Shown in pieces: positions 1 to 64,000 of a stretch of DNA of 64,000 bases. The notes beneath the pieces are model-generated. The model saw only the letters and a program-made list of their open reading frames with translations. It did not search any database and was not told where the DNA came from. The stretch is from Buchnera aphidicola str. Ak (Acyrthosiphon kondoi). GTDB lineage: Bacteria > Pseudomonadota > Gammaproteobacteria > Enterobacterales > Enterobacteriaceae. The position numbers were made by a program, and so were the translations under genes. Within the stretch, counting starts at the first letter, position 1; the number at the start of each line of letters is the position of its first letter. The DNA lies in contig NC_017256.1 in the NCBI RefSeq assembly GCF_000225445.1, forward strand, positions 62,001-126,000, written 5' to 3'.

Positions 1-605
1 AATATTATACGTCCTTGAAATCGATCATATATATATCCTTTTTTATTAATAGAAAGAATATTTTGATTTAATAACTCTTGCTCAAATTCTTTGCTGATAT
101 TTAGTTTTTTATAAAAATTACTCCACTTTAAGTCAGAAAATCCAATTAAAAAAAAATCAATCATATTTTTATTAATATTTCTTTTAGCTAGATATTTATT
201 AGCTAAATTATTAAAATTGATGTATTTTTTATAAAATACGCCTATTTTTTTCATTAATAGATACAATTTTTGTTTTTTTAAATAAAAACTGTTTTGTATT
301 GTATTTTCAAATGGTATTGTTATACCGTGGAGTATAGACAGTTCTTCAATGCTTTCTATAAAACTTAAATGTTCATATTGCATTAAAAAATCAATTGCAT
401 TACCATGCGCATTGCATCCAAAGCAATAGTAAAATTGCTTTTCATAGCTTACTGTAAAAGATGGAGTTTTATCATGATGAAAAGGACAGTTAATTTGATA
501 ATTCTTACCATTTTTTTTTAATGTTAGACGTGTATTGATCAATTCTACAATATTAGTTCGAAATAATAGTTCATTAATAAAATATTTAGGTATTTTCCTA
601 GACAT
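1..605 (-). CDS. dnaG: DNA primase DnaG, N-terminal part (cut by window edge)
   Basis: Primase makes the RNA primers for lagging-strand replication and works with the DnaB helicase. The frame opens at the ATG at 603-605 and stays open to base 1, so about 201 N-terminal residues are present and the rest lies to the left. The zinc-binding domain is complete: C40, H43, C61 and C64, with [11 protein letters not shown] and [15 protein letters not shown] around them. The segment YDRFQGRI near the edge matches the start of the family's RNA-polymerase domain. It lies downstream of rpsU on the same strand, as in the E. coli rpsU-dnaG-rpoD operon; rpoD would be expected just outside the window. Partial only because of the window boundary. 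Confidence 0.97.
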
Positions 606-630
606 ATAAGTTTGTAGCTATAGATTTTTT

Positions 631-658
631 CCGTTCTTTAAGAAGAACGGCTTTTTTT
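631..658 (+). terminator. Hairpin between rpsU and dnaG, with T-run on the + side
   Basis: An 8-bp perfect stem, CCGTTCTT (631-638) and AAGAACGG (643-650), has a 4-base loop and is followed on the + strand by C and seven T. It sits where E. coli has the internal terminator between rpsU and dnaG that limits dnaG expression. Read in the direction of rpsU-dnaG (minus), the hairpin is followed by A, not U, so it is not a canonical intrinsic terminator for that operon. Confidence 0.6.
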
Positions 659-683
659 AGTTATTTTATTTTTGAAAATATAT

Positions 684-899
<216 letters not shown>

Positions 900-1130
900 T
901 CAATATTTACCTCAATTATTGACTTTATCGTAATGAAAAATTATAGAAATTTATTTAAGATAATAGATCCTATATCAATCAGTGTTATATTGTAAAGCAT
1001 CATTTTTTTGTTTTTAATATGCTTTTAATAATATTTTTTAAAATTAATTTATTTAGATTAACATTAATTTAAAATTGCTGTGAAACGTATTTTTTCTTAT
1101 TTTAAAACTTTAATATATAGGTATAAATTA

Positions 1131-2141
1131 ATGAGGATATTAGGTATTGAAACTTCTTGTGATGATACAGGTATAGCTGTTTATGACAGTAAAGAAGGAT
1201 TATTGATTAATGAAATATATAGTCAGAAAAAATTACATAATATGTATGGAGGTATTATTCCCGAACTGGCATCTCGAGAACATATGACAGCAATTGTTTT
1301 TTTATTGGAAAAAATATTTAGAAAAAAGAATATTGCTAAAAGTATTGATATAATTGCTTATACTGCTGGTCCTGGTTTAGTCGGTTCGTTGTTAGTAGGT
1401 GCTACATTTGCATGCTCATTGGGATTATCTTTAAATATACCAGTTCTGCCAGTTCATCATATGGAAGCCCATTTGTTATCACCAATGTTGGATTTTAAAT
1501 CAATCAAGTTTCCATTTATTACATTATTAGTATCAGGTAAACATACGCAAATAATTGGTGCTCACAGACTTGGTGAATATGAAATACTTGGAAATTGTTT
1601 AGATGATGCTGCTGGTGAAGCATTTGATAAGACAGCAAAATTACTAGGATTAAAATATCCAGGAGGTTTTGAACTATCTAAATTAGCATGCAAGGGAATC
1701 AAAGATTCTTTTTGTTTTCCTCGACCTATGATATATCATTCTGATTTGAATTTTAGTTTTTCGGGTTTAAAAACCTTTGCTGCTCAAACAATCAAGAAAT
1801 GCGATCAAAGTATACAAGAAAAAGCTAATATTGCAAGAGCTTTTGAAGATGCAGTAATTGATATATTATTAATTAAAACTAAAAAAGCATTAAAGAAAAA
1901 AAAATGGAATCGTTTAGTTATAGCAGGTGGTGTTAGTGCGAACTATAAATTACGTAAAAAGTCTGAAAAAATGGTTAAAAAATATTTTAGTGGAACCGTT
2001 TTTTATTCTCGTTTAGAATTTTGTACAGATAACGGAGCTATGATTGCATATCTTGGTTCATTACGTTCAAAAGAGGCACAGAAACCTCAATTAGAAATAT
2101 TAGTCAAACCAAAATGGTCTATAAGTGATTTATCTTTTTAA
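1131..2141 (+). CDS. tsaD: tRNA N6-adenosine threonylcarbamoyltransferase TsaD
   Basis: TsaD transfers threonylcarbamoyl to A37 of ANN-decoding tRNAs with TsaB, TsaC and TsaE. The ATG at 1131 gives 336 residues (E. coli 337) starting [14 protein letters not shown]; an upstream in-frame start at 1080 would add 17 residues with no family match. Seen are the metal ligands HHMEAH (H110, H114), [34 protein letters not shown] and [11 protein letters not shown]. One oddity: the usual SGGHT is SGKHT here (K137). The 3' end overlaps the convergent ribB by 23 bases. The neighbours rpsU and dnaG are as in E. coli. Confidence 0.97.
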
Positions 2142-2766
2142 TGTATGAAATTAAGTCTTTGATAGTCAATACTTGCATTTTTTGATTTTCAGAAAATTTT
2201 ATCACTTCAGGTGTACGAGCCATAGTTCCATCTTTATTAGTTAGTTCGCAAATAACTCCTGCTGGTTTAAAGCCGGCTAAAGAAACGATTTCGATAGCAG
2301 CTTCTGTATGTCCTGCTCTTGATAAAATTCCACCTTGATGAGCTCTTAAAGGAAAAACATGACCTGGTCTATTTAAATCTCTAGGTTGAGCATTATCAGC
2401 AATAGCGGTTTTTATAGTAGTCAGTCTGTCTTGAGCTGACACACCAGTAGAAATACCTTGTGAAGCCTCTATTGTTACTGTAAATCCAGTACGGTATGTA
2501 CTAGTGTTTTTTTCAACCATCATAGGTAAATCTAGTTTTTTTCTTTTATCTTCAGTTATACAGAGGCATACTATCCCGCTACCATATCGAATAGTTAAAG
2601 CCATTTGTTCTACTGTCATATTTTCACATGCAAAAACGAGATCTCCTTCGTTTTCACGTTTTTCATCATCTAATATAATAACGCCTTGACCAGATTGCAA
2701 AGCAATTATTGCTTTCTGAATTCGTTCTATAGGTGTTCCAAATTTAGATAGAAGTATTTCATTCAT
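2119..2766 (-). CDS. ribB: 3,4-dihydroxy-2-butanone 4-phosphate synthase
   Basis: RibB converts ribulose 5-phosphate to the four-carbon unit used for riboflavin. It has 215 residues (E. coli 217) and is a stand-alone DHBP synthase with no GTP cyclohydrolase II domain. The acidic active-site loop [10 protein letters not shown] is at 33-42 and the catalytic-histidine segment RAGHTEAA at 151-158 (H154). Together with ribE at 55.4 kb it points to riboflavin synthesis. In E. coli ribB has an FMN riboswitch; the 288 bases upstream here are low-complexity AT and show no RFN-like conserved blocks. It overlaps the tsaD 3' end. Confidence 0.97.
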
Positions 2767-3054
2767 TATACAAATCTTAATAAGGTTAAATTATTCAACA
2801 AGAAATTAGTTTGATTGATATTAAATTAGTTAAATTTTTTTTATTATTAAAATTTTTTATAAAATCAAAGATCAATATATTATATATTGAATTAGATCTA
2901 AGAGCAATGTAGAAATTTTTATTTTAAACAAGATTTTTAATTTTTTATGAAAACTTATTAAAAATAATATTGTAATATCAGGTTTTATTATGATTAATTA
3001 TTTCACGAATTTTTTAAAATAAAAAAATCTTATAAAAATTAAATAAAATTTTTT

Positions 3055-4002
3055 TTATTGATGATTTAAAACAAAATTTAATTCATTAATACTTAATGTT
3101 TCAGTGCCAATTTTTTTTATTACTATGCTAGCTCCAATATTAGCATAAAAACATGCTTCTTCTAAAGAATATCCCGAAGATAAAGACGCTGCAATTATAG
3201 AAATGACAGTATCTCCTGCACCAGTTACATCAGAAGCTGTTTTAGATATAGCAGGAAAATGTATTGGTTTTTTATGTGTTTGAAATAAAGTCATGCCATG
3301 TTTAGAACGCGTAACTAATAATGCCGATAAATTCAGTTCAGATAATAATTTTATTCCTCTTTGCAAAATTTCATTTTCTCTATAACATTTTCCAACTATC
3401 TTTTCAAATTCAGAAAGATTAGGTGTCAATAAACTAGCACCTGAATATTTTTTAAAATCCATACCTTTTGGATCTATTAGTATTGGAATTGACATTTTTT
3501 TTGCAAAACTAATTATTTTTTTTATATTTACTAGAGTGCCTTTAGCATAATCTGATAGTACTAAAATTTTGAAATAGGATAATGAATTTATAATTTTTTG
3601 ATGTAATAAATTAATTTTTTCAGAAATGTATTTTTCTTGAAAATCTACTCGAATTAATTGTTTTTTTTCTGATAAAATTCTTATTTTAGTAATAGTTTTA
3701 TTTTTTTTTATAGAAATTAAATCACAATCTATTCTAACATGGTTCATAAGCTTTTTTAATGTTAATCCTTCATTATCCATACCAATAAAACCAATTATTT
3801 TAGAATGACCTCCAATTTCTGCAATATTTTTAGCTACATTTGCAGCACCTCCCGGTTGTTCTTTAACTTCATGAATCGGTACAATAGGCGTTAATTGTTC
3901 AGACAACATATAATGGTTTTTACTATACCAATAACAATCGAGTATAATATCACCAACTACTAGAACAAGAGAATTGTTAAAATTAATTAATTTTTTTTTC
4001 AT
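3055..4002 (-). CDS. hldE: D-glycero-beta-D-manno-heptose-7-phosphate kinase, HldE kinase domain only
   Basis: PfkB-family sugar kinase with 315 residues; E. coli HldE has 477, with an N-terminal kinase and a C-terminal adenylyltransferase. Both PfkB signatures are present: [15 protein letters not shown] near residue 52 and [11 protein letters not shown] near 260. The protein stops at ELNFVLNHQ, at the position of the linker between the two domains. The 288 bases downstream contain no nucleotidyltransferase-like reading in any frame (no xFDxxHxGH motif). The kinase looks intact. What it serves in an organism with little or no heptose-containing LPS is unclear. Confidence 0.9.
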
Positions 4003-4226
4003 GATATTATCTCTATAAGTTTAAATAATTTTAAAATATTAAATATTCACTATTTTTTATCAAATAAATATTATTAACTATAAAATTAATAAGATGTTTT
4101 TTTATATATTATATAAAATATTATTACAAGATTTAATTATTGAAAATAATAAATAAATTTTTATATAAAAAAATTTTATTTTTCTATTATAGAATAGAAT
4201 TTTATTTTTAGTATGAGAAAATTATT

Positions 4227-5471
4227 ATGAAAATATATTTAGTAGGAGGAGCTGTTCGTGACTCTTTGCTTAATCTACCTATTAAAGATAAAGATTGGGT
4301 AGTAGTTGGTGGTACAGAAAAAATACTACTAGAAAAAAATTTCCAACAAGTTGGAAAAGATTTTCCAGTTTTTTTGCATCCAGAGACACATGAAGAATAT
4401 GCTTTAGCCAGAAAAGAAAGGAAATCTGGAAGAGGACATACTAGTTTTGAGACTGATTGCAATATTAATGTGACCTTAGAAGAGGATTTAGTTAGACGAG
4501 ATTTAACAATTAATGCTATTGCTCAGGATCAATATGGTAATTATATTGATCCTTTTCAAGGTAAAAAAGATATAAAATATCGTTTAATACGACATATTTC
4601 AGAATCTTTTACGGAAGATCCATTACGTGTTTTACGTGTAGCAAGATTTGCTGCTTCTTTAGTACATTTAGGCTTTAAAGTCGCAAAAGAAACTATGTTA
4701 TTAATGAGTATTGTGGTAAAAAAAAAGGAGTTATCATATTTAACTTCGAATAGAATATGGAATGAAACTGAAAAAGCTTTTAAAACTTCTAATCCTCATG
4801 TATATTTTCAAGTTTTATATGCTTGTAATGCATTGCATTTTTTTTTCCCAGAAATATATTTTTTGCATGAAAAAAAAATTTTTTTAAACTATTCTTTTTT
4901 AAAACAATCATATAATAAAAATACGATATTAATGGGACTTGCTGAAATATCATTACATCATAAAAATATCGATATTCGTTTTTCTTATTTATGTCAATTT
5001 TTATCAATTAATCGAATAGATAAAAATTATTCAAAAACATTTTTTGATTCATATTCTGCTGCTATTATTCATAACTTATGTAAACGCTTTAATATTCCAT
5101 CTTACATCAGAGATATAGCGGTATTGTATACTGGTTTTTATTTTTTTTTAAATACGGTTCATTGTCAATCATCTAAAAATATTATCATTTTTTTTTCTAA
5201 AATCGATGCTTGGAGAAAACCAGAGCGTATTAAAAAGCTTGCATTTTTAAGTGATTTTAATTTTTTAAGTAAATTTACATCTAAATTTCTTTATTTGAAT
5301 TCAGGTTGTTTTTTAAAAAAATGTTTTTCTATTGTAAAAAGTGTTTCTATTAAATTGATTTTAAAAAAAGGGTTTAAAGGTCATGCAATAAAAAACGAAT
5401 TAATACGTTTAAGAATTAAAAAGCTAGAATTATGGCGTTTGAAAAACGTTAAATATCGTTCTTATTTATAA
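4227..5471 (+). CDS. cca: CCA-adding tRNA nucleotidyltransferase
   Basis: Adds or repairs the 3' CCA of tRNAs. It has 414 residues, close to E. coli (412). The class II head is well kept: GGAVRD (7-12), catalytic D21 and D23 in KDKDWVVVG, RRDLTINA (90-97) and EDPLRVLR (130-137). The C-terminal half, where the E. coli enzyme carries an HD phosphohydrolase domain, is very divergent (about residues 205-380) and no H...HD motif can be seen. The enzyme is needed here because tRNA-Lys, tRNA-Ala and tRNA-Val(GAC) do not encode CCA. It is convergent with uppP; cca-bacA adjacency is as in E. coli. Confidence 0.96.
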   Translation: MKIYLVGGAVRDSLLNLPIKDKDWVVVGGTEKILLEKNFQQVGKDFPVFLHPETHEEYALARKERKSGRGHTSFETDCNINVTLEEDLVRRDLTINAIAQDQYGNYIDPFQGKKDIKYRLIRHISESFTEDPLRVLRVARFAASLVHLGFKVAKETMLLMSIVVKKKELSYLTSNRIWNETEKAFKTSNPHVYFQVLYACNALHFFFPEIYFLHEKKIFLNYSFLKQSYNKNTILMGLAEISLHHKNIDIRFSYLCQFLSINRIDKNYSKTFFDSYSAAIIHNLCKRFNIPSYIRDIAVLYTGFYFFLNTVHCQSSKNIIIFFSKIDAWRKPERIKKLAFLSDFNFLSKFTSKFLYLNSGCFLKKCFSIVKSVSIKLILKKGFKGHAIKNELIRLRIKKLELWRLKNVKYRSYL

Positions 5472-5498
5472 AAAATAATATTTTAACGGCGTTTAAAA

Positions 5499-6296
5499 TT
5501 AATTAATAAAATAAATGAATCCAGCTATTATAAAACGATATATTCCAAAAAATATTAGTGATGTTTTGTTTATTATTTTTAATAATTGTTTAATACATAA
5601 CATAGAAATTGTAAAAGATATTATAGTTCCAAGAAAAAATATTGGAAAATCTGATGCTTTAATATTGCTTATATTATTAATGAAATCAAAAAAAGACGCT
5701 CCCATTATTAATGGTATTGATATTATAAAAGAAAATTCTATTGCAACTGATCGTTTAATTCCTAATAGTATTCCAGTTGCTATAGTTACTCCAGATCTTG
5801 AAAATCCAGGATATAAACAAAAAATTTGAAATAATCCAATGACTGCAGATTGAAATAAACTAATATCATGAATGTTAGATATTTTGTGTTTTTTAGGTTT
5901 AAATATTTCAGCTACTAATAAAAAAAAACCTCCTAATATTAACGAATACATAACATCATATGTATTAAATAACAGTTTAATTTTTTTATAAAATATAAGT
6001 CCAAAAAATATTGTAGGAAAAATAGAAATAAGAATATGCATATTTTTTGTTTTTATTTTTTTTTCATTTATATTAAATTTTATTATCTTTAAAATTTTTT
6101 TATGAAAAAAATACAATATTGACAATGCAGAACCAAATTCAATGAATATTTCTAATATTTTTGTATTATTATTTTCTATTTTTAATAGATGTGAAGCTAT
6201 AATCATATGTCCCGTAGAAGAAATAGGAAGAAATTCTGTTATACCTTCTATTACTCCAATAATAATAGAAGCGATAACTTGATTTAAATGAAGCAT
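5499..6296 (-). CDS. uppP: Undecaprenyl-diphosphate phosphatase UppP (BacA)
   Basis: Integral membrane enzyme that recycles undecaprenyl diphosphate for peptidoglycan synthesis. It has 265 residues (E. coli 273), mostly hydrophobic with several membrane helices. The two signature motifs are intact: GVIEGITEFLPISSTGHM (14-31) with its Glu-rich stretch and SSTGH, and YPGFSRSGVTIATG (162-175) with the catalytic Arg. It is next to cca, convergent, as in E. coli. Its presence suggests that some cell-wall lipid-carrier cycling is kept. Confidence 0.96.
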   Translation of the reverse strand: MLHLNQVIASIIIGVIEGITEFLPISSTGHMIIASHLLKIENNNTKILEIFIEFGSALSILYFFHKKILKIIKFNINEKKIKTKNMHILISIFPTIFFGLIFYKKIKLLFNTYDVMYSLILGGFFLLVAEIFKPKKHKISNIHDISLFQSAVIGLFQIFCLYPGFSRSGVTIATGILLGIKRSVAIEFSFIISIPLIMGASFFDFINNISNIKASDFPIFFLGTIISFTISMLCIKQLLKIINKTSLIFFGIYRFIIAGFIYFIN

Positions 6297-6339
6297 TTTT
6301 TTTCCGTTAAAATCATTGAATGTTCATATTATATATATT

Positions 6340-6369
6340 AAAACGGCACTAAATAATAGTACCGTTTTT
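6340..6369 (-). terminator. Intrinsic terminator after crr
   Basis: Inverted repeat AAAACGG.ACT / AGT.CCGTTTT with one mismatch and a 7-base loop. It lies between the crr stop and the uppP start, both on the minus strand. Read on the minus strand the stem ends in GCCGTTTT, so the U stretch is part of the stem. It is the best candidate for the end of the ptsHI-crr transcript and could act in both directions. Confidence 0.6.
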
Positions 6370-6378
6370 ATCTCAAAA

Positions 6379-6882
6379 TTAATGATATAAAGTCATAATA
6401 ACTGTCTGTCCAGCAATAATAGTTCCAGATGATTTTTTTATTTTTTTGAAATTTTCCATATTAGATATTACGACAGGAGTCAAAATAGACTGCGCTTTTT
6501 CTGTGAGAAAATCTAAATCAAATATGATAATTTCATCTCCTATTTTTACCTTTTGATTATCTTTTGCTTTTTTTTTAAAACCATCTCCTTTTAATTTTAT
6601 GGTATCAATTCCAAAATGTACAAACAATTCAATGTTATCTTCTGAAATAATTGAAAAAGCATGCATGGTTTCAAATATTTTTCCAATCGTTCCATTTACC
6701 GGTGCAAGCATCTGATTTCCTGATGGTTTAATGGCTATTCCATCCCCAACAATTTTTTTAGAAAAAACAAGATCTGGTACGTCTTCTATACTTATTATTT
6801 CACCGGATAAAGGTGCGATAATTTCTGTTTTTTTAGAAAAATTGGTTTTTTTACTGTTAAAGAAATCAGAAAAGAAACTCAT
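6379..6882 (-). CDS. crr: PTS glucose-specific enzyme IIA
   Basis: Soluble phosphocarrier that takes phosphate from HPr and passes it to the glucose-family EIIBC. It has 167 residues (E. coli 169). The two active-site histidines are H74 in ETMHAFSI and H89 in LFVHFGIDT, and the beta-barrel start [17 protein letters not shown] is well kept. It is the last gene of the minus-strand run ptsH-ptsI-crr, 50 bases after ptsI. In E. coli it also controls adenylate cyclase and permeases; whether those targets exist in this organism cannot be judged from this window. Confidence 0.97.
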
Positions 6883-6932
6883 TTTTTTCTCCTAAGTGCT
6901 TTTTTTGTTATCTTTTAGTATATTTTTTATTT

Positions 6933-8648
6933 TTAAGAATCAATAAAATTTTCTACCAAATGAAGTATCTCTTTAGTAGTAGGAAGTGTTAATGCTTTTT
7001 TTGCTAATTTTTGAGCACTATAAAAAGAGGTTTTACGAATAATTTCTTTTATTTTGGGGATGCTTATCGAACTCATACTAAATTCATCTAATCCCATTCC
7101 TAATAAAAGAACAGTAGCACGTTCATCTCCTGCAAGTTCTCCGCACATACCCGTCCACTTTCCATTTTTATGTGAAATATCGATAACTTTTTTAATTAAT
7201 TTTAAAATGGATGGATTCATAGGATTATAAAGATGTGAAATTAAATCATTACCTCTATCAACAGCCAAAGTATATTGTGTTAAATCATTTGTTCCAATAC
7301 TAAAAAAATCTACTTCTTTTATCAAATGTTCAGCTATTATAGCTGATGCTGGAGTTTCAATCATAATTCCAATTTTAATATTTTTATCAAATAATATATT
7401 GTTTTTATTTAATTGGATTTGAAGTTTTTTAATTTCTGATTTTAAAAATCTAATTTCTTCTACAGATATTATCATAGGAAATAGAATATGTATTTTGCCA
7501 AAAGCAGAAGCTCTAAGAATGGCATTTAATTGTGGGTGTAATATTTCTTTTCTATCCATTGAAATACGTATAGCACGCCATCCGAGAAAAGGATTCTCTT
7601 CTTTTGGTAAATTCATATAAGGAAGGTCTTTATCTCCACCAATATCCATAGTTCTAATAATCACAGATTTGTTTTTCATTAGTTCTGCAATTTTTTTATA
7701 TGCCTGAAATTGTTCATTTTCGGTAGGTAAAGATTTTCTACCCATGAATAAAAATTCTGTGCGATACAGACCGATACATTCAGCACCATGCTTTCTTGCA
7801 GAATCAATATCTTTAAGATTTCCAATATTAGAACCAATTTTAATATTATGTCCATCAATAGTTGTTGCATGTAAATCTTTTAAAAATATTAATTTATTTT
7901 TTTTTGTAATGTATTTATTTTTTATTTCTTCTTTTTGATTGATTAATTGATTAGATGGATTTATAAAAATTTGATTATTAATAGAATCTAAAATAATATA
8001 ATCATTATTTTTTACTATTTTCGTAATATTTCCTGTTCCTACTATTGCAGGAATCTCTAGCGATCTTGCCATAATTGATGTATGTGATGTTTTGCCTCCT
8101 AAATCAGTGATAAATCCTAAAATATATTTTAGATTAATTTGTGCTGTTTCAGAAGGAGTCAAATCTTTTGCGATTAAAATAACTTCACTATTTATATTAT
8201 TTAAATCAATAATACTTAGGTTAAGTATGTTTTTTAATAAACGACTCCCAATATCTCTTACATCAATTGCTCTATTTTTTAAATATTCATCTTTTAGTTC
8301 TTCTAGAGCTTTTGCTTGTCCTTCAATGATTAATTCAGCAGCTGCAGCAGCAGATATATTTCTTTCTTTTATTAGAGAAATAACTTCTTGTTCTAACTCT
8401 TCGTCTTCAAGAAGCATGATATGACCTTCAAAGATATTTCCTTTTTTTTCTCCAAATTTTTCTTTTGTCTTAGTTTTTATTTCAGTGAGTTGTTGTATTG
8501 ATTTTTTTCTGCCTTCAAAAAATCTTTCTATTTCTTTTGTGATATTTTTAACAGCAATTATTTTCCGGTTAATAACAATTTCTTCTTCTTTTAATAAAAG
8601 AGCTCTTCCAAAAGCTATACCCGGTGATGCTAAAATGCCTGAAATCAT
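6933..8648 (-). CDS. ptsI: PTS enzyme I (phosphoenolpyruvate-protein phosphotransferase)
   Basis: First enzyme of the PTS; it autophosphorylates from PEP and phosphorylates HPr. It has 571 residues (E. coli 575). The phospho-histidine is H189 in [13 protein letters not shown], exactly at the E. coli position. The PEP-binding C-terminal barrel shows RTEFLFM, the block [14 protein letters not shown] and the catalytic-cysteine region MCGELAGDE. It is flanked by ptsH upstream and crr downstream. The 150-base gap to ptsH is wider than in E. coli and holds a possible hairpin. Confidence 0.98.
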
Positions 8649-8731
8649 AACATTACCTTTAATAATAAAGTTTATCTATTCAGAGATGAAAATATGACAT
8701 GTCAGGCGAATATATTTTTTATAAAAAAAAT

Positions 8732-8766
8732 TAGAAGTCTTTTTTTATATAACTTCTAGTTTTTTA
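8732..8766. terminator. Weak bidirectional hairpin between ptsH and ptsI
   Basis: A 7-bp stem TAGAAGT (8732-8738) / ACTTCTA (8752-8758) encloses an AT loop and has T-runs on both sides: GTTTTTT on the + side and ATTTTTTTT after the stem on the minus side. With two G-C pairs it is weak, but it is placed to act as a partial terminator making HPr more abundant than enzyme I. The role is inferred. Confidence 0.35.
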
Positions 8767-8798
8767 AACCAATTAAAAATTAATTATTTAATAATAAT

Positions 8799-9056
8799 TT
8801 ATTCTAATTTTGTTATTATTTTAGATAAGTGTTCAATTGCTTGTTGTTCGTCTTCTCCTTCGGCTGATAGTGTAATAAGACTTCCTCGAATCAAACCTAG
8901 TGTCTGAATTTTAAATAAACTTTTTGCATTTACTACTTTGCCATCATAAATAATAGAAATTTCTGAAATAAATTTTTTTGCTTCTTTTACAAACTGAGCA
9001 GCAGGACGTGTATGCAAACCATGCGGAGCAGTTATTTTAATTTGGTTTTGAAACAT
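8799..9056 (-). CDS. ptsH: Phosphocarrier protein HPr
   Basis: Small PTS carrier between enzyme I and the sugar-specific EIIA proteins. It has 85 residues, the same as E. coli. The phosphorylated H15 lies in [18 protein letters not shown], and S46 lies in [12 protein letters not shown]. It sits in the order cysK-ptsH-ptsI-crr on the minus strand, as in E. coli, 54 bases after cysK. No anomalies were seen. Confidence 0.98.
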
Positions 9057-9110
9057 TTTTTTTCCTTAATAAAAGTTTATTAATACGATATAATAAATAT
9101 TAAAATTTTT

Positions 9111-10058
9111 TTATACTTTAGAAAATAATTCTGTACTTAAATAACGTTCTCCTGAAGAAGGCAAAATAACAACTATTGTCTTATCTGAGAAATTTTTTTG
9201 TTTTTGTATTTTTACTGCAGCATATAGTGAAGCACCAGATGAAATTCCTGCTAATATCCCTTCTGTTTTCATTAATTTTTGAGCCATCAGTATGGCTTCT
9301 TCACTAGAAACAGTAATCACTTGATCAACCAATGTTAAATCTAAATTTTTAGGAATAAATCCAGGTCCAATACCTTGAATTTTATGTGGTCCAGGTTTCA
9401 TTTCTTTTCCTGATAAAAATTGTGTAATGACAGGGGATTCAGAAGGTTCAACAGCCACACTAATTAAATTTTTTTTTCTTTTTGTTTTTTTTATATATCT
9501 TGTAATCCCAGTAATAGTTCCTCCTGTACCTACGGAAGAAATTAAGACATCTAAATTACCATTAGTATCATTCCAAATCTCTGGACCAGTAGTCATTTCA
9601 TGAATTTCTGGATTAGCAGGATTCTCAAATTGTTTTAATAAAAAATATTTTCTTGGATTATATGATACAATATCATTAGCTTTAGAAATAGCTCCTTTCA
9701 TACCATATTTTCCATCGGTTAATATTAATTTTGCGCCTAAAGATTTTAGTATTTTTTTTCTTTCAACAGACATAGTTTCAGGCATAGTTAGAGTTAATCG
9801 ATAATTTCTAGAAGCAGCAACATAAGCTAATGCTATGCCTGTATTACCACTAGTTGCTTCTATTAATTCTACATTTTTATTTATGTTTTTATTTTTTTCT
9901 GCACTCCATATCATATTAGCACCAATCCTACATTTAACACTAAAACTTGGATTTCTAGATTCTATTTTTACTAAAATTTTTCCATATCCAATTTTATTTA
10001 AACGAACTAGAGGTGTATTACCAATAGTTAAAGAATTATCTTCATATATTTTACTCAT
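9111..10058 (-). CDS. cysK: Cysteine synthase A (O-acetylserine sulfhydrylase)
   Basis: PLP enzyme forming cysteine from O-acetylserine and sulfide. It has 315 residues (E. coli 323). The PLP lysine is K42 in [26 protein letters not shown] and the phosphate-cup GTGGTITG are also present. The C-terminus is shorter than E. coli by a few residues. It precedes ptsH on the same strand and is divergent from ligA across 253 AT-rich bases; the E. coli neighbourhood is the same with zipA and cysZ missing. Confidence 0.97.
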
Positions 10059-10203
10059 TTGCTTCCTTTTTTTAAAGTTTGTCTTAAATTACAAAATTTT
10101 AATAATATTAAATATAACTTTATTGATCTTTTAATTTAAAATATTTTTTATTATACTTGTTTTTAATGATTATTAAAAAATTCTATTTTTATATTATAAA
10201 TAA

Positions 10204-12333
<2,130 letters not shown>

Positions 12334-12349
12334 AAATAACATTATTTTT

Positions 12350-12422
12350 TGGGTCGTGCAGGATTTGAACCTGCGACCAATTGATTAAAAGTCAACTGCT
12401 CTACCAACTGAGCTAACGACCC
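12350..12422 (-). tRNA. tRNA-Lys (UUU)
   Basis: 73-base cloverleaf on the minus strand: 7-bp acceptor GGGTCGT/ACGACCC, D-arm AGCTCAGTTGGTAGAGC, anticodon loop CTTTTAA giving UUU, T-arm GCAGGTTCAAATCCTGC, discriminator A. It is nearly identical to E. coli tRNA-Lys. CCA is not encoded (AAAA follows). It is the second tRNA of a Val-Lys pair transcribed divergently from gltX, as in the E. coli valUXY-lysV cluster. Confidence 0.98.
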
Positions 12423-12453
12423 TTTTAAAAATTTTTTACTATGTTCTTCTCTT

Positions 12454-12529
12454 TGGTGGGTGATGACGGACTCGAACCGCCGACTTCCTCCGTGTAAAGG
12501 AGGAGCTCTACCAACTGAGCTAATCACCC
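12454..12529 (-). tRNA. tRNA-Val (UAC), with encoded CCA
   Basis: Minus-strand cloverleaf with acceptor GGGTGAT/ATCACCC, D-arm AGCTCAGTTGGTAGAGC, anticodon stem CCTCC/GGAGG, loop TTTACAC giving UAC and T-arm GGCGGTTCGAGTCCGTC. The discriminator A is followed by a genomic CCA (12454-12456), unlike the other tRNAs in this window. A strong promoter lies 18 bases upstream; the Lys tRNA follows 31 bases downstream and is probably processed from the same transcript. Confidence 0.98.
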
Positions 12530-12547
12530 GTTTACAAATCTATGTAT

Positions 12548-12575
12548 ATTGTAAAGCCAGGAGAAAAAGAGTCAA
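12548..12575 (-). promoter_or_regulatory. Sigma70-type promoter of the tRNA-Val/tRNA-Lys pair
   Basis: On the minus strand there is TTGACT (-35, 12570-12575), a 16-base spacer that is unusually GC-rich for this genome, and TACAAT (-10, 12548-12553). The predicted start falls about 10 bases before the 5' G of tRNA-Val. The fit to consensus and position makes this one of the clearest promoters in the window. Confidence 0.75.
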
Positions 12576-12732
12576 TCTTTTTTTAAAAAATAATATTTAT
12601 TTGTTGTAAATTTAATCATATTATTTAAATAATAATTTATATTATAAAACTAATATTAATAATGTCAATGTTATAATAATATTTCGATATGATTTATTAG
12701 TTATTTCTAAATTAATTTTTTTTAAGGAATAT

Positions 12733-14136
12733 ATGAAAGTAAGAACTCGTTTTGCACCAAGTCCTACTGGAAATTTACATATTGGTAGTATTCGTACTGC
12801 CTTGTATTCTTGGTTATTTGCAAGACATCATAATGGAAAGTTTATACTTCGTATAGAAGATACTGATCTTTCACGTTCTGAATCAATTTCTATTAATTCT
12901 ATTGTAAATGGATTAAAATGGTTAGGACTAGATTGGGATGAAGGTCCCTATTTTCAAACTCAACGATTGCATAGATATAAAGAAGTTATTAATATTATGT
13001 TAGAAAAAGGAGATGCATATATTTGTGTTTGTTCGTGCGAAAAATTAGAAGAAGTACGATTGAAACAAATAGAAAAAGGTTATAAACCACGTTATCCGGG
13101 TACCTGTAGAAACTTAAAAATCATAAATATGTTAAATCAAAATTATGTAATACGATTTAAAAATCCACTTTCAGGAAAAGTAGTTTTTCAAGATAAAATT
13201 AGAGGAGAAATTTCTTTTGATAATTCAGAATTAGATGATCTTATTATTCAACGTTCTAATGGCATGCCTACTTACAATTTTTGTGTTGTCGTAGACGATT
13301 TAGACATGAAAATTACTCATGTTATTCGTGGGGAAGATCATATTAATAACACACCTCGTCAAATTAATATTCTAAAATCTTTAGATTTTAAAATACCTAT
13401 TTATGCTCATTTATCGATGATTTTAGATGAAGAAGGTCATAAAATTTCCAAAAGAAAAAATGCTATAAATATACTTGAATACTGTAAAAATGGTTTTTTG
13501 CCAGAAGCTTTATTGAATTATATAATACGATTAGGTTGGTCTTGTGGTGATAAAGAAATTTTTAATATATCAGAAATGAAAGAATTATTTAATTTGAAAT
13601 CTATTGGCAAATCTTCTAGTACTGTAAATATTAAGAAACTTTTATGGATGAATAAATACTATATTAATAATTTACCATTAAATTATATTGCCAATCTTCT
13701 TAAGAATTATATGAAAAAACAAAATATAAATATAAAAAATGGTCCTGATTTAGAATCTTTAGTTAAATTATTTAGAAGTCGTTATCATACTTTAAAAGAA
13801 ATAACAGAATCCTGTCGATATTTTTATGAGGAATTTAATTTTTTTAATAAAACAGCAGTAGAACAATATTTTACAATACAAAATTGTTGTATTTTGGAAG
13901 AATGTTATGAAAGAATGAAAAAATTATTTATTTGGGACAATTTTAATATATCGATAATAATTAATGATATATCTCAACATATCAAAATAACAAAAAAAGA
14001 AATCAATATGATATTACGTGTTTCTATAACAGGAAATATACATTCCCCTAGTATTAGCTCTGTAATTGATTTAATTGGTAAAGATAAAACCCTATTAAGA
14101 ATTAAAAAAGCAATTAATTATATTAAAAATTTATAA
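12733..14136 (+). CDS. gltX: Glutamyl-tRNA synthetase
   Basis: Class I synthetase charging tRNA-Glu. It has 467 residues (E. coli 471). The HIGH-type motif is [13 protein letters not shown] (15-27) and the KMSKS-type motif KISKRKNA near 238. The E. coli zinc site (C98, C100, C125, H127) is partly altered: C98, C100 and C125 are present at identical positions, but residue 127 is Asn. An additional Cys at 102 could be the replacement ligand (inference). It is flanked by the tRNA-Val/Lys pair upstream and tRNA-Ala downstream, as in E. coli. Confidence 0.98.
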
Positions 14137-14237
14137 AAGATAGTATATTTTAAATACTTTAATAGAATAGATATAGAAATTATTTATAAAAAATATGCTT
14201 TTAAAGTTTTTTTTAATATAATTTATAAAAAATAATA

Positions 14238-14266
14238 TTGACAGGATTCATGTGTTTTTATATTGT
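14238..14266 (+). promoter_or_regulatory. Promoter of tRNA-Ala
   Basis: A perfect -35 TTGACA (14238-14243), a 17-base spacer and TATTGT (-10, 14261-14266) end 9 bases before the first G of tRNA-Ala. The match to the sigma70 consensus and the short leader support a dedicated tRNA promoter. Confidence 0.7.
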
Positions 14267-14275
14267 AATATTTTA

Positions 14276-14348
14276 GGGGCTATAGCTCATTTGGCAGAGC
14301 GCTTGCATGGCATGCAAGATGTCAGCGGTTCGATTCCGCTTAGCTCCA
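14276..14348 (+). tRNA. tRNA-Ala (GGC)
   Basis: 73-base cloverleaf: acceptor GGGGCTA/TAGCTCC with one G-U pair, D-arm AGCTCATTTGGCAGAGC, anticodon stem CTTGC/GCAAG with loop ATGGCAT giving GGC, T-arm AGCGGTTCGATTCCGCT, discriminator A. The Ala identity pair G3-U70 is present. CCA is not encoded. It corresponds by position to alaW/alaX next to gltX in E. coli. Confidence 0.98.
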
Positions 14349-14484
14349 TTAAATTCATTTTTTTAAATTTAAAAATCAAGTTTATGAAAATACAAAATAA
14401 TTTTTATATTTTTAAAATTTGCATAAAGTATTTATTATTAAGACTGTGCTAAATTTTTTTATTCAGCACAGAAGATCTTGTAAA

Positions 14485-14793
14485 TTAAATTTGTTGATTC
14501 ATGATTTCTTGATAAGCTGATACAATTTTATTTCTTATTTGGATTGCCATTTGCATAGAAATAGAAGATTTTTCTAAATTTATCATTACATCGTTTAGAG
14601 AAATTCCTGATTGATTTAATATGAATTTTTCAGAATCAATTTTAGCATGATTTTGATTTTTGCTTATTTCTCCCAATGCTATTTTTATATAGTCCATAAA
14701 CTTGTCACTTTCTTTTTTTTGTGTTTTTGTATTTGTATCCAACAAATTAATTTTTGTATTAATATTTTGATCGTTGATATTATCAATAAACAT
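14485..14793 (-). CDS. fliE: Flagellar hook-basal body protein FliE
   Basis: FliE joins the MS ring to the proximal rod and is an early export substrate. It has 102 residues (E. coli 104). The C-terminal half matches the family (SGISLNDVMINLEKSSISM and the end VSAYQEIMNQQ), while the N-terminal 40 residues are divergent and Asn/Lys-rich. As in E. coli it is divergent from the fliF operon, with 261 AT-rich bases between. No signal peptide is expected or seen. Confidence 0.93.
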   Translation of the reverse strand: MFIDNINDQNINTKINLLDTNTKTQKKESDKFMDYIKIALGEISKNQNHAKIDSEKFILNQSGISLNDVMINLEKSSISMQMAIQIRNKIVSAYQEIMNQQI

Positions 14794-15054
14794 AATTGTC
14801 CTCTTTATTAAATAATTTTCATATATTTTAAATTTTAGAATACTATCATATCTTTATGAAGATAAAAATACTATCATAATATAAAAGATAAATATTTTAA
14901 TATTATATTAAAATAATATTTTTTTTTATTATATTATTAATGATAATTCAATTAAATTAATTTAACAGGAAATTTTTTATTTTATGCTTTTAATAAAAAT
15001 TTTTAATTTTCATCAAATTATATTCAGAACTAATTATTCAGATAGGAAGATTTC

Positions 15055-16722
15055 ATGAATTTCAGCACTATAGAAGATTCTATTTTAAAAGATAAAAAAA
15101 AATTTAATAATTTTTTATCTCGTTTTTTAAAAAATTCTCGGGTTTTAATTATTTTATTAACAGCTGCAGTTATTACTGCTGTCTCTGTTTCAATATGGAT
15201 TAAATCTCCCGAGTACCAAGTTTTATATAATCATTTATCTAATGAGGATGGTGGGGCTATTATTAACGAACTAAATCAAATGAAAATTCCCTATCAATTT
15301 ACTGATATTTCAGGACAAATATTAGTTCCTAAAAATAAAGTTCATGAAATTCGCTTGCATTTAGCAGAAAATAATCTTCCTAGAGGTGGAGGTGTGGGTT
15401 TTGAGTTATTAGATAAAGAAAAATTTGGAATAAGTCAATTTAATGAGGAAATAAATTATCAGCGTGCGTTGGAAGGAGAATTAGCTCGAACTATACAAAA
15501 AATTGATATTGTAAAAAGCGCTAGAATACATATAGCATTCTCGAAATCATCATTGTTTTTACAAGATAAAAAAAAATCATCAGCTTCTGTTGTTTTAGAA
15601 CTCCAACCTGGTCAAATACTAAATAGAGGACAAATTCGCGCAATATTAAATGTAATTTCAAATGGTGTATCTAATCTTTCAGTAAAAAATATTACTATTG
15701 TAGATCAATCAGGAAAATTATTAAATCAGACTTCTTTAGAATATGATGGACTTAATGATTTACAAGTTAAATACTCTGAAGATATTGAATCTCGTTATAC
15801 AAATAGAATAAAAAATATTTTAGAACCATTAGTAGGTATTGGTAACATTTACGCTCAAGTAACTGCACAGATAGATTTTAATGCGCGAGAAAAAACACAG
15901 GAAAAATATTCACCTAATACTAATTATAAAAATCAAGCGATAAGATCTCATCAAAAAAGTGTTCATGATCAAATAGAGAAAAACAGCATAAAAGAAGACA
16001 TGCCGCATTCTTTTTTTAAAAAAAATATTGATTTTGATAAGAATATTCAAAAAAATACAGATATAAAAAAAATAAATCCTATAAAAAATGGTATAAATTT
16101 AAAAGGTGATTACAATCCTTTTAACAGTAATATTAATCATGATGATATAATAAATTATGAATTGAATCATAGCATATTGCATACTAAAATGAATGTAGGA
16201 GAAGTTAAAAGATTGTCAGCAGCAGTTATAGTTAACTTTGTTCAAGATAAAAATGGAAAATCTGTTGCTTTAACTAAACAACAAGTAAAAAATATTAAAA
16301 AATTAATACAAGAAGCAATAGGATATTCTAAATCTCGAGGAGATAGTGTTCATCTCGTCAACACATCATTTACTAAACATAATAAAAAAATACTCTTTCA
16401 AACAAACCATTTAAATAGCTTCAAATTCTCGAATTTTTTATTTATTTATGCACCATGGTTTTTTTCTGCTTTATTTCTTTTCTTTTTATTAAAAAAATAC
16501 ATCTGTCCTTTTTCAAAAAATAACACTTTTAAAAATATGCCGGTGATACAAGACAAAAAAAATATAGAAAAATATAATATTGCAGAGAAAAATATTACTC
16601 AAGTAGACATTCAAAACAATATGAATACAGATAAATTAATTCATAAAATTTGCAATATATCTAATCAGAATCCACGTATTGTAGCGTCGATTATTCGTCA
16701 ATGGATGAGTGATAAAATATGA
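15055..16722 (+). CDS. fliF: Flagellar MS-ring protein FliF
   Basis: Forms the membrane ring on which the flagellar rod and export gate are built. It has 555 residues (E. coli 552). There are two membrane segments, near residues 32-50 (VLIILLTAAVITAVSVSIWI) and near 464-482 (FLFIYAPWFFSALFLFFLL), enclosing a large periplasmic part with YQVLYNHLSNEDGGAI and a ring-building region around 95-260. The linker near 280-360 is Lys/Asn-rich. The C-terminal FliG-binding tail (ASIIRQWMS) is present. It overlaps fliG by ATGA and starts the operon. Confidence 0.96.
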   Translation: MNFSTIEDSILKDKKKFNNFLSRFLKNSRVLIILLTAAVITAVSVSIWIKSPEYQVLYNHLSNEDGGAIINELNQMKIPYQFTDISGQILVPKNKVHEIRLHLAENNLPRGGGVGFELLDKEKFGISQFNEEINYQRALEGELARTIQKIDIVKSARIHIAFSKSSLFLQDKKKSSASVVLELQPGQILNRGQIRAILNVISNGVSNLSVKNITIVDQSGKLLNQTSLEYDGLNDLQVKYSEDIESRYTNRIKNILEPLVGIGNIYAQVTAQIDFNAREKTQEKYSPNTNYKNQAIRSHQKSVHDQIEKNSIKEDMPHSFFKKNIDFDKNIQKNTDIKKINPIKNGINLKGDYNPFNSNINHDDIINYELNHSILHTKMNVGEVKRLSAAVIVNFVQDKNGKSVALTKQQVKNIKKLIQEAIGYSKSRGDSVHLVNTSFTKHNKKILFQTNHLNSFKFSNFLFIYAPWFFSALFLFFLLKKYICPFSKNNTFKNMPVIQDKKNIEKYNIAEKNITQVDIQNNMNTDKLIHKICNISNQNPRIVASIIRQWMSDKI

Positions 16723-17714
16723 TTTTAAATGGTACTGAAAAAAGTGCATTATTATTAATAGCAATAGGGTCTGATCAAGCAGGAGAAATATTAAAACATT
16801 TAACTCCTTTTGAAGTACAAGAACTTATTACTGCTATGGTAAACATCAAAAGAGTTTCTACTCAAAAATTAAATGAAATACTCTTGGAGTGTTATAATCT
16901 TGCCATAAAAAACAATGCTTTTAATTGTAATAATAGTGAAAAGCATCTTAATAAGATGTTAACTAAAGCATTAGGAGAAAAACAAGGGAGTTCTTTACTG
17001 CAAGAAGCATTAGAAATCCGCAATGCTAAAATATCTATTAAAGCACTTAATTACATGAAAGCTAAAAAAATAGCTTTTTTATTAGATAATGAACATCCTC
17101 AAATTGTTACTACAATACTTATATATCTAGATAAAAATCAATCAGCTCAAGTTCTTTCACTTCTTAGTGATAAAAAAAGAGCAGAAATTATCTTAAGAAT
17201 TATAGATTTTCGTGGTATTGAAGAATCTAGTCTCGTAGAATTAAATAAAGTTATTAATAATTTATTAAAAAATAAAAAATTAATTTTATCAGAAAAGGGA
17301 GGTATAAAAACAGCCGCTCAGATTTTAAATTCTATGAAAATAAAGTATGAAAAAGAAACTATAAAAAAAATTAGTAAATTTAACGAACCACTAGCAGATA
17401 AAATTATTAAAGAAATGTTTTTATTTGAAAATTTAGTAGATTTAGATGATAGATATATTAAACTCGTAATTAAAAACATAGAAAAAGAGAAATTATATAT
17501 TGCACTTCAAAATACTAATCTTGCTGTTAGGGAAAAATTTTTCAAAAATATGTCTGAGTCAGATTCTAATAAGTTATCTTTAAGATTGCAGAAAAAATCT
17601 TATATTTCTGATATTTCTATAAAAAATGAACAAAAATTGATTTTAATAATGATTAAAAGTATTGTTGAAAATGGAAAAATTTCATTAAAAAATTTAAGCG
17701 AGTATTATGCCTAA
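16719..17714 (+). CDS. fliG: Flagellar rotor protein FliG
   Basis: Rotor ring protein between the MS ring and FliM. It has 331 residues, the same as E. coli, with collinear numbering. The EHPQ motif is at 125-128, and the C-terminal domain is recognisable ([27 protein letters not shown]). The five charged residues known for torque in E. coli (K264, R281, D288, D289, R297) are here Q264, S281, L288, R289 and S297. The protein should still assemble as a scaffold, but motor function looks lost. It overlaps fliF by 4 bases and fliH by 8. Confidence 0.96.
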
Positions 17715-18369
17715 TTCGATCTTAGAAAAAAAATGGACACGATGGTATCCAACAAAAATTTTTTTAAAAAATACGAAAAAGAATAAAAAAGTTCTGTTTT
17801 ATTCTGATAGATTTATAAAAGAAGATTTTTTTATAGATTTAAAAAATCAAAAAAATTATATTATCGAAAAAAGAGAATTAGAAATAGATTTAACAAAAAC
17901 AAAAGGATATGAAGCAGGTTTTAAAAAAGGACTCTTACAAGGAAAAGAAGAAGAAGTTCTATTAAAAAATAAATTAAACAGTTTATTTTTAAATTTTGAA
18001 AACGCTCTTTCTATTTTTGAAAATGCAATATGTTCTCAATTATTAAAAACAGTTTTAAAAATTTCATCTTATGTAATTGGAAAAAATATTGAGGTTGACG
18101 AATTAGTTTTGATTAATTATATAAAAAAGATTATTAATAAAGATGGTATCTTTCTAAAAAAATCACAAATTATAATCCATCCTAATAATAAAGCGTTAAT
18201 TGAAGATATTTTCAAAGATTTTTTTAAAAGTTATAAATGGGTAATAGTTTGCGACAATAGTATAGATTTAAATGGTTGTCAAATTAAGTCAGAAAGTGTT
18301 GATATAAATGCTACAATAGATGCTAGGTGGCAGGAAATATGTCGTCTTATTTATTTAGAGGAATATTAA
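17707..18369 (+). CDS. fliH: Flagellar export ATPase regulator FliH
   Basis: Cytoplasmic stator of the export ATPase FliI. It has 220 residues (E. coli 228). Features seen: the N-terminal [12 protein letters not shown] segment with conserved tryptophan, a central [16 protein letters not shown] block typical of FliH (GxxxGxxxG-like helix), and a C-terminal domain with [19 protein letters not shown]. The identification rests on these blocks and on position between fliG and fliI. It overlaps both neighbours (8 bases with fliG, TAATG with fliI), so translation is probably coupled. Confidence 0.92.
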
Positions 18370-19730
18370 TGAATTTAAGATTCGCTCAATTTTTAAAAAA
18401 ATTTTCTTCTTTTGAAAGCAGAATTGAGAAGCTGTCTGATATAATTAATTATGGTCGTCTTGTGAGTATTAATGGATTAGTTGTAGAAGTTGTAGGATTA
18501 AGAATGCCTATTGGTTCAGAATGTTTTATTGAAAGAATAATAGATGGTAAAAATTTAAATATTCATGCTGAAGTGATAGGTTTTTCAGGAAAAAAAACTA
18601 TATTATTATCTTTTGAAGAAATTGATGGAGTTTTTCCTGGTGCGCGTGTTTTTTCAAAATTAGGAAATGATGCAAATTCTATTATAAAAAAAATGCCGTT
18701 AAGCATAAAATTATTAGGAAGAGTATTAAATGGTCGAGGTCAACCATTAGATCAACTACCTAAAATTGATCATAAATATTACACTATTATCAAAAATTAT
18801 AATATCAACCCATTAAATAGAACACCTATTACTGAAATATTAGATACTGGAATACGTGCTATTAATGGACTCTTAACTATTGGTAGAGGCCAAAAAATAG
18901 GAATTTTTTCAAGTTCAGGCATTGGTAAAAGTATTTTACTCGGTATGATGGCAAGATATACAAAAGCTGATGTTATTGTTATTGCTTTAATTGGAGAACG
19001 AGGTCGAGAAGTAAAAGATTTTATAGAAAACATATTAGGTGTTGAGGGATTATCACGATCAGTAGTAATTGCAGCTCCTGCAGATGTCTCTCCCTTGTTA
19101 AAAATACAAGCAGCATCTTATGCTGCTAATATTGCAGAATATTTTTATAAAAAAAATAAACATGTATTACTAATTATGGATTCTTTAACTCGTTACGCTA
19201 TGGCACAACGAGAAATTTCATTATCTTTAGGAGAACTGCCTGTTTCTAAGGGGTATCCATCTTCTATATTTTCAAAAATTCCAAATTTAGTAGAGCGTAC
19301 AGGAGTTTATAATAAAAACAAAGGTTCCATTACTTCATTTTATACCGTTCTCACTGAAGGAGAAGATGAACAGGATCCAGTATCACATCTTGCTCGTTCT
19401 ATATTAGATGGACATATTATACTATCTCGTTATTATGCTGATTTAGGTCACTATCCTGCAATTGATATTGAATCTTCTATTAGTCGTGTTATGCCTAATA
19501 TAATTAATTCTACTCAGAATCATCAAGCTTTGTATTTTAAAAAACTAGTTGCTTCTTATCAAAGAAATAGAGAATTAATAAATATAGGTGCGTATATTAC
19601 TGGCACTGATTTAGTTTTAGATCACGCTATTAAAATTTGGCCAAAATTAGAAAAATTTTTGCAACAAGAAATATCAGAAAAAAGTGATTATTCTTTTTCT
19701 TGTCAAGAGTTAAATAAAATATTTCTTTAA
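18369..19730 (+). CDS. fliI: Flagellum-specific export ATPase FliI
   Basis: Hexameric ATPase that helps drive flagellar protein export. The ATG at 18369, which overlaps the fliH stop as TAATG, gives 453 residues (E. coli 457); an in-frame start at 18327 would add 14 unrelated residues. The P-loop SSSGIGKS is at 181-188 (its first position is Ser, where E. coli has Ala), followed by IALIGERGREVKDF, and Walker B with downstream LLIMDSLTRYAMAQREISL. The strong conservation compared with fliJ and fliK suggests that export activity is under selection. Confidence 0.97.
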   Translation: MNLRFAQFLKKFSSFESRIEKLSDIINYGRLVSINGLVVEVVGLRMPIGSECFIERIIDGKNLNIHAEVIGFSGKKTILLSFEEIDGVFPGARVFSKLGNDANSIIKKMPLSIKLLGRVLNGRGQPLDQLPKIDHKYYTIIKNYNINPLNRTPITEILDTGIRAINGLLTIGRGQKIGIFSSSGIGKSILLGMMARYTKADVIVIALIGERGREVKDFIENILGVEGLSRSVVIAAPADVSPLLKIQAASYAANIAEYFYKKNKHVLLIMDSLTRYAMAQREISLSLGELPVSKGYPSSIFSKIPNLVERTGVYNKNKGSITSFYTVLTEGEDEQDPVSHLARSILDGHIILSRYYADLGHYPAIDIESSISRVMPNIINSTQNHQALYFKKLVASYQRNRELINIGAYITGTDLVLDHAIKIWPKLEKFLQQEISEKSDYSFSCQELNKIFL

Positions 19731-19759
19731 TATTTAAATATACTGGATGTACTATACAG

Positions 19760-20203
19760 ATGAAATATAAAAATTTTTTATTTTCTATGTTAGAAAAAAT
19801 AGAAAAAAAAAATATAGAAAAAGAAACAATCAATATTAAAAATCTTTATTCAAAAGAAAAACAGAATAGTCAACAATTGCAACTATTGATTGATTATAAA
19901 AAAGAATATTCAACAAAAATACAGAATAAAATGATATTGGGAGTTTGTATACATCAGTGGAAAAATTATAATGATTTTATTTCTATATTACAGATAATTA
20001 TTAAAGATAATATAAATGAAATAGAAAAAAACAAAAAAACAATTGAAAACAGTTTGAAAAGTTGGTCCAATAGTCAAATTAAACTAAATATCTGGAAATA
20101 TTTAAATGCAATAAATAAAAAAAAAATATTAAAGATAAAAAAAAAACAGGAAGAAATAATGAATGATAATTACAATCAATTGAAATTTTTAAAAAAAGGA
20201 TAG
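19760..20203 (+). CDS. fliJ: Flagellar export protein FliJ
   Basis: FliJ is a coiled-coil stalk in the FliI ATPase ring that also escorts export chaperones. This frame has 147 residues, the E. coli length. It is almost entirely Lys/Glu/Asn/Ile-rich helix, as expected for two long antiparallel coils. Sequence identity is low, so the assignment depends mainly on size, helical character and place between fliI and fliK. It ends 2 bases before fliK. Codon composition is very A-rich. Confidence 0.85.
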   Translation: MKYKNFLFSMLEKIEKKNIEKETINIKNLYSKEKQNSQQLQLLIDYKKEYSTKIQNKMILGVCIHQWKNYNDFISILQIIIKDNINEIEKNKKTIENSLKSWSNSQIKLNIWKYLNAINKKKILKIKKKQEEIMNDNYNQLKFLKKG

Positions 20204-20205
20204 TC

Positions 20206-21378
20206 ATGATAATGTCAGAAATAATTTATAATATAACATCACAAAAAAATTCTTTTTTTCATAAAGATAATTATTTTAATATTGTTAATGAATCAGACTT
20301 ATCAAATTCTGTTTTTAATAAATTAAATAAATATTTATTACAAAAAGAAATGGAATTTGATAATGTTTCTACAGAAGAAAAAAAAAATGATGAGAAAAAA
20401 AATATTGTATGTGCTAATTTTATAATCAATAATTTATTAAATATTTTCAATAAAAAAGATATAATCTTTAATTCTAAAAATTTTAATGATATTCAAAATA
20501 ACAAAATACAAAAAAAAAAAATAGAGAAGAATCAAAATAATTTTTCAGACACTATTTGTTTTTTAAAAATTATAAAAAATTTTAAAAATAAGAATATTCA
20601 AGAAATATTTAAAATATTAAAAATAAAAAGATTTCCAAGTGAACTAAAAAAAAGTAACAATCAATTTAATGGTATTAATGAATTAAATAATATAGATATA
20701 AAAAAAAATTTACATTTAAAAAATTCAAACTATCAATTTTTTCAAAAAAAAACAAATACTTCTAATATTAATAAAAATAACTTAAATCTTATAAAAAATG
20801 AAAAAAAGATAATTTTTCCATCAGATATAAAAGAAAGTAGAAACACTTTATTTCCATCTAAAAATATAAATAAAATTAAGAATATAATTAGTAAAAGATC
20901 TTCATTAAAAATTTTAAACCAAAAAGAATTTTCTAAATTATATGTAGAACCTTTAATTTCACAACAGGAAAATAATTCCATTAAATGGAGAAAATTAATT
21001 AGCAATAAAATACTTTTATCAATTTCGAATAAAGATAATCAAGCAGAAATACATTTAAAACCAGCATCCTTAGGAACTATACATATTATAGTTAACATGA
21101 AAAATAATATTGCTAAATTAAAATTTTTTTCTAAATATGACGAAGTTAGAAAATTTTTAGATAGCTCTATACCTTTTTTACGTAATTCATTAATGAGAAA
21201 TGGAATTAAATTAGAAAAATTCAATATTTTTGATTCTGCAACAAATAAAATAACAAAAAGCTATAAAAATCTTTTATACGAAAATATTTTTCGTTCAGAT
21301 AATTCTAAAAAAAGATTGAATATATATGAAAAAAAAATAAATTTAATAAAATATAAACCGATTGATGTGTATGTTTGA
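20206..21378 (+). CDS. fliK: Flagellar hook-length control protein FliK
   Basis: Secreted molecular ruler that sets hook length and switches export specificity. It has 390 residues (E. coli 375); an alternative ATG is two codons further in (20212). The N-terminal two thirds are low-complexity Asn/Lys/Ile with no recognisable motif. The C-terminal specificity-switch domain is recognisable: AEIHLKPASLGTIHIIV at about 283-299 and LDSSIPFLRNSLMRNGIKL at about 324-342. The kept C-terminal domain argues that hook completion still needs the switch. Confidence 0.9.
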   Translation: MIMSEIIYNITSQKNSFFHKDNYFNIVNESDLSNSVFNKLNKYLLQKEMEFDNVSTEEKKNDEKKNIVCANFIINNLLNIFNKKDIIFNSKNFNDIQNNKIQKKKIEKNQNNFSDTICFLKIIKNFKNKNIQEIFKILKIKRFPSELKKSNNQFNGINELNNIDIKKNLHLKNSNYQFFQKKTNTSNINKNNLNLIKNEKKIIFPSDIKESRNTLFPSKNINKIKNIISKRSSLKILNQKEFSKLYVEPLISQQENNSIKWRKLISNKILLSISNKDNQAEIHLKPASLGTIHIIVNMKNNIAKLKFFSKYDEVRKFLDSSIPFLRNSLMRNGIKLEKFNIFDSATNKITKSYKNLLYENIFRSDNSKKRLNIYEKKINLIKYKPIDVYV

Positions 21379-21480
21379 TAAATAATGTAAAAAATTTATT
21401 TTAAAAAAATAATCATTTTGTTCAATATATAAAATCAAGTTTTTTTCAATTTGTCTTTGAACAACTTTTACCTGTGAGGT

Positions 21481-22422
21481 ATGCAAGTGGGGAAAAGTAA
21501 TAATATAAATAGTAAAATTAAAAAATTTTATGAGAAAAAAAATAATTTAAAAGATTTTTTAAAAGAAGATGAAATGAAAACATTAGAAAAGATTAACAAT
21601 TGTTTTATAGATCATTTCATAAAATTTTTTTCTAGTTTTATCAAAAATAGGGTGGAATTGATTTCATATAATACGAGTATAAGATCTTGTGATTCTAACG
21701 AAAAGATTATCAAAAATTTTAGATGTCTTAACTTAATAAAAATATTACCTTATAACAATCAATCTTTTATAATCTTTTCTTCTGATTTTTTATCTACTAT
21801 TATAGACATTTTATTTGGCGGTCGAGGTAATGTTATAGATAAAACTGAAAAAATAAAAGATATTACATCTACTGAATCTTTAATTAATACAAAAATAGTT
21901 AAATTTGTAACTAGTGCTTTGTCTGAAATATATACAAAATATTTTTCATCAGAAATTAATTTTATTGATAAAAAAATATTTTTTGATTTTAAAAAATCTG
22001 ATTTTGATTTTAATACAGTATTTTTAATTAATTTTTTTAATTTTAATATTAATAATATAGAAGTTTTTTTTAATATTTTAATTCCAATATCAACGTTTAA
22101 AAAAATAAATAAAAACATTTTTCTTTCAGAAAATCTTGATAATGAAAATAAATGTATAAAAAAAAATTTAAAGAATAAAATTACTTTGAATGACATAGAT
22201 GATGTCGAATTAAATATTATATCGAAAATAATTGATATTTCTATTCCATACAATGCCCTTTATAATTTATCAGTAGGGGATGTATTATCAGTCAAAAACC
22301 CGAATAAAACTATAGGTTTTATAGAAGACGAAGCTATATTTTTTGGTAATTATAATAGATTTAATGAACAATCTATTGTTTTTATAGAAGAATTTATTAA
22401 TAATAATTTAGAGTCTAATTAA
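21481..22422 (+). CDS. fliM: Flagellar switch protein FliM, N-terminally altered
   Basis: C-ring component between FliG and FliN. It has 313 residues (E. coli 334). The middle-domain GGRG motif (LFGGRG, 111-116) needed for FliG contact is kept, and the FliN-like C-terminal domain is recognisable ([14 protein letters not shown]). The N-terminus lacks the LSQAEIDALL-type segment that binds phospho-CheY in E. coli. fliL, which lies between fliK and fliM in E. coli, is absent; only 102 bases separate the two genes here. Confidence 0.93.
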
Positions 22423-22438
22423 GATAAGGAATACTCTA

Positions 22439-22840
22439 ATGAGTAGTATACAGAAAAACTCTAATAATGAAAAACTAATCGGTTCTGAAAAAAAAACACC
22501 TGAATATCAAGAAATTAATAAAGATTTATCATCTCAAGAAGATTTGAATACAAGTGTGCTAGATAATTCTGATGATATAACAGAAAGTAAACATGTGTTA
22601 CTTAATACGTTTGTTAATATTACAGTCGAACTGGGAAAATCAAAAATAAAAATAAAGGATTTTCTTAGTCTTTCAAAAGGAAGCATGTTAATTCTAGATA
22701 AAACAATAAAAGAACCATTAGATATCTTTATCAATGGTCACTTAATTGCATCTGGTGAAATTGTAGTTTCAGAAAAAAAATACGGTCTTCGTATTACTAG
22801 CATAAAAAATTCTTTAAAAACCATGAATATTTTATCTTAA
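22439..22840 (+). CDS. fliN: Flagellar switch / C-ring protein FliN
   Basis: FliN forms the base of the C-ring and docks FliH for export. It has 133 residues (E. coli 137). The C-terminal SpoA domain is well kept: [47 protein letters not shown]. The first 50 residues are a polar, variable tail. It follows fliM by 16 bases and precedes fliO/P by 11. Its conservation, compared with the eroded FliM start, fits a role in export rather than switching. Confidence 0.96.
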
Positions 22841-22851
22841 ATTTAAATTTT

Positions 22852-23991
22852 ATGAAAAATAACTTATTTTTTCAGTCCATATTAAATACTTTTCAGCCGA
22901 TATTGAATAGTGAAAAATTTTTTCAAATAATCAGTTCATTATCTGAAATAATATTATTAATATTATTTTTAAGCTGGATATTAAAAAAAATTTCTTTTTT
23001 TAAAATAAACAACATAATATCTTCTATGAAGATTATAGATAGGTTATCTGTTGGTCCTCAAGAATCTGTTCTTCTTATAGAAGTTGAACAATTTAGATTA
23101 GTATTAGGTGTAACAACGAAAAATATTACTCATTTATATACATTTTCATCTATTTTAAAAGATGAAACAATAAAAAAAACAGACGATGCTCTAATTAAAA
23201 AAAAATCTTTTCATAATTTTGTGAAAAAATTTTTTAAAATATCTTGGAAAAAAACAATGTTTTATCGAATTATTCCATTTTTATTTTTAATGTTACTTTG
23301 TCCAACTGTTCGTGCAGAAATACCTGGATTAACAAGTCATATTTTAGATGATGGAGGGCAAACTTGGTCTGTACCAGTACAAACATTAGTCTTTTTAACA
23401 TCATTAACTTTTCTTCCAGCGTTTCTTTTAATGATGACTAGTTTTACAAGAATTATTATTGTTTTTGGTTTATTACGAAATGCGATAGGTACCCCGTATG
23501 CTCCACCAAATCAAATATTACTTGGTTTGGCACTTTTTTTAACGTTTTTTATAATGTCTCCTACATTCGATAAAGTCTATAAAGATGCTTATTTACCATT
23601 TAGCGAAGAAAAAATAAACATGGAAGATGCTATCTCAAGAGGTTCAGTTCCGTTAAAAAAGTTCATGTTAAATCAAACACGTACGTCTGATTTAGAAACG
23701 TTCTCAAAATTAGCTAATATCTCTTATTTTAAAAATAAAGACGATATACCTATGCGAATTTTATTACCATCTTTTATGACCAGCGAATTAAAAACAGCTT
23801 TTCAAATTGGATTTACTATTTTTATACCTTTTTTAATTATTGATTTAGTAGTAGCTAGTGTATTGATGGCTCTTGGCATGATGATGGTACCACCTTCAAC
23901 AATTTCTTTGCCTTTCAAATTAATGTTATTTGTACTAGTAGATGGATGGCAACTATTGATTAGTTCATTAGCACAAAGTTTTAATGCATAA
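22852..23991 (+). CDS. fliP: Fused flagellar export proteins FliO-FliP
   Basis: One open frame of 379 residues. Residues 1-130 resemble FliO: a membrane segment near 30-48, then [20 protein letters not shown] and [12 protein letters not shown]. From M136 (23257) the sequence is complete FliP: signal-like segment ending CPTVRAE, then [36 protein letters not shown] and [19 protein letters not shown]. FliP with FliQ and FliR forms the export gate; FliO helps FliP assemble. In E. coli they are separate genes. There is no stop or shift between the parts. A separate internal start at M136 cannot be excluded. Confidence 0.93.
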
Positions 23992-24062
23992 TGACTTTAT
24001 GAAATATTTTTATGTGTTATAAATAATTATAAATTAAATTTAACAAGTGGAGATGTTTATTC

Positions 24063-24332
24063 ATGACATCCGAATATGTAATGCAACTGTTTCATAATGC
24101 TATGAAAGTAACATTGATTATTGCATCGCCATTACTGCTAGCAGCTTTAATCAGTGGTTTAATTGTGAGTGTATTACAGGCGGCTACACAAGTTAATGAA
24201 CAGACTTTGTCTTTTATTCCTAAAATTATTTCTGTTTTAGGTGTAATAGTAATACTTGGACCTTGGATGTTAGGTGTTATGCTAGATTATATGCATAATT
24301 TATTTAACAATATATCATTGATTACTAAATAA
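24063..24332 (+). CDS. fliQ: Flagellar export gate protein FliQ
   Basis: Small export-gate subunit with 89 residues, exactly the E. coli length. Two hydrophobic helices are seen at about 15-37 and 52-75. The start MTSEYVMQLFHNAMKV and the block VLQAATQVNEQTLSFIPKI are typical of the family. Its stop overlaps the fliR start as TAATG, suggesting coupled translation. A 71-base gap to fliP carries a GTGGAG ribosome-binding site. Confidence 0.97.
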   Translation: MTSEYVMQLFHNAMKVTLIIASPLLLAALISGLIVSVLQAATQVNEQTLSFIPKIISVLGVIVILGPWMLGVMLDYMHNLFNNISLITK

Positions 24333-25108
24333 TGTTAACATTTAACAACTTGCAGTTAATTACTTTAATTGGTAATTTTTTTTGGCCTATGGTGCGAATT
24401 TTAGCTTTTTTTTCTGCAGCGCCTATTTTTAATGACAAACTTATAAATAGAAAAAATAAAATTGTTTTATCTGCTATAATTAGTTCATTAATATCTCCTT
24501 TTTTGCCTGAAGTTCATACAGCATTATTTTCGTATTTTGGCTTTTTATTACTTTTTCAACAAATATTAATTGGTATTGTTTTAGGTTTTACTGCGCAATT
24601 TTTATTTGTTACAGTAAATTTAGCTGGTGAAATAATAGGCTTGCAAATGGGTTTATCATTTGCAACCTTTTTTAATAGTAATATTCATATAGGCACTTCT
24701 ATAATATCTCGTTTATTAAATGTTTTAACTTTATTTTTTTTTCTCATTCTTAATGCTCATCTTTATTTAATTACTATACTAATTAATAGTTTTCACAGTA
24801 TTCCTATTGATGGTTATTTTTTAAATGTAAATATTTTTTTTATTTTATTGAAATTTTCTGGTTCTATTTTTTTAAATAGTATTTTATTTGTGTTACCAGT
24901 TATGATTGTTTTATTATCTCTTGGTTTTATAATGAGTTTAATGAATCGTTTATCTCCTCAGATATCTATCTTTTCTATTGGTTTTTCATTAAATTTATTA
25001 GTGGGCATATTAACATTATATTTCTTAATGCCTATTGTATTTCCTATTTTTAAAAAAATATTATCAGATTTAATGTTTTTTATAACTAGCATATTTTTAT
25101 ATACATAG
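24332..25108 (+). CDS. fliR: Flagellar export gate protein FliR
   Basis: Membrane subunit of the type III export gate with FliP and FliQ. It has 258 residues (E. coli 261). It is highly hydrophobic, with about six membrane segments; family features are FWPMVRILAFFSAAPIFN near the start and LAGEIIGLQMGLSFATFFN in the middle. It is the last gene of the fli operon and is followed by a long perfect palindrome likely to terminate transcription. Confidence 0.96.
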   Translation: MLTFNNLQLITLIGNFFWPMVRILAFFSAAPIFNDKLINRKNKIVLSAIISSLISPFLPEVHTALFSYFGFLLLFQQILIGIVLGFTAQFLFVTVNLAGEIIGLQMGLSFATFFNSNIHIGTSIISRLLNVLTLFFFLILNAHLYLITILINSFHSIPIDGYFLNVNIFFILLKFSGSIFLNSILFVLPVMIVLLSLGFIMSLMNRLSPQISIFSIGFSLNLLVGILTLYFLMPIVFPIFKKILSDLMFFITSIFLYT

Positions 25109-25189
25109 TTTTTTTGTAAATAACTAAAAAATGATTTTTATAAATAATTATATTTCTAATTAACTTACATATTTAAAAATTTTTATAAA

Positions 25190-25221
25190 TAAAGTATAAT
25201 TTTTTAAAAAATTATACTTTA
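25190..25221. terminator. Bidirectional terminator between fliR and rpmG
   Basis: A 32-base perfect palindrome, centred at 25205/25206, made of TAAAGTATAATTTTTT and its reverse complement. As RNA it folds into a long AU-rich hairpin with U-runs in either direction. It lies between convergent fliR and rpmG, where a shared terminator is expected. Confidence 0.65.
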
Positions 25222-25271
25222 ATTTTAGTTTAAAAAAAAAGTTTTTTTTAATAAAAACATGTTAATTTTTC

Positions 25272-25439
25272 TTATTTGATCTTTCCTTCATTATATAAAA
25301 CATGTTTTCGAATTACAGGATCATATTTTTTAAATTTTAATTTATCTGGTGTGTTTCTTTTATTTTTGGTTGTAGTGTAATAATGTCCAGTGCCTGCAGA
25401 TGATATCATTTTTATTTTTTCACGAGTTTTTTTGGCCAT
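25272..25439 (-). CDS. rpmG: 50S ribosomal protein bL33
   Basis: A 55-residue protein read directly on the minus strand from the ATG at 25437-25439 to the TAA at 25272-25274. It starts [20 protein letters not shown] and continues [20 protein letters not shown], with the end [10 protein letters not shown]. Length and sequence match E. coli bL33 (55 residues). It follows rpmB by 4 bases, so the pair rpmB-rpmG is an operon as in E. coli. The zinc-ribbon cysteines found in some bL33 proteins are absent, as in E. coli. Confidence 0.97.
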
Positions 25440-25443
25440 TAAT

Positions 25444-25677
25444 TTATCTCACTTTTTTAGAATTTATTTTTTTTATTATTGTTTCAATTCCTTTTTTATC
25501 AATACAACGCATTCCATTAGCTGAAACACGTAATTTAATAAATCTTTTTTCATCAGCAATCCAAAATCGATGATATTGAATATTTATTAAAAATTTTCTT
25601 TTTGTTGCATTCATAGCATGTGAACGATTATTGCCAATCATTCTTTTTTTCCCAGTAATTTGACATATGCGTGACAT
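25444..25677 (-). CDS. rpmB: 50S ribosomal protein bL28
   Basis: A 77-residue basic ribosomal protein (E. coli 78). The start [29 protein letters not shown] and the block [20 protein letters not shown] are standard for bL28; the C-terminus ends in KKINSKKVR. First gene of the rpmB-rpmG pair. It is divergent from tamB over 249 AT-rich bases. No anomalies. Confidence 0.97.
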
Positions 25678-25926
25678 GGTTTCTTCTCTTAAATTAAAAT
25701 GTAATATATTTTTAATTAATAGATCTTACGAGTATTATTTTTTTTATAAGATAGAAAAAATATTTTAACATATTATAAAAAACTATAATAGTTGTTTAGT
25801 TTTTCATTATTTTAATATAATAAAATCTAGAATATTTTGAAATATAAATTAATTTTTAAAATAATATAAATTTATTATAAAATAATTTTTATATTTATAA
25901 TTTAATACCAAATCAGGACAATTTTT

Positions 25927-28836
25927 ATGAGTATATATCAGAGATGCTTATCTAAATCTTTGATTTTTTTTTCTTTTTGTTTTGTAATTTTTTTATTATT
26001 TATAGAGAGCAATGTAGGATTTAAGTATATTTTTAATTTTACTAGTTGTTTTTTTACAGGATTCAAAGTAGAAGAAATATCAGGAAATTGGCGTGATTTT
26101 ACATTAAAAAATATTAAATATGATATTTCTGGAATTTCAATGACAGCTAATAGCATACATGTAATTTTAGATACTAGATCTTTATTTAAAAAACCAACTA
26201 TTTTTAAAGAAATTGAAACAAAAAACTTAATTATTTCATTAAAAAGTAACGGATCTTCTAGATTATCCGAAAACAACATATCTCTAAACACTTTAAAAAA
26301 AGATATCTTTATAAAATATTCTTTAATTTTTAAAAAAATACATGCAGATAAAATTTTCTTTAAATCATATAAAGCAAATATATTTTTTTTTAATATTTTA
26401 AGTAGTGTGCAATTAAACAATAATAATATTATTATATCACCGACTTATATAGATGATATTCATTTATCATTTTCAACAGTTGATTTTAAAAAAAAACACA
26501 TTTTAAATAAATTAAATTTTATACAGAAATCTAATTATCCTAAAAAAATATATAATTTTTTACAAATTTTTTTAAAAAACAATAAAAAATTTGTTGCATC
26601 AAATATAAATTTAATTTCTTTAAGATGTAATAGAATAAAATTCGTAGATTATAAAAATGATAATTTATTTCAATTACAATTAAAAGCTAAAATAAAACAT
26701 AGTATTTTAAAAATAAAGAAAATAAAAATAGATTCGTCTTTTTTAAAAATCAATTCTCATGGAAAAATTATTTTTAATAATGATTATTCAATTTCATGCT
26801 TGATCAAAAATAGTATAATGATACCTAGATTTTATAATAGAATTATTAATATTTTATTTGAATCTAATTTCAATGTACATAAAAAATTTATATTTAGATT
26901 AGAATCTCAAGATCTATATAAAATAAAAATTTATGGTTCAGTACTTTTAAATAGTTTATATTATCCGTTTTTTATAAAATTGAAGAGTCAGAATTTAGCT
27001 TGGTCGATTAAAAAAAATTATGTATTAAAATTAAATAGTTCTACTGGAATTTTAAAAGGGAAAATAAATAATTATTTTTTATCTTTAAAAAATATTATCA
27101 CTCTACAAAATTTACCTTCAATTTTTATGAGTATCAAAGGAAAAGGTAATCTACAGAATATATTTTTAAAAAAAATTAAATTTTTTCGAATTAAAAAAAC
27201 AAAATTTTGTAAAAAAACAATCAATTTGAAAGATAATATTGAATATAATCAATATATATTAAAATTAATGGGTAAAATGAATATAGTAGGAAAATCTAAT
27301 AATAATACATATAGTCTGTGCATTCCTAAAATAAATTTAGATGGTAATATAATGAAAAAAAAATTATCTATATTAGGTTCTATATACTACAAAAAATTAA
27401 ATTATATAGAAACTACTGGAATAAATTTTTTTCTAGGAAATAACAAAGTATTTTTAAAGGGTTTATTAGGTAAAAAGTATAAGGTTTATTCGGCTATTTA
27501 TGCTGATAATTTAGATTATTTTTTACCTAGTTTAAAAGGTAAAATTAAAGCAAAAATAAATGTTTGGGGAGATGATATGTTTTCTCATATAACAAGTAAA
27601 ATTCTAGCTAGTAATTTAAATTGGAATAACATACTTTTTAAAAGTATTAAAATACTTACAAAAATGAATATTAATCATGTATTTTTAGGAAAAACATTAA
27701 TAGATGCAAAAAAAATACATGTCTATAATTTTAATATTGATACTTTACATATTCAAACTCATTGTAACAATAATAAACAGAAATTTTCTTTATTATTAAA
27801 AAGTAATGCATTATATATAAATTTAATAATAAATGGTTTTTTTAATAAAAAAACAGGAGATTGGCATGGTTTTTTTGATAAAATAAATATTAAAACTTTT
27901 TGGGGACAATTAACTGCAAAAAAAAATAATTTAATTGATTACTATGATTCTAATAATAATGTTAATTTTTTCAAACAAAATAATATTAAAATAAGAGATT
28001 CTTTTTTATCTTTTTTATATGATTTAAAAATGTCTTTTTTTAATATGTTCAATCAATCACTGATAAGTTTTAAAAGTAAAGTATCAGTTAATGCGAAATT
28101 TAAATGGATATTAGGAGAAAAAATTTCTGATGGGAAAATATTTTTAACAGGTAAAAATATTATATTAGAAAAGAATATAAAAAAAAGAATCTTTATTGAA
28201 AATATAGATTATTTTAATATATCTACTAATTTGGTAAAAGACAATTTTAAAAGTAAGTGGATAGTAAAAAAGACAAAAAATTCATTAAAAAATAAAAGTA
28301 TTGTTGGATATTTAAATATTATAGATATTTATCACAAAAAAAAAATAAAAGGTAGATTTACTATTTATAATTTTCCTTTTTCTTTTATAAATTCTTTTAG
28401 CACAAATTTTAAAAAAGTTAATGGTATGTTTCAAAGCAAAATAAAATTATTTGGAACTTTATATCAGCCTCAAATATCGGCTGATATTAGTTTTAAAAAT
28501 ATTTTTATCAGAAGTAAGAACATATTAAAGTATATAACTTTATTTTTTCCTTATTTTTCAGGAAAAATAGATTTTATAAGAATTAATCAAGAAATTATCA
28601 TGAAAAAAGGAAATTTATTATTTAAATTAAATCCATTTTTAAAAAATTCTAATAATATAGAATGGAATCTTATTTTTAATAGTAAAAATATATTAGTATC
28701 AATTTTTCCAAAAATAAAAGTACAGTTTTCTTCTCAATTAAATTTACACTATTTACTTTCAAAATATGATTTAGTTGGATATATCAAGTTTTTTTGGTTT
28801 TGTTTTAAAATTAACGAAAAAGATTTTATTTTTTAA
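25927..28836 (+). CDS. tamB: TamB-like translocation and assembly protein, C-terminally shortened
   Basis: 969 residues against about 1259 in E. coli TamB, an inner-membrane-anchored, beta-rich protein that bridges to TamA or carries lipids to the outer membrane. An N-terminal anchor (about 12-30) is followed by EEISGNWRDFTLKNIKYDIS, matching the TamB start, then a long Lys/Asn/Ile-rich repetitive beta region. Further TamB-like blocks occur near 540 (LKGKIKAKINVWGDD) and 850 (QPQISADISFKNI). It stops before the conserved C-terminal TamB domain that contacts TamA. No tamA gene is adjacent: only 249 bases separate it from rpmB. Confidence 0.85.
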   Translation: MSIYQRCLSKSLIFFSFCFVIFLLFIESNVGFKYIFNFTSCFFTGFKVEEISGNWRDFTLKNIKYDISGISMTANSIHVILDTRSLFKKPTIFKEIETKNLIISLKSNGSSRLSENNISLNTLKKDIFIKYSLIFKKIHADKIFFKSYKANIFFFNILSSVQLNNNNIIISPTYIDDIHLSFSTVDFKKKHILNKLNFIQKSNYPKKIYNFLQIFLKNNKKFVASNINLISLRCNRIKFVDYKNDNLFQLQLKAKIKHSILKIKKIKIDSSFLKINSHGKIIFNNDYSISCLIKNSIMIPRFYNRIINILFESNFNVHKKFIFRLESQDLYKIKIYGSVLLNSLYYPFFIKLKSQNLAWSIKKNYVLKLNSSTGILKGKINNYFLSLKNIITLQNLPSIFMSIKGKGNLQNIFLKKIKFFRIKKTKFCKKTINLKDNIEYNQYILKLMGKMNIVGKSNNNTYSLCIPKINLDGNIMKKKLSILGSIYYKKLNYIETTGINFFLGNNKVFLKGLLGKKYKVYSAIYADNLDYFLPSLKGKIKAKINVWGDDMFSHITSKILASNLNWNNILFKSIKILTKMNINHVFLGKTLIDAKKIHVYNFNIDTLHIQTHCNNNKQKFSLLLKSNALYINLIINGFFNKKTGDWHGFFDKINIKTFWGQLTAKKNNLIDYYDSNNNVNFFKQNNIKIRDSFLSFLYDLKMSFFNMFNQSLISFKSKVSVNAKFKWILGEKISDGKIFLTGKNIILEKNIKKRIFIENIDYFNISTNLVKDNFKSKWIVKKTKNSLKNKSIVGYLNIIDIYHKKKIKGRFTIYNFPFSFINSFSTNFKKVNGMFQSKIKLFGTLYQPQISADISFKNIFIRSKNILKYITLFFPYFSGKIDFIRINQEIIMKKGNLLFKLNPFLKNSNNIEWNLIFNSKNILVSIFPKIKVQFSSQLNLHYLLSKYDLVGYIKFFWFCFKINEKDFIF

Positions 28837-28873
28837 TTTTATTACAAAAACATACTGCTTATTTTAAAATATA

Positions 28874-29407
28874 TTATTTTGATTTTTTAGCACGATTATA
28901 TGCATTATTAATTTCTAATTTTGCATCTTGACAATTTCCCCATCCAATAATTTTTACCCATTTTTCTTTTTCTAGTTTTTTATAGTATTGAAAAAAATGA
29001 GAAATCTGTTTTTTTAATAATTCTGATATATCTGATATATTATTTATATTTTTATATTCCTGACAAACTTTACTTTTTGGTACTGCTATAATTTTATTAT
29101 CATCACCTGATTCATCATGCATTTTTAACATACCAATAGGTTTGCAGTGGATAACACAGTTAGATTGTATTGGATAATGAGAAGGAACTAAAACATCTAA
29201 GGGATCACCATCTAAAGATAAAGTTTGATTGATATATCCATAGTTGCAAGGATAAAACATTGGAGTAGGCATAAAACGATCTACAAAAAGCATACCTGAT
29301 TTTTTATCTATTTCATACTTAATAGGAGATGAATTTGATGATATTTCTATGATAACGTATATATCATTTGGTATATCATCACCAGCGATAATTTTATTTA
29401 AATTCAT
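28874..29407 (-). CDS. ppa: Inorganic pyrophosphatase
   Basis: Soluble family I pyrophosphatase that pulls biosynthetic reactions forward by splitting PPi. It has 177 residues (E. coli 176). The metal-binding signature DGDPLDVL is at 66-73 with D66, D68 and D71; further acidic ligands lie in DESGDDNKIIAVP near 100. The start MNLNKIIAGDDIPNDIYVIIE is typical. It is convergent with tamB, with only 37 bases between them. Confidence 0.98.
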   Translation of the reverse strand: MNLNKIIAGDDIPNDIYVIIEISSNSSPIKYEIDKKSGMLFVDRFMPTPMFYPCNYGYINQTLSLDGDPLDVLVPSHYPIQSNCVIHCKPIGMLKMHDESGDDNKIIAVPKSKVCQEYKNINNISDISELLKKQISHFFQYYKKLEKEKWVKIIGWGNCQDAKLEINNAYNRAKKSK

Positions 29408-29603
29408 TTTTTTTCCTTAAAAATAATTTATAACTACTTTAGTATATTTGTAAGATAAGCAAATAAAGATACAATAATCGATAAATTTTAACATTGAAGA
29501 ATAATTATATCTATATTTTATATATAGTAATTGATTTTAATTTTAAGTGTTTTTCAATATAATGTTTACATATAAAAAAACATGTTTGTAAGGGTTTATA
29601 TAT

Positions 29604-30944
29604 ATGCAATTAATTAGAGAAATAGAAAAAGAAGAATTATTTCTTTTCAACACAGCAAAAGAAACTCTAGAACTATCTAAAAGAAAAAACACTTCTATTG
29701 AAGTATCTATAAAAAAAACAATAGGGATAAGTGTTAATATAAGAAATGGTATTATTGAAAATATAGAATTTAATAATGATAGTGTATTATTTATAACCGT
29801 GTATAACAAGTTTTCCAAAGGATGTGTTTCATCTAAAGATTTTAGTACCAATAGTATAAAAAATATGTTAGAAACAGCTATTAATATTTCAAAATATTCT
29901 TCTTCTGATTTTTTTTCAGGTTTACCAGATATAAAACTTTTATGTCTTCATTCTGTAGAACTTGATTTATTTCATCCATGGGAATTTAATATAGAACATG
30001 CGATTAATCTTTCTATTTTATCCGAAAAAGAAGCTTTTGATTTTGATAAAAGAATTGTTAATAGTGAAGGTAGTTTTTTTAATAGTCATGTGACTATAAA
30101 TGTTTTCGGGAACAGTCTGGGTATGCTAGAAACATATAAATCCACTCGTTATTCGACATATAATTGTATGATCGCTCAAGATAAAAATTCTATGCAGAGA
30201 GATTTTGATTATTCTATTTCAAGAAAAATAGATGATTTAGAAAAACCAGAGATATTAGGTCAAAGTTCTGCTAGACGAGCTATATCTAGGCTAGGTTCTC
30301 GAAAAATACAAACCATGAAGTCTCCGGTGATTTTTTCATCAGAAATATCTCACATGTTTTTTTCACATCTTGTTCATGCTATCAGTGGTGATAATGTTTA
30401 TCAAAAATCTACATTTTTAATTAATGATTTAAAATCAAAAATTTTTCCTGATTGGCTAAACATTGAAGAAAATCCTCATTTAAGACAAGGTTTAGGTAGC
30501 AAACCTTTTGATAACGAAGGTGTATTCACAGAAAATAAATATATCATTCAAAATGGAATATTACAAACTTGGTTATTAAATACGTATAATGCTCGCAAAC
30601 TTAGATTGGAAAGTACAGGTAATTGTGGGGGAATTTATAATTGGTTAGTTTCAAATAGTAATATATCTTTTGAAGAACTTTTACAAAAAGTAGATCAAGG
30701 CATATTAATAACGGAACTAATGGGACAGGGTGTAGATATAATTAGTGGTAATTATTCACGTGGAGCAGTAGGTTTTTGGATTGAAAAAGGAAAGATTTCT
30801 TATCCTATTAATGAAATTACTATATCTGGAAATTTAAGAAATATGTGGAATAATATTGTTAGTATTAGTACTGATATTGATAAACGTAATAATATTCAAT
30901 GTGGTTCAGTATTATTATCTGAGATGCAAATTTCTGGAAATTAG
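29604..30944 (+). CDS. pmbA: Metalloprotease subunit PmbA (TldE)
   Basis: PmbA/TldE pairs with TldD to form a peptidase known for microcin B17 maturation and antitoxin degradation. It has 446 residues (E. coli 450). Family blocks are present: [23 protein letters not shown], the segment [11 protein letters not shown] and [19 protein letters not shown]. The catalytic HExxxH-type motif belongs to TldD, not PmbA, so its absence is expected. It is divergent from ppa and precedes a shared terminator with rnpB. Confidence 0.95.
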
Positions 30945-30971
30945 ATTTTTTTAATATTTTTAATCTTTAAC

Positions 30972-30997
30972 TAAAGGTAATAAATTTATTACCTTTA
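30972..30997. terminator. Bidirectional terminator between pmbA and rnpB
   Basis: A 26-base perfect palindrome, TAAAGGTAATAAA and its reverse complement, lies 27 bases after the pmbA stop and 22 bases beyond the mature 3' end of rnpB. The U-rich arms allow termination in both directions. Confidence 0.65.
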
Positions 30998-31019
30998 TAT
31001 AAAGAATATTTTTATAGAT

Positions 31020-31386
31020 TAGTGAAGTTGACCTATAAGCCGGGTTCTGTTTTAACAGTCATTCATCTAGATTAGTAATCACTTACTAATTCAAGCAGCC
31101 TACCCAGGTTTATAAAGTACGAGCAATACGAATTTTTACCCTATATTTGGCTTTGCTCCGGGTGGAGTTTACCATGCCATGAATTGTTACCAATTATGCG
31201 GTGTGCTCTTACCACACCTTTTCACCCTGGCCATATTTTTTTACATAAAAAATAGGTGGTTTTTTTTCTGTTGCACTAGTCATAAGCTTGCGCTTTCCAG
31301 ATGTTATCTGGCACCCTGCTCTATGGAGCCCGGACTTTCCTCTTTTTAATTTTCAAAAAATAAACAGCGACTGTTTGGTCAACTTC
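31020..31386 (-). ncRNA. rnpB: RNase P RNA (M1-like, type A)
   Basis: Catalytic RNA of RNase P, which matures tRNA 5' ends. Ends were set by alignment to memory of E. coli M1 RNA: 5' GAAGTTGACCAAACAGTCGC and 3' GGCTTATAGGTCAACTTCAC, which pair as P1. Conserved core elements are seen in order on the minus strand: GAGGAAAGTCCGGGCTCCAT, GGTGCCAG, TAGTGCAACAGA, GGTAAGAGC, GGTAAACTCCACCCGGAGCA, GGGTAGGCTGCTTGA, AGATGAATGACTGT and AGAACCCGGCTTAT. About 367 bases (E. coli 377). The variable stems are AU-rich. Confidence 0.97.
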
Positions 31387-31394
31387 AAAATTAA

Positions 31395-31423
31395 ATCTTA
31401 CATTATTTAAAGAATTTTGTCAC
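31395..31423 (-). promoter_or_regulatory. rnpB promoter, overlapping the rsmI 3' end
   Basis: On the minus strand there is GTGACA (-35, 31418-31423), a 17-base spacer and TAAGAT (-10, 31395-31400), with 8 bases to the predicted first base of RNase P RNA at 31386. The -35 and most of the spacer lie inside the rsmI coding sequence, so rnpB is probably transcribed both from its own promoter and by read-through. Confidence 0.65.
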
Positions 31424-32279
31424 TTTTCTTTTTTATTGCATATTCATATAAAGCATTTTTATTAATATTATGTATTTGAGAAGTAATTAAAACCGATGTT
31501 TTTAATGAAAGAAATTTTCTTAATGTCAAAAATGTATCCAATATTTTTTTTGACAAGTTATCTTTTTTTAATTTTTTAAAACCATCAATGATAATTACCA
31601 TTTCTCCTTTGTAACGATACTTGTCTGCTTTAAGCCATTGTAGTATTAAAGATGCTTGAGCTCCATAAATAGATTCCCATTTTTTTGTAATTTCTCTAGC
31701 GATAACTATATGTCTATTTTCATCTATTTGTTCTATTATATCTTTTATACTTTCAAGTATCCTGTATTTTGTTTCATAAAAAATTATTGTTCGTGTTTCT
31801 TCTTTTAAAGAAGAAAGCAAGTCACATCTTATTTTTTTTTTAGAAGGTAAAAAACCTTCATAGCAAAAACGATTATTTATAATTCCAGAAGCACTTAATG
31901 CTGTAATAGCAGCACATGGCCCTGGAAGAGGAATTACTTTTATATTAGAAATATGACATTTTTTTATTAAAATATTACCAGGATCGTTAATAATTGGAGT
32001 TCCTGCGTTACAAACTAAAGCAATTTTTTTTCCTTTTTTTAATTCTTCAATTAAATTATCACTTTGTTTTTTTTCATTATCTTTATTCATTAATATTAAA
32101 TGGTTTTTAATATTAAAATGTTGAAGTAAAATATTAGTATGTCTAATATTTTCCACAGCAATCATATGAACATCTTTTAATATTTCCAATGCTCTATAAG
32201 TTATATCTGATAAATTACCGATAGGAGTTGGTACAATATAAAGAATACCAATATAAAATTCATTCATTTTTTTATCCAT
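31407..32279 (-). CDS. rsmI: 16S rRNA (cytidine-1402-2'-O) methyltransferase RsmI
   Basis: SAM-dependent tetrapyrrole-methylase-fold enzyme acting on C1402 of 16S rRNA. It has 290 residues (E. coli 286). Family features: GILYIVPTPIGNLSDITYRAL at the start, RHTNILLQHFNI, the SAM-site block GTPIINDPG, then PLPGPCAAITALSASG and FCYEGFLPSKKK. Two usually acidic sites differ: the common SDAGTP is CNAGTP, and EDTRHT is ENIRHT. ATG codons at 32277-32279 and 32265-32267 are both possible starts. It lies 20 bases before rnpB on the same strand. Confidence 0.95.
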   Translation of the reverse strand: MDKKMNEFYIGILYIVPTPIGNLSDITYRALEILKDVHMIAVENIRHTNILLQHFNIKNHLILMNKDNEKKQSDNLIEELKKGKKIALVCNAGTPIINDPGNILIKKCHISNIKVIPLPGPCAAITALSASGIINNRFCYEGFLPSKKKIRCDLLSSLKEETRTIIFYETKYRILESIKDIIEQIDENRHIVIAREITKKWESIYGAQASLILQWLKADKYRYKGEMVIIIDGFKKLKKDNLSKKILDTFLTLRKFLSLKTSVLITSQIHNINKNALYEYAIKKKSDKIL

Positions 32280-32389
32280 AAAATCCTGTTATATATGTGA
32301 TAATAATTAAAAATTAATTTGAATATTTATTTTTTATTACTTATTTTAATTTAATATATGACTCTTGTGTAAAAGTATAAGGATTAAAA

Positions 32390-33601
32390 GTGAGACGAGT
32401 AGTTATAACAGGTGTTGGTATTGTTTCAAGTATTGGTAACAATAAAAAAGAAGTATTACATTCTTTATATAATGGAACTTCTGGAATTGTTTTTTCAGAA
32501 GAAATGAATAAATTAGGCATGCGTAGTAAAATTTGGGGTAATATTAAATCAGAAAGTATAAATAGGATAACACAGAAATCATCCCGATTTATGAATAATG
32601 CTTCTAGATATTCTTTTTTAGCCATGACAGAAGCTATTAAAGATGCAAAAATAGAAGATAAAAAGTATCAAAAAAATCCTCGTGTTGGATTGATTGCTGG
32701 ATCAGGATGTAGTTTTTCAAAAGATAATATGCTTCCTCCTATCAAAAATACACGAATTTCAAATTATATTAGTCCTTATCTTGCAGTAAAAAATATGCCT
32801 TCTGTAATATCAGCTTGTTTATCAACTTTATTTAAAATTCAAGGAATCACTTACTCTATAAGCTCAGCTTGTGCTACTTCTGCTCATTGTATCGGACATG
32901 CATTCGAATTGATTCAATTTGGTAGACAAGATCTGATTTTTGCGGGTGGTGGTGAAGAAATGAATTTAGAATTAGTTAGTCAATTTGATGCAATGAAAGT
33001 TCTTTCTAGTAATTTTAATAATAATCCTGCAAAAGCATCGCGTGTGTATGATATAAATCGTGACGGTTTTGTTATTTCAGGTGGAGCAGGTATTATAGTT
33101 ATTGAAGAATTAAATTCTGCTTTATCTCGTTCTGCTCGTATTTACGCTGAAATTATTGGGTACGCTGCAACATCAGATGGTTCAAAAATGGTTTCACCTT
33201 CAGGAGATGGAGCAGTTCGTTGTATGAATTTAGCAAGAAAGGATAAAAGCATACCTATTGATTATCTTAATGTACATGGAACTTCTACAAGAATTGGTGA
33301 TTTAATAGAGTTAAAAGCTATTAAAAAAGTCTTCTTTAATGAAAAAAAACCAATGATTTCAGCAACAAAATCGATGACAGGTCATTCATTAGGAGCCTCA
33401 GGAGTACATGAAATGATTTATACATTATTAATGTTAAAATATAATTTTATAGCTCCTTCAATTAATATTAAAGTATTAGAATCCTACGCAAAAGACATGA
33501 ATATTATTCAGCAAATTAAAAAAGTAAAAATTCATACAGCTATGTCTAACAGTTTTGGTTTTGGTGGTACTAATGCTTCATTAATAATAAAAAAATATTA
33601 A
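32390..33601 (+). CDS. fabB: 3-oxoacyl-ACP synthase I (FabB)
   Basis: Condensing enzyme of type II fatty-acid synthesis, needed for unsaturated chains in E. coli. It has 403 residues (E. coli 406). The catalytic triad is intact: C161 in SISSACATSAHCIG, H296 in NVHGTST and H332 in MTGHSLGASG. The C-terminal SNSFGFGGTNASL is also kept. The start codon is GTG at 32390 with AAGG about 7 bases upstream; the protein then begins like E. coli FabB (M-R-R-V-V-I-T-G). It is divergent from rsmI. Confidence 0.97.
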   Translation: MRRVVITGVGIVSSIGNNKKEVLHSLYNGTSGIVFSEEMNKLGMRSKIWGNIKSESINRITQKSSRFMNNASRYSFLAMTEAIKDAKIEDKKYQKNPRVGLIAGSGCSFSKDNMLPPIKNTRISNYISPYLAVKNMPSVISACLSTLFKIQGITYSISSACATSAHCIGHAFELIQFGRQDLIFAGGGEEMNLELVSQFDAMKVLSSNFNNNPAKASRVYDINRDGFVISGGAGIIVIEELNSALSRSARIYAEIIGYAATSDGSKMVSPSGDGAVRCMNLARKDKSIPIDYLNVHGTSTRIGDLIELKAIKKVFFNEKKPMISATKSMTGHSLGASGVHEMIYTLLMLKYNFIAPSINIKVLESYAKDMNIIQQIKKVKIHTAMSNSFGFGGTNASLIIKKY

Positions 33602-33875
33602 TATATTATATTGCATATAATATAAGTATTTATATATATTGAAAATATTTTTATGTTTTTTTAAAGCTCTTTCGATATTAGAAAATATATATTTTTTTAT
33701 GTGTATCCAAATAGTAGTATTTAGAAAAATCATTTCAGTATTTTTAATATTAAAATAATTTTTTATTGTTAATATGTAATCTTTAAGTAGTCTTTAACGA
33801 AAAATATATAAATTGTTTCTTATTTATATAGTTCTAATTCAAATTTTTGATATTTTTAAAAAAGAGAGATCAAAT

Positions 33876-34826
33876 ATGAATCAATTAGATGCTTTAAAAA
33901 AATTCTCAACTATTGTTGCAGATACTGGTGATATAGAATCTATTTGTAAGTATAAACCAGAAGACGCAACGACTAATCCATCTTTGATACTTCAAGCAGT
34001 AAATTTAAATGTCAATCAATTTTTGATTGATCAAGCTGTAGAATATGCAAAAAAAAAAGGAGGTTTATATAAAGATCAAATAATTAATGCAAGTGATAAA
34101 ATATTAGTTGATCTTGGAGTGGAAATTTTAAAAAAAATACCTGGTTACATTTCTAGTGAAGTTGATGCTCGTTTATCTTTTAGCACAGAAAAATGTATTT
34201 TAAAAGCAAAAAAAATAATTGATTTATACGAAGAAAAAGGAATTTCTAGAAATAGAGTTCTAATCAAATTAGCAGCTACATGGGAGTGCATAAAAGCAGC
34301 AGAAGAACTTAAAAAAGATAATATTCATTGTAATTTAACTCTTGTTTTTTCTTTTTCTCAAGCGCGTGCTTGTGCAGAATCAGGTGTTTTTTTAATATCT
34401 CCTTTTGTAGGACGTATTTATGATTGGTATGTTTCTCAAAATTTGTTATCTAAGTCTTTTTCTGGAAAAGATCCTGGTGTGATATCTGTCTGTAAAATAT
34501 ACGAATATTATAAAAAACATAATTATAAAACTATTATTATGGGAGCTAGTTTTCGTAATATTGAACAAATATTACATTTGTCTGGATGTGACCGTTTAAC
34601 TATTTCGCCTGTTTTATTAAAAGAACTTGAATCTAATACTAGAACTATTACAAGACAACTGAATCCTCCTGGTGTTTTTTCAGTTCCTCCAGTGGCGCTT
34701 TCTGAAGAAGAATTTCGATGGGAGCATAATCAAGATGCTATGGCAGTCCAAAAGTTATCTGAAGGTATACGGAATTTTGGAAAAGATCAGTTATCTTTAG
34801 AAGAAATACTTTCTAAAAAAATATAA
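33876..34826 (+). CDS. talA: Transaldolase A
   Basis: Pentose-phosphate enzyme moving a dihydroxyacetone unit between sugar phosphates. The ATG at 33876, preceded by an AGAGAG ribosome-binding region, gives 316 residues, the E. coli TalA length; an in-frame start at 33813 would add a hydrophobic stretch foreign to the family. The Schiff-base lysine is K131 in [20 protein letters not shown] and [20 protein letters not shown] are kept. It lies 55 bases before tktB, as in the E. coli talA-tktB pair. Confidence 0.97.
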
Positions 34827-34881
34827 ATAATTTTACAAGATAAAAAATTCACTTACAGAATTTTAATCTAAAGGAAAATAT

Positions 34882-36879
34882 ATGTGTTCACGTAGAGAAT
34901 TGGCTAATGCAATTCGAATGTTAAGTATAGATGCTGTACAAAATGCACAATCAGGACATCCTGGTATGCCGATGGGAATGGCAGATATCGCTGAAGTTTT
35001 ATGGAGAGATTTTTTAAAGCATAGTCCAAAAAATCCTAATTGGAATAATCGTGATCGTTTTATACTATCTAATGGACATGGTTCTATGTTGTTATATAGT
35101 TTATTACATCTTACAGGATATAATTTATCGATAGAAGAACTGAAAAATTTTAGAAGAATTAATTCAAAAACTCCAGGACATCCTGAAACAGGTGAAACAC
35201 CTGGTGTAGAAATTACCACTGGTCCATTGGGACAAGGATTAGCAAATGCTGTTGGTATGGCGATTGCAGAAAGAACTTTAAGTTCTTATTTTAATCGTCC
35301 AGAATACGATATAGTTGATCATTATACTTGGGTGTTTGTGGGTGATGGTTGTTTAATGGAAGGTATTTCTCATGAAGTTTGTTCTTTAGCTGGTACTTTA
35401 AATCTTGGTAAGTTGATTGTTTTTTATGATAAGAATGGCATTTCAATAGATGGAAAAATATCTAACTGGTTTACTGATGATACAGCAAAACGTTTTGAAT
35501 CTTATAATTGGCATGTAGTAGATAACGTTAATGGTCATGATTCAAAATCTATAACAAAAAGTATAAAAGAAGCAAAGTTAATATTAGATAAACCTTCAAT
35601 TATCATTTGTAACACTATCATTGGTTTTGGTTCTCCTAATAAATCAGGAACAGCTGAATCACATGGAGCGCCTCTTGGTGAAATGGAAATTGCTTTAACT
35701 AGAAAAGAATTGTGCTGGAATTACCCTCCTTTCCAAATACCTGAAAAAATTTATGAAAAATGGAATTTTATAGAAAAAGGTTTAGAATTTGAACAAAAAT
35801 GGAATGAAAAATTTTCTTTATATCAATCTAAATATCCTGATTTATTCATTGAATATTCAAGACGAATAAATAAAGAATTACCTTTAAATTGGAACGAAGT
35901 CACTAAGAATTATATTCATTTTTTACAAAGCAATAAACAGAATATTGCAAGTCGTAAAGCTTCACAAAATACGTTAGAAAATTATGCTAAAATTTTACCT
36001 GAGTTAATAGGTGGTTCAGCAGATTTATCACCTAGTAATTTAACTATGTGGTCTGGTTGCAACTCTATTACAGATAACTTCTCTGGAAATTATATTCATT
36101 ATGGAGTTCGTGAATTTGGGATGACAGCTATTGCGAATGGTATATCTCATCATGGAGGTTTCATTCCTTATACTGCTACATTTTTAATGTTTGTTGAATA
36201 TGCACGTAATGCAGTTCGTATGGCTGCTTTAATGAATACTAAACATATTTTTATATACACACATGATTCTATTGGATTAGGTGAAGATGGTCCTACACAT
36301 CAGCCAATAGAACAATTAGCTAGTTTGAGAATGACACCTAATATAGATGTATGGAGACCCAGTGATCAAGTAGAAACAGCAGTAGCTTGGAAAAAAGCTA
36401 TTGAAAAAAAATCAGGACCCACAGCATTAATTTTATCACGTCAAAATCTTAATCAATTTCAGAGAAATTCTAAACAATTAGATAGTATTTCTTATGGGGC
36501 ATATATATTATATGATTCAGAAAAACTACTTGATGTTATTTTTATCTCAACTGGTTCAGAACTAAATATCACTTTAATGGCCGCAAAAAAACTTGTTGCT
36601 TTAGGATATTCTGTACGTGTAGTATCTATGCCTTGTACTAATGTTTTTGATAGGCAAGATGCGGCTTATAAAGAGTTTATATTACCATCTTATGTAATTA
36701 AAAGAATTGCAATCGAAGCAAGTATAGAAGATTTTTGGTATAAATATGTAGGTATTGATGGTTTAGTTATTGGAATGAAAACATTTGGTGAATCTGCTTC
36801 TGCAGAAGATTTATTTCAAAAATTTGGTTTTACTATAGAAAATATAGTTAATAAATCAATTATTCTATTAAAGTCTTAA
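34882..36879 (+). CDS. tktB: Transketolase
   Basis: Thiamine-diphosphate enzyme of the pentose-phosphate pathway. It has 665 residues (E. coli TktA 663, TktB 667). Features: H26 in [13 protein letters not shown]; the ThDP/metal motif beginning GDG at 154-156 ([14 protein letters not shown]); GAPLG with its active-site His region; the pyrimidine domain [15 protein letters not shown]; and [19 protein letters not shown]. Context next to talA favours the tktB name, but sequence alone does not separate the two isozymes. It is followed by a good intrinsic terminator. Confidence 0.96.
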
Positions 36880-36905
36880 TTTTATTTAAAATTTTTTAAA
36901 TAGTT

Positions 36906-36935
36906 ATGGGGCTTAAACTATAGCCCCATTTCTTT
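36906..36935 (+). terminator. Intrinsic terminator after tktB
   Basis: An 8-bp GC-rich stem ATGGGGCT (36906-36913) / AGCCCCAT (36922-36929), with an 8-base loop, is followed by TTCTTT. It lies 26 bases after the tktB stop. It is the most GC-rich hairpin in the window. Confidence 0.8.
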
Positions 36936-36984
36936 ATAAAAAAATAATATTTATTAATATATAAATGTCAAATTAGGGAAAAAT

Positions 36985-38112
36985 ATGATTTGCTCAGTCA
37001 CAAAATTAGCGCAAAAGCTAATTTCTATTCCATCTATTAGTCCAAAAGATTTAGGTTGTCAAGATATTATTATAAAACGTTTATACGCAATAGGATTTAA
37101 AGTTAAAGTAATCAATGTTAATGACACCAAAAATTTCTGGGCTTTTAGAGGTCTCGGAAAGACATTGACATTTGCTGGACATACAGATGTAGTTTCACCG
37201 GGTCAAGATAAATATTGGCAATCTGATCCTTTTGAACCAGTAATTCGAAATGGATTTTTATTTGGTCGAGGATCTTCAGATATGAAAGGTGCTTTAGCAG
37301 CTATGATTGTTGCTTCTGAAAGGTTTGTAAAGAAATTTCCAAATCATAAAGGACGTTTATCTTTTCTTATTACTTCGGATGAAGAGTCGAGTGCTGTGAA
37401 TGGTACAATTAAAGTAGTAGAATATTTAATATCTAAAAATGATGTAATTGACTATTGTTTAGTAGGAGAACCTTCTAGTACTTCTAAAGTTGGTGATGTT
37501 ATAAAAAATGGTCGACGTGGTTCAATTACGGCTGATTTAACTATCCATGGAGTGCAAGGACATATTGCTTATCCTGATTTAGCAGATAATCCAATACATA
37601 AAGGATTGCCTATTATTTTAGAAATATTATCTATAAAATTTGATAATGGAAACGATTTTTTTTCACCTACTAGCATAAATATTGCAAATATTCATGCAGG
37701 AAATGGAACTAATAATATTATTCCAGGATCTTTATTTGTTCAGTTTAATGTTCGATTTAGCACAGAAGTTTCTGAGATAGAAATTAAATCTCGAATAGTT
37801 AGTATACTAGATAAGTATAACATTAATTATTCTATAACATGGTTTTTATCAGGGAAACCATTTCTTACTAAAAAGGGTTTATTGATAGATACTGTAATGC
37901 AATCTATTTTTTATTTTAATAAAAAAGAGCCTATTTTATCTACTTCTGGTGGTACTTCTGATGGTCGATTTATTTCTTTAATGGGTTCAGAAGTAGTAGA
38001 ATTAGGATTAATTAATAGTACAATTCATAAAGTTAATGAGTGTGTAAAAATATCTGATTTACAACTATTAAGTTATATGTACGAAGATATTATGAAGAAG
38101 TTATTAACATAA
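36985..38112 (+). CDS. dapE: N-succinyl-L,L-diaminopimelate desuccinylase
   Basis: Di-zinc hydrolase of the succinylase lysine/diaminopimelate pathway. It has 375 residues, the same as E. coli. Metal and catalytic residues are seen: H66 and D68 in [12 protein letters not shown] at 99-102, the catalytic pair E133-E134 in [11 protein letters not shown], the Glu in VGEPSS and the C-terminal His in TIHKVNE. It supplies diaminopimelate for peptidoglycan and lysine for the host. It is convergent with bamC/dapA. Confidence 0.97.
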
Positions 38113-38143
38113 TTTTAAAGAAATCTTTTTATGTTATAAATGA

Positions 38144-38170
38144 TGCAGAATCTCATAGAGATAATCTGCA
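38144..38170. repeat. Inverted repeat between dapE and bamC
   Basis: Stem TGCAGAATCTC and GAGAT-AA-TCTGCA with a 3-base loop and a 2-base bulge, 11 bp in all. It lies in the convergent gap between dapE and bamC. No U-run follows on either strand, so it may be a terminator remnant or a transcript-end stabiliser; the role is inferred. Confidence 0.4.
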
Positions 38171-38248
38171 CCAATTAGTATGAATCAATACTTAATTTAA
38201 AAATATCTTTTTAAATGTTACTATAATTATTTTAAAAGATTATATATT

Positions 38249-38503
38249 TTATATGGGAGGAAAGATATTACGATTTTCTTTTTCTAAATCTTTTTCTGTA
38301 TAAGGAATATTATATTCTTCTTTTTTGTTAGGGAGATTAATCCCTTCTGGAATAATTAATTTTTTAAATTGATTTTTTATTTCATTACAATCATGATATT
38401 TGTTAAAATCTTTTAATGTGCAAGATGTTATTAAAAATATATTTAATATTTGAAAGATTATTACTATTTTTAAAAATTTTCTATAATTTTTTAAGATTAG
38501 CAT
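38249..38503 (-). CDS. bamC: BamC lipoprotein reduced to its N-terminal BamD-binding segment
   Basis: An 84-residue lipoprotein frame directly after dapA, the position of bamC (nlpB) in E. coli. The signal peptide ends at a lipobox-like LITSC, so the mature protein starts at the Cys (about residue 28). The segment [24 protein letters not shown] resembles the E. coli BamC N-terminal stretch with [20 protein letters not shown]. Both helix-grip domains (about 240 residues) are missing. The ATG at 38503 overlaps dapA by 23 bases; a TTG at 38521 is in frame too. Identification rests on synteny plus this short match. Confidence 0.75.
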
Positions 38504-39365
38504 ATTTAATTGCTTTTTCAATTTTTAAACGTGTGGTATCTAAAATAGGAGTCATTGGCAAACGTAGTGTATCACTTTTTATCAATCCCATTTTTTTAGC
38601 TAACCATTTTATAGGAATAGGATTAGGCTCTATAAAAAGTGCTTCATGTAATAACGCTAAACGTTTGTTTATAGATCTTGCACTGATAAAATCTCCTTTT
38701 AACGCGTAGGAACAAATTTGTGTCATTTCTCCTGCAGCAACATTAGCTGTAACTGATATTACACCTTGACCACCTAATTGCATAAAATCTAAAGCTGTTA
38801 CGTCATCTCCGCTAATTAATAAAAAATCATCTTCAACTAATTCTTTTATTTTATTGATTCTTGATAAATCTCCAGTAGCTTCTTTTATGCCTATAATATT
38901 TTTTAATTGAGCTAATTTAGCGACTGTTTCTGGAAGTAAATCACATCCTGTACGACTAGGAACATTATATAAAATTTGTGGTAATTCGGTATTTTCTGCA
39001 ATTGCTTTAAAATGTTGATATAATCCTTCCTGAGTAGGTCTATTATAATATGGTGTAACAGTTAAACAACCTGCAATACCAGATTTTTCAAATCTTTTTG
39101 TTAAAGATATAGCTTCTGTTGTAGCATTTGCTCCTGTTCCTGCAATAATTGGAATACGTTTATTAGCCAATTCTAAAGTAAGCATAACAACATTTATATG
39201 TTCTTCTTGACTAAGTGTTGCGGATTCTCCAGTAGTACCAATAGACACAATGGCTTTAGTTTTATTGAAAACATGATAATTGATTAACTTTTCTAAGCTA
39301 GAACGACAAATCTGACCTTTTTTATCCATAGGTGTAATTAGTGCAACAATACTTCCTTTGAACAT
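38481..39365 (-). CDS. dapA: 4-hydroxy-tetrahydrodipicolinate synthase
   Basis: Condenses pyruvate with aspartate semialdehyde, the first committed step to diaminopimelate and lysine. It has 294 residues (E. coli 292). The Schiff-base lysine K161 (GIKEATGD) and Y133 ([10 protein letters not shown]) are at the E. coli positions, and [13 protein letters not shown] is intact. A very strong ribosome-binding site precedes the ATG. bamC follows with overlapping frames, as an operon. Confidence 0.97.
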
Positions 39366-39370
39366 TAGTT

Positions 39371-39380
39371 GTCCTCCTCC
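39371..39380 (-). promoter_or_regulatory. Strong Shine-Dalgarno of dapA
   Basis: On the minus strand GGAGGAGGAC lies 5 bases before the dapA ATG. Most genes in this window have only AAGG- or GGAG-like sites in AT-rich leaders, so this extended purine match stands out and suggests high translation of a lysine-pathway enzyme. Confidence 0.6.
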
Positions 39381-40014
39381 ATAAAAAATATTTTATGGGA
39401 TGTTTGACATATTTTAAAACAAAGTATATAGAAATTATAAATATAATATTTAGAAAAATATAATTTTATTCTAGAGTTAAAAATTTAAGACCATATATCC
39501 TGTATCAAAAAGTATTAATTGTGCATAAATAAAATTTTTTTACATATTAATTTATTTCTAATACTTATATTTTTCATTTGTTAAGTACATATTTTTTATT
39601 TTTTTAAAGTCAAAAAAAATGATATTTGAAATTACTACAGAGAATTGATTTTATCTAATCAGATTAGAAAATTAGTAGATTTAATCAATTTTTTTTATCA
39701 TAAAAAATCACTTTATTTTTATTTTAAATCTATAACTTTGGGTTGCATGATACAAGATTTTAATATACTAGACAACAATAGATTTTTTTTTAAATATAAA
39801 AATATAAAATTCTAAAGAGTTAATCCTTATGTTATTAAAAAATTATTGTTTCTGAAGAAGAAATGTGTAGTTTTAATATTTTTATAAAAATAAAATAAAA
39901 ATTTATTAAAATAAATACATAACTATACTTATTTATAAAAACATTAATAATATTTAATTTGGATTAAGCTACTAAATAAAAAGCAATTCAGTAGCATTAA
40001 TATATTTTAAAAAA
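39381..40014. other. Gene-free stretch between dapA and aroC
   Basis: About 630 bases of AT-rich DNA with stops in all frames and no recognisable remnant. It must hold the dapA promoter on the minus strand. Seen inside are a 15-base palindrome TCTAATC-A-GATTAGA (39654-39668), enclosed by AATTGATT (39643-39650) and AATCAATT (39683-39690) followed by a T-run, and a GCTACT/AGTAGC inverted repeat (39968-39973 and 39990-39995) just beyond the aroC stop. It is the longest intergenic gap here and probably the scar of deleted genes. Confidence 0.6.
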
Positions 40015-41079
40015 TTATCCTTTACTACATTGTGCACGAAATCTTAATAAATGATCCATTAAAACAATTGCCACCATGGCTTCAGTTATTGGAACAGCAC
40101 GTAATCCTACACATGGGTCATGTCGACCTTTAGTAATAATTTGAGTTTTTTCGTTTTTTTTATTAATCGTGTTTCCTATTTTACGGATGCTTGATGTAGG
40201 TTTAAATGCAGCTTTTAATATAATTTTTTCACCATTACTAATACCACCTAAAATACCACCTGCATTATTAGTTAAAAATCCTTCTGGTGTAATTTCATCA
40301 CGATGTTGACTTCCTTTTTGACTTACTACTAAAAATCCATCTCCAATTTCTATTCCTTTTACAGCATTGATGCTCATTAAGGCATGTGCTAAATCAGCAT
40401 CAAGACGGTCAAAAACTGGTTCTCCAAGTCCTATAGGAACATTTTCAGCAATAATAGTTATTTCGGCTCCAATGGAATCACCTATTTTTTTTAAATATTT
40501 AATTAAATTTTCAAGCTCTAAAATTTTTTCAACATCAGAACAAAAGAAAGGATTTTTTTCTACTTCCTGCCAAGACTTAAAAGAACATTGAATGTTTCCC
40601 ATTTTTGATAGGTATGCTCGTATAGTAATCCCGTATTTATTTTTAAGGTATTTTTTTGCGATGGCACCAGCTGCCACTCGCATAGTTGTTTCTCGAGCAG
40701 AAGATCTTCCTCCACCACGATAATCTCTTATTCCATATTTTTTTTCATAAGTATAATCAGCATGTCCCGGTCGGAATAAATTTTTTATATCATTATAATC
40801 TTTAGAGCGTTGATCACTATTATAAATAATTAAACCAATACTAGCACCTGTTGTATAACCATTAAATGTACCAGAAAGTATATGAATTTTATCTGGTTCA
40901 CAGCGAGGAGTTGTATAACGAGAAGTACCTGGTCGTCTACGATTTAAATCATGTTGTAAATCTTCGACAGATAATTCAAGACCTGGTGGAGTTCCATCAA
41001 CTATACAGCCTAATGCTTCTCCGTGTGATTCACCAAAAGTAGTTACACAAAATATTTTTCCAATTGTATTTCCAGACAT
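40015..41079 (-). CDS. aroC: Chorismate synthase
   Basis: FMN-dependent last step of the shikimate pathway, giving chorismate for phenylalanine, tyrosine and tryptophan. It has 354 residues (E. coli 361). Signature regions: [18 protein letters not shown] near the start, [15 protein letters not shown], the Arg-rich [14 protein letters not shown] and the C-terminal [18 protein letters not shown]. It is divergent from smrB across 282 bases; E. coli has prmB between them, which is missing here. Confidence 0.97.
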
Positions 41080-41361
41080 TTTATTCTTCTATAAGTCATT
41101 GAAATGAAATAGTATAACTATACAGAATAAATAAAAAAATAATTTTTTTATTTAGAATATAAAAATTTTTTTATTAAAAATATGAATTAGTTAAAAATAG
41201 ATTATTTATTATATACTTTGCTAATAATATTTTTTATTTGTTGTTTTTACAAAAACTAAATTATATAATTAATAAAAAATATGTAAATAATCGTAAAAAT
41301 TTTAAATAATTCATGTATATAAAATATTTCAATTGATTAATATTATTGGTAATAAATAATT

Positions 41362-41928
41362 ATGAATAAAAATAGCCGACATACTATTGATTCGAATGTT
41401 TTATTTCGTCAATGGTTAAATGGTACTCGTGAGATAGTACAAGATACTATTTTTCATTCTCGAGTTCATAAAAAAAATAATACTAATATAGTATCTCAGC
41501 GCACAGTTTTTGAACAAAATGCTCATAGTCATTATTTTTCTTGCAGAAATAAAAAAGATTTATTTAAAGATAATCCCGTATCTTATGTTCGTCATCAAAG
41601 TTTACTTAATATCTTAAAAAATCTACAAAAAGGAAGATATGATCCAGATATTTTTCTTGATTTACATGGATTAACACAATATCAAGCGCAGCAAGCACTA
41701 GGTGAATTAATTACAACATGTCAAAAAGAAAATTTTTTTTGCGCTCATATCATGCATGGTTATGGTAAACATATTTTAAAAAAACAAACACCTTTTTGGT
41801 TATCTCAGCATCCAGATGTCATAGCTTTTCATGAAGCTCCTAAATTTTTTGGAAGCGATGCTGCTATCATAGTTATCATTGAAATTAATTCTTCAAGGAA
41901 AAAAAATATAAATGCTATTAATGAGTAA
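41362..41928 (+). CDS. smrB: Smr-domain endonuclease SmrB (YfcN)
   Basis: Smr-domain protein; E. coli SmrB cuts mRNA between collided ribosomes to start rescue. It has 188 residues (E. coli 183). The Smr domain is in the C-terminal half: DLHG at 100-103 and HGYGKH at 132-137, both central to the nuclease fold, followed by VIAFHEAPKFFGSDAAIIV. The N-terminal half with NVLFRQWLNGTREI is moderately kept. Retention in a reduced genome suggests that ribosome-collision clearance still matters. Confidence 0.93.
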   Translation: MNKNSRHTIDSNVLFRQWLNGTREIVQDTIFHSRVHKKNNTNIVSQRTVFEQNAHSHYFSCRNKKDLFKDNPVSYVRHQSLLNILKNLQKGRYDPDIFLDLHGLTQYQAQQALGELITTCQKENFFCAHIMHGYGKHILKKQTPFWLSQHPDVIAFHEAPKFFGSDAAIIVIIEINSSRKKNINAINE

Positions 41929-42254
41929 ACTAGATAATTTTTATATTAAACAGATAAAAATAATTTTTTTTTAAAAAAAAACTGTACGTTTATTATTTAA
42001 AATCAATTCTTAATTATTTTAAATTGTATTAAATGTATTTTTTAATATAAATAAAAAATATTTTTAAAATTAAATTAAAATAGCATTATTCATCTTTTTA
42101 AATTTAAAAAGTATATTTATGAAACTTTTATAAAACTAAACCATTATCAATAATTTTTATTTATTATACTTAAATATTACGATAGCATTATTTTTATTAT
42201 TAAAGTTATTTAATAATTTTATTTTATTAGTATGATATTATAAAAAAATCTTTT
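41929..42254. other. Leader region upstream of the his operon
   Basis: Over 300 AT-rich bases between smrB and the hisG leader hairpin. It presumably contains the his promoter, but no clear -35/-10 pair could be chosen among the many TATAAT-like strings. No short frame with a run of His codons was found; the one ATG frame noted (42119) codes for only four residues (M-K-L-L). Confidence 0.5.
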
Positions 42255-42286
42255 AAAAACCCTTATTTTTTGGGTTTTTTTATTTT
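42255..42286 (+). terminator. hisG: Terminator/attenuator-like hairpin in the his leader
   Basis: Stem AAAAACCC (42255-42262) / GGGTTTTT (42272-42279) with a 9-base loop, continuing into TTATTTT. It ends about 62 bases before hisG. The place matches the terminator of the E. coli his attenuator. It could instead simply end transcripts coming from smrB; no leader peptide supports attenuation. Confidence 0.6.
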
Positions 42287-42347
42287 AAAAACAGTAAAAG
42301 TATATATTTTTTTTATTTAATACAAAGAATTTTAAGGGATTTTAAAT

Positions 42348-43247
42348 ATGTTTGATAATAATCGTGTACGTATAGCGATGCAAAAAACTGGTCGTTTAAG
42401 CAATGATTCTATAAAACTATTGACCTGCTGTGGGATTAAAATTAATTTAAAACAACAAAAATTGATAGCATTTGCTGAAAATATGCCTATTGATGTCATG
42501 TTAGTGCGTGATGATGATATTCCTGGATTGGTAATGGATGGTGTAGTAGATTTAGGAATAGTTGGAGAAAATGTACTCGAAGAAGAGTCGTTAAAGCGAA
42601 TTTCACAAAAATTAGAATATTCTTATGTTACTTTAAGACGACTTGATTTTGGGGTATGCAGGTTATCTTTAGCATTGCCAGTAAACACTGTATACTCAGA
42701 TATAACATGTTTAAAAAATATTAGAATAGCAACATCATATCCGCATTTGTTAAAAAAATATTTAGATAAAAAAAATATTTCTTTTAAATCATGTATGTTA
42801 AATGGATCAGTAGAAGTTGCACCTAGAGCTGGTTTAGCAGATGCTATCTGTGACTTAGTTTCCACAGGAGCGACATTAGAAGCTAATGGTTTGCGTGAAG
42901 TACAAGTAGTTTACCATTCTCATGCATGTATTATTTGTAAAGTTGGAAAGATTAATTCTATAAAAAAAGAAGTTATTAATAAATTAATGACTCGTATTAA
43001 AGGTGTAATTAAAGCTCGTGAATCTAAATACATCATGTTGCATGCGCCTATAAAAAAATTAGAAAAAGTAATATCTTTACTCCATGGAGCAGAAAGACCA
43101 ACTATTCTAAAACTAGCTGGAGATGATAATCGAGTAGCGATGCATATGGTGAGTAGTGAAACATTATTTTGGGAAACAATGGAAAAATTAAAATCATTGG
43201 GAGCTAGTTCAATTTTAGTTTTGCCAATTGAAAAAATGATGGAGTAA
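42348..43247 (+). CDS. hisG: ATP phosphoribosyltransferase (long form)
   Basis: First enzyme of histidine synthesis, the feedback-controlled step. It has 299 residues, the same as E. coli, including the C-terminal regulatory ACT-like domain ([19 protein letters not shown]) that distinguishes the long form. N-terminal [14 protein letters not shown] and the PRPP-site block [18 protein letters not shown] are intact. The ribosome-binding site AAGGGA lies about 12 bases before the ATG. First gene of hisGDCBHAFI. Confidence 0.97.
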
Positions 43248-43255
43248 AATCTATA

Positions 43256-44563
43256 ATGAAATATTTTAAAAATATGATTTATTGGGACAAAATCAATTCT
43301 ACTGAACAAAAAAAAATAATATCAAGACCTTTTTTAAAAAACAATAATTTTATTAAAAAAATTGTCACAGAAATTATAGAAAATGTAAAAAATTTAGGTG
43401 ATGAAGCGCTAAAAAAATATACTATATTATTTGATAAATATGATTTAAATGTATTTCAAATTCCTAAAAAGCAAATTTTTTCATCCTCATCTTTCTTAAA
43501 TAAAGATTTAAAAAATTCAATTGAAATTGCAAAAAAAAATATTACACTTTTCCATGAAGCTCAAATTTCATCAACAATAGATATTGAAACAGAAATTGGA
43601 GTTCGTTGCCAGCAAATTAATTTGCCTTTGAATCGCATAGGAATTTACATTCCTGGTGGAACAGCACCTCTATTTTCTACTGTATTAATGTTAGCAATAC
43701 CTGCTAAAATTGCTGGTTGTAAAGAAATTGTTCTTTGTTCTCCTCCTCCAGTTAGCAATGAAATTCTTTATACAGCTCATGTTTGTGGAATTGATAATAT
43801 TTTTCAAGTTGGAGGAGCTCAAGCTATAGCAGCTCTTTCCTTCGGTACAGAAACTATTCCTAAAGTAGATAAGATTTTTGGTCCTGGTAATGCTTATGTT
43901 ACAGAAGCGAAATTACAAGTTAGTTCTAGTTTTAATGGAACGGCAATAGACATGTTAGCAGGACCTTCAGAATTGTTGATTATTGCAGATGATACTGCTA
44001 ATCCAGATTTTATAGCTGCTGATCTATTATCACAAGCTGAACATGGAATGTCTTCTCAAGTGATTTTATTAACACCGTATATTGAACTAGCACAAAAAGT
44101 AATTTTTTCACTTAATATACAATTAAATAAGTTATCTAGATTATCAGAAATGTTAACGGCATTAAAAAATAGTACAATCATTATTACTAAAAATTTATCA
44201 GAGTGCATTAAAATATCTAATATGTATGCACCTGAACATTTAATTATTCAAACAAAATCGCCCAGGGAAGTACTTAATTATATCTCGAATGCTAGTTCTA
44301 TTTTTTTAGGTCTATGGTCGCCTGAATCTGCAGGTGATTATGCATCTGGAACAAATCATGTTTTACCGACATACGGAAAATCTATTGCCAATTCTTCTTT
44401 AGGATTAGCTGATTTTCAAAAACGTATATTGGTTCAAGAATTAACAACTCAAGGATTGATTACATTATCTAATACCCTTGAAATTTTATCTTCTGCAGAA
44501 AAACTTGAAGCACATAAGAATGCTGTAAGAATTCGAGTAGATTTTTTAAAGGAGAAAATATGA
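43256..44563 (+). CDS. hisD: Histidinol dehydrogenase
   Basis: Zinc enzyme making histidine from histidinol in two NAD-dependent steps. It has 435 residues (E. coli 434). Family features: GIYIPGGTAPLFSTVLMLAIP, GGAQAIAALSFGTETIPKVD and DLLSQAEHGMSSQ with its zinc ligands, then NMYAPEHL and SLGLADFQKR. It ends in an ATGA overlap with hisC. No changes at recognisable active-site residues. Confidence 0.97.
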   Translation: MKYFKNMIYWDKINSTEQKKIISRPFLKNNNFIKKIVTEIIENVKNLGDEALKKYTILFDKYDLNVFQIPKKQIFSSSSFLNKDLKNSIEIAKKNITLFHEAQISSTIDIETEIGVRCQQINLPLNRIGIYIPGGTAPLFSTVLMLAIPAKIAGCKEIVLCSPPPVSNEILYTAHVCGIDNIFQVGGAQAIAALSFGTETIPKVDKIFGPGNAYVTEAKLQVSSSFNGTAIDMLAGPSELLIIADDTANPDFIAADLLSQAEHGMSSQVILLTPYIELAQKVIFSLNIQLNKLSRLSEMLTALKNSTIIITKNLSECIKISNMYAPEHLIIQTKSPREVLNYISNASSIFLGLWSPESAGDYASGTNHVLPTYGKSIANSSLGLADFQKRILVQELTTQGLITLSNTLEILSSAEKLEAHKNAVRIRVDFLKEKI

Positions 44564-45666
44564 TAGATAATATTATAAAATTAGCTAGAAATAATATAAA
44601 AAACTTAATACCTTATCAATCAGCAAGACGTATTGGAGGTGAAAATGGCAATTTATTATTAAATGCTAATGAATCACCCGTATCTGTTTTATTCAAATCA
44701 AAAAAAAAAATATTTAATCGTTATCCAGAATGTCAACCAAATAATTTAATATCTTCTTATGCGAATTATGTTGGTTTGCTTTGTAATCAAGTCTTAGTTA
44801 CAAGAGGTGCTGATGAAGGGATTGAATTATTGATTAAAGCTTTTTGTGAACCGGGAAAGGATGCAATTATTTATTGTCCTCCTACTTATGATATGTATCG
44901 AGTGAACGCTAAAATAGCTGGTGTAGAAATAAAAGAAATCCCTACCATTAAAAATACGTGGCAATTAGATTTATCAAATATTGAATTGAATTTAAATAAA
45001 GTAAAATTAATTTATATTTGTAATCCTAATAATCCAACTGGCAATATCTTTTCAAAAAAAGATCTTTTATTTTTACTAAATATAACTTTAGGTCGATCTT
45101 TAGTTGTAATAGATGAAGCATATATCGAATTTTCTATAAAAGACAGTATGACAAATCACTTAAAACAATATCCAAATTTAGTTATTCTGCGAACATTATC
45201 TAAAGCTTTTGCTTTAGCTGGAATAAGATGTGGTTTTACTTTAGCACATACAGAAATTATTAAAATTTTAAATAAAGTTATTAGTCCTTATCCAATATCT
45301 ATACCTGTTTGTGATATAGCCGTTCAATCTTTAGAAATAGATTATATTAAATTGATGCAGAATAGAGTATTAGATTCAAACAATAATCGTCTTTGGTTAA
45401 TTAATCAATTGAAAAACACTGCTTGTGTAGAAAAAGTATTTGAAAGTCATGCTAATTATGTATTAGTAAAGTTTTTTATATTTGAAAAAGTTTTTAAAAC
45501 TTTATGGGAAAAAGGGATTATATTAAGAAATCAAAATGAGAAAATGAACTTAAAAAAATGCATAAGAATTTCAATAGGAACACGTTTAGAATGCTTACAT
45601 TTAATTAAAGAACTTAAAATTTTTTCTAAAAATAATATCGTGCAAGGTGGTTTTAGTGAAATATAA
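44560..45666 (+). CDS. hisC: Histidinol-phosphate aminotransferase
   Basis: PLP aminotransferase of the histidine pathway. It has 368 residues (E. coli 356), slightly longer at the C-terminus. The core shows LNANESP, NRYPECQPNNLISSYA, NPNNPTGNIFSKKDLL, VIDEAYIEFS and the PLP lysine in RTLSKAFALAGIRCG. It overlaps hisD by 4 bases and hisB by 11. Confidence 0.96.
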   Translation: MIDNIIKLARNNIKNLIPYQSARRIGGENGNLLLNANESPVSVLFKSKKKIFNRYPECQPNNLISSYANYVGLLCNQVLVTRGADEGIELLIKAFCEPGKDAIIYCPPTYDMYRVNAKIAGVEIKEIPTIKNTWQLDLSNIELNLNKVKLIYICNPNNPTGNIFSKKDLLFLLNITLGRSLVVIDEAYIEFSIKDSMTNHLKQYPNLVILRTLSKAFALAGIRCGFTLAHTEIIKILNKVISPYPISIPVCDIAVQSLEIDYIKLMQNRVLDSNNNRLWLINQLKNTACVEKVFESHANYVLVKFFIFEKVFKTLWEKGIILRNQNEKMNLKKCIRISIGTRLECLHLIKELKIFSKNNIVQGGFSEI

Positions 45667-46717
45667 AATATTATTTATTGATCGAGATGGTACATTAATT
45701 GATGAACCAATTGATACTTGTCAGGTAGATTCAATAGACAAATTAGTATTTAAAAAAAATGTAATTTCCTCATTACTTAAATTAATAAAAATTGACTATA
45801 AATTAATTATGGTAACCAATCAAGATGGTCTTGGTACTAAAAATTTTTCTTTTGAAGAGTTCAATAAACCCCATATGTTTATGTTAAGAATTCTTCGTTC
45901 AGAAGGAATAGTATTTAATGATATATTAATTTGTCCTCATTTTTTAGATGATAATTGTGCATGTCGTAAACCTAAAACTGATATGATAAAACCATGGTTA
46001 GATCAAATAGATCGACAAAATAGCTATGTTATTGGTGATCGTGATACAGATATGGAGTTAGCAAAAAATCTTAAAATAAAAGGAATTCAATATAAAGAAG
46101 ATGGATTTAACTGGATTGATATTGAAAAATATATTGTAAAATACAATAGATATGCTGAAATTATCAGAAAAACAAAAGAAACTAAAGTTCATATTCAGGT
46201 CTGGTTAGATTTAGAAGAAAGAAGTGAAATTAATACTGGTATAAAGTTTTTTGATCACATGCTAGAACAGTTAGCGATTCATAGTGGAATTTGTATGAAG
46301 ATTTCTGCACAAGGTGATCTTTATATTGATGATCATCATACAGTAGAAGACACGGGTATTGTATTAGGAGAGGCTTTATCACAAGCTTTAGGTAAAAAAA
46401 ATGGTTTATGTAGATTTGGTTTTTATTTGCCCATGGATGAAAGTAGATCTAATTGTATTATAGACATATCAAATCGTCCATATTTAAATTTTAAAGCTAA
46501 TTTTAATTATAAAATGGCTGGTGATCTTAGTACTAATATGATTGAACATTTTTTTTATTCTCTTTCTTATTCTATGAAAATTACACTTCATTTATATGCT
46601 GAAGGAAAAAATGATCATCATTGTATTGAAAGTTTATTTAAGGTTTTTGGACGCGCATTACGCAAAGCTATTAAGATAGAAGGAAATATGTTGCCAACTT
46701 CAAAAGGGATTTTATAA
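45656..46717 (+). CDS. hisB: Bifunctional histidinol-phosphatase / imidazoleglycerol-phosphate dehydratase
   Basis: Two-domain HisB of the enteric type. The GTG at 45656, with AAGGTGG 5 bases upstream, gives 353 residues (E. coli 355) starting [15 protein letters not shown]; another in-frame GTG is at 45647. The N-terminal HAD phosphatase shows the DxD nucleophile and the zinc segment [15 protein letters not shown]. The C-terminal dehydratase starts near 165 with [10 protein letters not shown] and [10 protein letters not shown]. It overlaps hisC, and TAATG joins it to hisH. Confidence 0.96.
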
Positions 46718-47307
46718 TGGATATAGTAATAGTAGATACAGGTTGTGCTAATTTAACATCAATTAAAGTAGCCATTAAAAAATTAGGTTATAATTCTATA
46801 ATCACTTCTGAAGCATCTATAATCTCAAAATCTAAAAAAATTTTTTTACCAGGAGTAGGTACTGCTTCAGCAGTGATGGATCTTTTGTCTAAAAAAAATA
46901 TAATTGATGTTATCAAAGAATTCAAAGAAAAAATACTGGGAATATGTTTAGGAATGCAACTTTTTTGTGATTTTAGCGAAGAATGCAATGGGGTAAAAAC
47001 AATTGGCATTATTAAATCTTCTGTGTCACGTTTAAAATCAAATAATTTGCCTTTACCTCATATTGGTTGGAATCAAATTACTTTTCAGAAAGAACATCCT
47101 TTATTTAAAAATATACCAAATAATTCGAGATTTTATTTTGTTCATAGTTATATAGTTCCAATTAATAAATATACATTATCTACGACTAGTTACGGTGTTA
47201 ATTTTAGTTCAGTTATACAAAAAAATAATTTTTTTGGTGTACAATTCCATCCAGAAAAATCTGGTAGTATAGGATGTCAATTGTTAAAAAATTTTTTGGA
47301 GATGTGA
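46717..47307 (+). CDS. hisH: Imidazole glycerol phosphate synthase, glutaminase subunit
   Basis: Class I glutamine amidotransferase giving ammonia to HisF. It has 196 residues, the same as E. coli. The catalytic triad is seen: C77 in [11 protein letters not shown], and His and Glu in [10 protein letters not shown] near 178-180. The start [19 protein letters not shown] is typical. It starts on the last base of the hisB stop codon, so translation is coupled. Confidence 0.97.
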
Positions 47308-47311
47308 TTTA

Positions 47312-48052
47312 ATGATTATTCCAGCATTCGACTTAATCAATGGGAGAGCAGTTCGCTTATATCAAGGTAATTATTTAAATCAAAAACATTATGATATAAA
47401 TTTATCTGATTATTTAGAAAAATATAAATCAAAAAGGATTCAAATTGTTCATCTAGTAGATTTAGATGGAGCAAAGAATAGAGAAAATAGACAAATAGAA
47501 TTATTTAAAGAAATATTGTCTTATTCTACTATTCCCCTACAAATAGGCGGCGGAATAAGAACTACAAAAGACATAAATACACTTCTAGATTTAGGAGTTA
47601 AAAGAGTAGTAATTGGTTCTTCTGCGATACATGATAAAAACAAAGTAAAAAAATGGTTGAAAATTTATGGTTCAGATGCAATTGTTTTGGCATTAGATGT
47701 ATATATTAATAATAACAATCAAAAAGAAATATATATTAATGGTTGGCAAAAAAGAACTAATGTTATGCTAGAGGAAATTATTGAATATTTCTTACCAAGC
47801 GGATTGAAACATGTATTATGTACAGATATATCTAAAGATGGAACCTTGTTAGGTCCAAATTTTAAACTATATAAAGATATTTCTAGTTCTTTTAAAAATA
47901 TAAATTTTCAGGCATCTGGAGGAGTTGCAACGTTAGAAGATATTATTTCTTTAAAAAAAACTGGAATTAAAAGTATTATTATTGGTCGCAGTTTATTGGA
48001 AAAGAAATTTACAATAGAAGAGGCTTTAAAATGCTGGCAAAGAGAATTATAG
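47312..48052 (+). CDS. hisA: Phosphoribosylformimino-5-aminoimidazole carboxamide ribotide isomerase
   Basis: (beta-alpha)8-barrel isomerase of the histidine pathway. It has 246 residues (E. coli 245). Catalytic D7 lies in [18 protein letters not shown], and the second catalytic Asp lies in VLALDVY near 129. [20 protein letters not shown] and the C-terminal phosphate site [12 protein letters not shown] are kept. It overlaps hisF by 22 bases, as these two genes do in enterics. Confidence 0.97.
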
Positions 48053-48807
48053 CATGTCTTGATGTTCATAATGGAGTGGTAGTAAAAGGAGTTAAATTTC
48101 AAAATCATGAAATTGTAGGTGATATTATACCATTAGCTACACGTTATGCACAAGAAGGTATAGATGAATTAGTTTTTTATGATATAACTGCTTCAACAAA
48201 AAATAAATTAGTTGATCAGAATTGGATAAAAAAAATTGCTGAAGTGATAAATATTCCATTTTGTGTTGCTGGAGGAATTCAAAGTGTAGAAGATGCAAAA
48301 AATATTTTATCTAGTGGTGCAGACAAAATATCAATTAATTCTTCAGCCTTAACAGACCCTAATTTAATCACGAAAATTTCAGAACGTTTTGGTGTACAAT
48401 GTATGGTAGTTGGAATTGATTCTTGGTTTGACAAAGTAGAAAATGATTATATGGTACAACAATATACAGGAGACGTTAATAAAACCTATCAAACTTCCTG
48501 GAAAACGTCTGATTGGGTAAGAAAAGTTCAAGAAAAAGGTGCTGGTGAAATTGTTTTAAATATGATGAATAAAGATGGATTACAACAAGGATATGATCTT
48601 TCACATCTAAGTAAAATAAGAGAAATATGCAAAGTACCTTTAATTGCATCAGGTGGAGCAGGAAATGTAGAACATTTTTACGAAGCATTACATTATTGTA
48701 ATGCAGATGGAGTATTAGCTGCATCTGTTTTTCATAAAAATATAGTAGAGATAAAAACTTTAAAAAGTTTTTTAATTAGACGAAAAATGGAGATTAGAGA
48801 GTGCTAA
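48031..48807 (+). CDS. hisF: Imidazole glycerol phosphate synthase, cyclase subunit
   Basis: Barrel subunit that uses ammonia from HisH to form IGP and AICAR. It has 258 residues, the same as E. coli. Catalytic D11 lies in [17 protein letters not shown], and D130 in [30 protein letters not shown] and the phosphate site [13 protein letters not shown] are intact. It overlaps hisA by 22 and hisI by 7 bases. Confidence 0.97.
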
Positions 48808-49409
48808 AAAAACATGATTTATTAAATCTTGATTGGACAAAAACTAATGGAATGATTCCTGCAATAATACAAGATTATTTTTCACATGAAATTTTAATGC
48901 ATGGATACATGAATGAAGAAGCTTTATTGAAAACTCAGAAAGACGGTTTAGTAACATTTTATTCTCGTACTAAGAATCGTTTATGGACTAAAGGGGAAAC
49001 ATCTGGCAATTACCTAAACGTAATCTCTATTAGAACAGATTGTGATCATGATGCATTATTGATCTTAGTTAAATCTACAGGTGTAACATGTCATTTAAAT
49101 AATACAAGTTGTTTTTTTTCAAAGAAATACAATGTAAATTTTTTATTTGAATTAGAAAACCTTATAGAAAATAGAAAAAATAAATTTTCTAAAAATTCAT
49201 ATACTTCTAGTTTATATCAATCGGGAACAAGTCGTATAGCACAAAAAGTAGGAGAAGAGGCTGTAGAAACAATATTAGCAGCTATGAAAAAAGATCAAAC
49301 TGAATTAATTAATGAATCGTCAGATTTAATTTATCATTTAATTGTATTATTACATGATCAAAATTTAAATTTAAATCTAGTTTTAGATAATTTAAAAAAA
49401 AGAAGATAA
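48801..49409 (+). CDS. hisI: Bifunctional phosphoribosyl-AMP cyclohydrolase / phosphoribosyl-ATP pyrophosphatase
   Basis: Two-domain HisIE catalysing steps 2 and 3 of histidine synthesis. It has 202 residues (E. coli 203). The start codon is GTG at 48801, overlapping hisF by 7 bases. The N-terminal cyclohydrolase has [15 protein letters not shown] and [10 protein letters not shown] with its metal and zinc sites; the C-terminal pyrophosphohydrolase has [18 protein letters not shown] and [13 protein letters not shown]. Last gene of the his operon. Confidence 0.97.
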
Positions 49410-49781
49410 AAATAGTTTTATGCTAATTGTTTTAAAAAATTAATTATATAATGTTAGAAAATTTATAATATTTCAATTTCAAAATAAATATCAATAATAT
49501 AAAACATATATATTATATGATTATACGTAACAATCTCCATTTTAAAAAAACTTATTAGACAATATATAAGTGATTTTTTCTTATATTTCCAAATCAAATA
49601 CCAACATAATTTTTTTAAATTTTTATCTGTATTTTGAATTAACAGAAATACTTTTTTAAAATTTTACTTTATTTTAATGAAAAATTGAAAATATTTGTAA
49701 TATCATTTATTGTGTAACAAATTAAATAAAATTTAATTATTTTCAAAGATTATCATTCGTTATTTTTTTAGTATATTTTAG
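49410..49781. other. Gene-free stretch between hisI and gnd
   Basis: About 370 AT-rich bases with stops in all frames. It must contain the end of the his transcript and the gnd promoter, but no clear hairpin with a U-run and no unambiguous promoter could be picked. No coding remnant was recognised. Confidence 0.5.
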
Positions 49782-49793
49782 TTGGAGAAAAAA

Positions 49794-51200
49794 ATGTCAC
49801 AACAACAAATTGGTGTTGTAGGAATGGCAGTAATGGGACGAAATTTAGCTTTAAACATTGAGAGTAAAAATTATAGTGTATCTATATTCAATCGAACAGC
49901 TTCGATAACAGAAGAAGTATTCAATAAAAATAAGAAAAAAAATATTTTTCCATATTTTTCGATTAAAGATTTTATCAATTCACTTCTTAGACCGAGATGT
50001 ATTTTATTGATGGTTCAATCCGGCAAAGCTACTGATGAAACTATTAAACTAATCATGCCTTATTTAGAAAAAGAAGATATATTGATTGATGCAGGTAATA
50101 CTTTTTATAAAGATACTATACGAAGAAATAAAGAGCTATCTAAATACGGTATTAATTTTATTGGAATGGGAGTTTCTGGAGGTGAACTAGGAGCGTTAAA
50201 CGGACCATCTATTATGCCAGGAGGACAAAAAGAAGCATATAATCTTGTACTTCCTATGTTGCAAAAAATATCAGCGAAATTCGAAGGTGAATCATGTGTA
50301 AGTTATATTGGTCCAAATGGGGCAGGTCATTATGTAAAAATGGTACATAATGGTATTGAATATGGTGATATGCAATTAATTTCAGAGTCGTATTTTTTAT
50401 TAAAATATTTATTAAATATGAGTAATGAAGAATTATCATATACTTTTTCGGAATGGAATAAAGGTGAATTAAACAGTTATTTGATTGAAATAACAAAAAA
50501 TATTTTTATTAAAAAAGACAAGAATGGTAAATATTTAATAGATCTCATTTTAGATATAGCTGAAGATAAAGGTACTGGTAAATGGATCAGTAAAAACGCT
50601 TTAGAACTTCGAGAACCTCTATCATTAATTACTGAATCTGTTTTTGCACGTTACTTGTCTTCTCTAAAAGAACAACGTACAGTTGCATCAAAAACATTAA
50701 AAGGACCTAATATAAAAATATCTATTCAAGATAAAAATAGTTTTGTTGAAGAGGTGAGACGGGCTTTGTATTTAGGAAAAATAATTTCTTATGCTCAAGG
50801 TTTTTCTCAATTAAAAAAAGCTTCAGAAAAATATAATTGGAATATAAAATATAGCGAAATTGCTAAGATTTTTAGAGCCGGATGTATTATACGAGCAAAT
50901 TTTTTACAAAAAATAACAGAAGAATATTCCGAAAATCAAACTGTAGTTAATTTGTTATTAACACCTTATTTTTCAAGAATAGCCAATGAATATGAAAGTT
51001 CATTACGTAATATTGTTATCTATGCAATAAAATATGGCATTTCTGTACCAACTTTTTCTGCAGCAATATCTTATTATGATAGTTATAGAGCATTATATTC
51101 GCCTGCTAATCTTATACAAGCTCAAAGAGATTATTTTGGTTCGCATACTTACCAAAGAATAGATAAAACCGGTTACTTTCATACAAATTGGTCTCAATAA
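49794..51200 (+). CDS. gnd: 6-phosphogluconate dehydrogenase, decarboxylating
   Basis: Oxidative pentose-phosphate enzyme making ribulose 5-phosphate and NADPH. The ATG at 49794 gives 468 residues, exactly the E. coli length, beginning [20 protein letters not shown]; an in-frame TTG at 49782 overlaps the GGAG ribosome-binding site and is unlikely. The Rossmann motif GVVGMAVMG, the substrate block [19 protein letters not shown] and catalytic Lys region [19 protein letters not shown] are intact. It lies next to the his operon, as in E. coli, with the O-antigen genes gone. Confidence 0.97.
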
Positions 51201-51379
51201 TATAATGATATCAACATAGTTATTATTTTTATACATCATATTTTTTTATATAATTGTTATTAGTTTATGATTAAAAATTAAAATAGCAGAAGATGTTAAA
51301 AATATCTCTGCTATTATATTTTATTTATTTTTTCATACATGACATCAAGATATATGTTAATTATATTATAGGAATAAAA

Positions 51380-51961
51380 ATGCGTTTATGTGATCAAGAT
51401 ATTGAAGAATGGTTACAAAGAAAAGAATTAATTATAGAACCTTATCCCAAAAAAAAATTAATTAATGGGATTACTGTTGATATACATCTTGGTAATAAAT
51501 TTCGTTTTTTTTATGAGCACACTCGATCTTGTATTGATTTAAGTGATTCTAAAATAAATAGAACATCAGCATTAGCAGAAATTATGAGCAATGAAACTAT
51601 TTCCTCTAAAGAAAAACCGTTTTTTTTACAACCAGGTTCTTTAGTCTTATCTTCTACTTTAGAAAAGATTACAATTCCAAATAATTTAGTTGGTTGGCTA
51701 GATGGCCGTTCTTCTTTAGCTCGTCTAGGATTAATGATTCATGCTACTGCACATCGTATTGATCCAGGATGGAAAGGTAATATTGTTTTAGAAATGTTTA
51801 ATGCAGGAAAGTTAACTTTGGTATTACGTCCTAAAATGAAGATTGCGGCGCTTAGTTTCGAAGTTCTCTCTCAATCAGTTTTACGTCCTTATGATTCAAG
51901 AGAAGAATCTAAATACAAAAGTCAAAATGGAGTAGTACCTAGCCGTATTGATAAGGAGTAA
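51380..51961 (+). CDS. dcd: dCTP deaminase
   Basis: Makes dUTP from dCTP for thymidylate synthesis. The ATG at 51380 gives 193 residues, the same as E. coli, starting [13 protein letters not shown]; an upstream in-frame start (51293) would add a hydrophobic stretch foreign to the family. The catalytic block [20 protein letters not shown] followed by [14 protein letters not shown] includes the active-site Glu near 138. Its own promoter is expected in the AT-rich gap after gnd. Confidence 0.97.
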
Positions 51962-52114
51962 AAATTATTTTTATAAAAGATATTTTAGTGTATCTTGATC
52001 GATTAATTATTGTATAAATTAATTGTTAATAAAACTATTTATTTAAATTAAGAATATTTTATGATTTCTCTTCTTTTCTATATCATATTATTTTATTAAA
52101 AAAAGTATAATATT

Positions 52115-53758
52115 ATGTCAATTACACTTAGAAAAATTTTAGTCACCTGTGCTTTGCCTTACGCAAATGGTCCTATTCATATTGGCCACATGTTAGAGCA
52201 TATTCAGGCAGATATTTGGGTTCGTTATCATAGAATGCGTGGTCGTGAAGTATGGTTTATTTCTGCTGATGATGCACACGGTACTGCTATAATGTTAAAA
52301 TCTAAAGATTTAGGAATATCTTCAAACAAATTAATTAAGAATATCAGAAAAGAACATCAAATAGATTTTTTGAATTTTAAAATTTCACATGATAATTATT
52401 ATTCAACTCATAGTTTAGAAAACTTATATTTATTAAGAAAAATTTTTGCATGTTTAAAAGAAAAAGATTTAATTAAAGAAAAAGAAATTTTTCAATTTTA
52501 TGATAATGTAAAAAATATTTTTCTTCCAGATCGATTTATTAAAGGCACATGCCCGACTTGTCAATCTAAAAACCAATATGGTGATAATTGCGAAATATGT
52601 AGTGCAACTTATGAACCCATAGATTTGATTGATCCAATATCTGTTATTTCAGGGAAAAAACCTATTTTAAAAAATACAAAACATTTATATTTCAATCTGC
52701 CTTTTTTTAGTGATATGTTAAAAAAATGGATACATTCTGGTGTTTTAGAAAATTCAGTTATTAAAAAAACAGAAGAATGGTTTAAGGTAGGTTTAAAGCC
52801 ATGGGGTATTTCTCGAGACGCACCTTATTTTGGATTTAAAATTCCAAAATATCCTGATAAATATTTTTATGTTTGGCTTGATGCTCCTATTGGTTATATG
52901 AGTGCGTTTAAAAATCTATGTTTTAAAAATAAAAAATTAAATTTTGATCAATTTTGGAATCAAAAATCTAATTACGAATTATACCATTTTATTGGTAAAG
53001 ATATTATTTATTTTCATACTTTATTTTGGCCTGCAATATTAGAAGCTATTTCTTTCAGAAAACCCAGTGGTATTTTTGTTCATGGTTACCTTACTATGAA
53101 TGGATTAAAATTGTCAAAATCACGAGGTGCTTTAATTAGAGCAAGCGATTGGATTCAGTGTTTTGATTCAGATAGTTTACGTTATTATTATGCTAGTAAG
53201 TTATCTAATAAAACTCATGATATTGAAATTAATTTAGAGGATTTTATATATAAAATAAACAGTGATATTGTAAATAAATTAGTTAATTTAGCGTCAAGAA
53301 GTTCTAGTTTTATTGAAAAACATTTTAATGGATATTTATCTAATAAATTAAATAATATGCAATTATATCAATATTTTATTAATGCCAGTAGTAACATTGA
53401 AAATTTTTTAGAAAATCGTGAATTTAATTTTGTTGTGAAAGAGTCTATGAGATTATTAGATGTAGCTAATCAATATATTAATGAAAAAAAACCATGGAAA
53501 ATAGAAAAAATAGAGAAAAATTTTACTAATTTACAAGAAATTTGTACAATGGGTATTAATTTATTTAGAATTATTATGATTTTTTTAAAACCGATAATAC
53601 CTGATTTAGCAATTAAGACAGAATCTTTTTTAATTTCAAAATTAACTTGGGATAGTATTAAGAAACCACTTTTATCTCATAAAATAAATAAATTTATTCC
53701 ATTATATAAAAGAATTAGTATGGAAAAAATTTCTGAATTAATTAATCTATATAGATAA
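52115..53758 (+). CDS. metG: Methionyl-tRNA synthetase (monomeric form, no C-terminal domain)
   Basis: Class I synthetase charging both initiator and elongator tRNA-Met. It has 547 residues against 677 in E. coli. HIGH is at 22-25 (GPIHIGHMLEHIQADIWVR); the zinc knuckle has four cysteines, CPTC and CEIC, near 146-162; KMSKS appears as LKLSKSRGA near 332. The protein ends after the anticodon-binding helical domain and lacks the C-terminal EMAP-like dimerisation/tRNA-binding domain. The E. coli catalytic core of about this length is active alone, so function is expected. Confidence 0.97.
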   Translation: MSITLRKILVTCALPYANGPIHIGHMLEHIQADIWVRYHRMRGREVWFISADDAHGTAIMLKSKDLGISSNKLIKNIRKEHQIDFLNFKISHDNYYSTHSLENLYLLRKIFACLKEKDLIKEKEIFQFYDNVKNIFLPDRFIKGTCPTCQSKNQYGDNCEICSATYEPIDLIDPISVISGKKPILKNTKHLYFNLPFFSDMLKKWIHSGVLENSVIKKTEEWFKVGLKPWGISRDAPYFGFKIPKYPDKYFYVWLDAPIGYMSAFKNLCFKNKKLNFDQFWNQKSNYELYHFIGKDIIYFHTLFWPAILEAISFRKPSGIFVHGYLTMNGLKLSKSRGALIRASDWIQCFDSDSLRYYYASKLSNKTHDIEINLEDFIYKINSDIVNKLVNLASRSSSFIEKHFNGYLSNKLNNMQLYQYFINASSNIENFLENREFNFVVKESMRLLDVANQYINEKKPWKIEKIEKNFTNLQEICTMGINLFRIIMIFLKPIIPDLAIKTESFLISKLTWDSIKKPLLSHKINKFIPLYKRISMEKISELINLYR

Positions 53759-53810
53759 TGATAAATTGTCTTCTAAAATATATTGCGAACAATTTTTGAT
53801 AAAGAGATTT

Positions 53811-55133
53811 TTAATAAAATGAAAATAGATCATTATGAGCAGATTTTAAATCACTTTCCCAGGATATTTTCCACGTGCCTCTATTTTTATTATTTATATT
53901 AATAATAAAGACTCCTAGAGCACTAATAAAATTATTGTTATAAAACACAAGTGGAATTTGATTTCTTAACCAAGGAGGAATTTTTTTCTCTTGCCATATT
54001 TTTTTTATCTTTCTTTTTTTATTTCTTCCTAAAATTAAAACATATCCTTCATATTGAAAACGAATATTAATTAATTCATTATTTTTAGGTGCTGGAAGTT
54101 CAATACCATTATTATCTTTTATTAAATTTCCTAGGTTATTAGGAAGTATTAGTTTAGTATATTTTTTATGCCAAAAAAGTAGGGTATTTTTAAGATTGAT
54201 TTGTTTTTTTATAAAATAAAGCGATTCTTTATAACGTCTTATTTCATATTTTTCTAGAATTATTTTAGGATTTGCATCTATTCGACTAAAAATCATTTGA
54301 TGATAAATGCATTGAATATTCTTATAAGATGGTATTTTTATTTTTTTTGATAAAAGCCAATATCTAATTAGTGCTGTGCATATTTCTTTTTTTATATTCT
54401 TAAAATCTTTAATATTTAAAGAATCGTCAAATTGTATAAAATCATGAATTTTTTCATGTAGAAAATAATTTAATAGCCTAGTTTCTTGTTGACATATATT
54501 TGTTGTACGAAAACAATTTTTTAAAAAATAAGGCCATCTTTTTTCTAATACAGGAATAATTGTATGTCGTACAAAATTACGATCATAATCAATGTTTAAA
54601 TTACTAAAATCTTCAATCCAGTGTAAATGTTTTTTTTTGGCCCAAAACATCAGCTCTTTTTTTGTTTTATTTAGAAAAGGACGAACTATTTTTTTGGTGC
54701 CAAATAAAGTTTCAAAAGACATACTGGAAAGTCCAGTAGGGCCGCTTCCTCTTTTTAAAGATAAAATAAATGTTTCACATTGATCATTCATATGATGACC
54801 GGTCAATAGTATTTCGTCAAAAAATAAATGATTATATATAATATTGTATCTTTTTATTCTTAGTTTTTCTTCAATATTACTTGTTTTTTTATTAATATTA
54901 ATATTTTCAATAATCAATGAAATGCTATTTATATCGCAAATTTTTTTACAATGTTCTGTCCATTTTTTTGAAAGTAAAGTAAGATTATGATTAATATGAA
55001 TGGCACGTATCTTGATGGAATATTTTTTTTTTATTTCTAGTAATTGATGAAGAAGTACCGTGGAATCCAACCCACCACTATAAGCTATTAAAAATGATTT
55101 ATTTTTATATTTACTGATAGTTTTTTCAATCAA
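53811..55133 (-). CDS. tilS: tRNA(Ile)-lysidine synthetase TilS (TTG start)
   Basis: Modifies C34 of tRNA-Ile(CAU) to lysidine, an essential step. The PP-loop SGGLDSTVLLHQL is intact, as are GHHMNDQCETFILSLKRGSG and WIEDFSNLNIDYDRNFVR; the C-terminal domain has LILGRNKKRKIKKIWQE and PPWLRNQIPLVFY. The open frame extends into the upstream tRNA-Val, and no ATG lies between that tRNA and the PP-loop. The best start is TTG at 55131-55133, giving 440 residues (E. coli 432). It is probably co-transcribed with the tRNA. Confidence 0.92.
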   Translation of the reverse strand: MIEKTISKYKNKSFLIAYSGGLDSTVLLHQLLEIKKKYSIKIRAIHINHNLTLLSKKWTEHCKKICDINSISLIIENININKKTSNIEEKLRIKRYNIIYNHLFFDEILLTGHHMNDQCETFILSLKRGSGPTGLSSMSFETLFGTKKIVRPFLNKTKKELMFWAKKKHLHWIEDFSNLNIDYDRNFVRHTIIPVLEKRWPYFLKNCFRTTNICQQETRLLNYFLHEKIHDFIQFDDSLNIKDFKNIKKEICTALIRYWLLSKKIKIPSYKNIQCIYHQMIFSRIDANPKIILEKYEIRRYKESLYFIKKQINLKNTLLFWHKKYTKLILPNNLGNLIKDNNGIELPAPKNNELINIRFQYEGYVLILGRNKKRKIKKIWQEKKIPPWLRNQIPLVFYNNNFISALGVFIININNKNRGTWKISWESDLKSAHNDLFSFY

Positions 55134-55165
55134 ATAAAAATTGCCTATAAACTTATATTTTTTAA

Positions 55166-55239
55166 TACGTTCGAGTGGACTTGAACCACCAACTTCTACC
55201 ATGTCATAGTAGCGCTCTAACCAATTGAGCTACGAACGT
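55166..55239 (-). tRNA. tRNA-Val (GAC)
   Basis: 74-base cloverleaf on the minus strand: acceptor ACGTTCG/CGAACGT, D-arm AGCTCAATTGGTTAGAGC, anticodon stem CTACT/GGTAG with loop ATGACAT giving GAC, T-arm TTGGTGGTTCAAGTCCACT, discriminator A. It matches E. coli tRNA-Val2, but the first pair is A1-U72 instead of G1-C72. CCA is not encoded. It lies 32 bases upstream of the tilS start on the same strand. Confidence 0.96.
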
Positions 55240-55401
55240 AAATATTAAAAAAATTTTCTTATATTTTTATAATTCGGATTATATATTATTATTAATATAA
55301 TATACAAACATTTTTTTTTAAAATTAGAATTTTATAAAAAATATTTTTTTATTAGTAATATATATATAAATAAATTACAAAAATTGTTTTAAGGAAATAT
55401 T

Positions 55402-56025
55402 ATGTTTACAGGTATTGTAAATGGAATTGCCACTATTGTTTCTATTAAAAAAAAAATAAAAAGTTATAGATATACAGTTGAACTTCCATCTAATTTATCT
55501 AAAAATTTAAATTTAGGTGATTCAATATCACATAATGGATGTTGTTTGACTGTGCAATCAATTAATGGTACTTATATAATATGTGATGTTGTTGAAGAAA
55601 CTTTAAAACGTACTAATTTAGGAATACTAGATATTGGAGATAATATCAATATTGAAAGATCAGTAAAATATGGAGATGAAATTGGTGGTCATATCGTGTC
55701 TGGTCATATTATGAACACAGCTGAAATCTGTAAAATATTAAAATCAGGTAATACTTGTACTATATGGTTAAAAATAAAGAACGTATCATTAATGAAATAC
55801 ATTTTTTATAAAGGATTTATTTGTATTGATGGTATTAGCCTTACTGTTGGAGATGTTGTTAAAAATGAGTTTTGTGTTCATATTATACCTCATACCTTTT
55901 TATCGACTACTATAAAAAACAAAAAAAATGGTAGTTTAATGAACATTGAAATTGATTTTTATACTCAAACAATTGTTGATACTACAGAACGTTTAATTAA
56001 TAAAAATATTAAATGCATTTTGTAG
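55402..56025 (+). CDS. ribE: Riboflavin synthase, alpha chain
   Basis: Joins two lumazine molecules to form riboflavin. It has 207 residues (E. coli 213; the gene is called ribC or ribE). Two similar lumazine-binding halves are visible: [12 protein letters not shown] with C47-C48 in SHNGCCLTV, and [10 protein letters not shown] (H97, H102) with [10 protein letters not shown] in the second half. It works with ribB at the left of the window. Divergent from tRNA-Val/tilS. Confidence 0.97.
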
Positions 56026-56129
56026 TTTTATATAAAAAAATTTAAGAAATTTGATTTTAATATAAATAAAATTTCAGATTATGTGATGATTAATAATAAA
56101 ATTAATATACTTAATTATAGGCATTTAAA

Positions 56130-56711
56130 ATGAAACATTATATTTTATTTTTTATTTCTAATATATTAATTGAAAATTTTATTTTAGTAAAATTTCTTGG
56201 TTTATGTCCTTTTTTGGGTACTTCAAATAAAATTGAAACTGCTTTTGGGATGAGTTTTGCAACTGCTTTTGTTGTACTTGTATCATCAGTATTGTTATGG
56301 TGGGTTAATGCTTTTATTTTATTACCTCTTGATTTAGTTTATTTAAGAATTATCGCTTATATGTTGATTATTTCATTTAGTGTTCAATTTTTAGAAATAA
56401 TATTGCGTAATACCAGTCCTATTTTATATCGTTTACTTGGAATTTTTCTTCCATTAATTACAACTAATTGTGCGGTTTTGGCAATTCCATTGTTTAGTTT
56501 GTATTCAAATCATACATTTTTAGACACTATATTTTATGGAATAAGCGCATCGTTTGGATTTACTTTTGTAATGATTGTTTTTTCTTGTATTCGCGAACGT
56601 ATAGTATTGTCTGATGTTCCTTTGCCATTTAAAGGTGCTCCTATTGTTTTGATCACTGTGAGTCTAATATCTATTACATTCATGGGTTTCAAAGGTTTGA
56701 TAAAATTTTAA
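56130..56711 (+). CDS. rsxA: Rsx/Rnf electron-transport complex subunit A
   Basis: Integral membrane subunit of the Rsx (Rnf-type) complex, which in E. coli keeps the SoxR iron-sulfur cluster reduced and in relatives couples ferredoxin/NADH electron flow to ion movement. It has 193 residues, the same as E. coli, with about six membrane segments. Kept motifs: [20 protein letters not shown], the block [13 protein letters not shown] and FSCIRERI. First gene of rsxABCDGE, with rsxB 2 bases later. Confidence 0.97.
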
Positions 56712-56713
56712 TT

Positions 56714-57214
56714 ATGTTCATACTCATTATTTTTGGTGCATTATCTTTTTTATTAGGAATAATATTAAGTTTAACCGCTTATAAATTTCGATCAAAAGAA
56801 GATCCTTTCATAGACATAGTTGATGAATTATTACCTCAAAGTCAATGTGCTCAATGCGGATATTCTGGATGCTATCCTTATGCAAAAGCAATAGTACAAA
56901 ATTCTGAAGAAATCGATAAATGCATTCCTGGTGGTGCTGATCTTATATTGGAAATAGCTAATGTGTTAAATATAAAAGAACCCAAAGAAAATTTAACTAT
57001 TGACAATAAAAAACAAAAAAAAACAACTGTATGGATTGATGAAAAAAACTGTGTTGGATGCTCAAAATGTGCTATTTTTTGTCCAGTAGACGCAATAGTT
57101 GGTGCCCCTAATTTCATTCATACAGTTTTACAAAAATTTTGTACTGGTTGTAATATTTGTTTATTACATTGTCCAACTAATTGTATTAAAATAAAAAAAG
57201 AAATTCATGAATAA
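56714..57214 (+). CDS. rsxB: Rsx/Rnf complex iron-sulfur subunit B
   Basis: Membrane-anchored ferredoxin-like subunit. It has 166 residues (E. coli 192), with the C-terminal tail shortened. N-terminal membrane helix at about 2-23; a 4Fe-4S domain with CAQCGYSGC plus a later Cys (CIPGG); then two ferredoxin-type clusters, [20 protein letters not shown] and [16 protein letters not shown]. All cluster cysteines are present. Its stop overlaps the probable rsxC start (ATGAATAA). Confidence 0.97.
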
Positions 57215-58837
57215 GTTAAAATTATTAAAAATAAAAAAAATTTTAAAAAATTTTTTTTCTATAAAATGGTGGGAAAAAATATTTTTTTCCATTTTTAACA
57301 TAAAAAAAAATATAATTTTAAAGGAGGTTTGAAATATGTATTTCAAAAAAATGAATCCAGGAGTGTGTTATTAAAATCTTTACCTCTTCCTGATAAATTT
57401 TTTATTTTTATAAAAGGTGATTTTTGTAATAAAAAATTGCGTGTTGAAATAAATCAAAAAGTATTACGTGGACAACCTTTGATTTTTAGTAATAAATTCG
57501 ACACTCCTATTCATGCTCCTACTTCAGGTTTAATAGAAGATATTTTTTTTGATTCAAATCATACTCAAAAACATAAAAAGAATATAAAAATCGTGCTTTC
57601 CCCTGATTATTTGGATAAATGGATCCGGTTAAAACCTATTGAAAATTATAAAAAATATACTCCTGAAAAACTAATTAAAATAATTCATCAATCGGGTATT
57701 GTTGGTCTTGGAGGAGGTGAGTTTTCTTCTGCAAAAAAATTAAAATTAAGTATAAACAAAGTACATACTTTAATTGTAAATGCTGTAGAAAGTGAACCTT
57801 ATATAAGCGCAGATAATTGTTTAGTATATAATTATATAAACGAAATTTTGATCGGATGTAAGATTATTTGTTGGATAACAAAAATTCAAACAGTTGTCAT
57901 CGCTATTCAAGAAGACAGTATCGAATCAATTTCAAAAATTTATGGTTTAATTAAAAATGAATCATTATTTAAAATCTGTATTCTTAAAAAGAAATATCCT
58001 GGAGGCAGTAGTAAAGTACTTATCAAATCTTTAACAGGAAAAGAGATACCTTGTAATAAACATGCTGTAGATATAGGATATCTTATTTTTAATGTTGCTA
58101 CAATATTTTCAATCAAAAGAGCAATTATTAATGGAGAACCATTAACAGAACGTATTATAACTCTTTTTAGTGATCAAAATTTTTTATCTGGTAATTTTTG
58201 GATTAGAATAGGGACTCCAATAAAATATTTTCTTACTGATAATAAATTAAAAAAATGTTTAATTGCATCTGTATATTTAGGAGGTCCATTCATGGGGAAA
58301 AAGATTAATAATACAAATTACTCTGTATCAAAAAAAACAAATGGTATTTTAATTAAACTTGAACAAGAGAAAAGTAAAAATATCATCGAAAAAAACTGTA
58401 TTCGATGCGGTTATTGTTTGCATGTATGTCCCGTGAATTTGATTCCCCAACAGCTTTATTGGTACAGCCGAAATAAGAATCATAAGGAAACAAAAAAACA
58501 CTATATTTTAGATTGCATTGAATGTAAAGCATGTGAGAAGGTATGTCCTAGTCATATTCCATTAGTAAAATATTTTAAAAAAGAGAAGCATATTTTAAAA
58601 AGTATTAAATTAGAAAATAATCATAAAAAAATATCATTAATTAGATTTAAAAAAAGGGAAAAACGTTTATTAAATGCCAAAATGACAATTAATATTAATG
58701 ATCAAAAGCATGCTTTTATAAAAAATAGCAACGTATATTTAATAAAAAATAGAGATGAAAAAATTAGTAATACAAAAAAAAATGTACGAAAAAAAGTACT
58801 TCAAGAAGCGATAGAACGTATGAAATCTAAAAAATAA
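57207..58837 (+). CDS. rsxC: Rsx/Rnf complex subunit C, with a -1 shift in an A9 tract near the 5' end
   Basis: NADH/FMN-binding subunit with two 4Fe-4S clusters. The main frame from 57329 has family blocks [36 protein letters not shown] and clusters [12 protein letters not shown] and [12 protein letters not shown]. The true start is probably the ATG at 57207, overlapping rsxB: that frame reads into a run of nine A (57302-57310) and then stops at 57330. One extra A joins it to the main frame, giving F-K-G-G-L aligned with E. coli F-N-G-G-I; about 543 residues in total. The C-terminal Ala-rich repeats of E. coli RsxC (740 residues) are reduced to one copy. Confidence 0.88.
57302..57310 (+). 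repeat. rsxC: Poly(A)9 tract carrying the rsxC frameshift
   Basis: Nine A in a row within the rsxC 5' region. With ten, codons before and after the tract form one frame. A candidate site for transcriptional slippage. Confidence 0.75.
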
Positions 58838-58884
58838 AGTTTTATCTAAAAAAATTTTATATTAATATATAACATAAGAAAAAA

Positions 58885-59946
58885 ATGAACTTTCCTTGTA
58901 TCTATCATACTTATAGTATTAGAAAAATAATGTTTCTAGTTATTATAGCTTGCATTCCAGGTCTTTTTACTAAGTTTTATTTTTTTGGTGGAGGAGCTTT
59001 AATACAGATTTTATTTTCTATATTTATTACTTTATTACTAGAAATCAGCATTTTAAAAATGCGTCTTAAAAAAATTAAAATTAATTTACGAGATAATTCC
59101 TCGATTTTAACTTCAGTTTTATTTGCACTAAGTATTCCTGTTTTACTTCCTTGGTGGATAATAGTTATTGGTTTGTTTTTTTCTATCATTGTTGCTAAAC
59201 ATTTATATGGCGGAATGGGTCAGAATATATTTAATCCAGCTATGGTTGGATATGCAGTATTATTAATATCTTTTCCTATTCACATGAATAGTTGGAATGA
59301 AAGAGATTTTTCTTTGTCTATTTTTGATGATTTAAAAAAATCTTCATGTATTATTTTTTTTAAAAATCATACATGTACTATCAGTAGTACTAATACTATT
59401 AGTAATAGAAAATTGCGTATTACTCCTGATGCTTTTACAGAAGCTACTCCTTTAGACGATTTTAAAATTAAATCTCATTTAAGAGATAATTTTTTATCAA
59501 AAGAGATTACATTAAACGATAAAAAAAATAATATTCAGACTAGTTGGAAATATATGAATATAAGCTTTTTTTTAGGTGGAGTTTTTCTGTTATTTACAAA
59601 AATAATTTGTTGGCGTATTCCGATCAGTTTTTTAACTTCTTTAGGAGTTATATCAATTATAACTTATTTTTATTCACAAGAGTTATTTATGTCTCCATTA
59701 GTTCATTTTCTTTCCGGTGGAACTATGATATGTGCATTTTTTATTGCTACAGATCCAGTAACTACTTCTTGCACTAATATTGGAAAAATAGTTTTCGGTA
59801 TTATTATCGGTTTTTTGGTTTGGATTATTCGTAATTATAGTGATTATCCTGATGCAATTGCTTTTTCTGTTTTATTTGCAAATATGACTGCACCATTAAT
59901 GGATTATTATATAAAAACTTCTGGATATGGTCATAATAATATATGA
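58885..59946 (+). CDS. rsxD: Rsx/Rnf complex subunit D
   Basis: Polytopic membrane flavoprotein subunit related to NqrB. It has 353 residues (E. coli 352), with about eight to nine membrane helices. Kept blocks: [40 protein letters not shown] and the sequence DPVTTSC. The covalent-FMN threonine region reads [11 protein letters not shown]; homologs usually have SGAT here, so a Glu replaces the Gly. It ends in an ATGA overlap with rsxG. Confidence 0.95.
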
Positions 59947-60574
59947 AAACATTCAAAGAAATATTCAAACAAGCTTTTTTAATGAGTTTTTTTTCAATTG
60001 TATCTATATCTGGAATAGTTTTAATAAACAATATCACAAAAAATAAAATTATTTTTCAAAAAGAAAAAGAAAAAAAAAAATATTAGAAGAGGTTGTTCCT
60101 TCTAATATCTATAATGCTTTCGAAAAAAAAATGTATAAAATTAAAAATAAATTATTAGGAGATTGTAAAATACATAATTTGTGGTTGTTGTCTAAAAATA
60201 ATAAACCTAAAGCCGCAATTGTTGAAACGACAGCACCTGATGGTTATTCTGGTTCTATTTATATGATAGTCGCAGCATATTTTAATGGAAAAATTATTGG
60301 TGTAAGAGTTTTATCACATAAGGAAACACCAGGAATTGGAGATAAAATTGAATTATCTGTTTCTGATTGGATTAGTAAATTTACTAGTATGTATGTCTCT
60401 TCTTTAGAAGACAAGAATTTTAAATTACGAAAATATGGAGGAGAGATCGAACAATTTACAGGAGCTACAATTACACCACAATCAGTAACGAATTCTGTTA
60501 AAAAAACAGTTTTTTTCATTAAAAATATACCATCAATATTTAATCTTTTAAATAAGGATGTTCATGAATATTAA
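59943..60574 (+). CDS. rsxG: Rsx/Rnf complex subunit G, with a -1 shift in an A11 tract
   Basis: Membrane-anchored periplasmic flavoprotein. The start at 59943 overlaps rsxD and encodes a membrane helix (about 10-30), then reaches eleven A (60070-60080) and a stop (60084-60086). One extra A continues into [10 protein letters not shown] and the frame that runs to 60574, giving about 210 residues (E. coli 206). The second part is well kept: [35 protein letters not shown] and [11 protein letters not shown] with the FMN-binding Thr. The clean reading on both sides argues against a dead gene. Confidence 0.88.
60070..60080 (+). repeat. rsxG: Poly(A)11 tract carrying the rsxG frameshift
   Basis: Eleven consecutive A inside rsxG, the longest A-run of the three frameshifted tracts. 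Twelve A would restore a single frame. A likely slippage site for RNA polymerase, or an assembly error. Confidence 0.75.
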
Positions 60575-61262
60575 ATATTTTTTAAATAATAGATTGTGGA
60601 GAAGTAATTCTTCTTTAGTACAATTATTAGGATTATGTCCAGTTTTAGCAATGACAACTAATTCTGTCAATGCCATAGGTTTAGGAATAACAACTACTTT
60701 AGTATTAACTATTACAAATACTATAATTTCTATTTTTAAAAATTTAATACCCAAAAATTTGAGAATTCCAATTTATATGATGATTATTTCATCGATTGTT
60801 ACATGTATAGAAATGTTGCTTCATGCTTATCAATTTAATTTATATCAATCTTTAGGTATTTTTATTCCATTAATCGTAACAAATTGTATTATTGTGGGAC
60901 GAGCAGATCTTATTGCTTATAAAAGCTCTATAATATCATCTTTTTTCGATGGTATTTTTATAGGTTTAGGATCAACTTGTGCTATGTTTATAGTAGCTTC
61001 TATACGTGAAATATTAGGTAATGGAACTTTATTTTTTGGATTGAATAAAATTGTATCTAATATAGACAGCTCTATTTTTATTACATTATTAGATAAAAAA
61101 TATACTATAATTTTAGCTATTTTCCCACCTGGTGGTTTTTTTGTATTAGGTTTTATAATTGCTTTTAAAAATTGTATAGACTTATATTATAAAAAAAATA
61201 AAATTAATAATTCTTTAAAATGTTTATGTACTAATCAGACAAAAAAAATAATAAAAAAATGA
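60564..61262 (+). CDS. rsxE: Rsx/Rnf complex subunit E
   Basis: Membrane subunit paralogous to RsxA. It has 232 residues (E. coli 231) from the ATG at 60564, which has AAGGA about 5 bases upstream; another ATG is two codons earlier. Kept: [39 protein letters not shown] and [15 protein letters not shown]. It overlaps rsxG by 11 bases and ends in an ATGA overlap with nth. Confidence 0.96.
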
Positions 61263-61885
61263 ATAAAGAAAAACGTTACAAAATTTTATCACTCTTTCAG
61301 AGTAAAAATCCTGTGCCTCAGACAGGACTAGTTTTTTCTTCTCCTTTTGAATTATTATTATGTGTAATGCTTTCAGCTCAATCTACTGATATCATGGTGA
61401 ATAAAATTACTAAAATATTGTTTAAAAAAGCAAATACTCCTGAGAGCATTTTGTTATTAGGATTAGATCGTCTGAAAAGTTATATTAAAAATATTGGTTT
61501 GTATAATATTAAAGCATTAAATATTCTTCGTACTTCTTTTTTGATATTAACTAAACACAAAGGAATTATTCCAAATAATCGTATTGAATTAGAATCTTTT
61601 CCTGGGGTAGGACGGAAAACATCTAATATTGTTTTAAACATATTGTTTAAAAAAAAAACTATTGCTGTAGATACACATGTTTTTAGAGTATCTAATCGTA
61701 CTCATTTTGCTAAAGGAAAAAATGTAAAAGAAGTTGAAAAAAAATTAATTAAAGTAGTTCCTGATATTTTTAAAACAAACTTTCATTCTTGGTTTATTTT
61801 ACATGGTCGGTACGTTTGTACTGCACGAAAAATAAAGTGCAGTATATGTTTGATATCAAAATTATGTGAATTTAAAAAAAAATAA
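61259..61885 (+). CDS. nth: Endonuclease III
   Basis: DNA glycosylase/AP lyase for oxidised pyrimidines. It has 208 residues (E. coli 211). The catalytic K120 in [14 protein letters not shown] and D138 in [12 protein letters not shown] are at the E. coli numbers. The 4Fe-4S motif C-x6-C-x2-C-x5-C at the C-terminus is complete ([17 protein letters not shown]). Last gene of the rsx operon, as in E. coli. One of the base-excision repair enzymes kept. Confidence 0.98.
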
Positions 61886-61907
61886 TATATTTATTATGGA
61901 TATATAA

Positions 61908-64000
61908 GTGATTATTGTAAAAGTTGTTTTGCCTATTCCAGTTAGAAAATATTTTAAATATTTTATGCCTGATTTTATGTGTCCTGTTATTGGAGGTCGA
62001 ATTATAGTTCCTTTTAATTCTAAAGATGTAATAGGCATTGTAGTTGCCGTGTATAAAAAAAACGATATTAATCAATTGAATTTTAAAAATGTTAAATCAT
62101 TGATTGATACTAAATCGCTTTATACTGGCATTATATTAGATCTAATAAGATGGATACATAAAAATTGCCATTGTCCCATTGGGAATCTATTTTTTTCTGT
62201 TTTGCCAAATATTTTACATTCTAATTATATTATAAAAAATGAATATATTTGTCAGTGGAGAATAACAAAAAAAGGCCAAGAATTAGATTTAAACTATTTA
62301 AAAAGAAGAAAAAAACAGCTATATACCTTGCTTTTTTTAAAGAAAAAAGATGTTTTAAGTACTGAACTGAAAAAATACAACTTATCTAAAGTTATTTTAA
62401 AAAAATTAGAAATTGAAGATTTATGTAAAATAAATCTTAATTATAAAGTGTTGTTTAAAAAAAAAACTTTAAAATTAAAAAAAAAATATTTTTAAATAAA
62501 AAAATTTTAATTATGCTTAACGACATTTTAATAAAAAAATGTTTTGTATCTTGGTTATTAACTAAAACTAATTTGTATTCTAAAGTTAAATTTTATTTAG
62601 GTTTAATTAAGTCATTAGTATATAAAGATATGCAAATTTTAATTTTAGTGCCTTATATTAAAAATATAAACATCATTTTAGTTTTTTTAAAAAAATATTT
62701 TCATGTTTCTATTGACATAGTACATTCAAAATTAACTAATAAAAAATATCTCAAAAGTTGGATTCGAACTAAAAATGGTGAAAATTCTATTGTTATTGGT
62801 ACAAAAAAAAGTATTTTTTTATCTTTTTTAAAGTTAGGTGTTATTATTATTCTTGAAGAACACAATATGCAGTATAAAAGTATCAATCAATGTAGATATA
62901 ATATTAGAGATTTAGCTATATTAAGAGCATACAAAGAAAATATACCTATAATTTTAGATTCAGAGACTCCTTCATTAAAAACATTGTATAATATTTTAAA
63001 TAAAAAATGTTTTTATATTCGATTGTATCAATACAATCATATTAGTAGATTAAATTATAGTATTGTTGATTTAAAAAAAGATAAAATAAAATTTGGTTTG
63101 TCTTTGACTTTAATAAATGAAATTAATAAAAATTTCAAAAACAAACAAGTTTTATTAATTTTTAATAAATTTAGTTTATTTTTTTTTGTTTTAGCATGTG
63201 AAAAATGCAACTGGATATTTAAATGTACTAATTGTCATAGTTATTTTGAAATCAATCAATATAGTAATACTTTATTTTGTAAATTTTGTTTAATTCGGAT
63301 TAAAAAACCAGTTTTTTGTCATAATTGTAGATTTTTTTCGCTAGTTATACTCAAAATAAGTATAGAAAAAATTAAAAATAAAGTAAAAGATATTTTTCCA
63401 AATATTCCATCATTTTTTATATTAAATAAAAAAAATATTGATAAAAAGATATTAAATACGAAAATTTTTGAATTTTCTATTTCTAATCCTTGTATTATTA
63501 TTACAACAGAAGAAATCGTCCAACATTATTATTTTCCTCATGTAAAATTAATTAGTTTAATCTGTATTGATAATTATTTTCTTTCTTTTAATTTTCGTTC
63601 TATAGAATATTTTTCTCAATTCTATATTAATTTAAGCAGATTGATTAGAAGTATAAAAAAATCATTTAAAATATTGATACAAACATCATTTTCTAATAAT
63701 TTAAATTTAAAAGAAATATGCAATAGTGGATACTTTCTTTTTTCCAAGAAAATTTTGTTAATGAGAAAAAAGTTTTTATTGCCTCCTTGGAGTTTTCAAA
63801 GCATTGTTTATTCTGAAAGTTTATATGCTGAATATAATATTATTTTTTTAAATTTAATTCGTAACATCTTAATCAAAAAATCTAATAAATATAATTGTTT
63901 TTTATGGTTTGTAGGACCTGATAATACTTTTTTATTTAAAAATAAAAAAAAATATTTTCATCAATTATTAATTCAATGTTCTTCTCGTGTTTCTCTTAAT
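61908..64000 (+). pseudogene. priA: Primosomal protein PriA, frameshifted at A10 and lacking helicase motifs (runs past window edge)
   Basis: The GTG start at 61908 opens a frame matching PriA's 3' DNA-binding N-terminus (VVLPIPVRKYFKYFMP, IGGRIIVPFNSKDVIGIVV, HCPIGNLFFSVLP). It stops at 62493 after ten A (62477-62486). One extra A continues into a frame open to base 64000. There Walker A is replaced by K-T-N-L-Y-S-K-V, DEEH by LEEH (62852-62863), GSATP by DSETP, and motifs V and VI are unrecognisable. All eight zinc cysteines remain (63197-63330), plus LLPPWS and the C-terminal IQCSSR. It may act as a helicase-dead loader or be decaying; the pseudogene label is provisional. Confidence 0.85.
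62477..62486 (+). repeat. priA: Poly(A)10 tract carrying the priA frameshift
   Basis: Ten A between the PriA N-terminal domain and the motor region. Adding one A turns Y-F-stop into I-F-L-N-K-K and continues an open frame of over 1.5 kb. Confidence 0.75.

Follow-up and report, generated by a model that had tools for sequence, protein, structure and literature searches.

In the 64,000-nucleotide window that we analyzed (contig NC_017256.1, positions 62,001 to 126,000, of Buchnera aphidicola str. Ak from Acyrthosiphon kondoi), the rsx genes lie on the forward strand, followed by nth and priA (Table 1). The names rsxA and rsxB were taken from gene order and similarity, and the open neighboring frames are presumably rsxD, rsxE, and nth. 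The initial annotation had reported that rsxC, rsxG, and priA were each interrupted at a poly(A) tract, of A9, A11, and A10, respectively, and that one more A would give a single frame in each case. All three tracts were present, the frames changed at each of them, and the claimed phase relation was supported by the open frames and by the family models, on which the RsxG and PriA pieces were found head to tail. For rsxC, the open-frame list gave 57207-57332 and then 57299-58837, and an in-frame stop precedes 57299, where the main frame opens. This main frame aligned to positions 3-503 of the family model NF003454, with the RnfC_N domain at residues 5-101 of the piece. The RsxG pre-tract piece matched positions 3-44 of NF002519 weakly (E 0.031), and the post-tract piece matched positions 46-200. 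For PriA, the pieces before and after the break aligned to positions 1-177 and 214-700 of NF004065.

Table 1. Coordinates of the rsx cluster, nth, and priA within the window.
Feature	Positions	Strand	Evidence or remark
rsxA	56130-56711	+	Open, same cluster
rsxB	56714-57214	+	Open, same cluster
rsxC start-codon frame (0 frame) up to the tract	57207-57301	+	ATG overlapping the rsxB end; open to the tract
rsxC A9 tract, proposed slippage site	57302-57310	+	A-run listing; 30-genome comparison
rsxC main frame	57311-58837	+	RnfC_N, Complex1_51K, and ferredoxin domains; family matches; dN/dS
rsxD	58885-59946	+	Open
rsxG start-codon frame, N-terminal part	59943-60086	+	Ends past the tract
rsxG A11 tract	60070-60080	+	A-run listing
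rsxG main frame after the tract, FMN-binding domain	60083-60574	+	Family match; dN/dS
rsxE	60558-61262	+	Open
nth	61259-61885	+	Open
priA first piece, 3'BD and winged-helix domains	61908-62495	+	Open frame, family match
priA first A10 run, possible length-change site	62457-62466	+	Alignment
priA second A10 run, named in the initial annotation	62477-62486	+	G006 break at the same columns
priA second piece	62501-64000	+	Frame open from 62459; continues beyond the window end (locus L031 6459-8087)

According to our gene-interval list, 57 A/T runs of at least nine lie inside the genes of the window, and rsxC, rsxG, and priA are the genes of this genome found broken at such a run. An automatic frame test on 62 gene clusters from six genomes overlooked the breaks in rsxC and in the rsxG of this genome; these were found by direct inspection, and further breaks may therefore be missed. 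The segment 21535-22837, flagged in five of the six genomes, was rejected as a break, as it contains two adjacent genes, which we take to be fliM and fliN and which form a single frame in G005. Of 57 genes put through a loose screen for protein conservation ahead of the first start codon, 40 were flagged, mostly for conservation close to the ATG, and this count was not used. When the screen was reviewed by eye, true N-terminal breaks stood out in rsxC and rsxG.

The rsxC break across the genus

The rsxC locus was compared in the 30 Buchnera genomes carrying the gene, within a genus set of 36 genomes, six of which showed only weak RsxC matches. In 28 of the 30, the frame opened by the start codon was out of phase with that of RsxC, and in all 28 the break was located at the same uninterrupted run of A9-A11. 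One phase class contained 18 genomes (16 with A9 and two with A11), and the opposite class contained ten, all with A10. The gene was in frame in two genomes, G023 and, with an interrupted run, G030. Counted from the first ATG whose frame is open up to the tract, the distance to the tract was 2 modulo 3 in 16/16 genomes in one context, and in the other context it was 0 modulo 3 in 13/13. In the alignment of all 30 genomes, the tract formed the longest invariant block, and it was the best kept of the 19 A8+ runs in the region, being retained as A9+ in 28 of the 29 other genomes, compared with 0-15 of 29 for the other 18 runs. As in an ancient frameshift, the break is common to several species and the tract has outlasted the other runs. 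Outside the genus, RsxC matches were found in 208 of the 246 genomes searched, and the 27 best-matching loci all had an in-frame upstream start codon; in 20 of these 27, an ATG was found 13 codons ahead of the WDF motif, whose start was extrapolated for L087 and L100.

These counts bear on homopolymer sequencing or assembly error, which the initial annotation had named as the main alternative. The A. kondoi Buchnera genome was indeed first assembled from pyrosequencing reads, but the assembly was corrected with Illumina reads at a coverage of >100x, as stated in the accessible part of PMC3164680. Because 28 of 30 genomes are out of phase, error is excluded for practical purposes in rsxC, and it is very unlikely for rsxG, since A11 was found in four of six close relatives. 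For priA of this genome it is possible. As a general explanation of the breaks, error is barely credible.

Start codons and constraint in rsxC

A different explanation would be that translation of RsxC begins within its own frame, from a non-standard codon located at the tract or downstream of it, and that the upstream frame is unrelated. Public RsxC records begin in many ways, since the APS protein (473 aa) is started from TTG codon 24, that of A. fabae (517 aa) opens with MKKKYNF, and that of Muscaphis (512 aa) opens with MDYSS. However, no common start was seen, as the codon before the tract in the A9 class was CAT, TAT, TGT, or CTT, mostly straight after a stop. In 25 of the 28 out-of-phase genomes, there was no ATG, GTG, or TTG in the RsxC frame from the last stop to the run. 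TTG codons were found in this frame ahead of the tract in G015 and G017, and G005 has an RsxC-frame ATG 14 codons before the tyrosine; the RsxC of G005 may, from its sequence, need no slip. The first ATG, GTG, or TTG past the tract was codon 146 in both G001 and G004, codon 176 in G034, and codon 95 in G006, positions that fall near the end of the RnfC_N domain or past it. Moreover, the residues YNFxGG sit directly at the tract, with F, G, and G invariant in 14/14, and this conservation speaks against a start there. Two deposited RsxC records of 531 and 515 aa span the tract as joined products, and the N-termini of the in-frame G023 and G030 proteins resemble them, which also argues against this explanation. 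We consider it decidedly improbable.

After the tract, rsxC gave dN/dS values of 0.25-0.41 in 14/14 pairs of relatives, indicating purifying selection. The values before the tract were noisy, 0.08-1.58 over 14 pairs. The codon-position signal before the tract was not significant (differences of 39, 26, and 37; p 0.24), and this test was weak because the control after the tract was likewise not significant (26, 14, and 20; p 0.17). The initial annotation had described the sequence as conserved on both sides of each tract, and this held for post-tract rsxC and for both parts of rsxG and priA; support was weak for the short pre-tract part of rsxC.

Breaks in rsxG and priA

The rsxG run was A11 and out of frame in G000, G010, G005, and G029, and A12 and in frame in G020 and G032, its length differing even between two sister genomes. 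The dN/dS was 0.19-0.38 in 6/6 pairs, with 0.20-0.38 for the A11-A11 pairs (n = 4) and 0.19 for the A12-A12 pair, and both parts of the gene, either side of the break, were under constraint. This tract was retained as A9+ in 15 of 29 genomes, the second best of the 19 A8+ runs. With A11 shared by four of six relatives, the rsxG break also has the distribution of an ancient frameshift, and it is confined to a small clade. In this genome, a main-frame ATG lies past the tract, at 60131, and translation from it could yield a shorter RsxG that lacks the N-terminal part.

The priA gene was broken in six of the 30 genomes. G000 and G006 shared a homologous spot, G003 and G008 another common spot, G004 was broken at T10, and G007 at several places. 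The alignment with five relatives fitted a length change in either A10 run, and the gene was constrained on both sides of the break. The run was A9+ in only 7 of 29 genomes. Because the broken genomes sit in separate parts of the genus tree, which was midpoint-rooted and has several poorly supported nodes, the gene seems either to have been lost several times or to have undergone several breaks that were tolerated; in this tree, G000 and G006 are not sisters.

Ordinary gene decay would make the broken genes young pseudogenes that are being lost. The scattered priA breaks agree with this, as do the second rsxC break present in G001 and the genomes with only weak RsxC matches, and the part of PMC3164680 available to us gives 42 single-genome cases arising from homopolymer mutations among the 69 pseudogenes of four genomes. 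On the other hand, the relative-rate ranks in this genome were 36 of 59 for rsxC (364 residues), 45 for priA, and 55 for rsxG, and the intact neighbors nth and rsxA ranked 56 and 59. Decay does not fit rsxC and rsxG because the species sharing each break have kept the frames open and the dN/dS low, and as an account of the three genes it is quite unlikely. Collectively, the three breaks are real in sequence, yet they are three different things, near genus-wide in rsxC, limited to a small clade in rsxG, and in separate lineages in priA, and the single common cause put forward in the initial annotation was not supported.

Polymerase slippage and known systems

We give a probability of about three in four to the reading in which rsxC carries an old, maintained poly(A) frame break that would be rescued by RNA polymerase slippage, with rsxG probably served likewise and priA possibly in decay. 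The polymerase would slip on the rsxC run, adding or dropping A's; the in-phase share of the mRNAs would then give full-length RsxC, and the remaining mRNAs a short peptide, of 41 residues in this genome. In the four A11 species, rsxG would probably be served by the same slippage. Slippage could act on priA too, and the recurrent breaks in separate lineages may be decay. Slippage had been proposed from the outset as the likely mechanism, and the kept rsxC run, the opposite phases, and the constraint support it at the level of sequence.

Alternatively, the ribosome itself could shift frame on the lysine codons within the run and so join the two frames. In the A9 class, the 0 frame runs through A AAA AAA, which is slippery under the heptamer rule for -1 ribosomal slippage. 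However, the frames of the A10 class are offset the other way at this same site, and no conserved structure was found, with 0 predicted pairs in the alignment of 14 A9 genomes. The combination of one fixed direction and a stimulatory element that marks programmed ribosomal frameshifting was not found in rsxC. Polymerase slippage fits better because two opposite phases occur, and frameshifting by the ribosome is unlikely.

In Buchnera, longer homopolymer runs show more transcription errors of both kinds, insertions and deletions, and the available part of the same study reports that no frame-restoring transcription error was detected (PMC5574713; circle-sequencing reads SRP072992). As an A. pisum RsxC record begins downstream of the tract, an insertion ahead of that start may have escaped being scored as frame-restoring. 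In reporters, slippage by the E. coli RNA polymerase took runs of no fewer than 7 T, and A runs had to be longer still, as given in the accessible text of PMC6260861, and therefore the rsxC A9 tract lies near the low end for slippage. Beyond rescue, the out-of-phase tract might itself be selected, as a near genus-wide programmed transcriptional slippage that would keep RsxC to a small, constant fraction of the operon output and thereby limit the whole Rsx complex. This suggestion is tentative. In its favor, the first phase class is made up of 16 A9 and two A11 tracts although nearby run lengths change readily, as in the A11 and A12 rsxG runs of sister genomes, and in-frame rsxC exists in the genus (G023 and G030).

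Homopolymer breaks are often taken as recent gene inactivation, according to the available part of PMC3164680. A break kept in nearly every member of the genus examined, with a frozen tract and a phase reversed in one clade, offers a natural test of whether slippery out-of-frame genes are selected in endosymbionts. It also means that several public Buchnera RsxC records have doubtful start sites, and that counts of pseudogenes relying on truncated length can overlook cases such as rsxC.

Among known systems, the slippage in Thermus dnaX and in Shigella mxiE and spa13 takes place on runs of 9-10 A or T, as here (PMC6260861, accessible part). In contrast to these, no conserved flanking structure was found at the rsxC tract in the 14 aligned A9 genomes. 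The Buchnera mur genes and the Blochmannia his gene (Tamas et al. 2008) are closer, since they are frameshifted genes with long poly(A) runs like rsxC; in the parts of the literature available to us, the share of transcripts with a corrected frame is put at 12-50% for that system (PMC5009743), and the mur tract is given as A10 (PMC6260861). What may set rsxC apart is that its frames disagree in 28 of 30 species-level genomes and that the two opposite phases both occur. The work of Wernegreen, Kauppinen and Degnan (2010) on ancient homopolymer frameshifts was reportedly done on Blochmannia. Those frameshifts were likewise kept between species without degradation, an idea set out in the available part of PMC3017870, whereas rsxC concerns another symbiont and another gene, and the phase of its break differs between two clades. 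Rescue by slippage in endosymbionts is already established, and the new part is a near genus-wide rsxC break with a switch of phase.

The rsxC break across the genus

The three A-runs and three frame changes that the initial annotation had assigned to rsxC, rsxG and priA were all present when the window sequence was checked, and their positions are given in the table with those of the other features discussed.

Positions of the features in the window and their state
Feature	Strand	Positions	State
Two adjacent flagellar genes, presumably fliM and fliN		21535-22837
Gene that we take to be tilS-like		53811-55202	open
rsxA		56130-56711	intact
rsxC, start-codon frame	+	57207-57301
rsxC, tract at the frame change	+	57302-57310	A9
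rsxC, main frame (RsxC frame)	+	57311-58837	other phase than the start-codon frame
rsxG, tract at the frame change	+	60070-60080	A11
nth		61259-61885	intact
priA, stretch compared	+	61908-64000
priA, candidate run at the frame change	+	62477-62486	A10

A search of 36 genomes of the genus for rsxC gave strong matches in 30 and weak hits only in six. In 28 of these 30, the frame opened by the ATG close to the end of rsxB ran into an uninterrupted A9-A11, and the frame of RsxC, marked by its YNFxGG motif, continued in another phase; in the other two the gene was in frame, with an A9 in a different context (G023) or an interrupted run (G030). The out-of-phase genes formed two classes of opposite sense, one of 18 genomes, with A9 in 16 and A11 in two (G011 and G028), and one of 10 genomes, all with A10. 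Measured from the first ATG whose frame stays open up to the tract, the distance was 2 modulo 3 throughout the 16 A9 genomes of the first class, at seven different lengths; in the 13 other genomes measured it had six lengths, each 0 modulo 3. This indicates that the upstream frame has been preserved despite insertions and deletions. In addition to its A10 tract, the gene of G001 (locus L049) was broken once more after 357 codons.

The placing of start codons indicates that a shift is needed to make RsxC. From the last stop codon to the tract, no ATG, GTG or TTG was found in the RsxC frame in 25 of the 28 out-of-phase genomes; the remaining three had TTG only (G015 and G017) or an ATG (G005). 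Past the tract, the first start codon came at codon 146 in G001 and G004, 176 in G034 and 95 in G006, and the N-terminal domain of RsxC spans residues 5-101. Other genomes offered an earlier TTG, GTG or ATG after the tract, such as the TTG at codon 7 in the genome studied here. Outside the genus, an upstream start codon in the RsxC frame was present at all 27 family loci inspected, which were the best matches among 208 matching genomes (three of these belong to the Buchnera genus), and in 20 of the 27 an ATG stood 13 codons ahead of the WDF motif. The start of RsxC differed among 17 public Buchnera protein records; an APS record, of 473 aa, starts within the N-terminal domain. Two records were joined through the tract (Brachycaudus tragopogonis, 531 aa, and Cavariella theobaldi, 515 aa), and thus the break had already been noticed by some depositors.

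Downstream of the rsxC tract, dN/dS was 0.25-0.41 in all 14 close pairs, which share members and two of which contain the doubly broken gene of G001; in the short part before the tract, the values ranged from 0.08 to 1.58. The codon-position signal was not significant before the tract, and the same test was also not significant just after it. Among the 19 runs of A8 or longer between 56.7 and 64.0 kb, this tract was the best conserved, being A9 or longer in 28 of the 29 other genomes, followed by the rsxG run (15/29). All other invariant blocks in the 30-genome alignment were shorter; within the 16 A9 genomes, which gave 1370 blocks, it ranked second in length. Past the tract, 8% of the lysine codons were AAG (167/2022), and 32 of the 44 other KKK triplets were pure A9; tract conservation is therefore partly due to codon use. 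Under the same codon use, other runs of A8 or longer were less well kept.

Breaks in rsxG and priA

The rsxG run was A11, with the gene out of frame, in the genome studied here and in G010, G005 and G029; G020 and G032 had A12 and an in-frame gene. In the remaining 24 of 30 genomes, a reference RsxG matched in a single frame. The length of this run is easily altered, because G010 and G032, sisters on the tree, carry A11 and A12, respectively. After the tract, the A12 pair had a dN/dS of 0.19, and the five pairs that included one or two A11 genes had 0.20-0.38.

For priA, the A10 named in the initial annotation was in its place, but another A10 lies 10 bases away, and in an alignment with five relatives the length change fits either run. 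A reference PriA matched in one frame in 24 of 30 genomes and broken in G000 (this genome), G008, G006, G003, G004 and G007. G000 and G006 were broken at the same columns of the alignment, and G003 (locus L044) and G008 (L040) at another shared stretch, with A10; neither pair are sisters on the tree. Breaks thus recur at two homologous homopolymer spots across non-sister lineages. G004 had a T10, and the gene of G007 was in four pieces. Comparison of this genome with four relatives gave dN/dS of 0.17-0.34, close to the 0.26-0.29 of intact pairs, and the sequence data fit priA breaks that are recent or tolerated. The Walker A motif GxxxxGK[ST] was found by script in none of 30 genus loci, 27 of them correctly located, and was also absent from the PriA segments of the other three (G001, G004 and G009). 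The remainder of PriA stays conserved in the window and these loci, and the protein is possibly ATPase-dead genus-wide.

Homopolymers and other frame breaks

Inside genes of the window, there were 57 A/T runs of at least 9. An automatic frame comparison, run on 62 gene clusters from six genomes, detected few further breaks: a multi-lesion gene in G020, a gene in G032 and, in both G005 and G020, the presumed tilS-like gene. This count is a lower bound, because the comparison overlooked rsxC in every genome and rsxG in two of them. The presumed tilS-like gene was broken near its start, at differing places in the two genomes. The two flagellar genes formed a single continuous frame in G005 and two frames in the other five compared genomes. 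The relative rate ranks of rsxA and nth in this genome were 59/59 and 56/59, above the adjoining broken genes. According to PMC3164680, the A. kondoi Buchnera genome is a pyrosequencing assembly, Illumina-corrected and with coverage >100x, in which 10 homopolymeric frameshifts were counted.

Mechanism and age of the rsxC break

Judging from sequence comparison, we favour RNA polymerase slippage as the mechanism at rsxC, because two clades have opposite phases at one run, an alignment of 14 of the A9 genomes showed no conserved structure, and slippage is known for runs as long as about 9 or longer (PMC5009743, PMC6260861). Against slippage, PMC5574713 states that Buchnera showed no errors that restored a frame.

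The literature search, with most subscription papers beyond its reach, found no account of the Buchnera rsxC break. From a few host names, we take the A9 genomes to be those of Macrosiphini and the A10 genomes those of Aphidini. In PMC3164680, 65 million years is the fixed age of the Aphidini-Macrosiphini split, and the two Acyrthosiphon are dated as having separated 27 million years ago. This assignment and these dates give the shared A9 state a probable age of tens of millions of years. Rescue by slippage is already known in Buchnera and Blochmannia, as are frameshifts retained between species.
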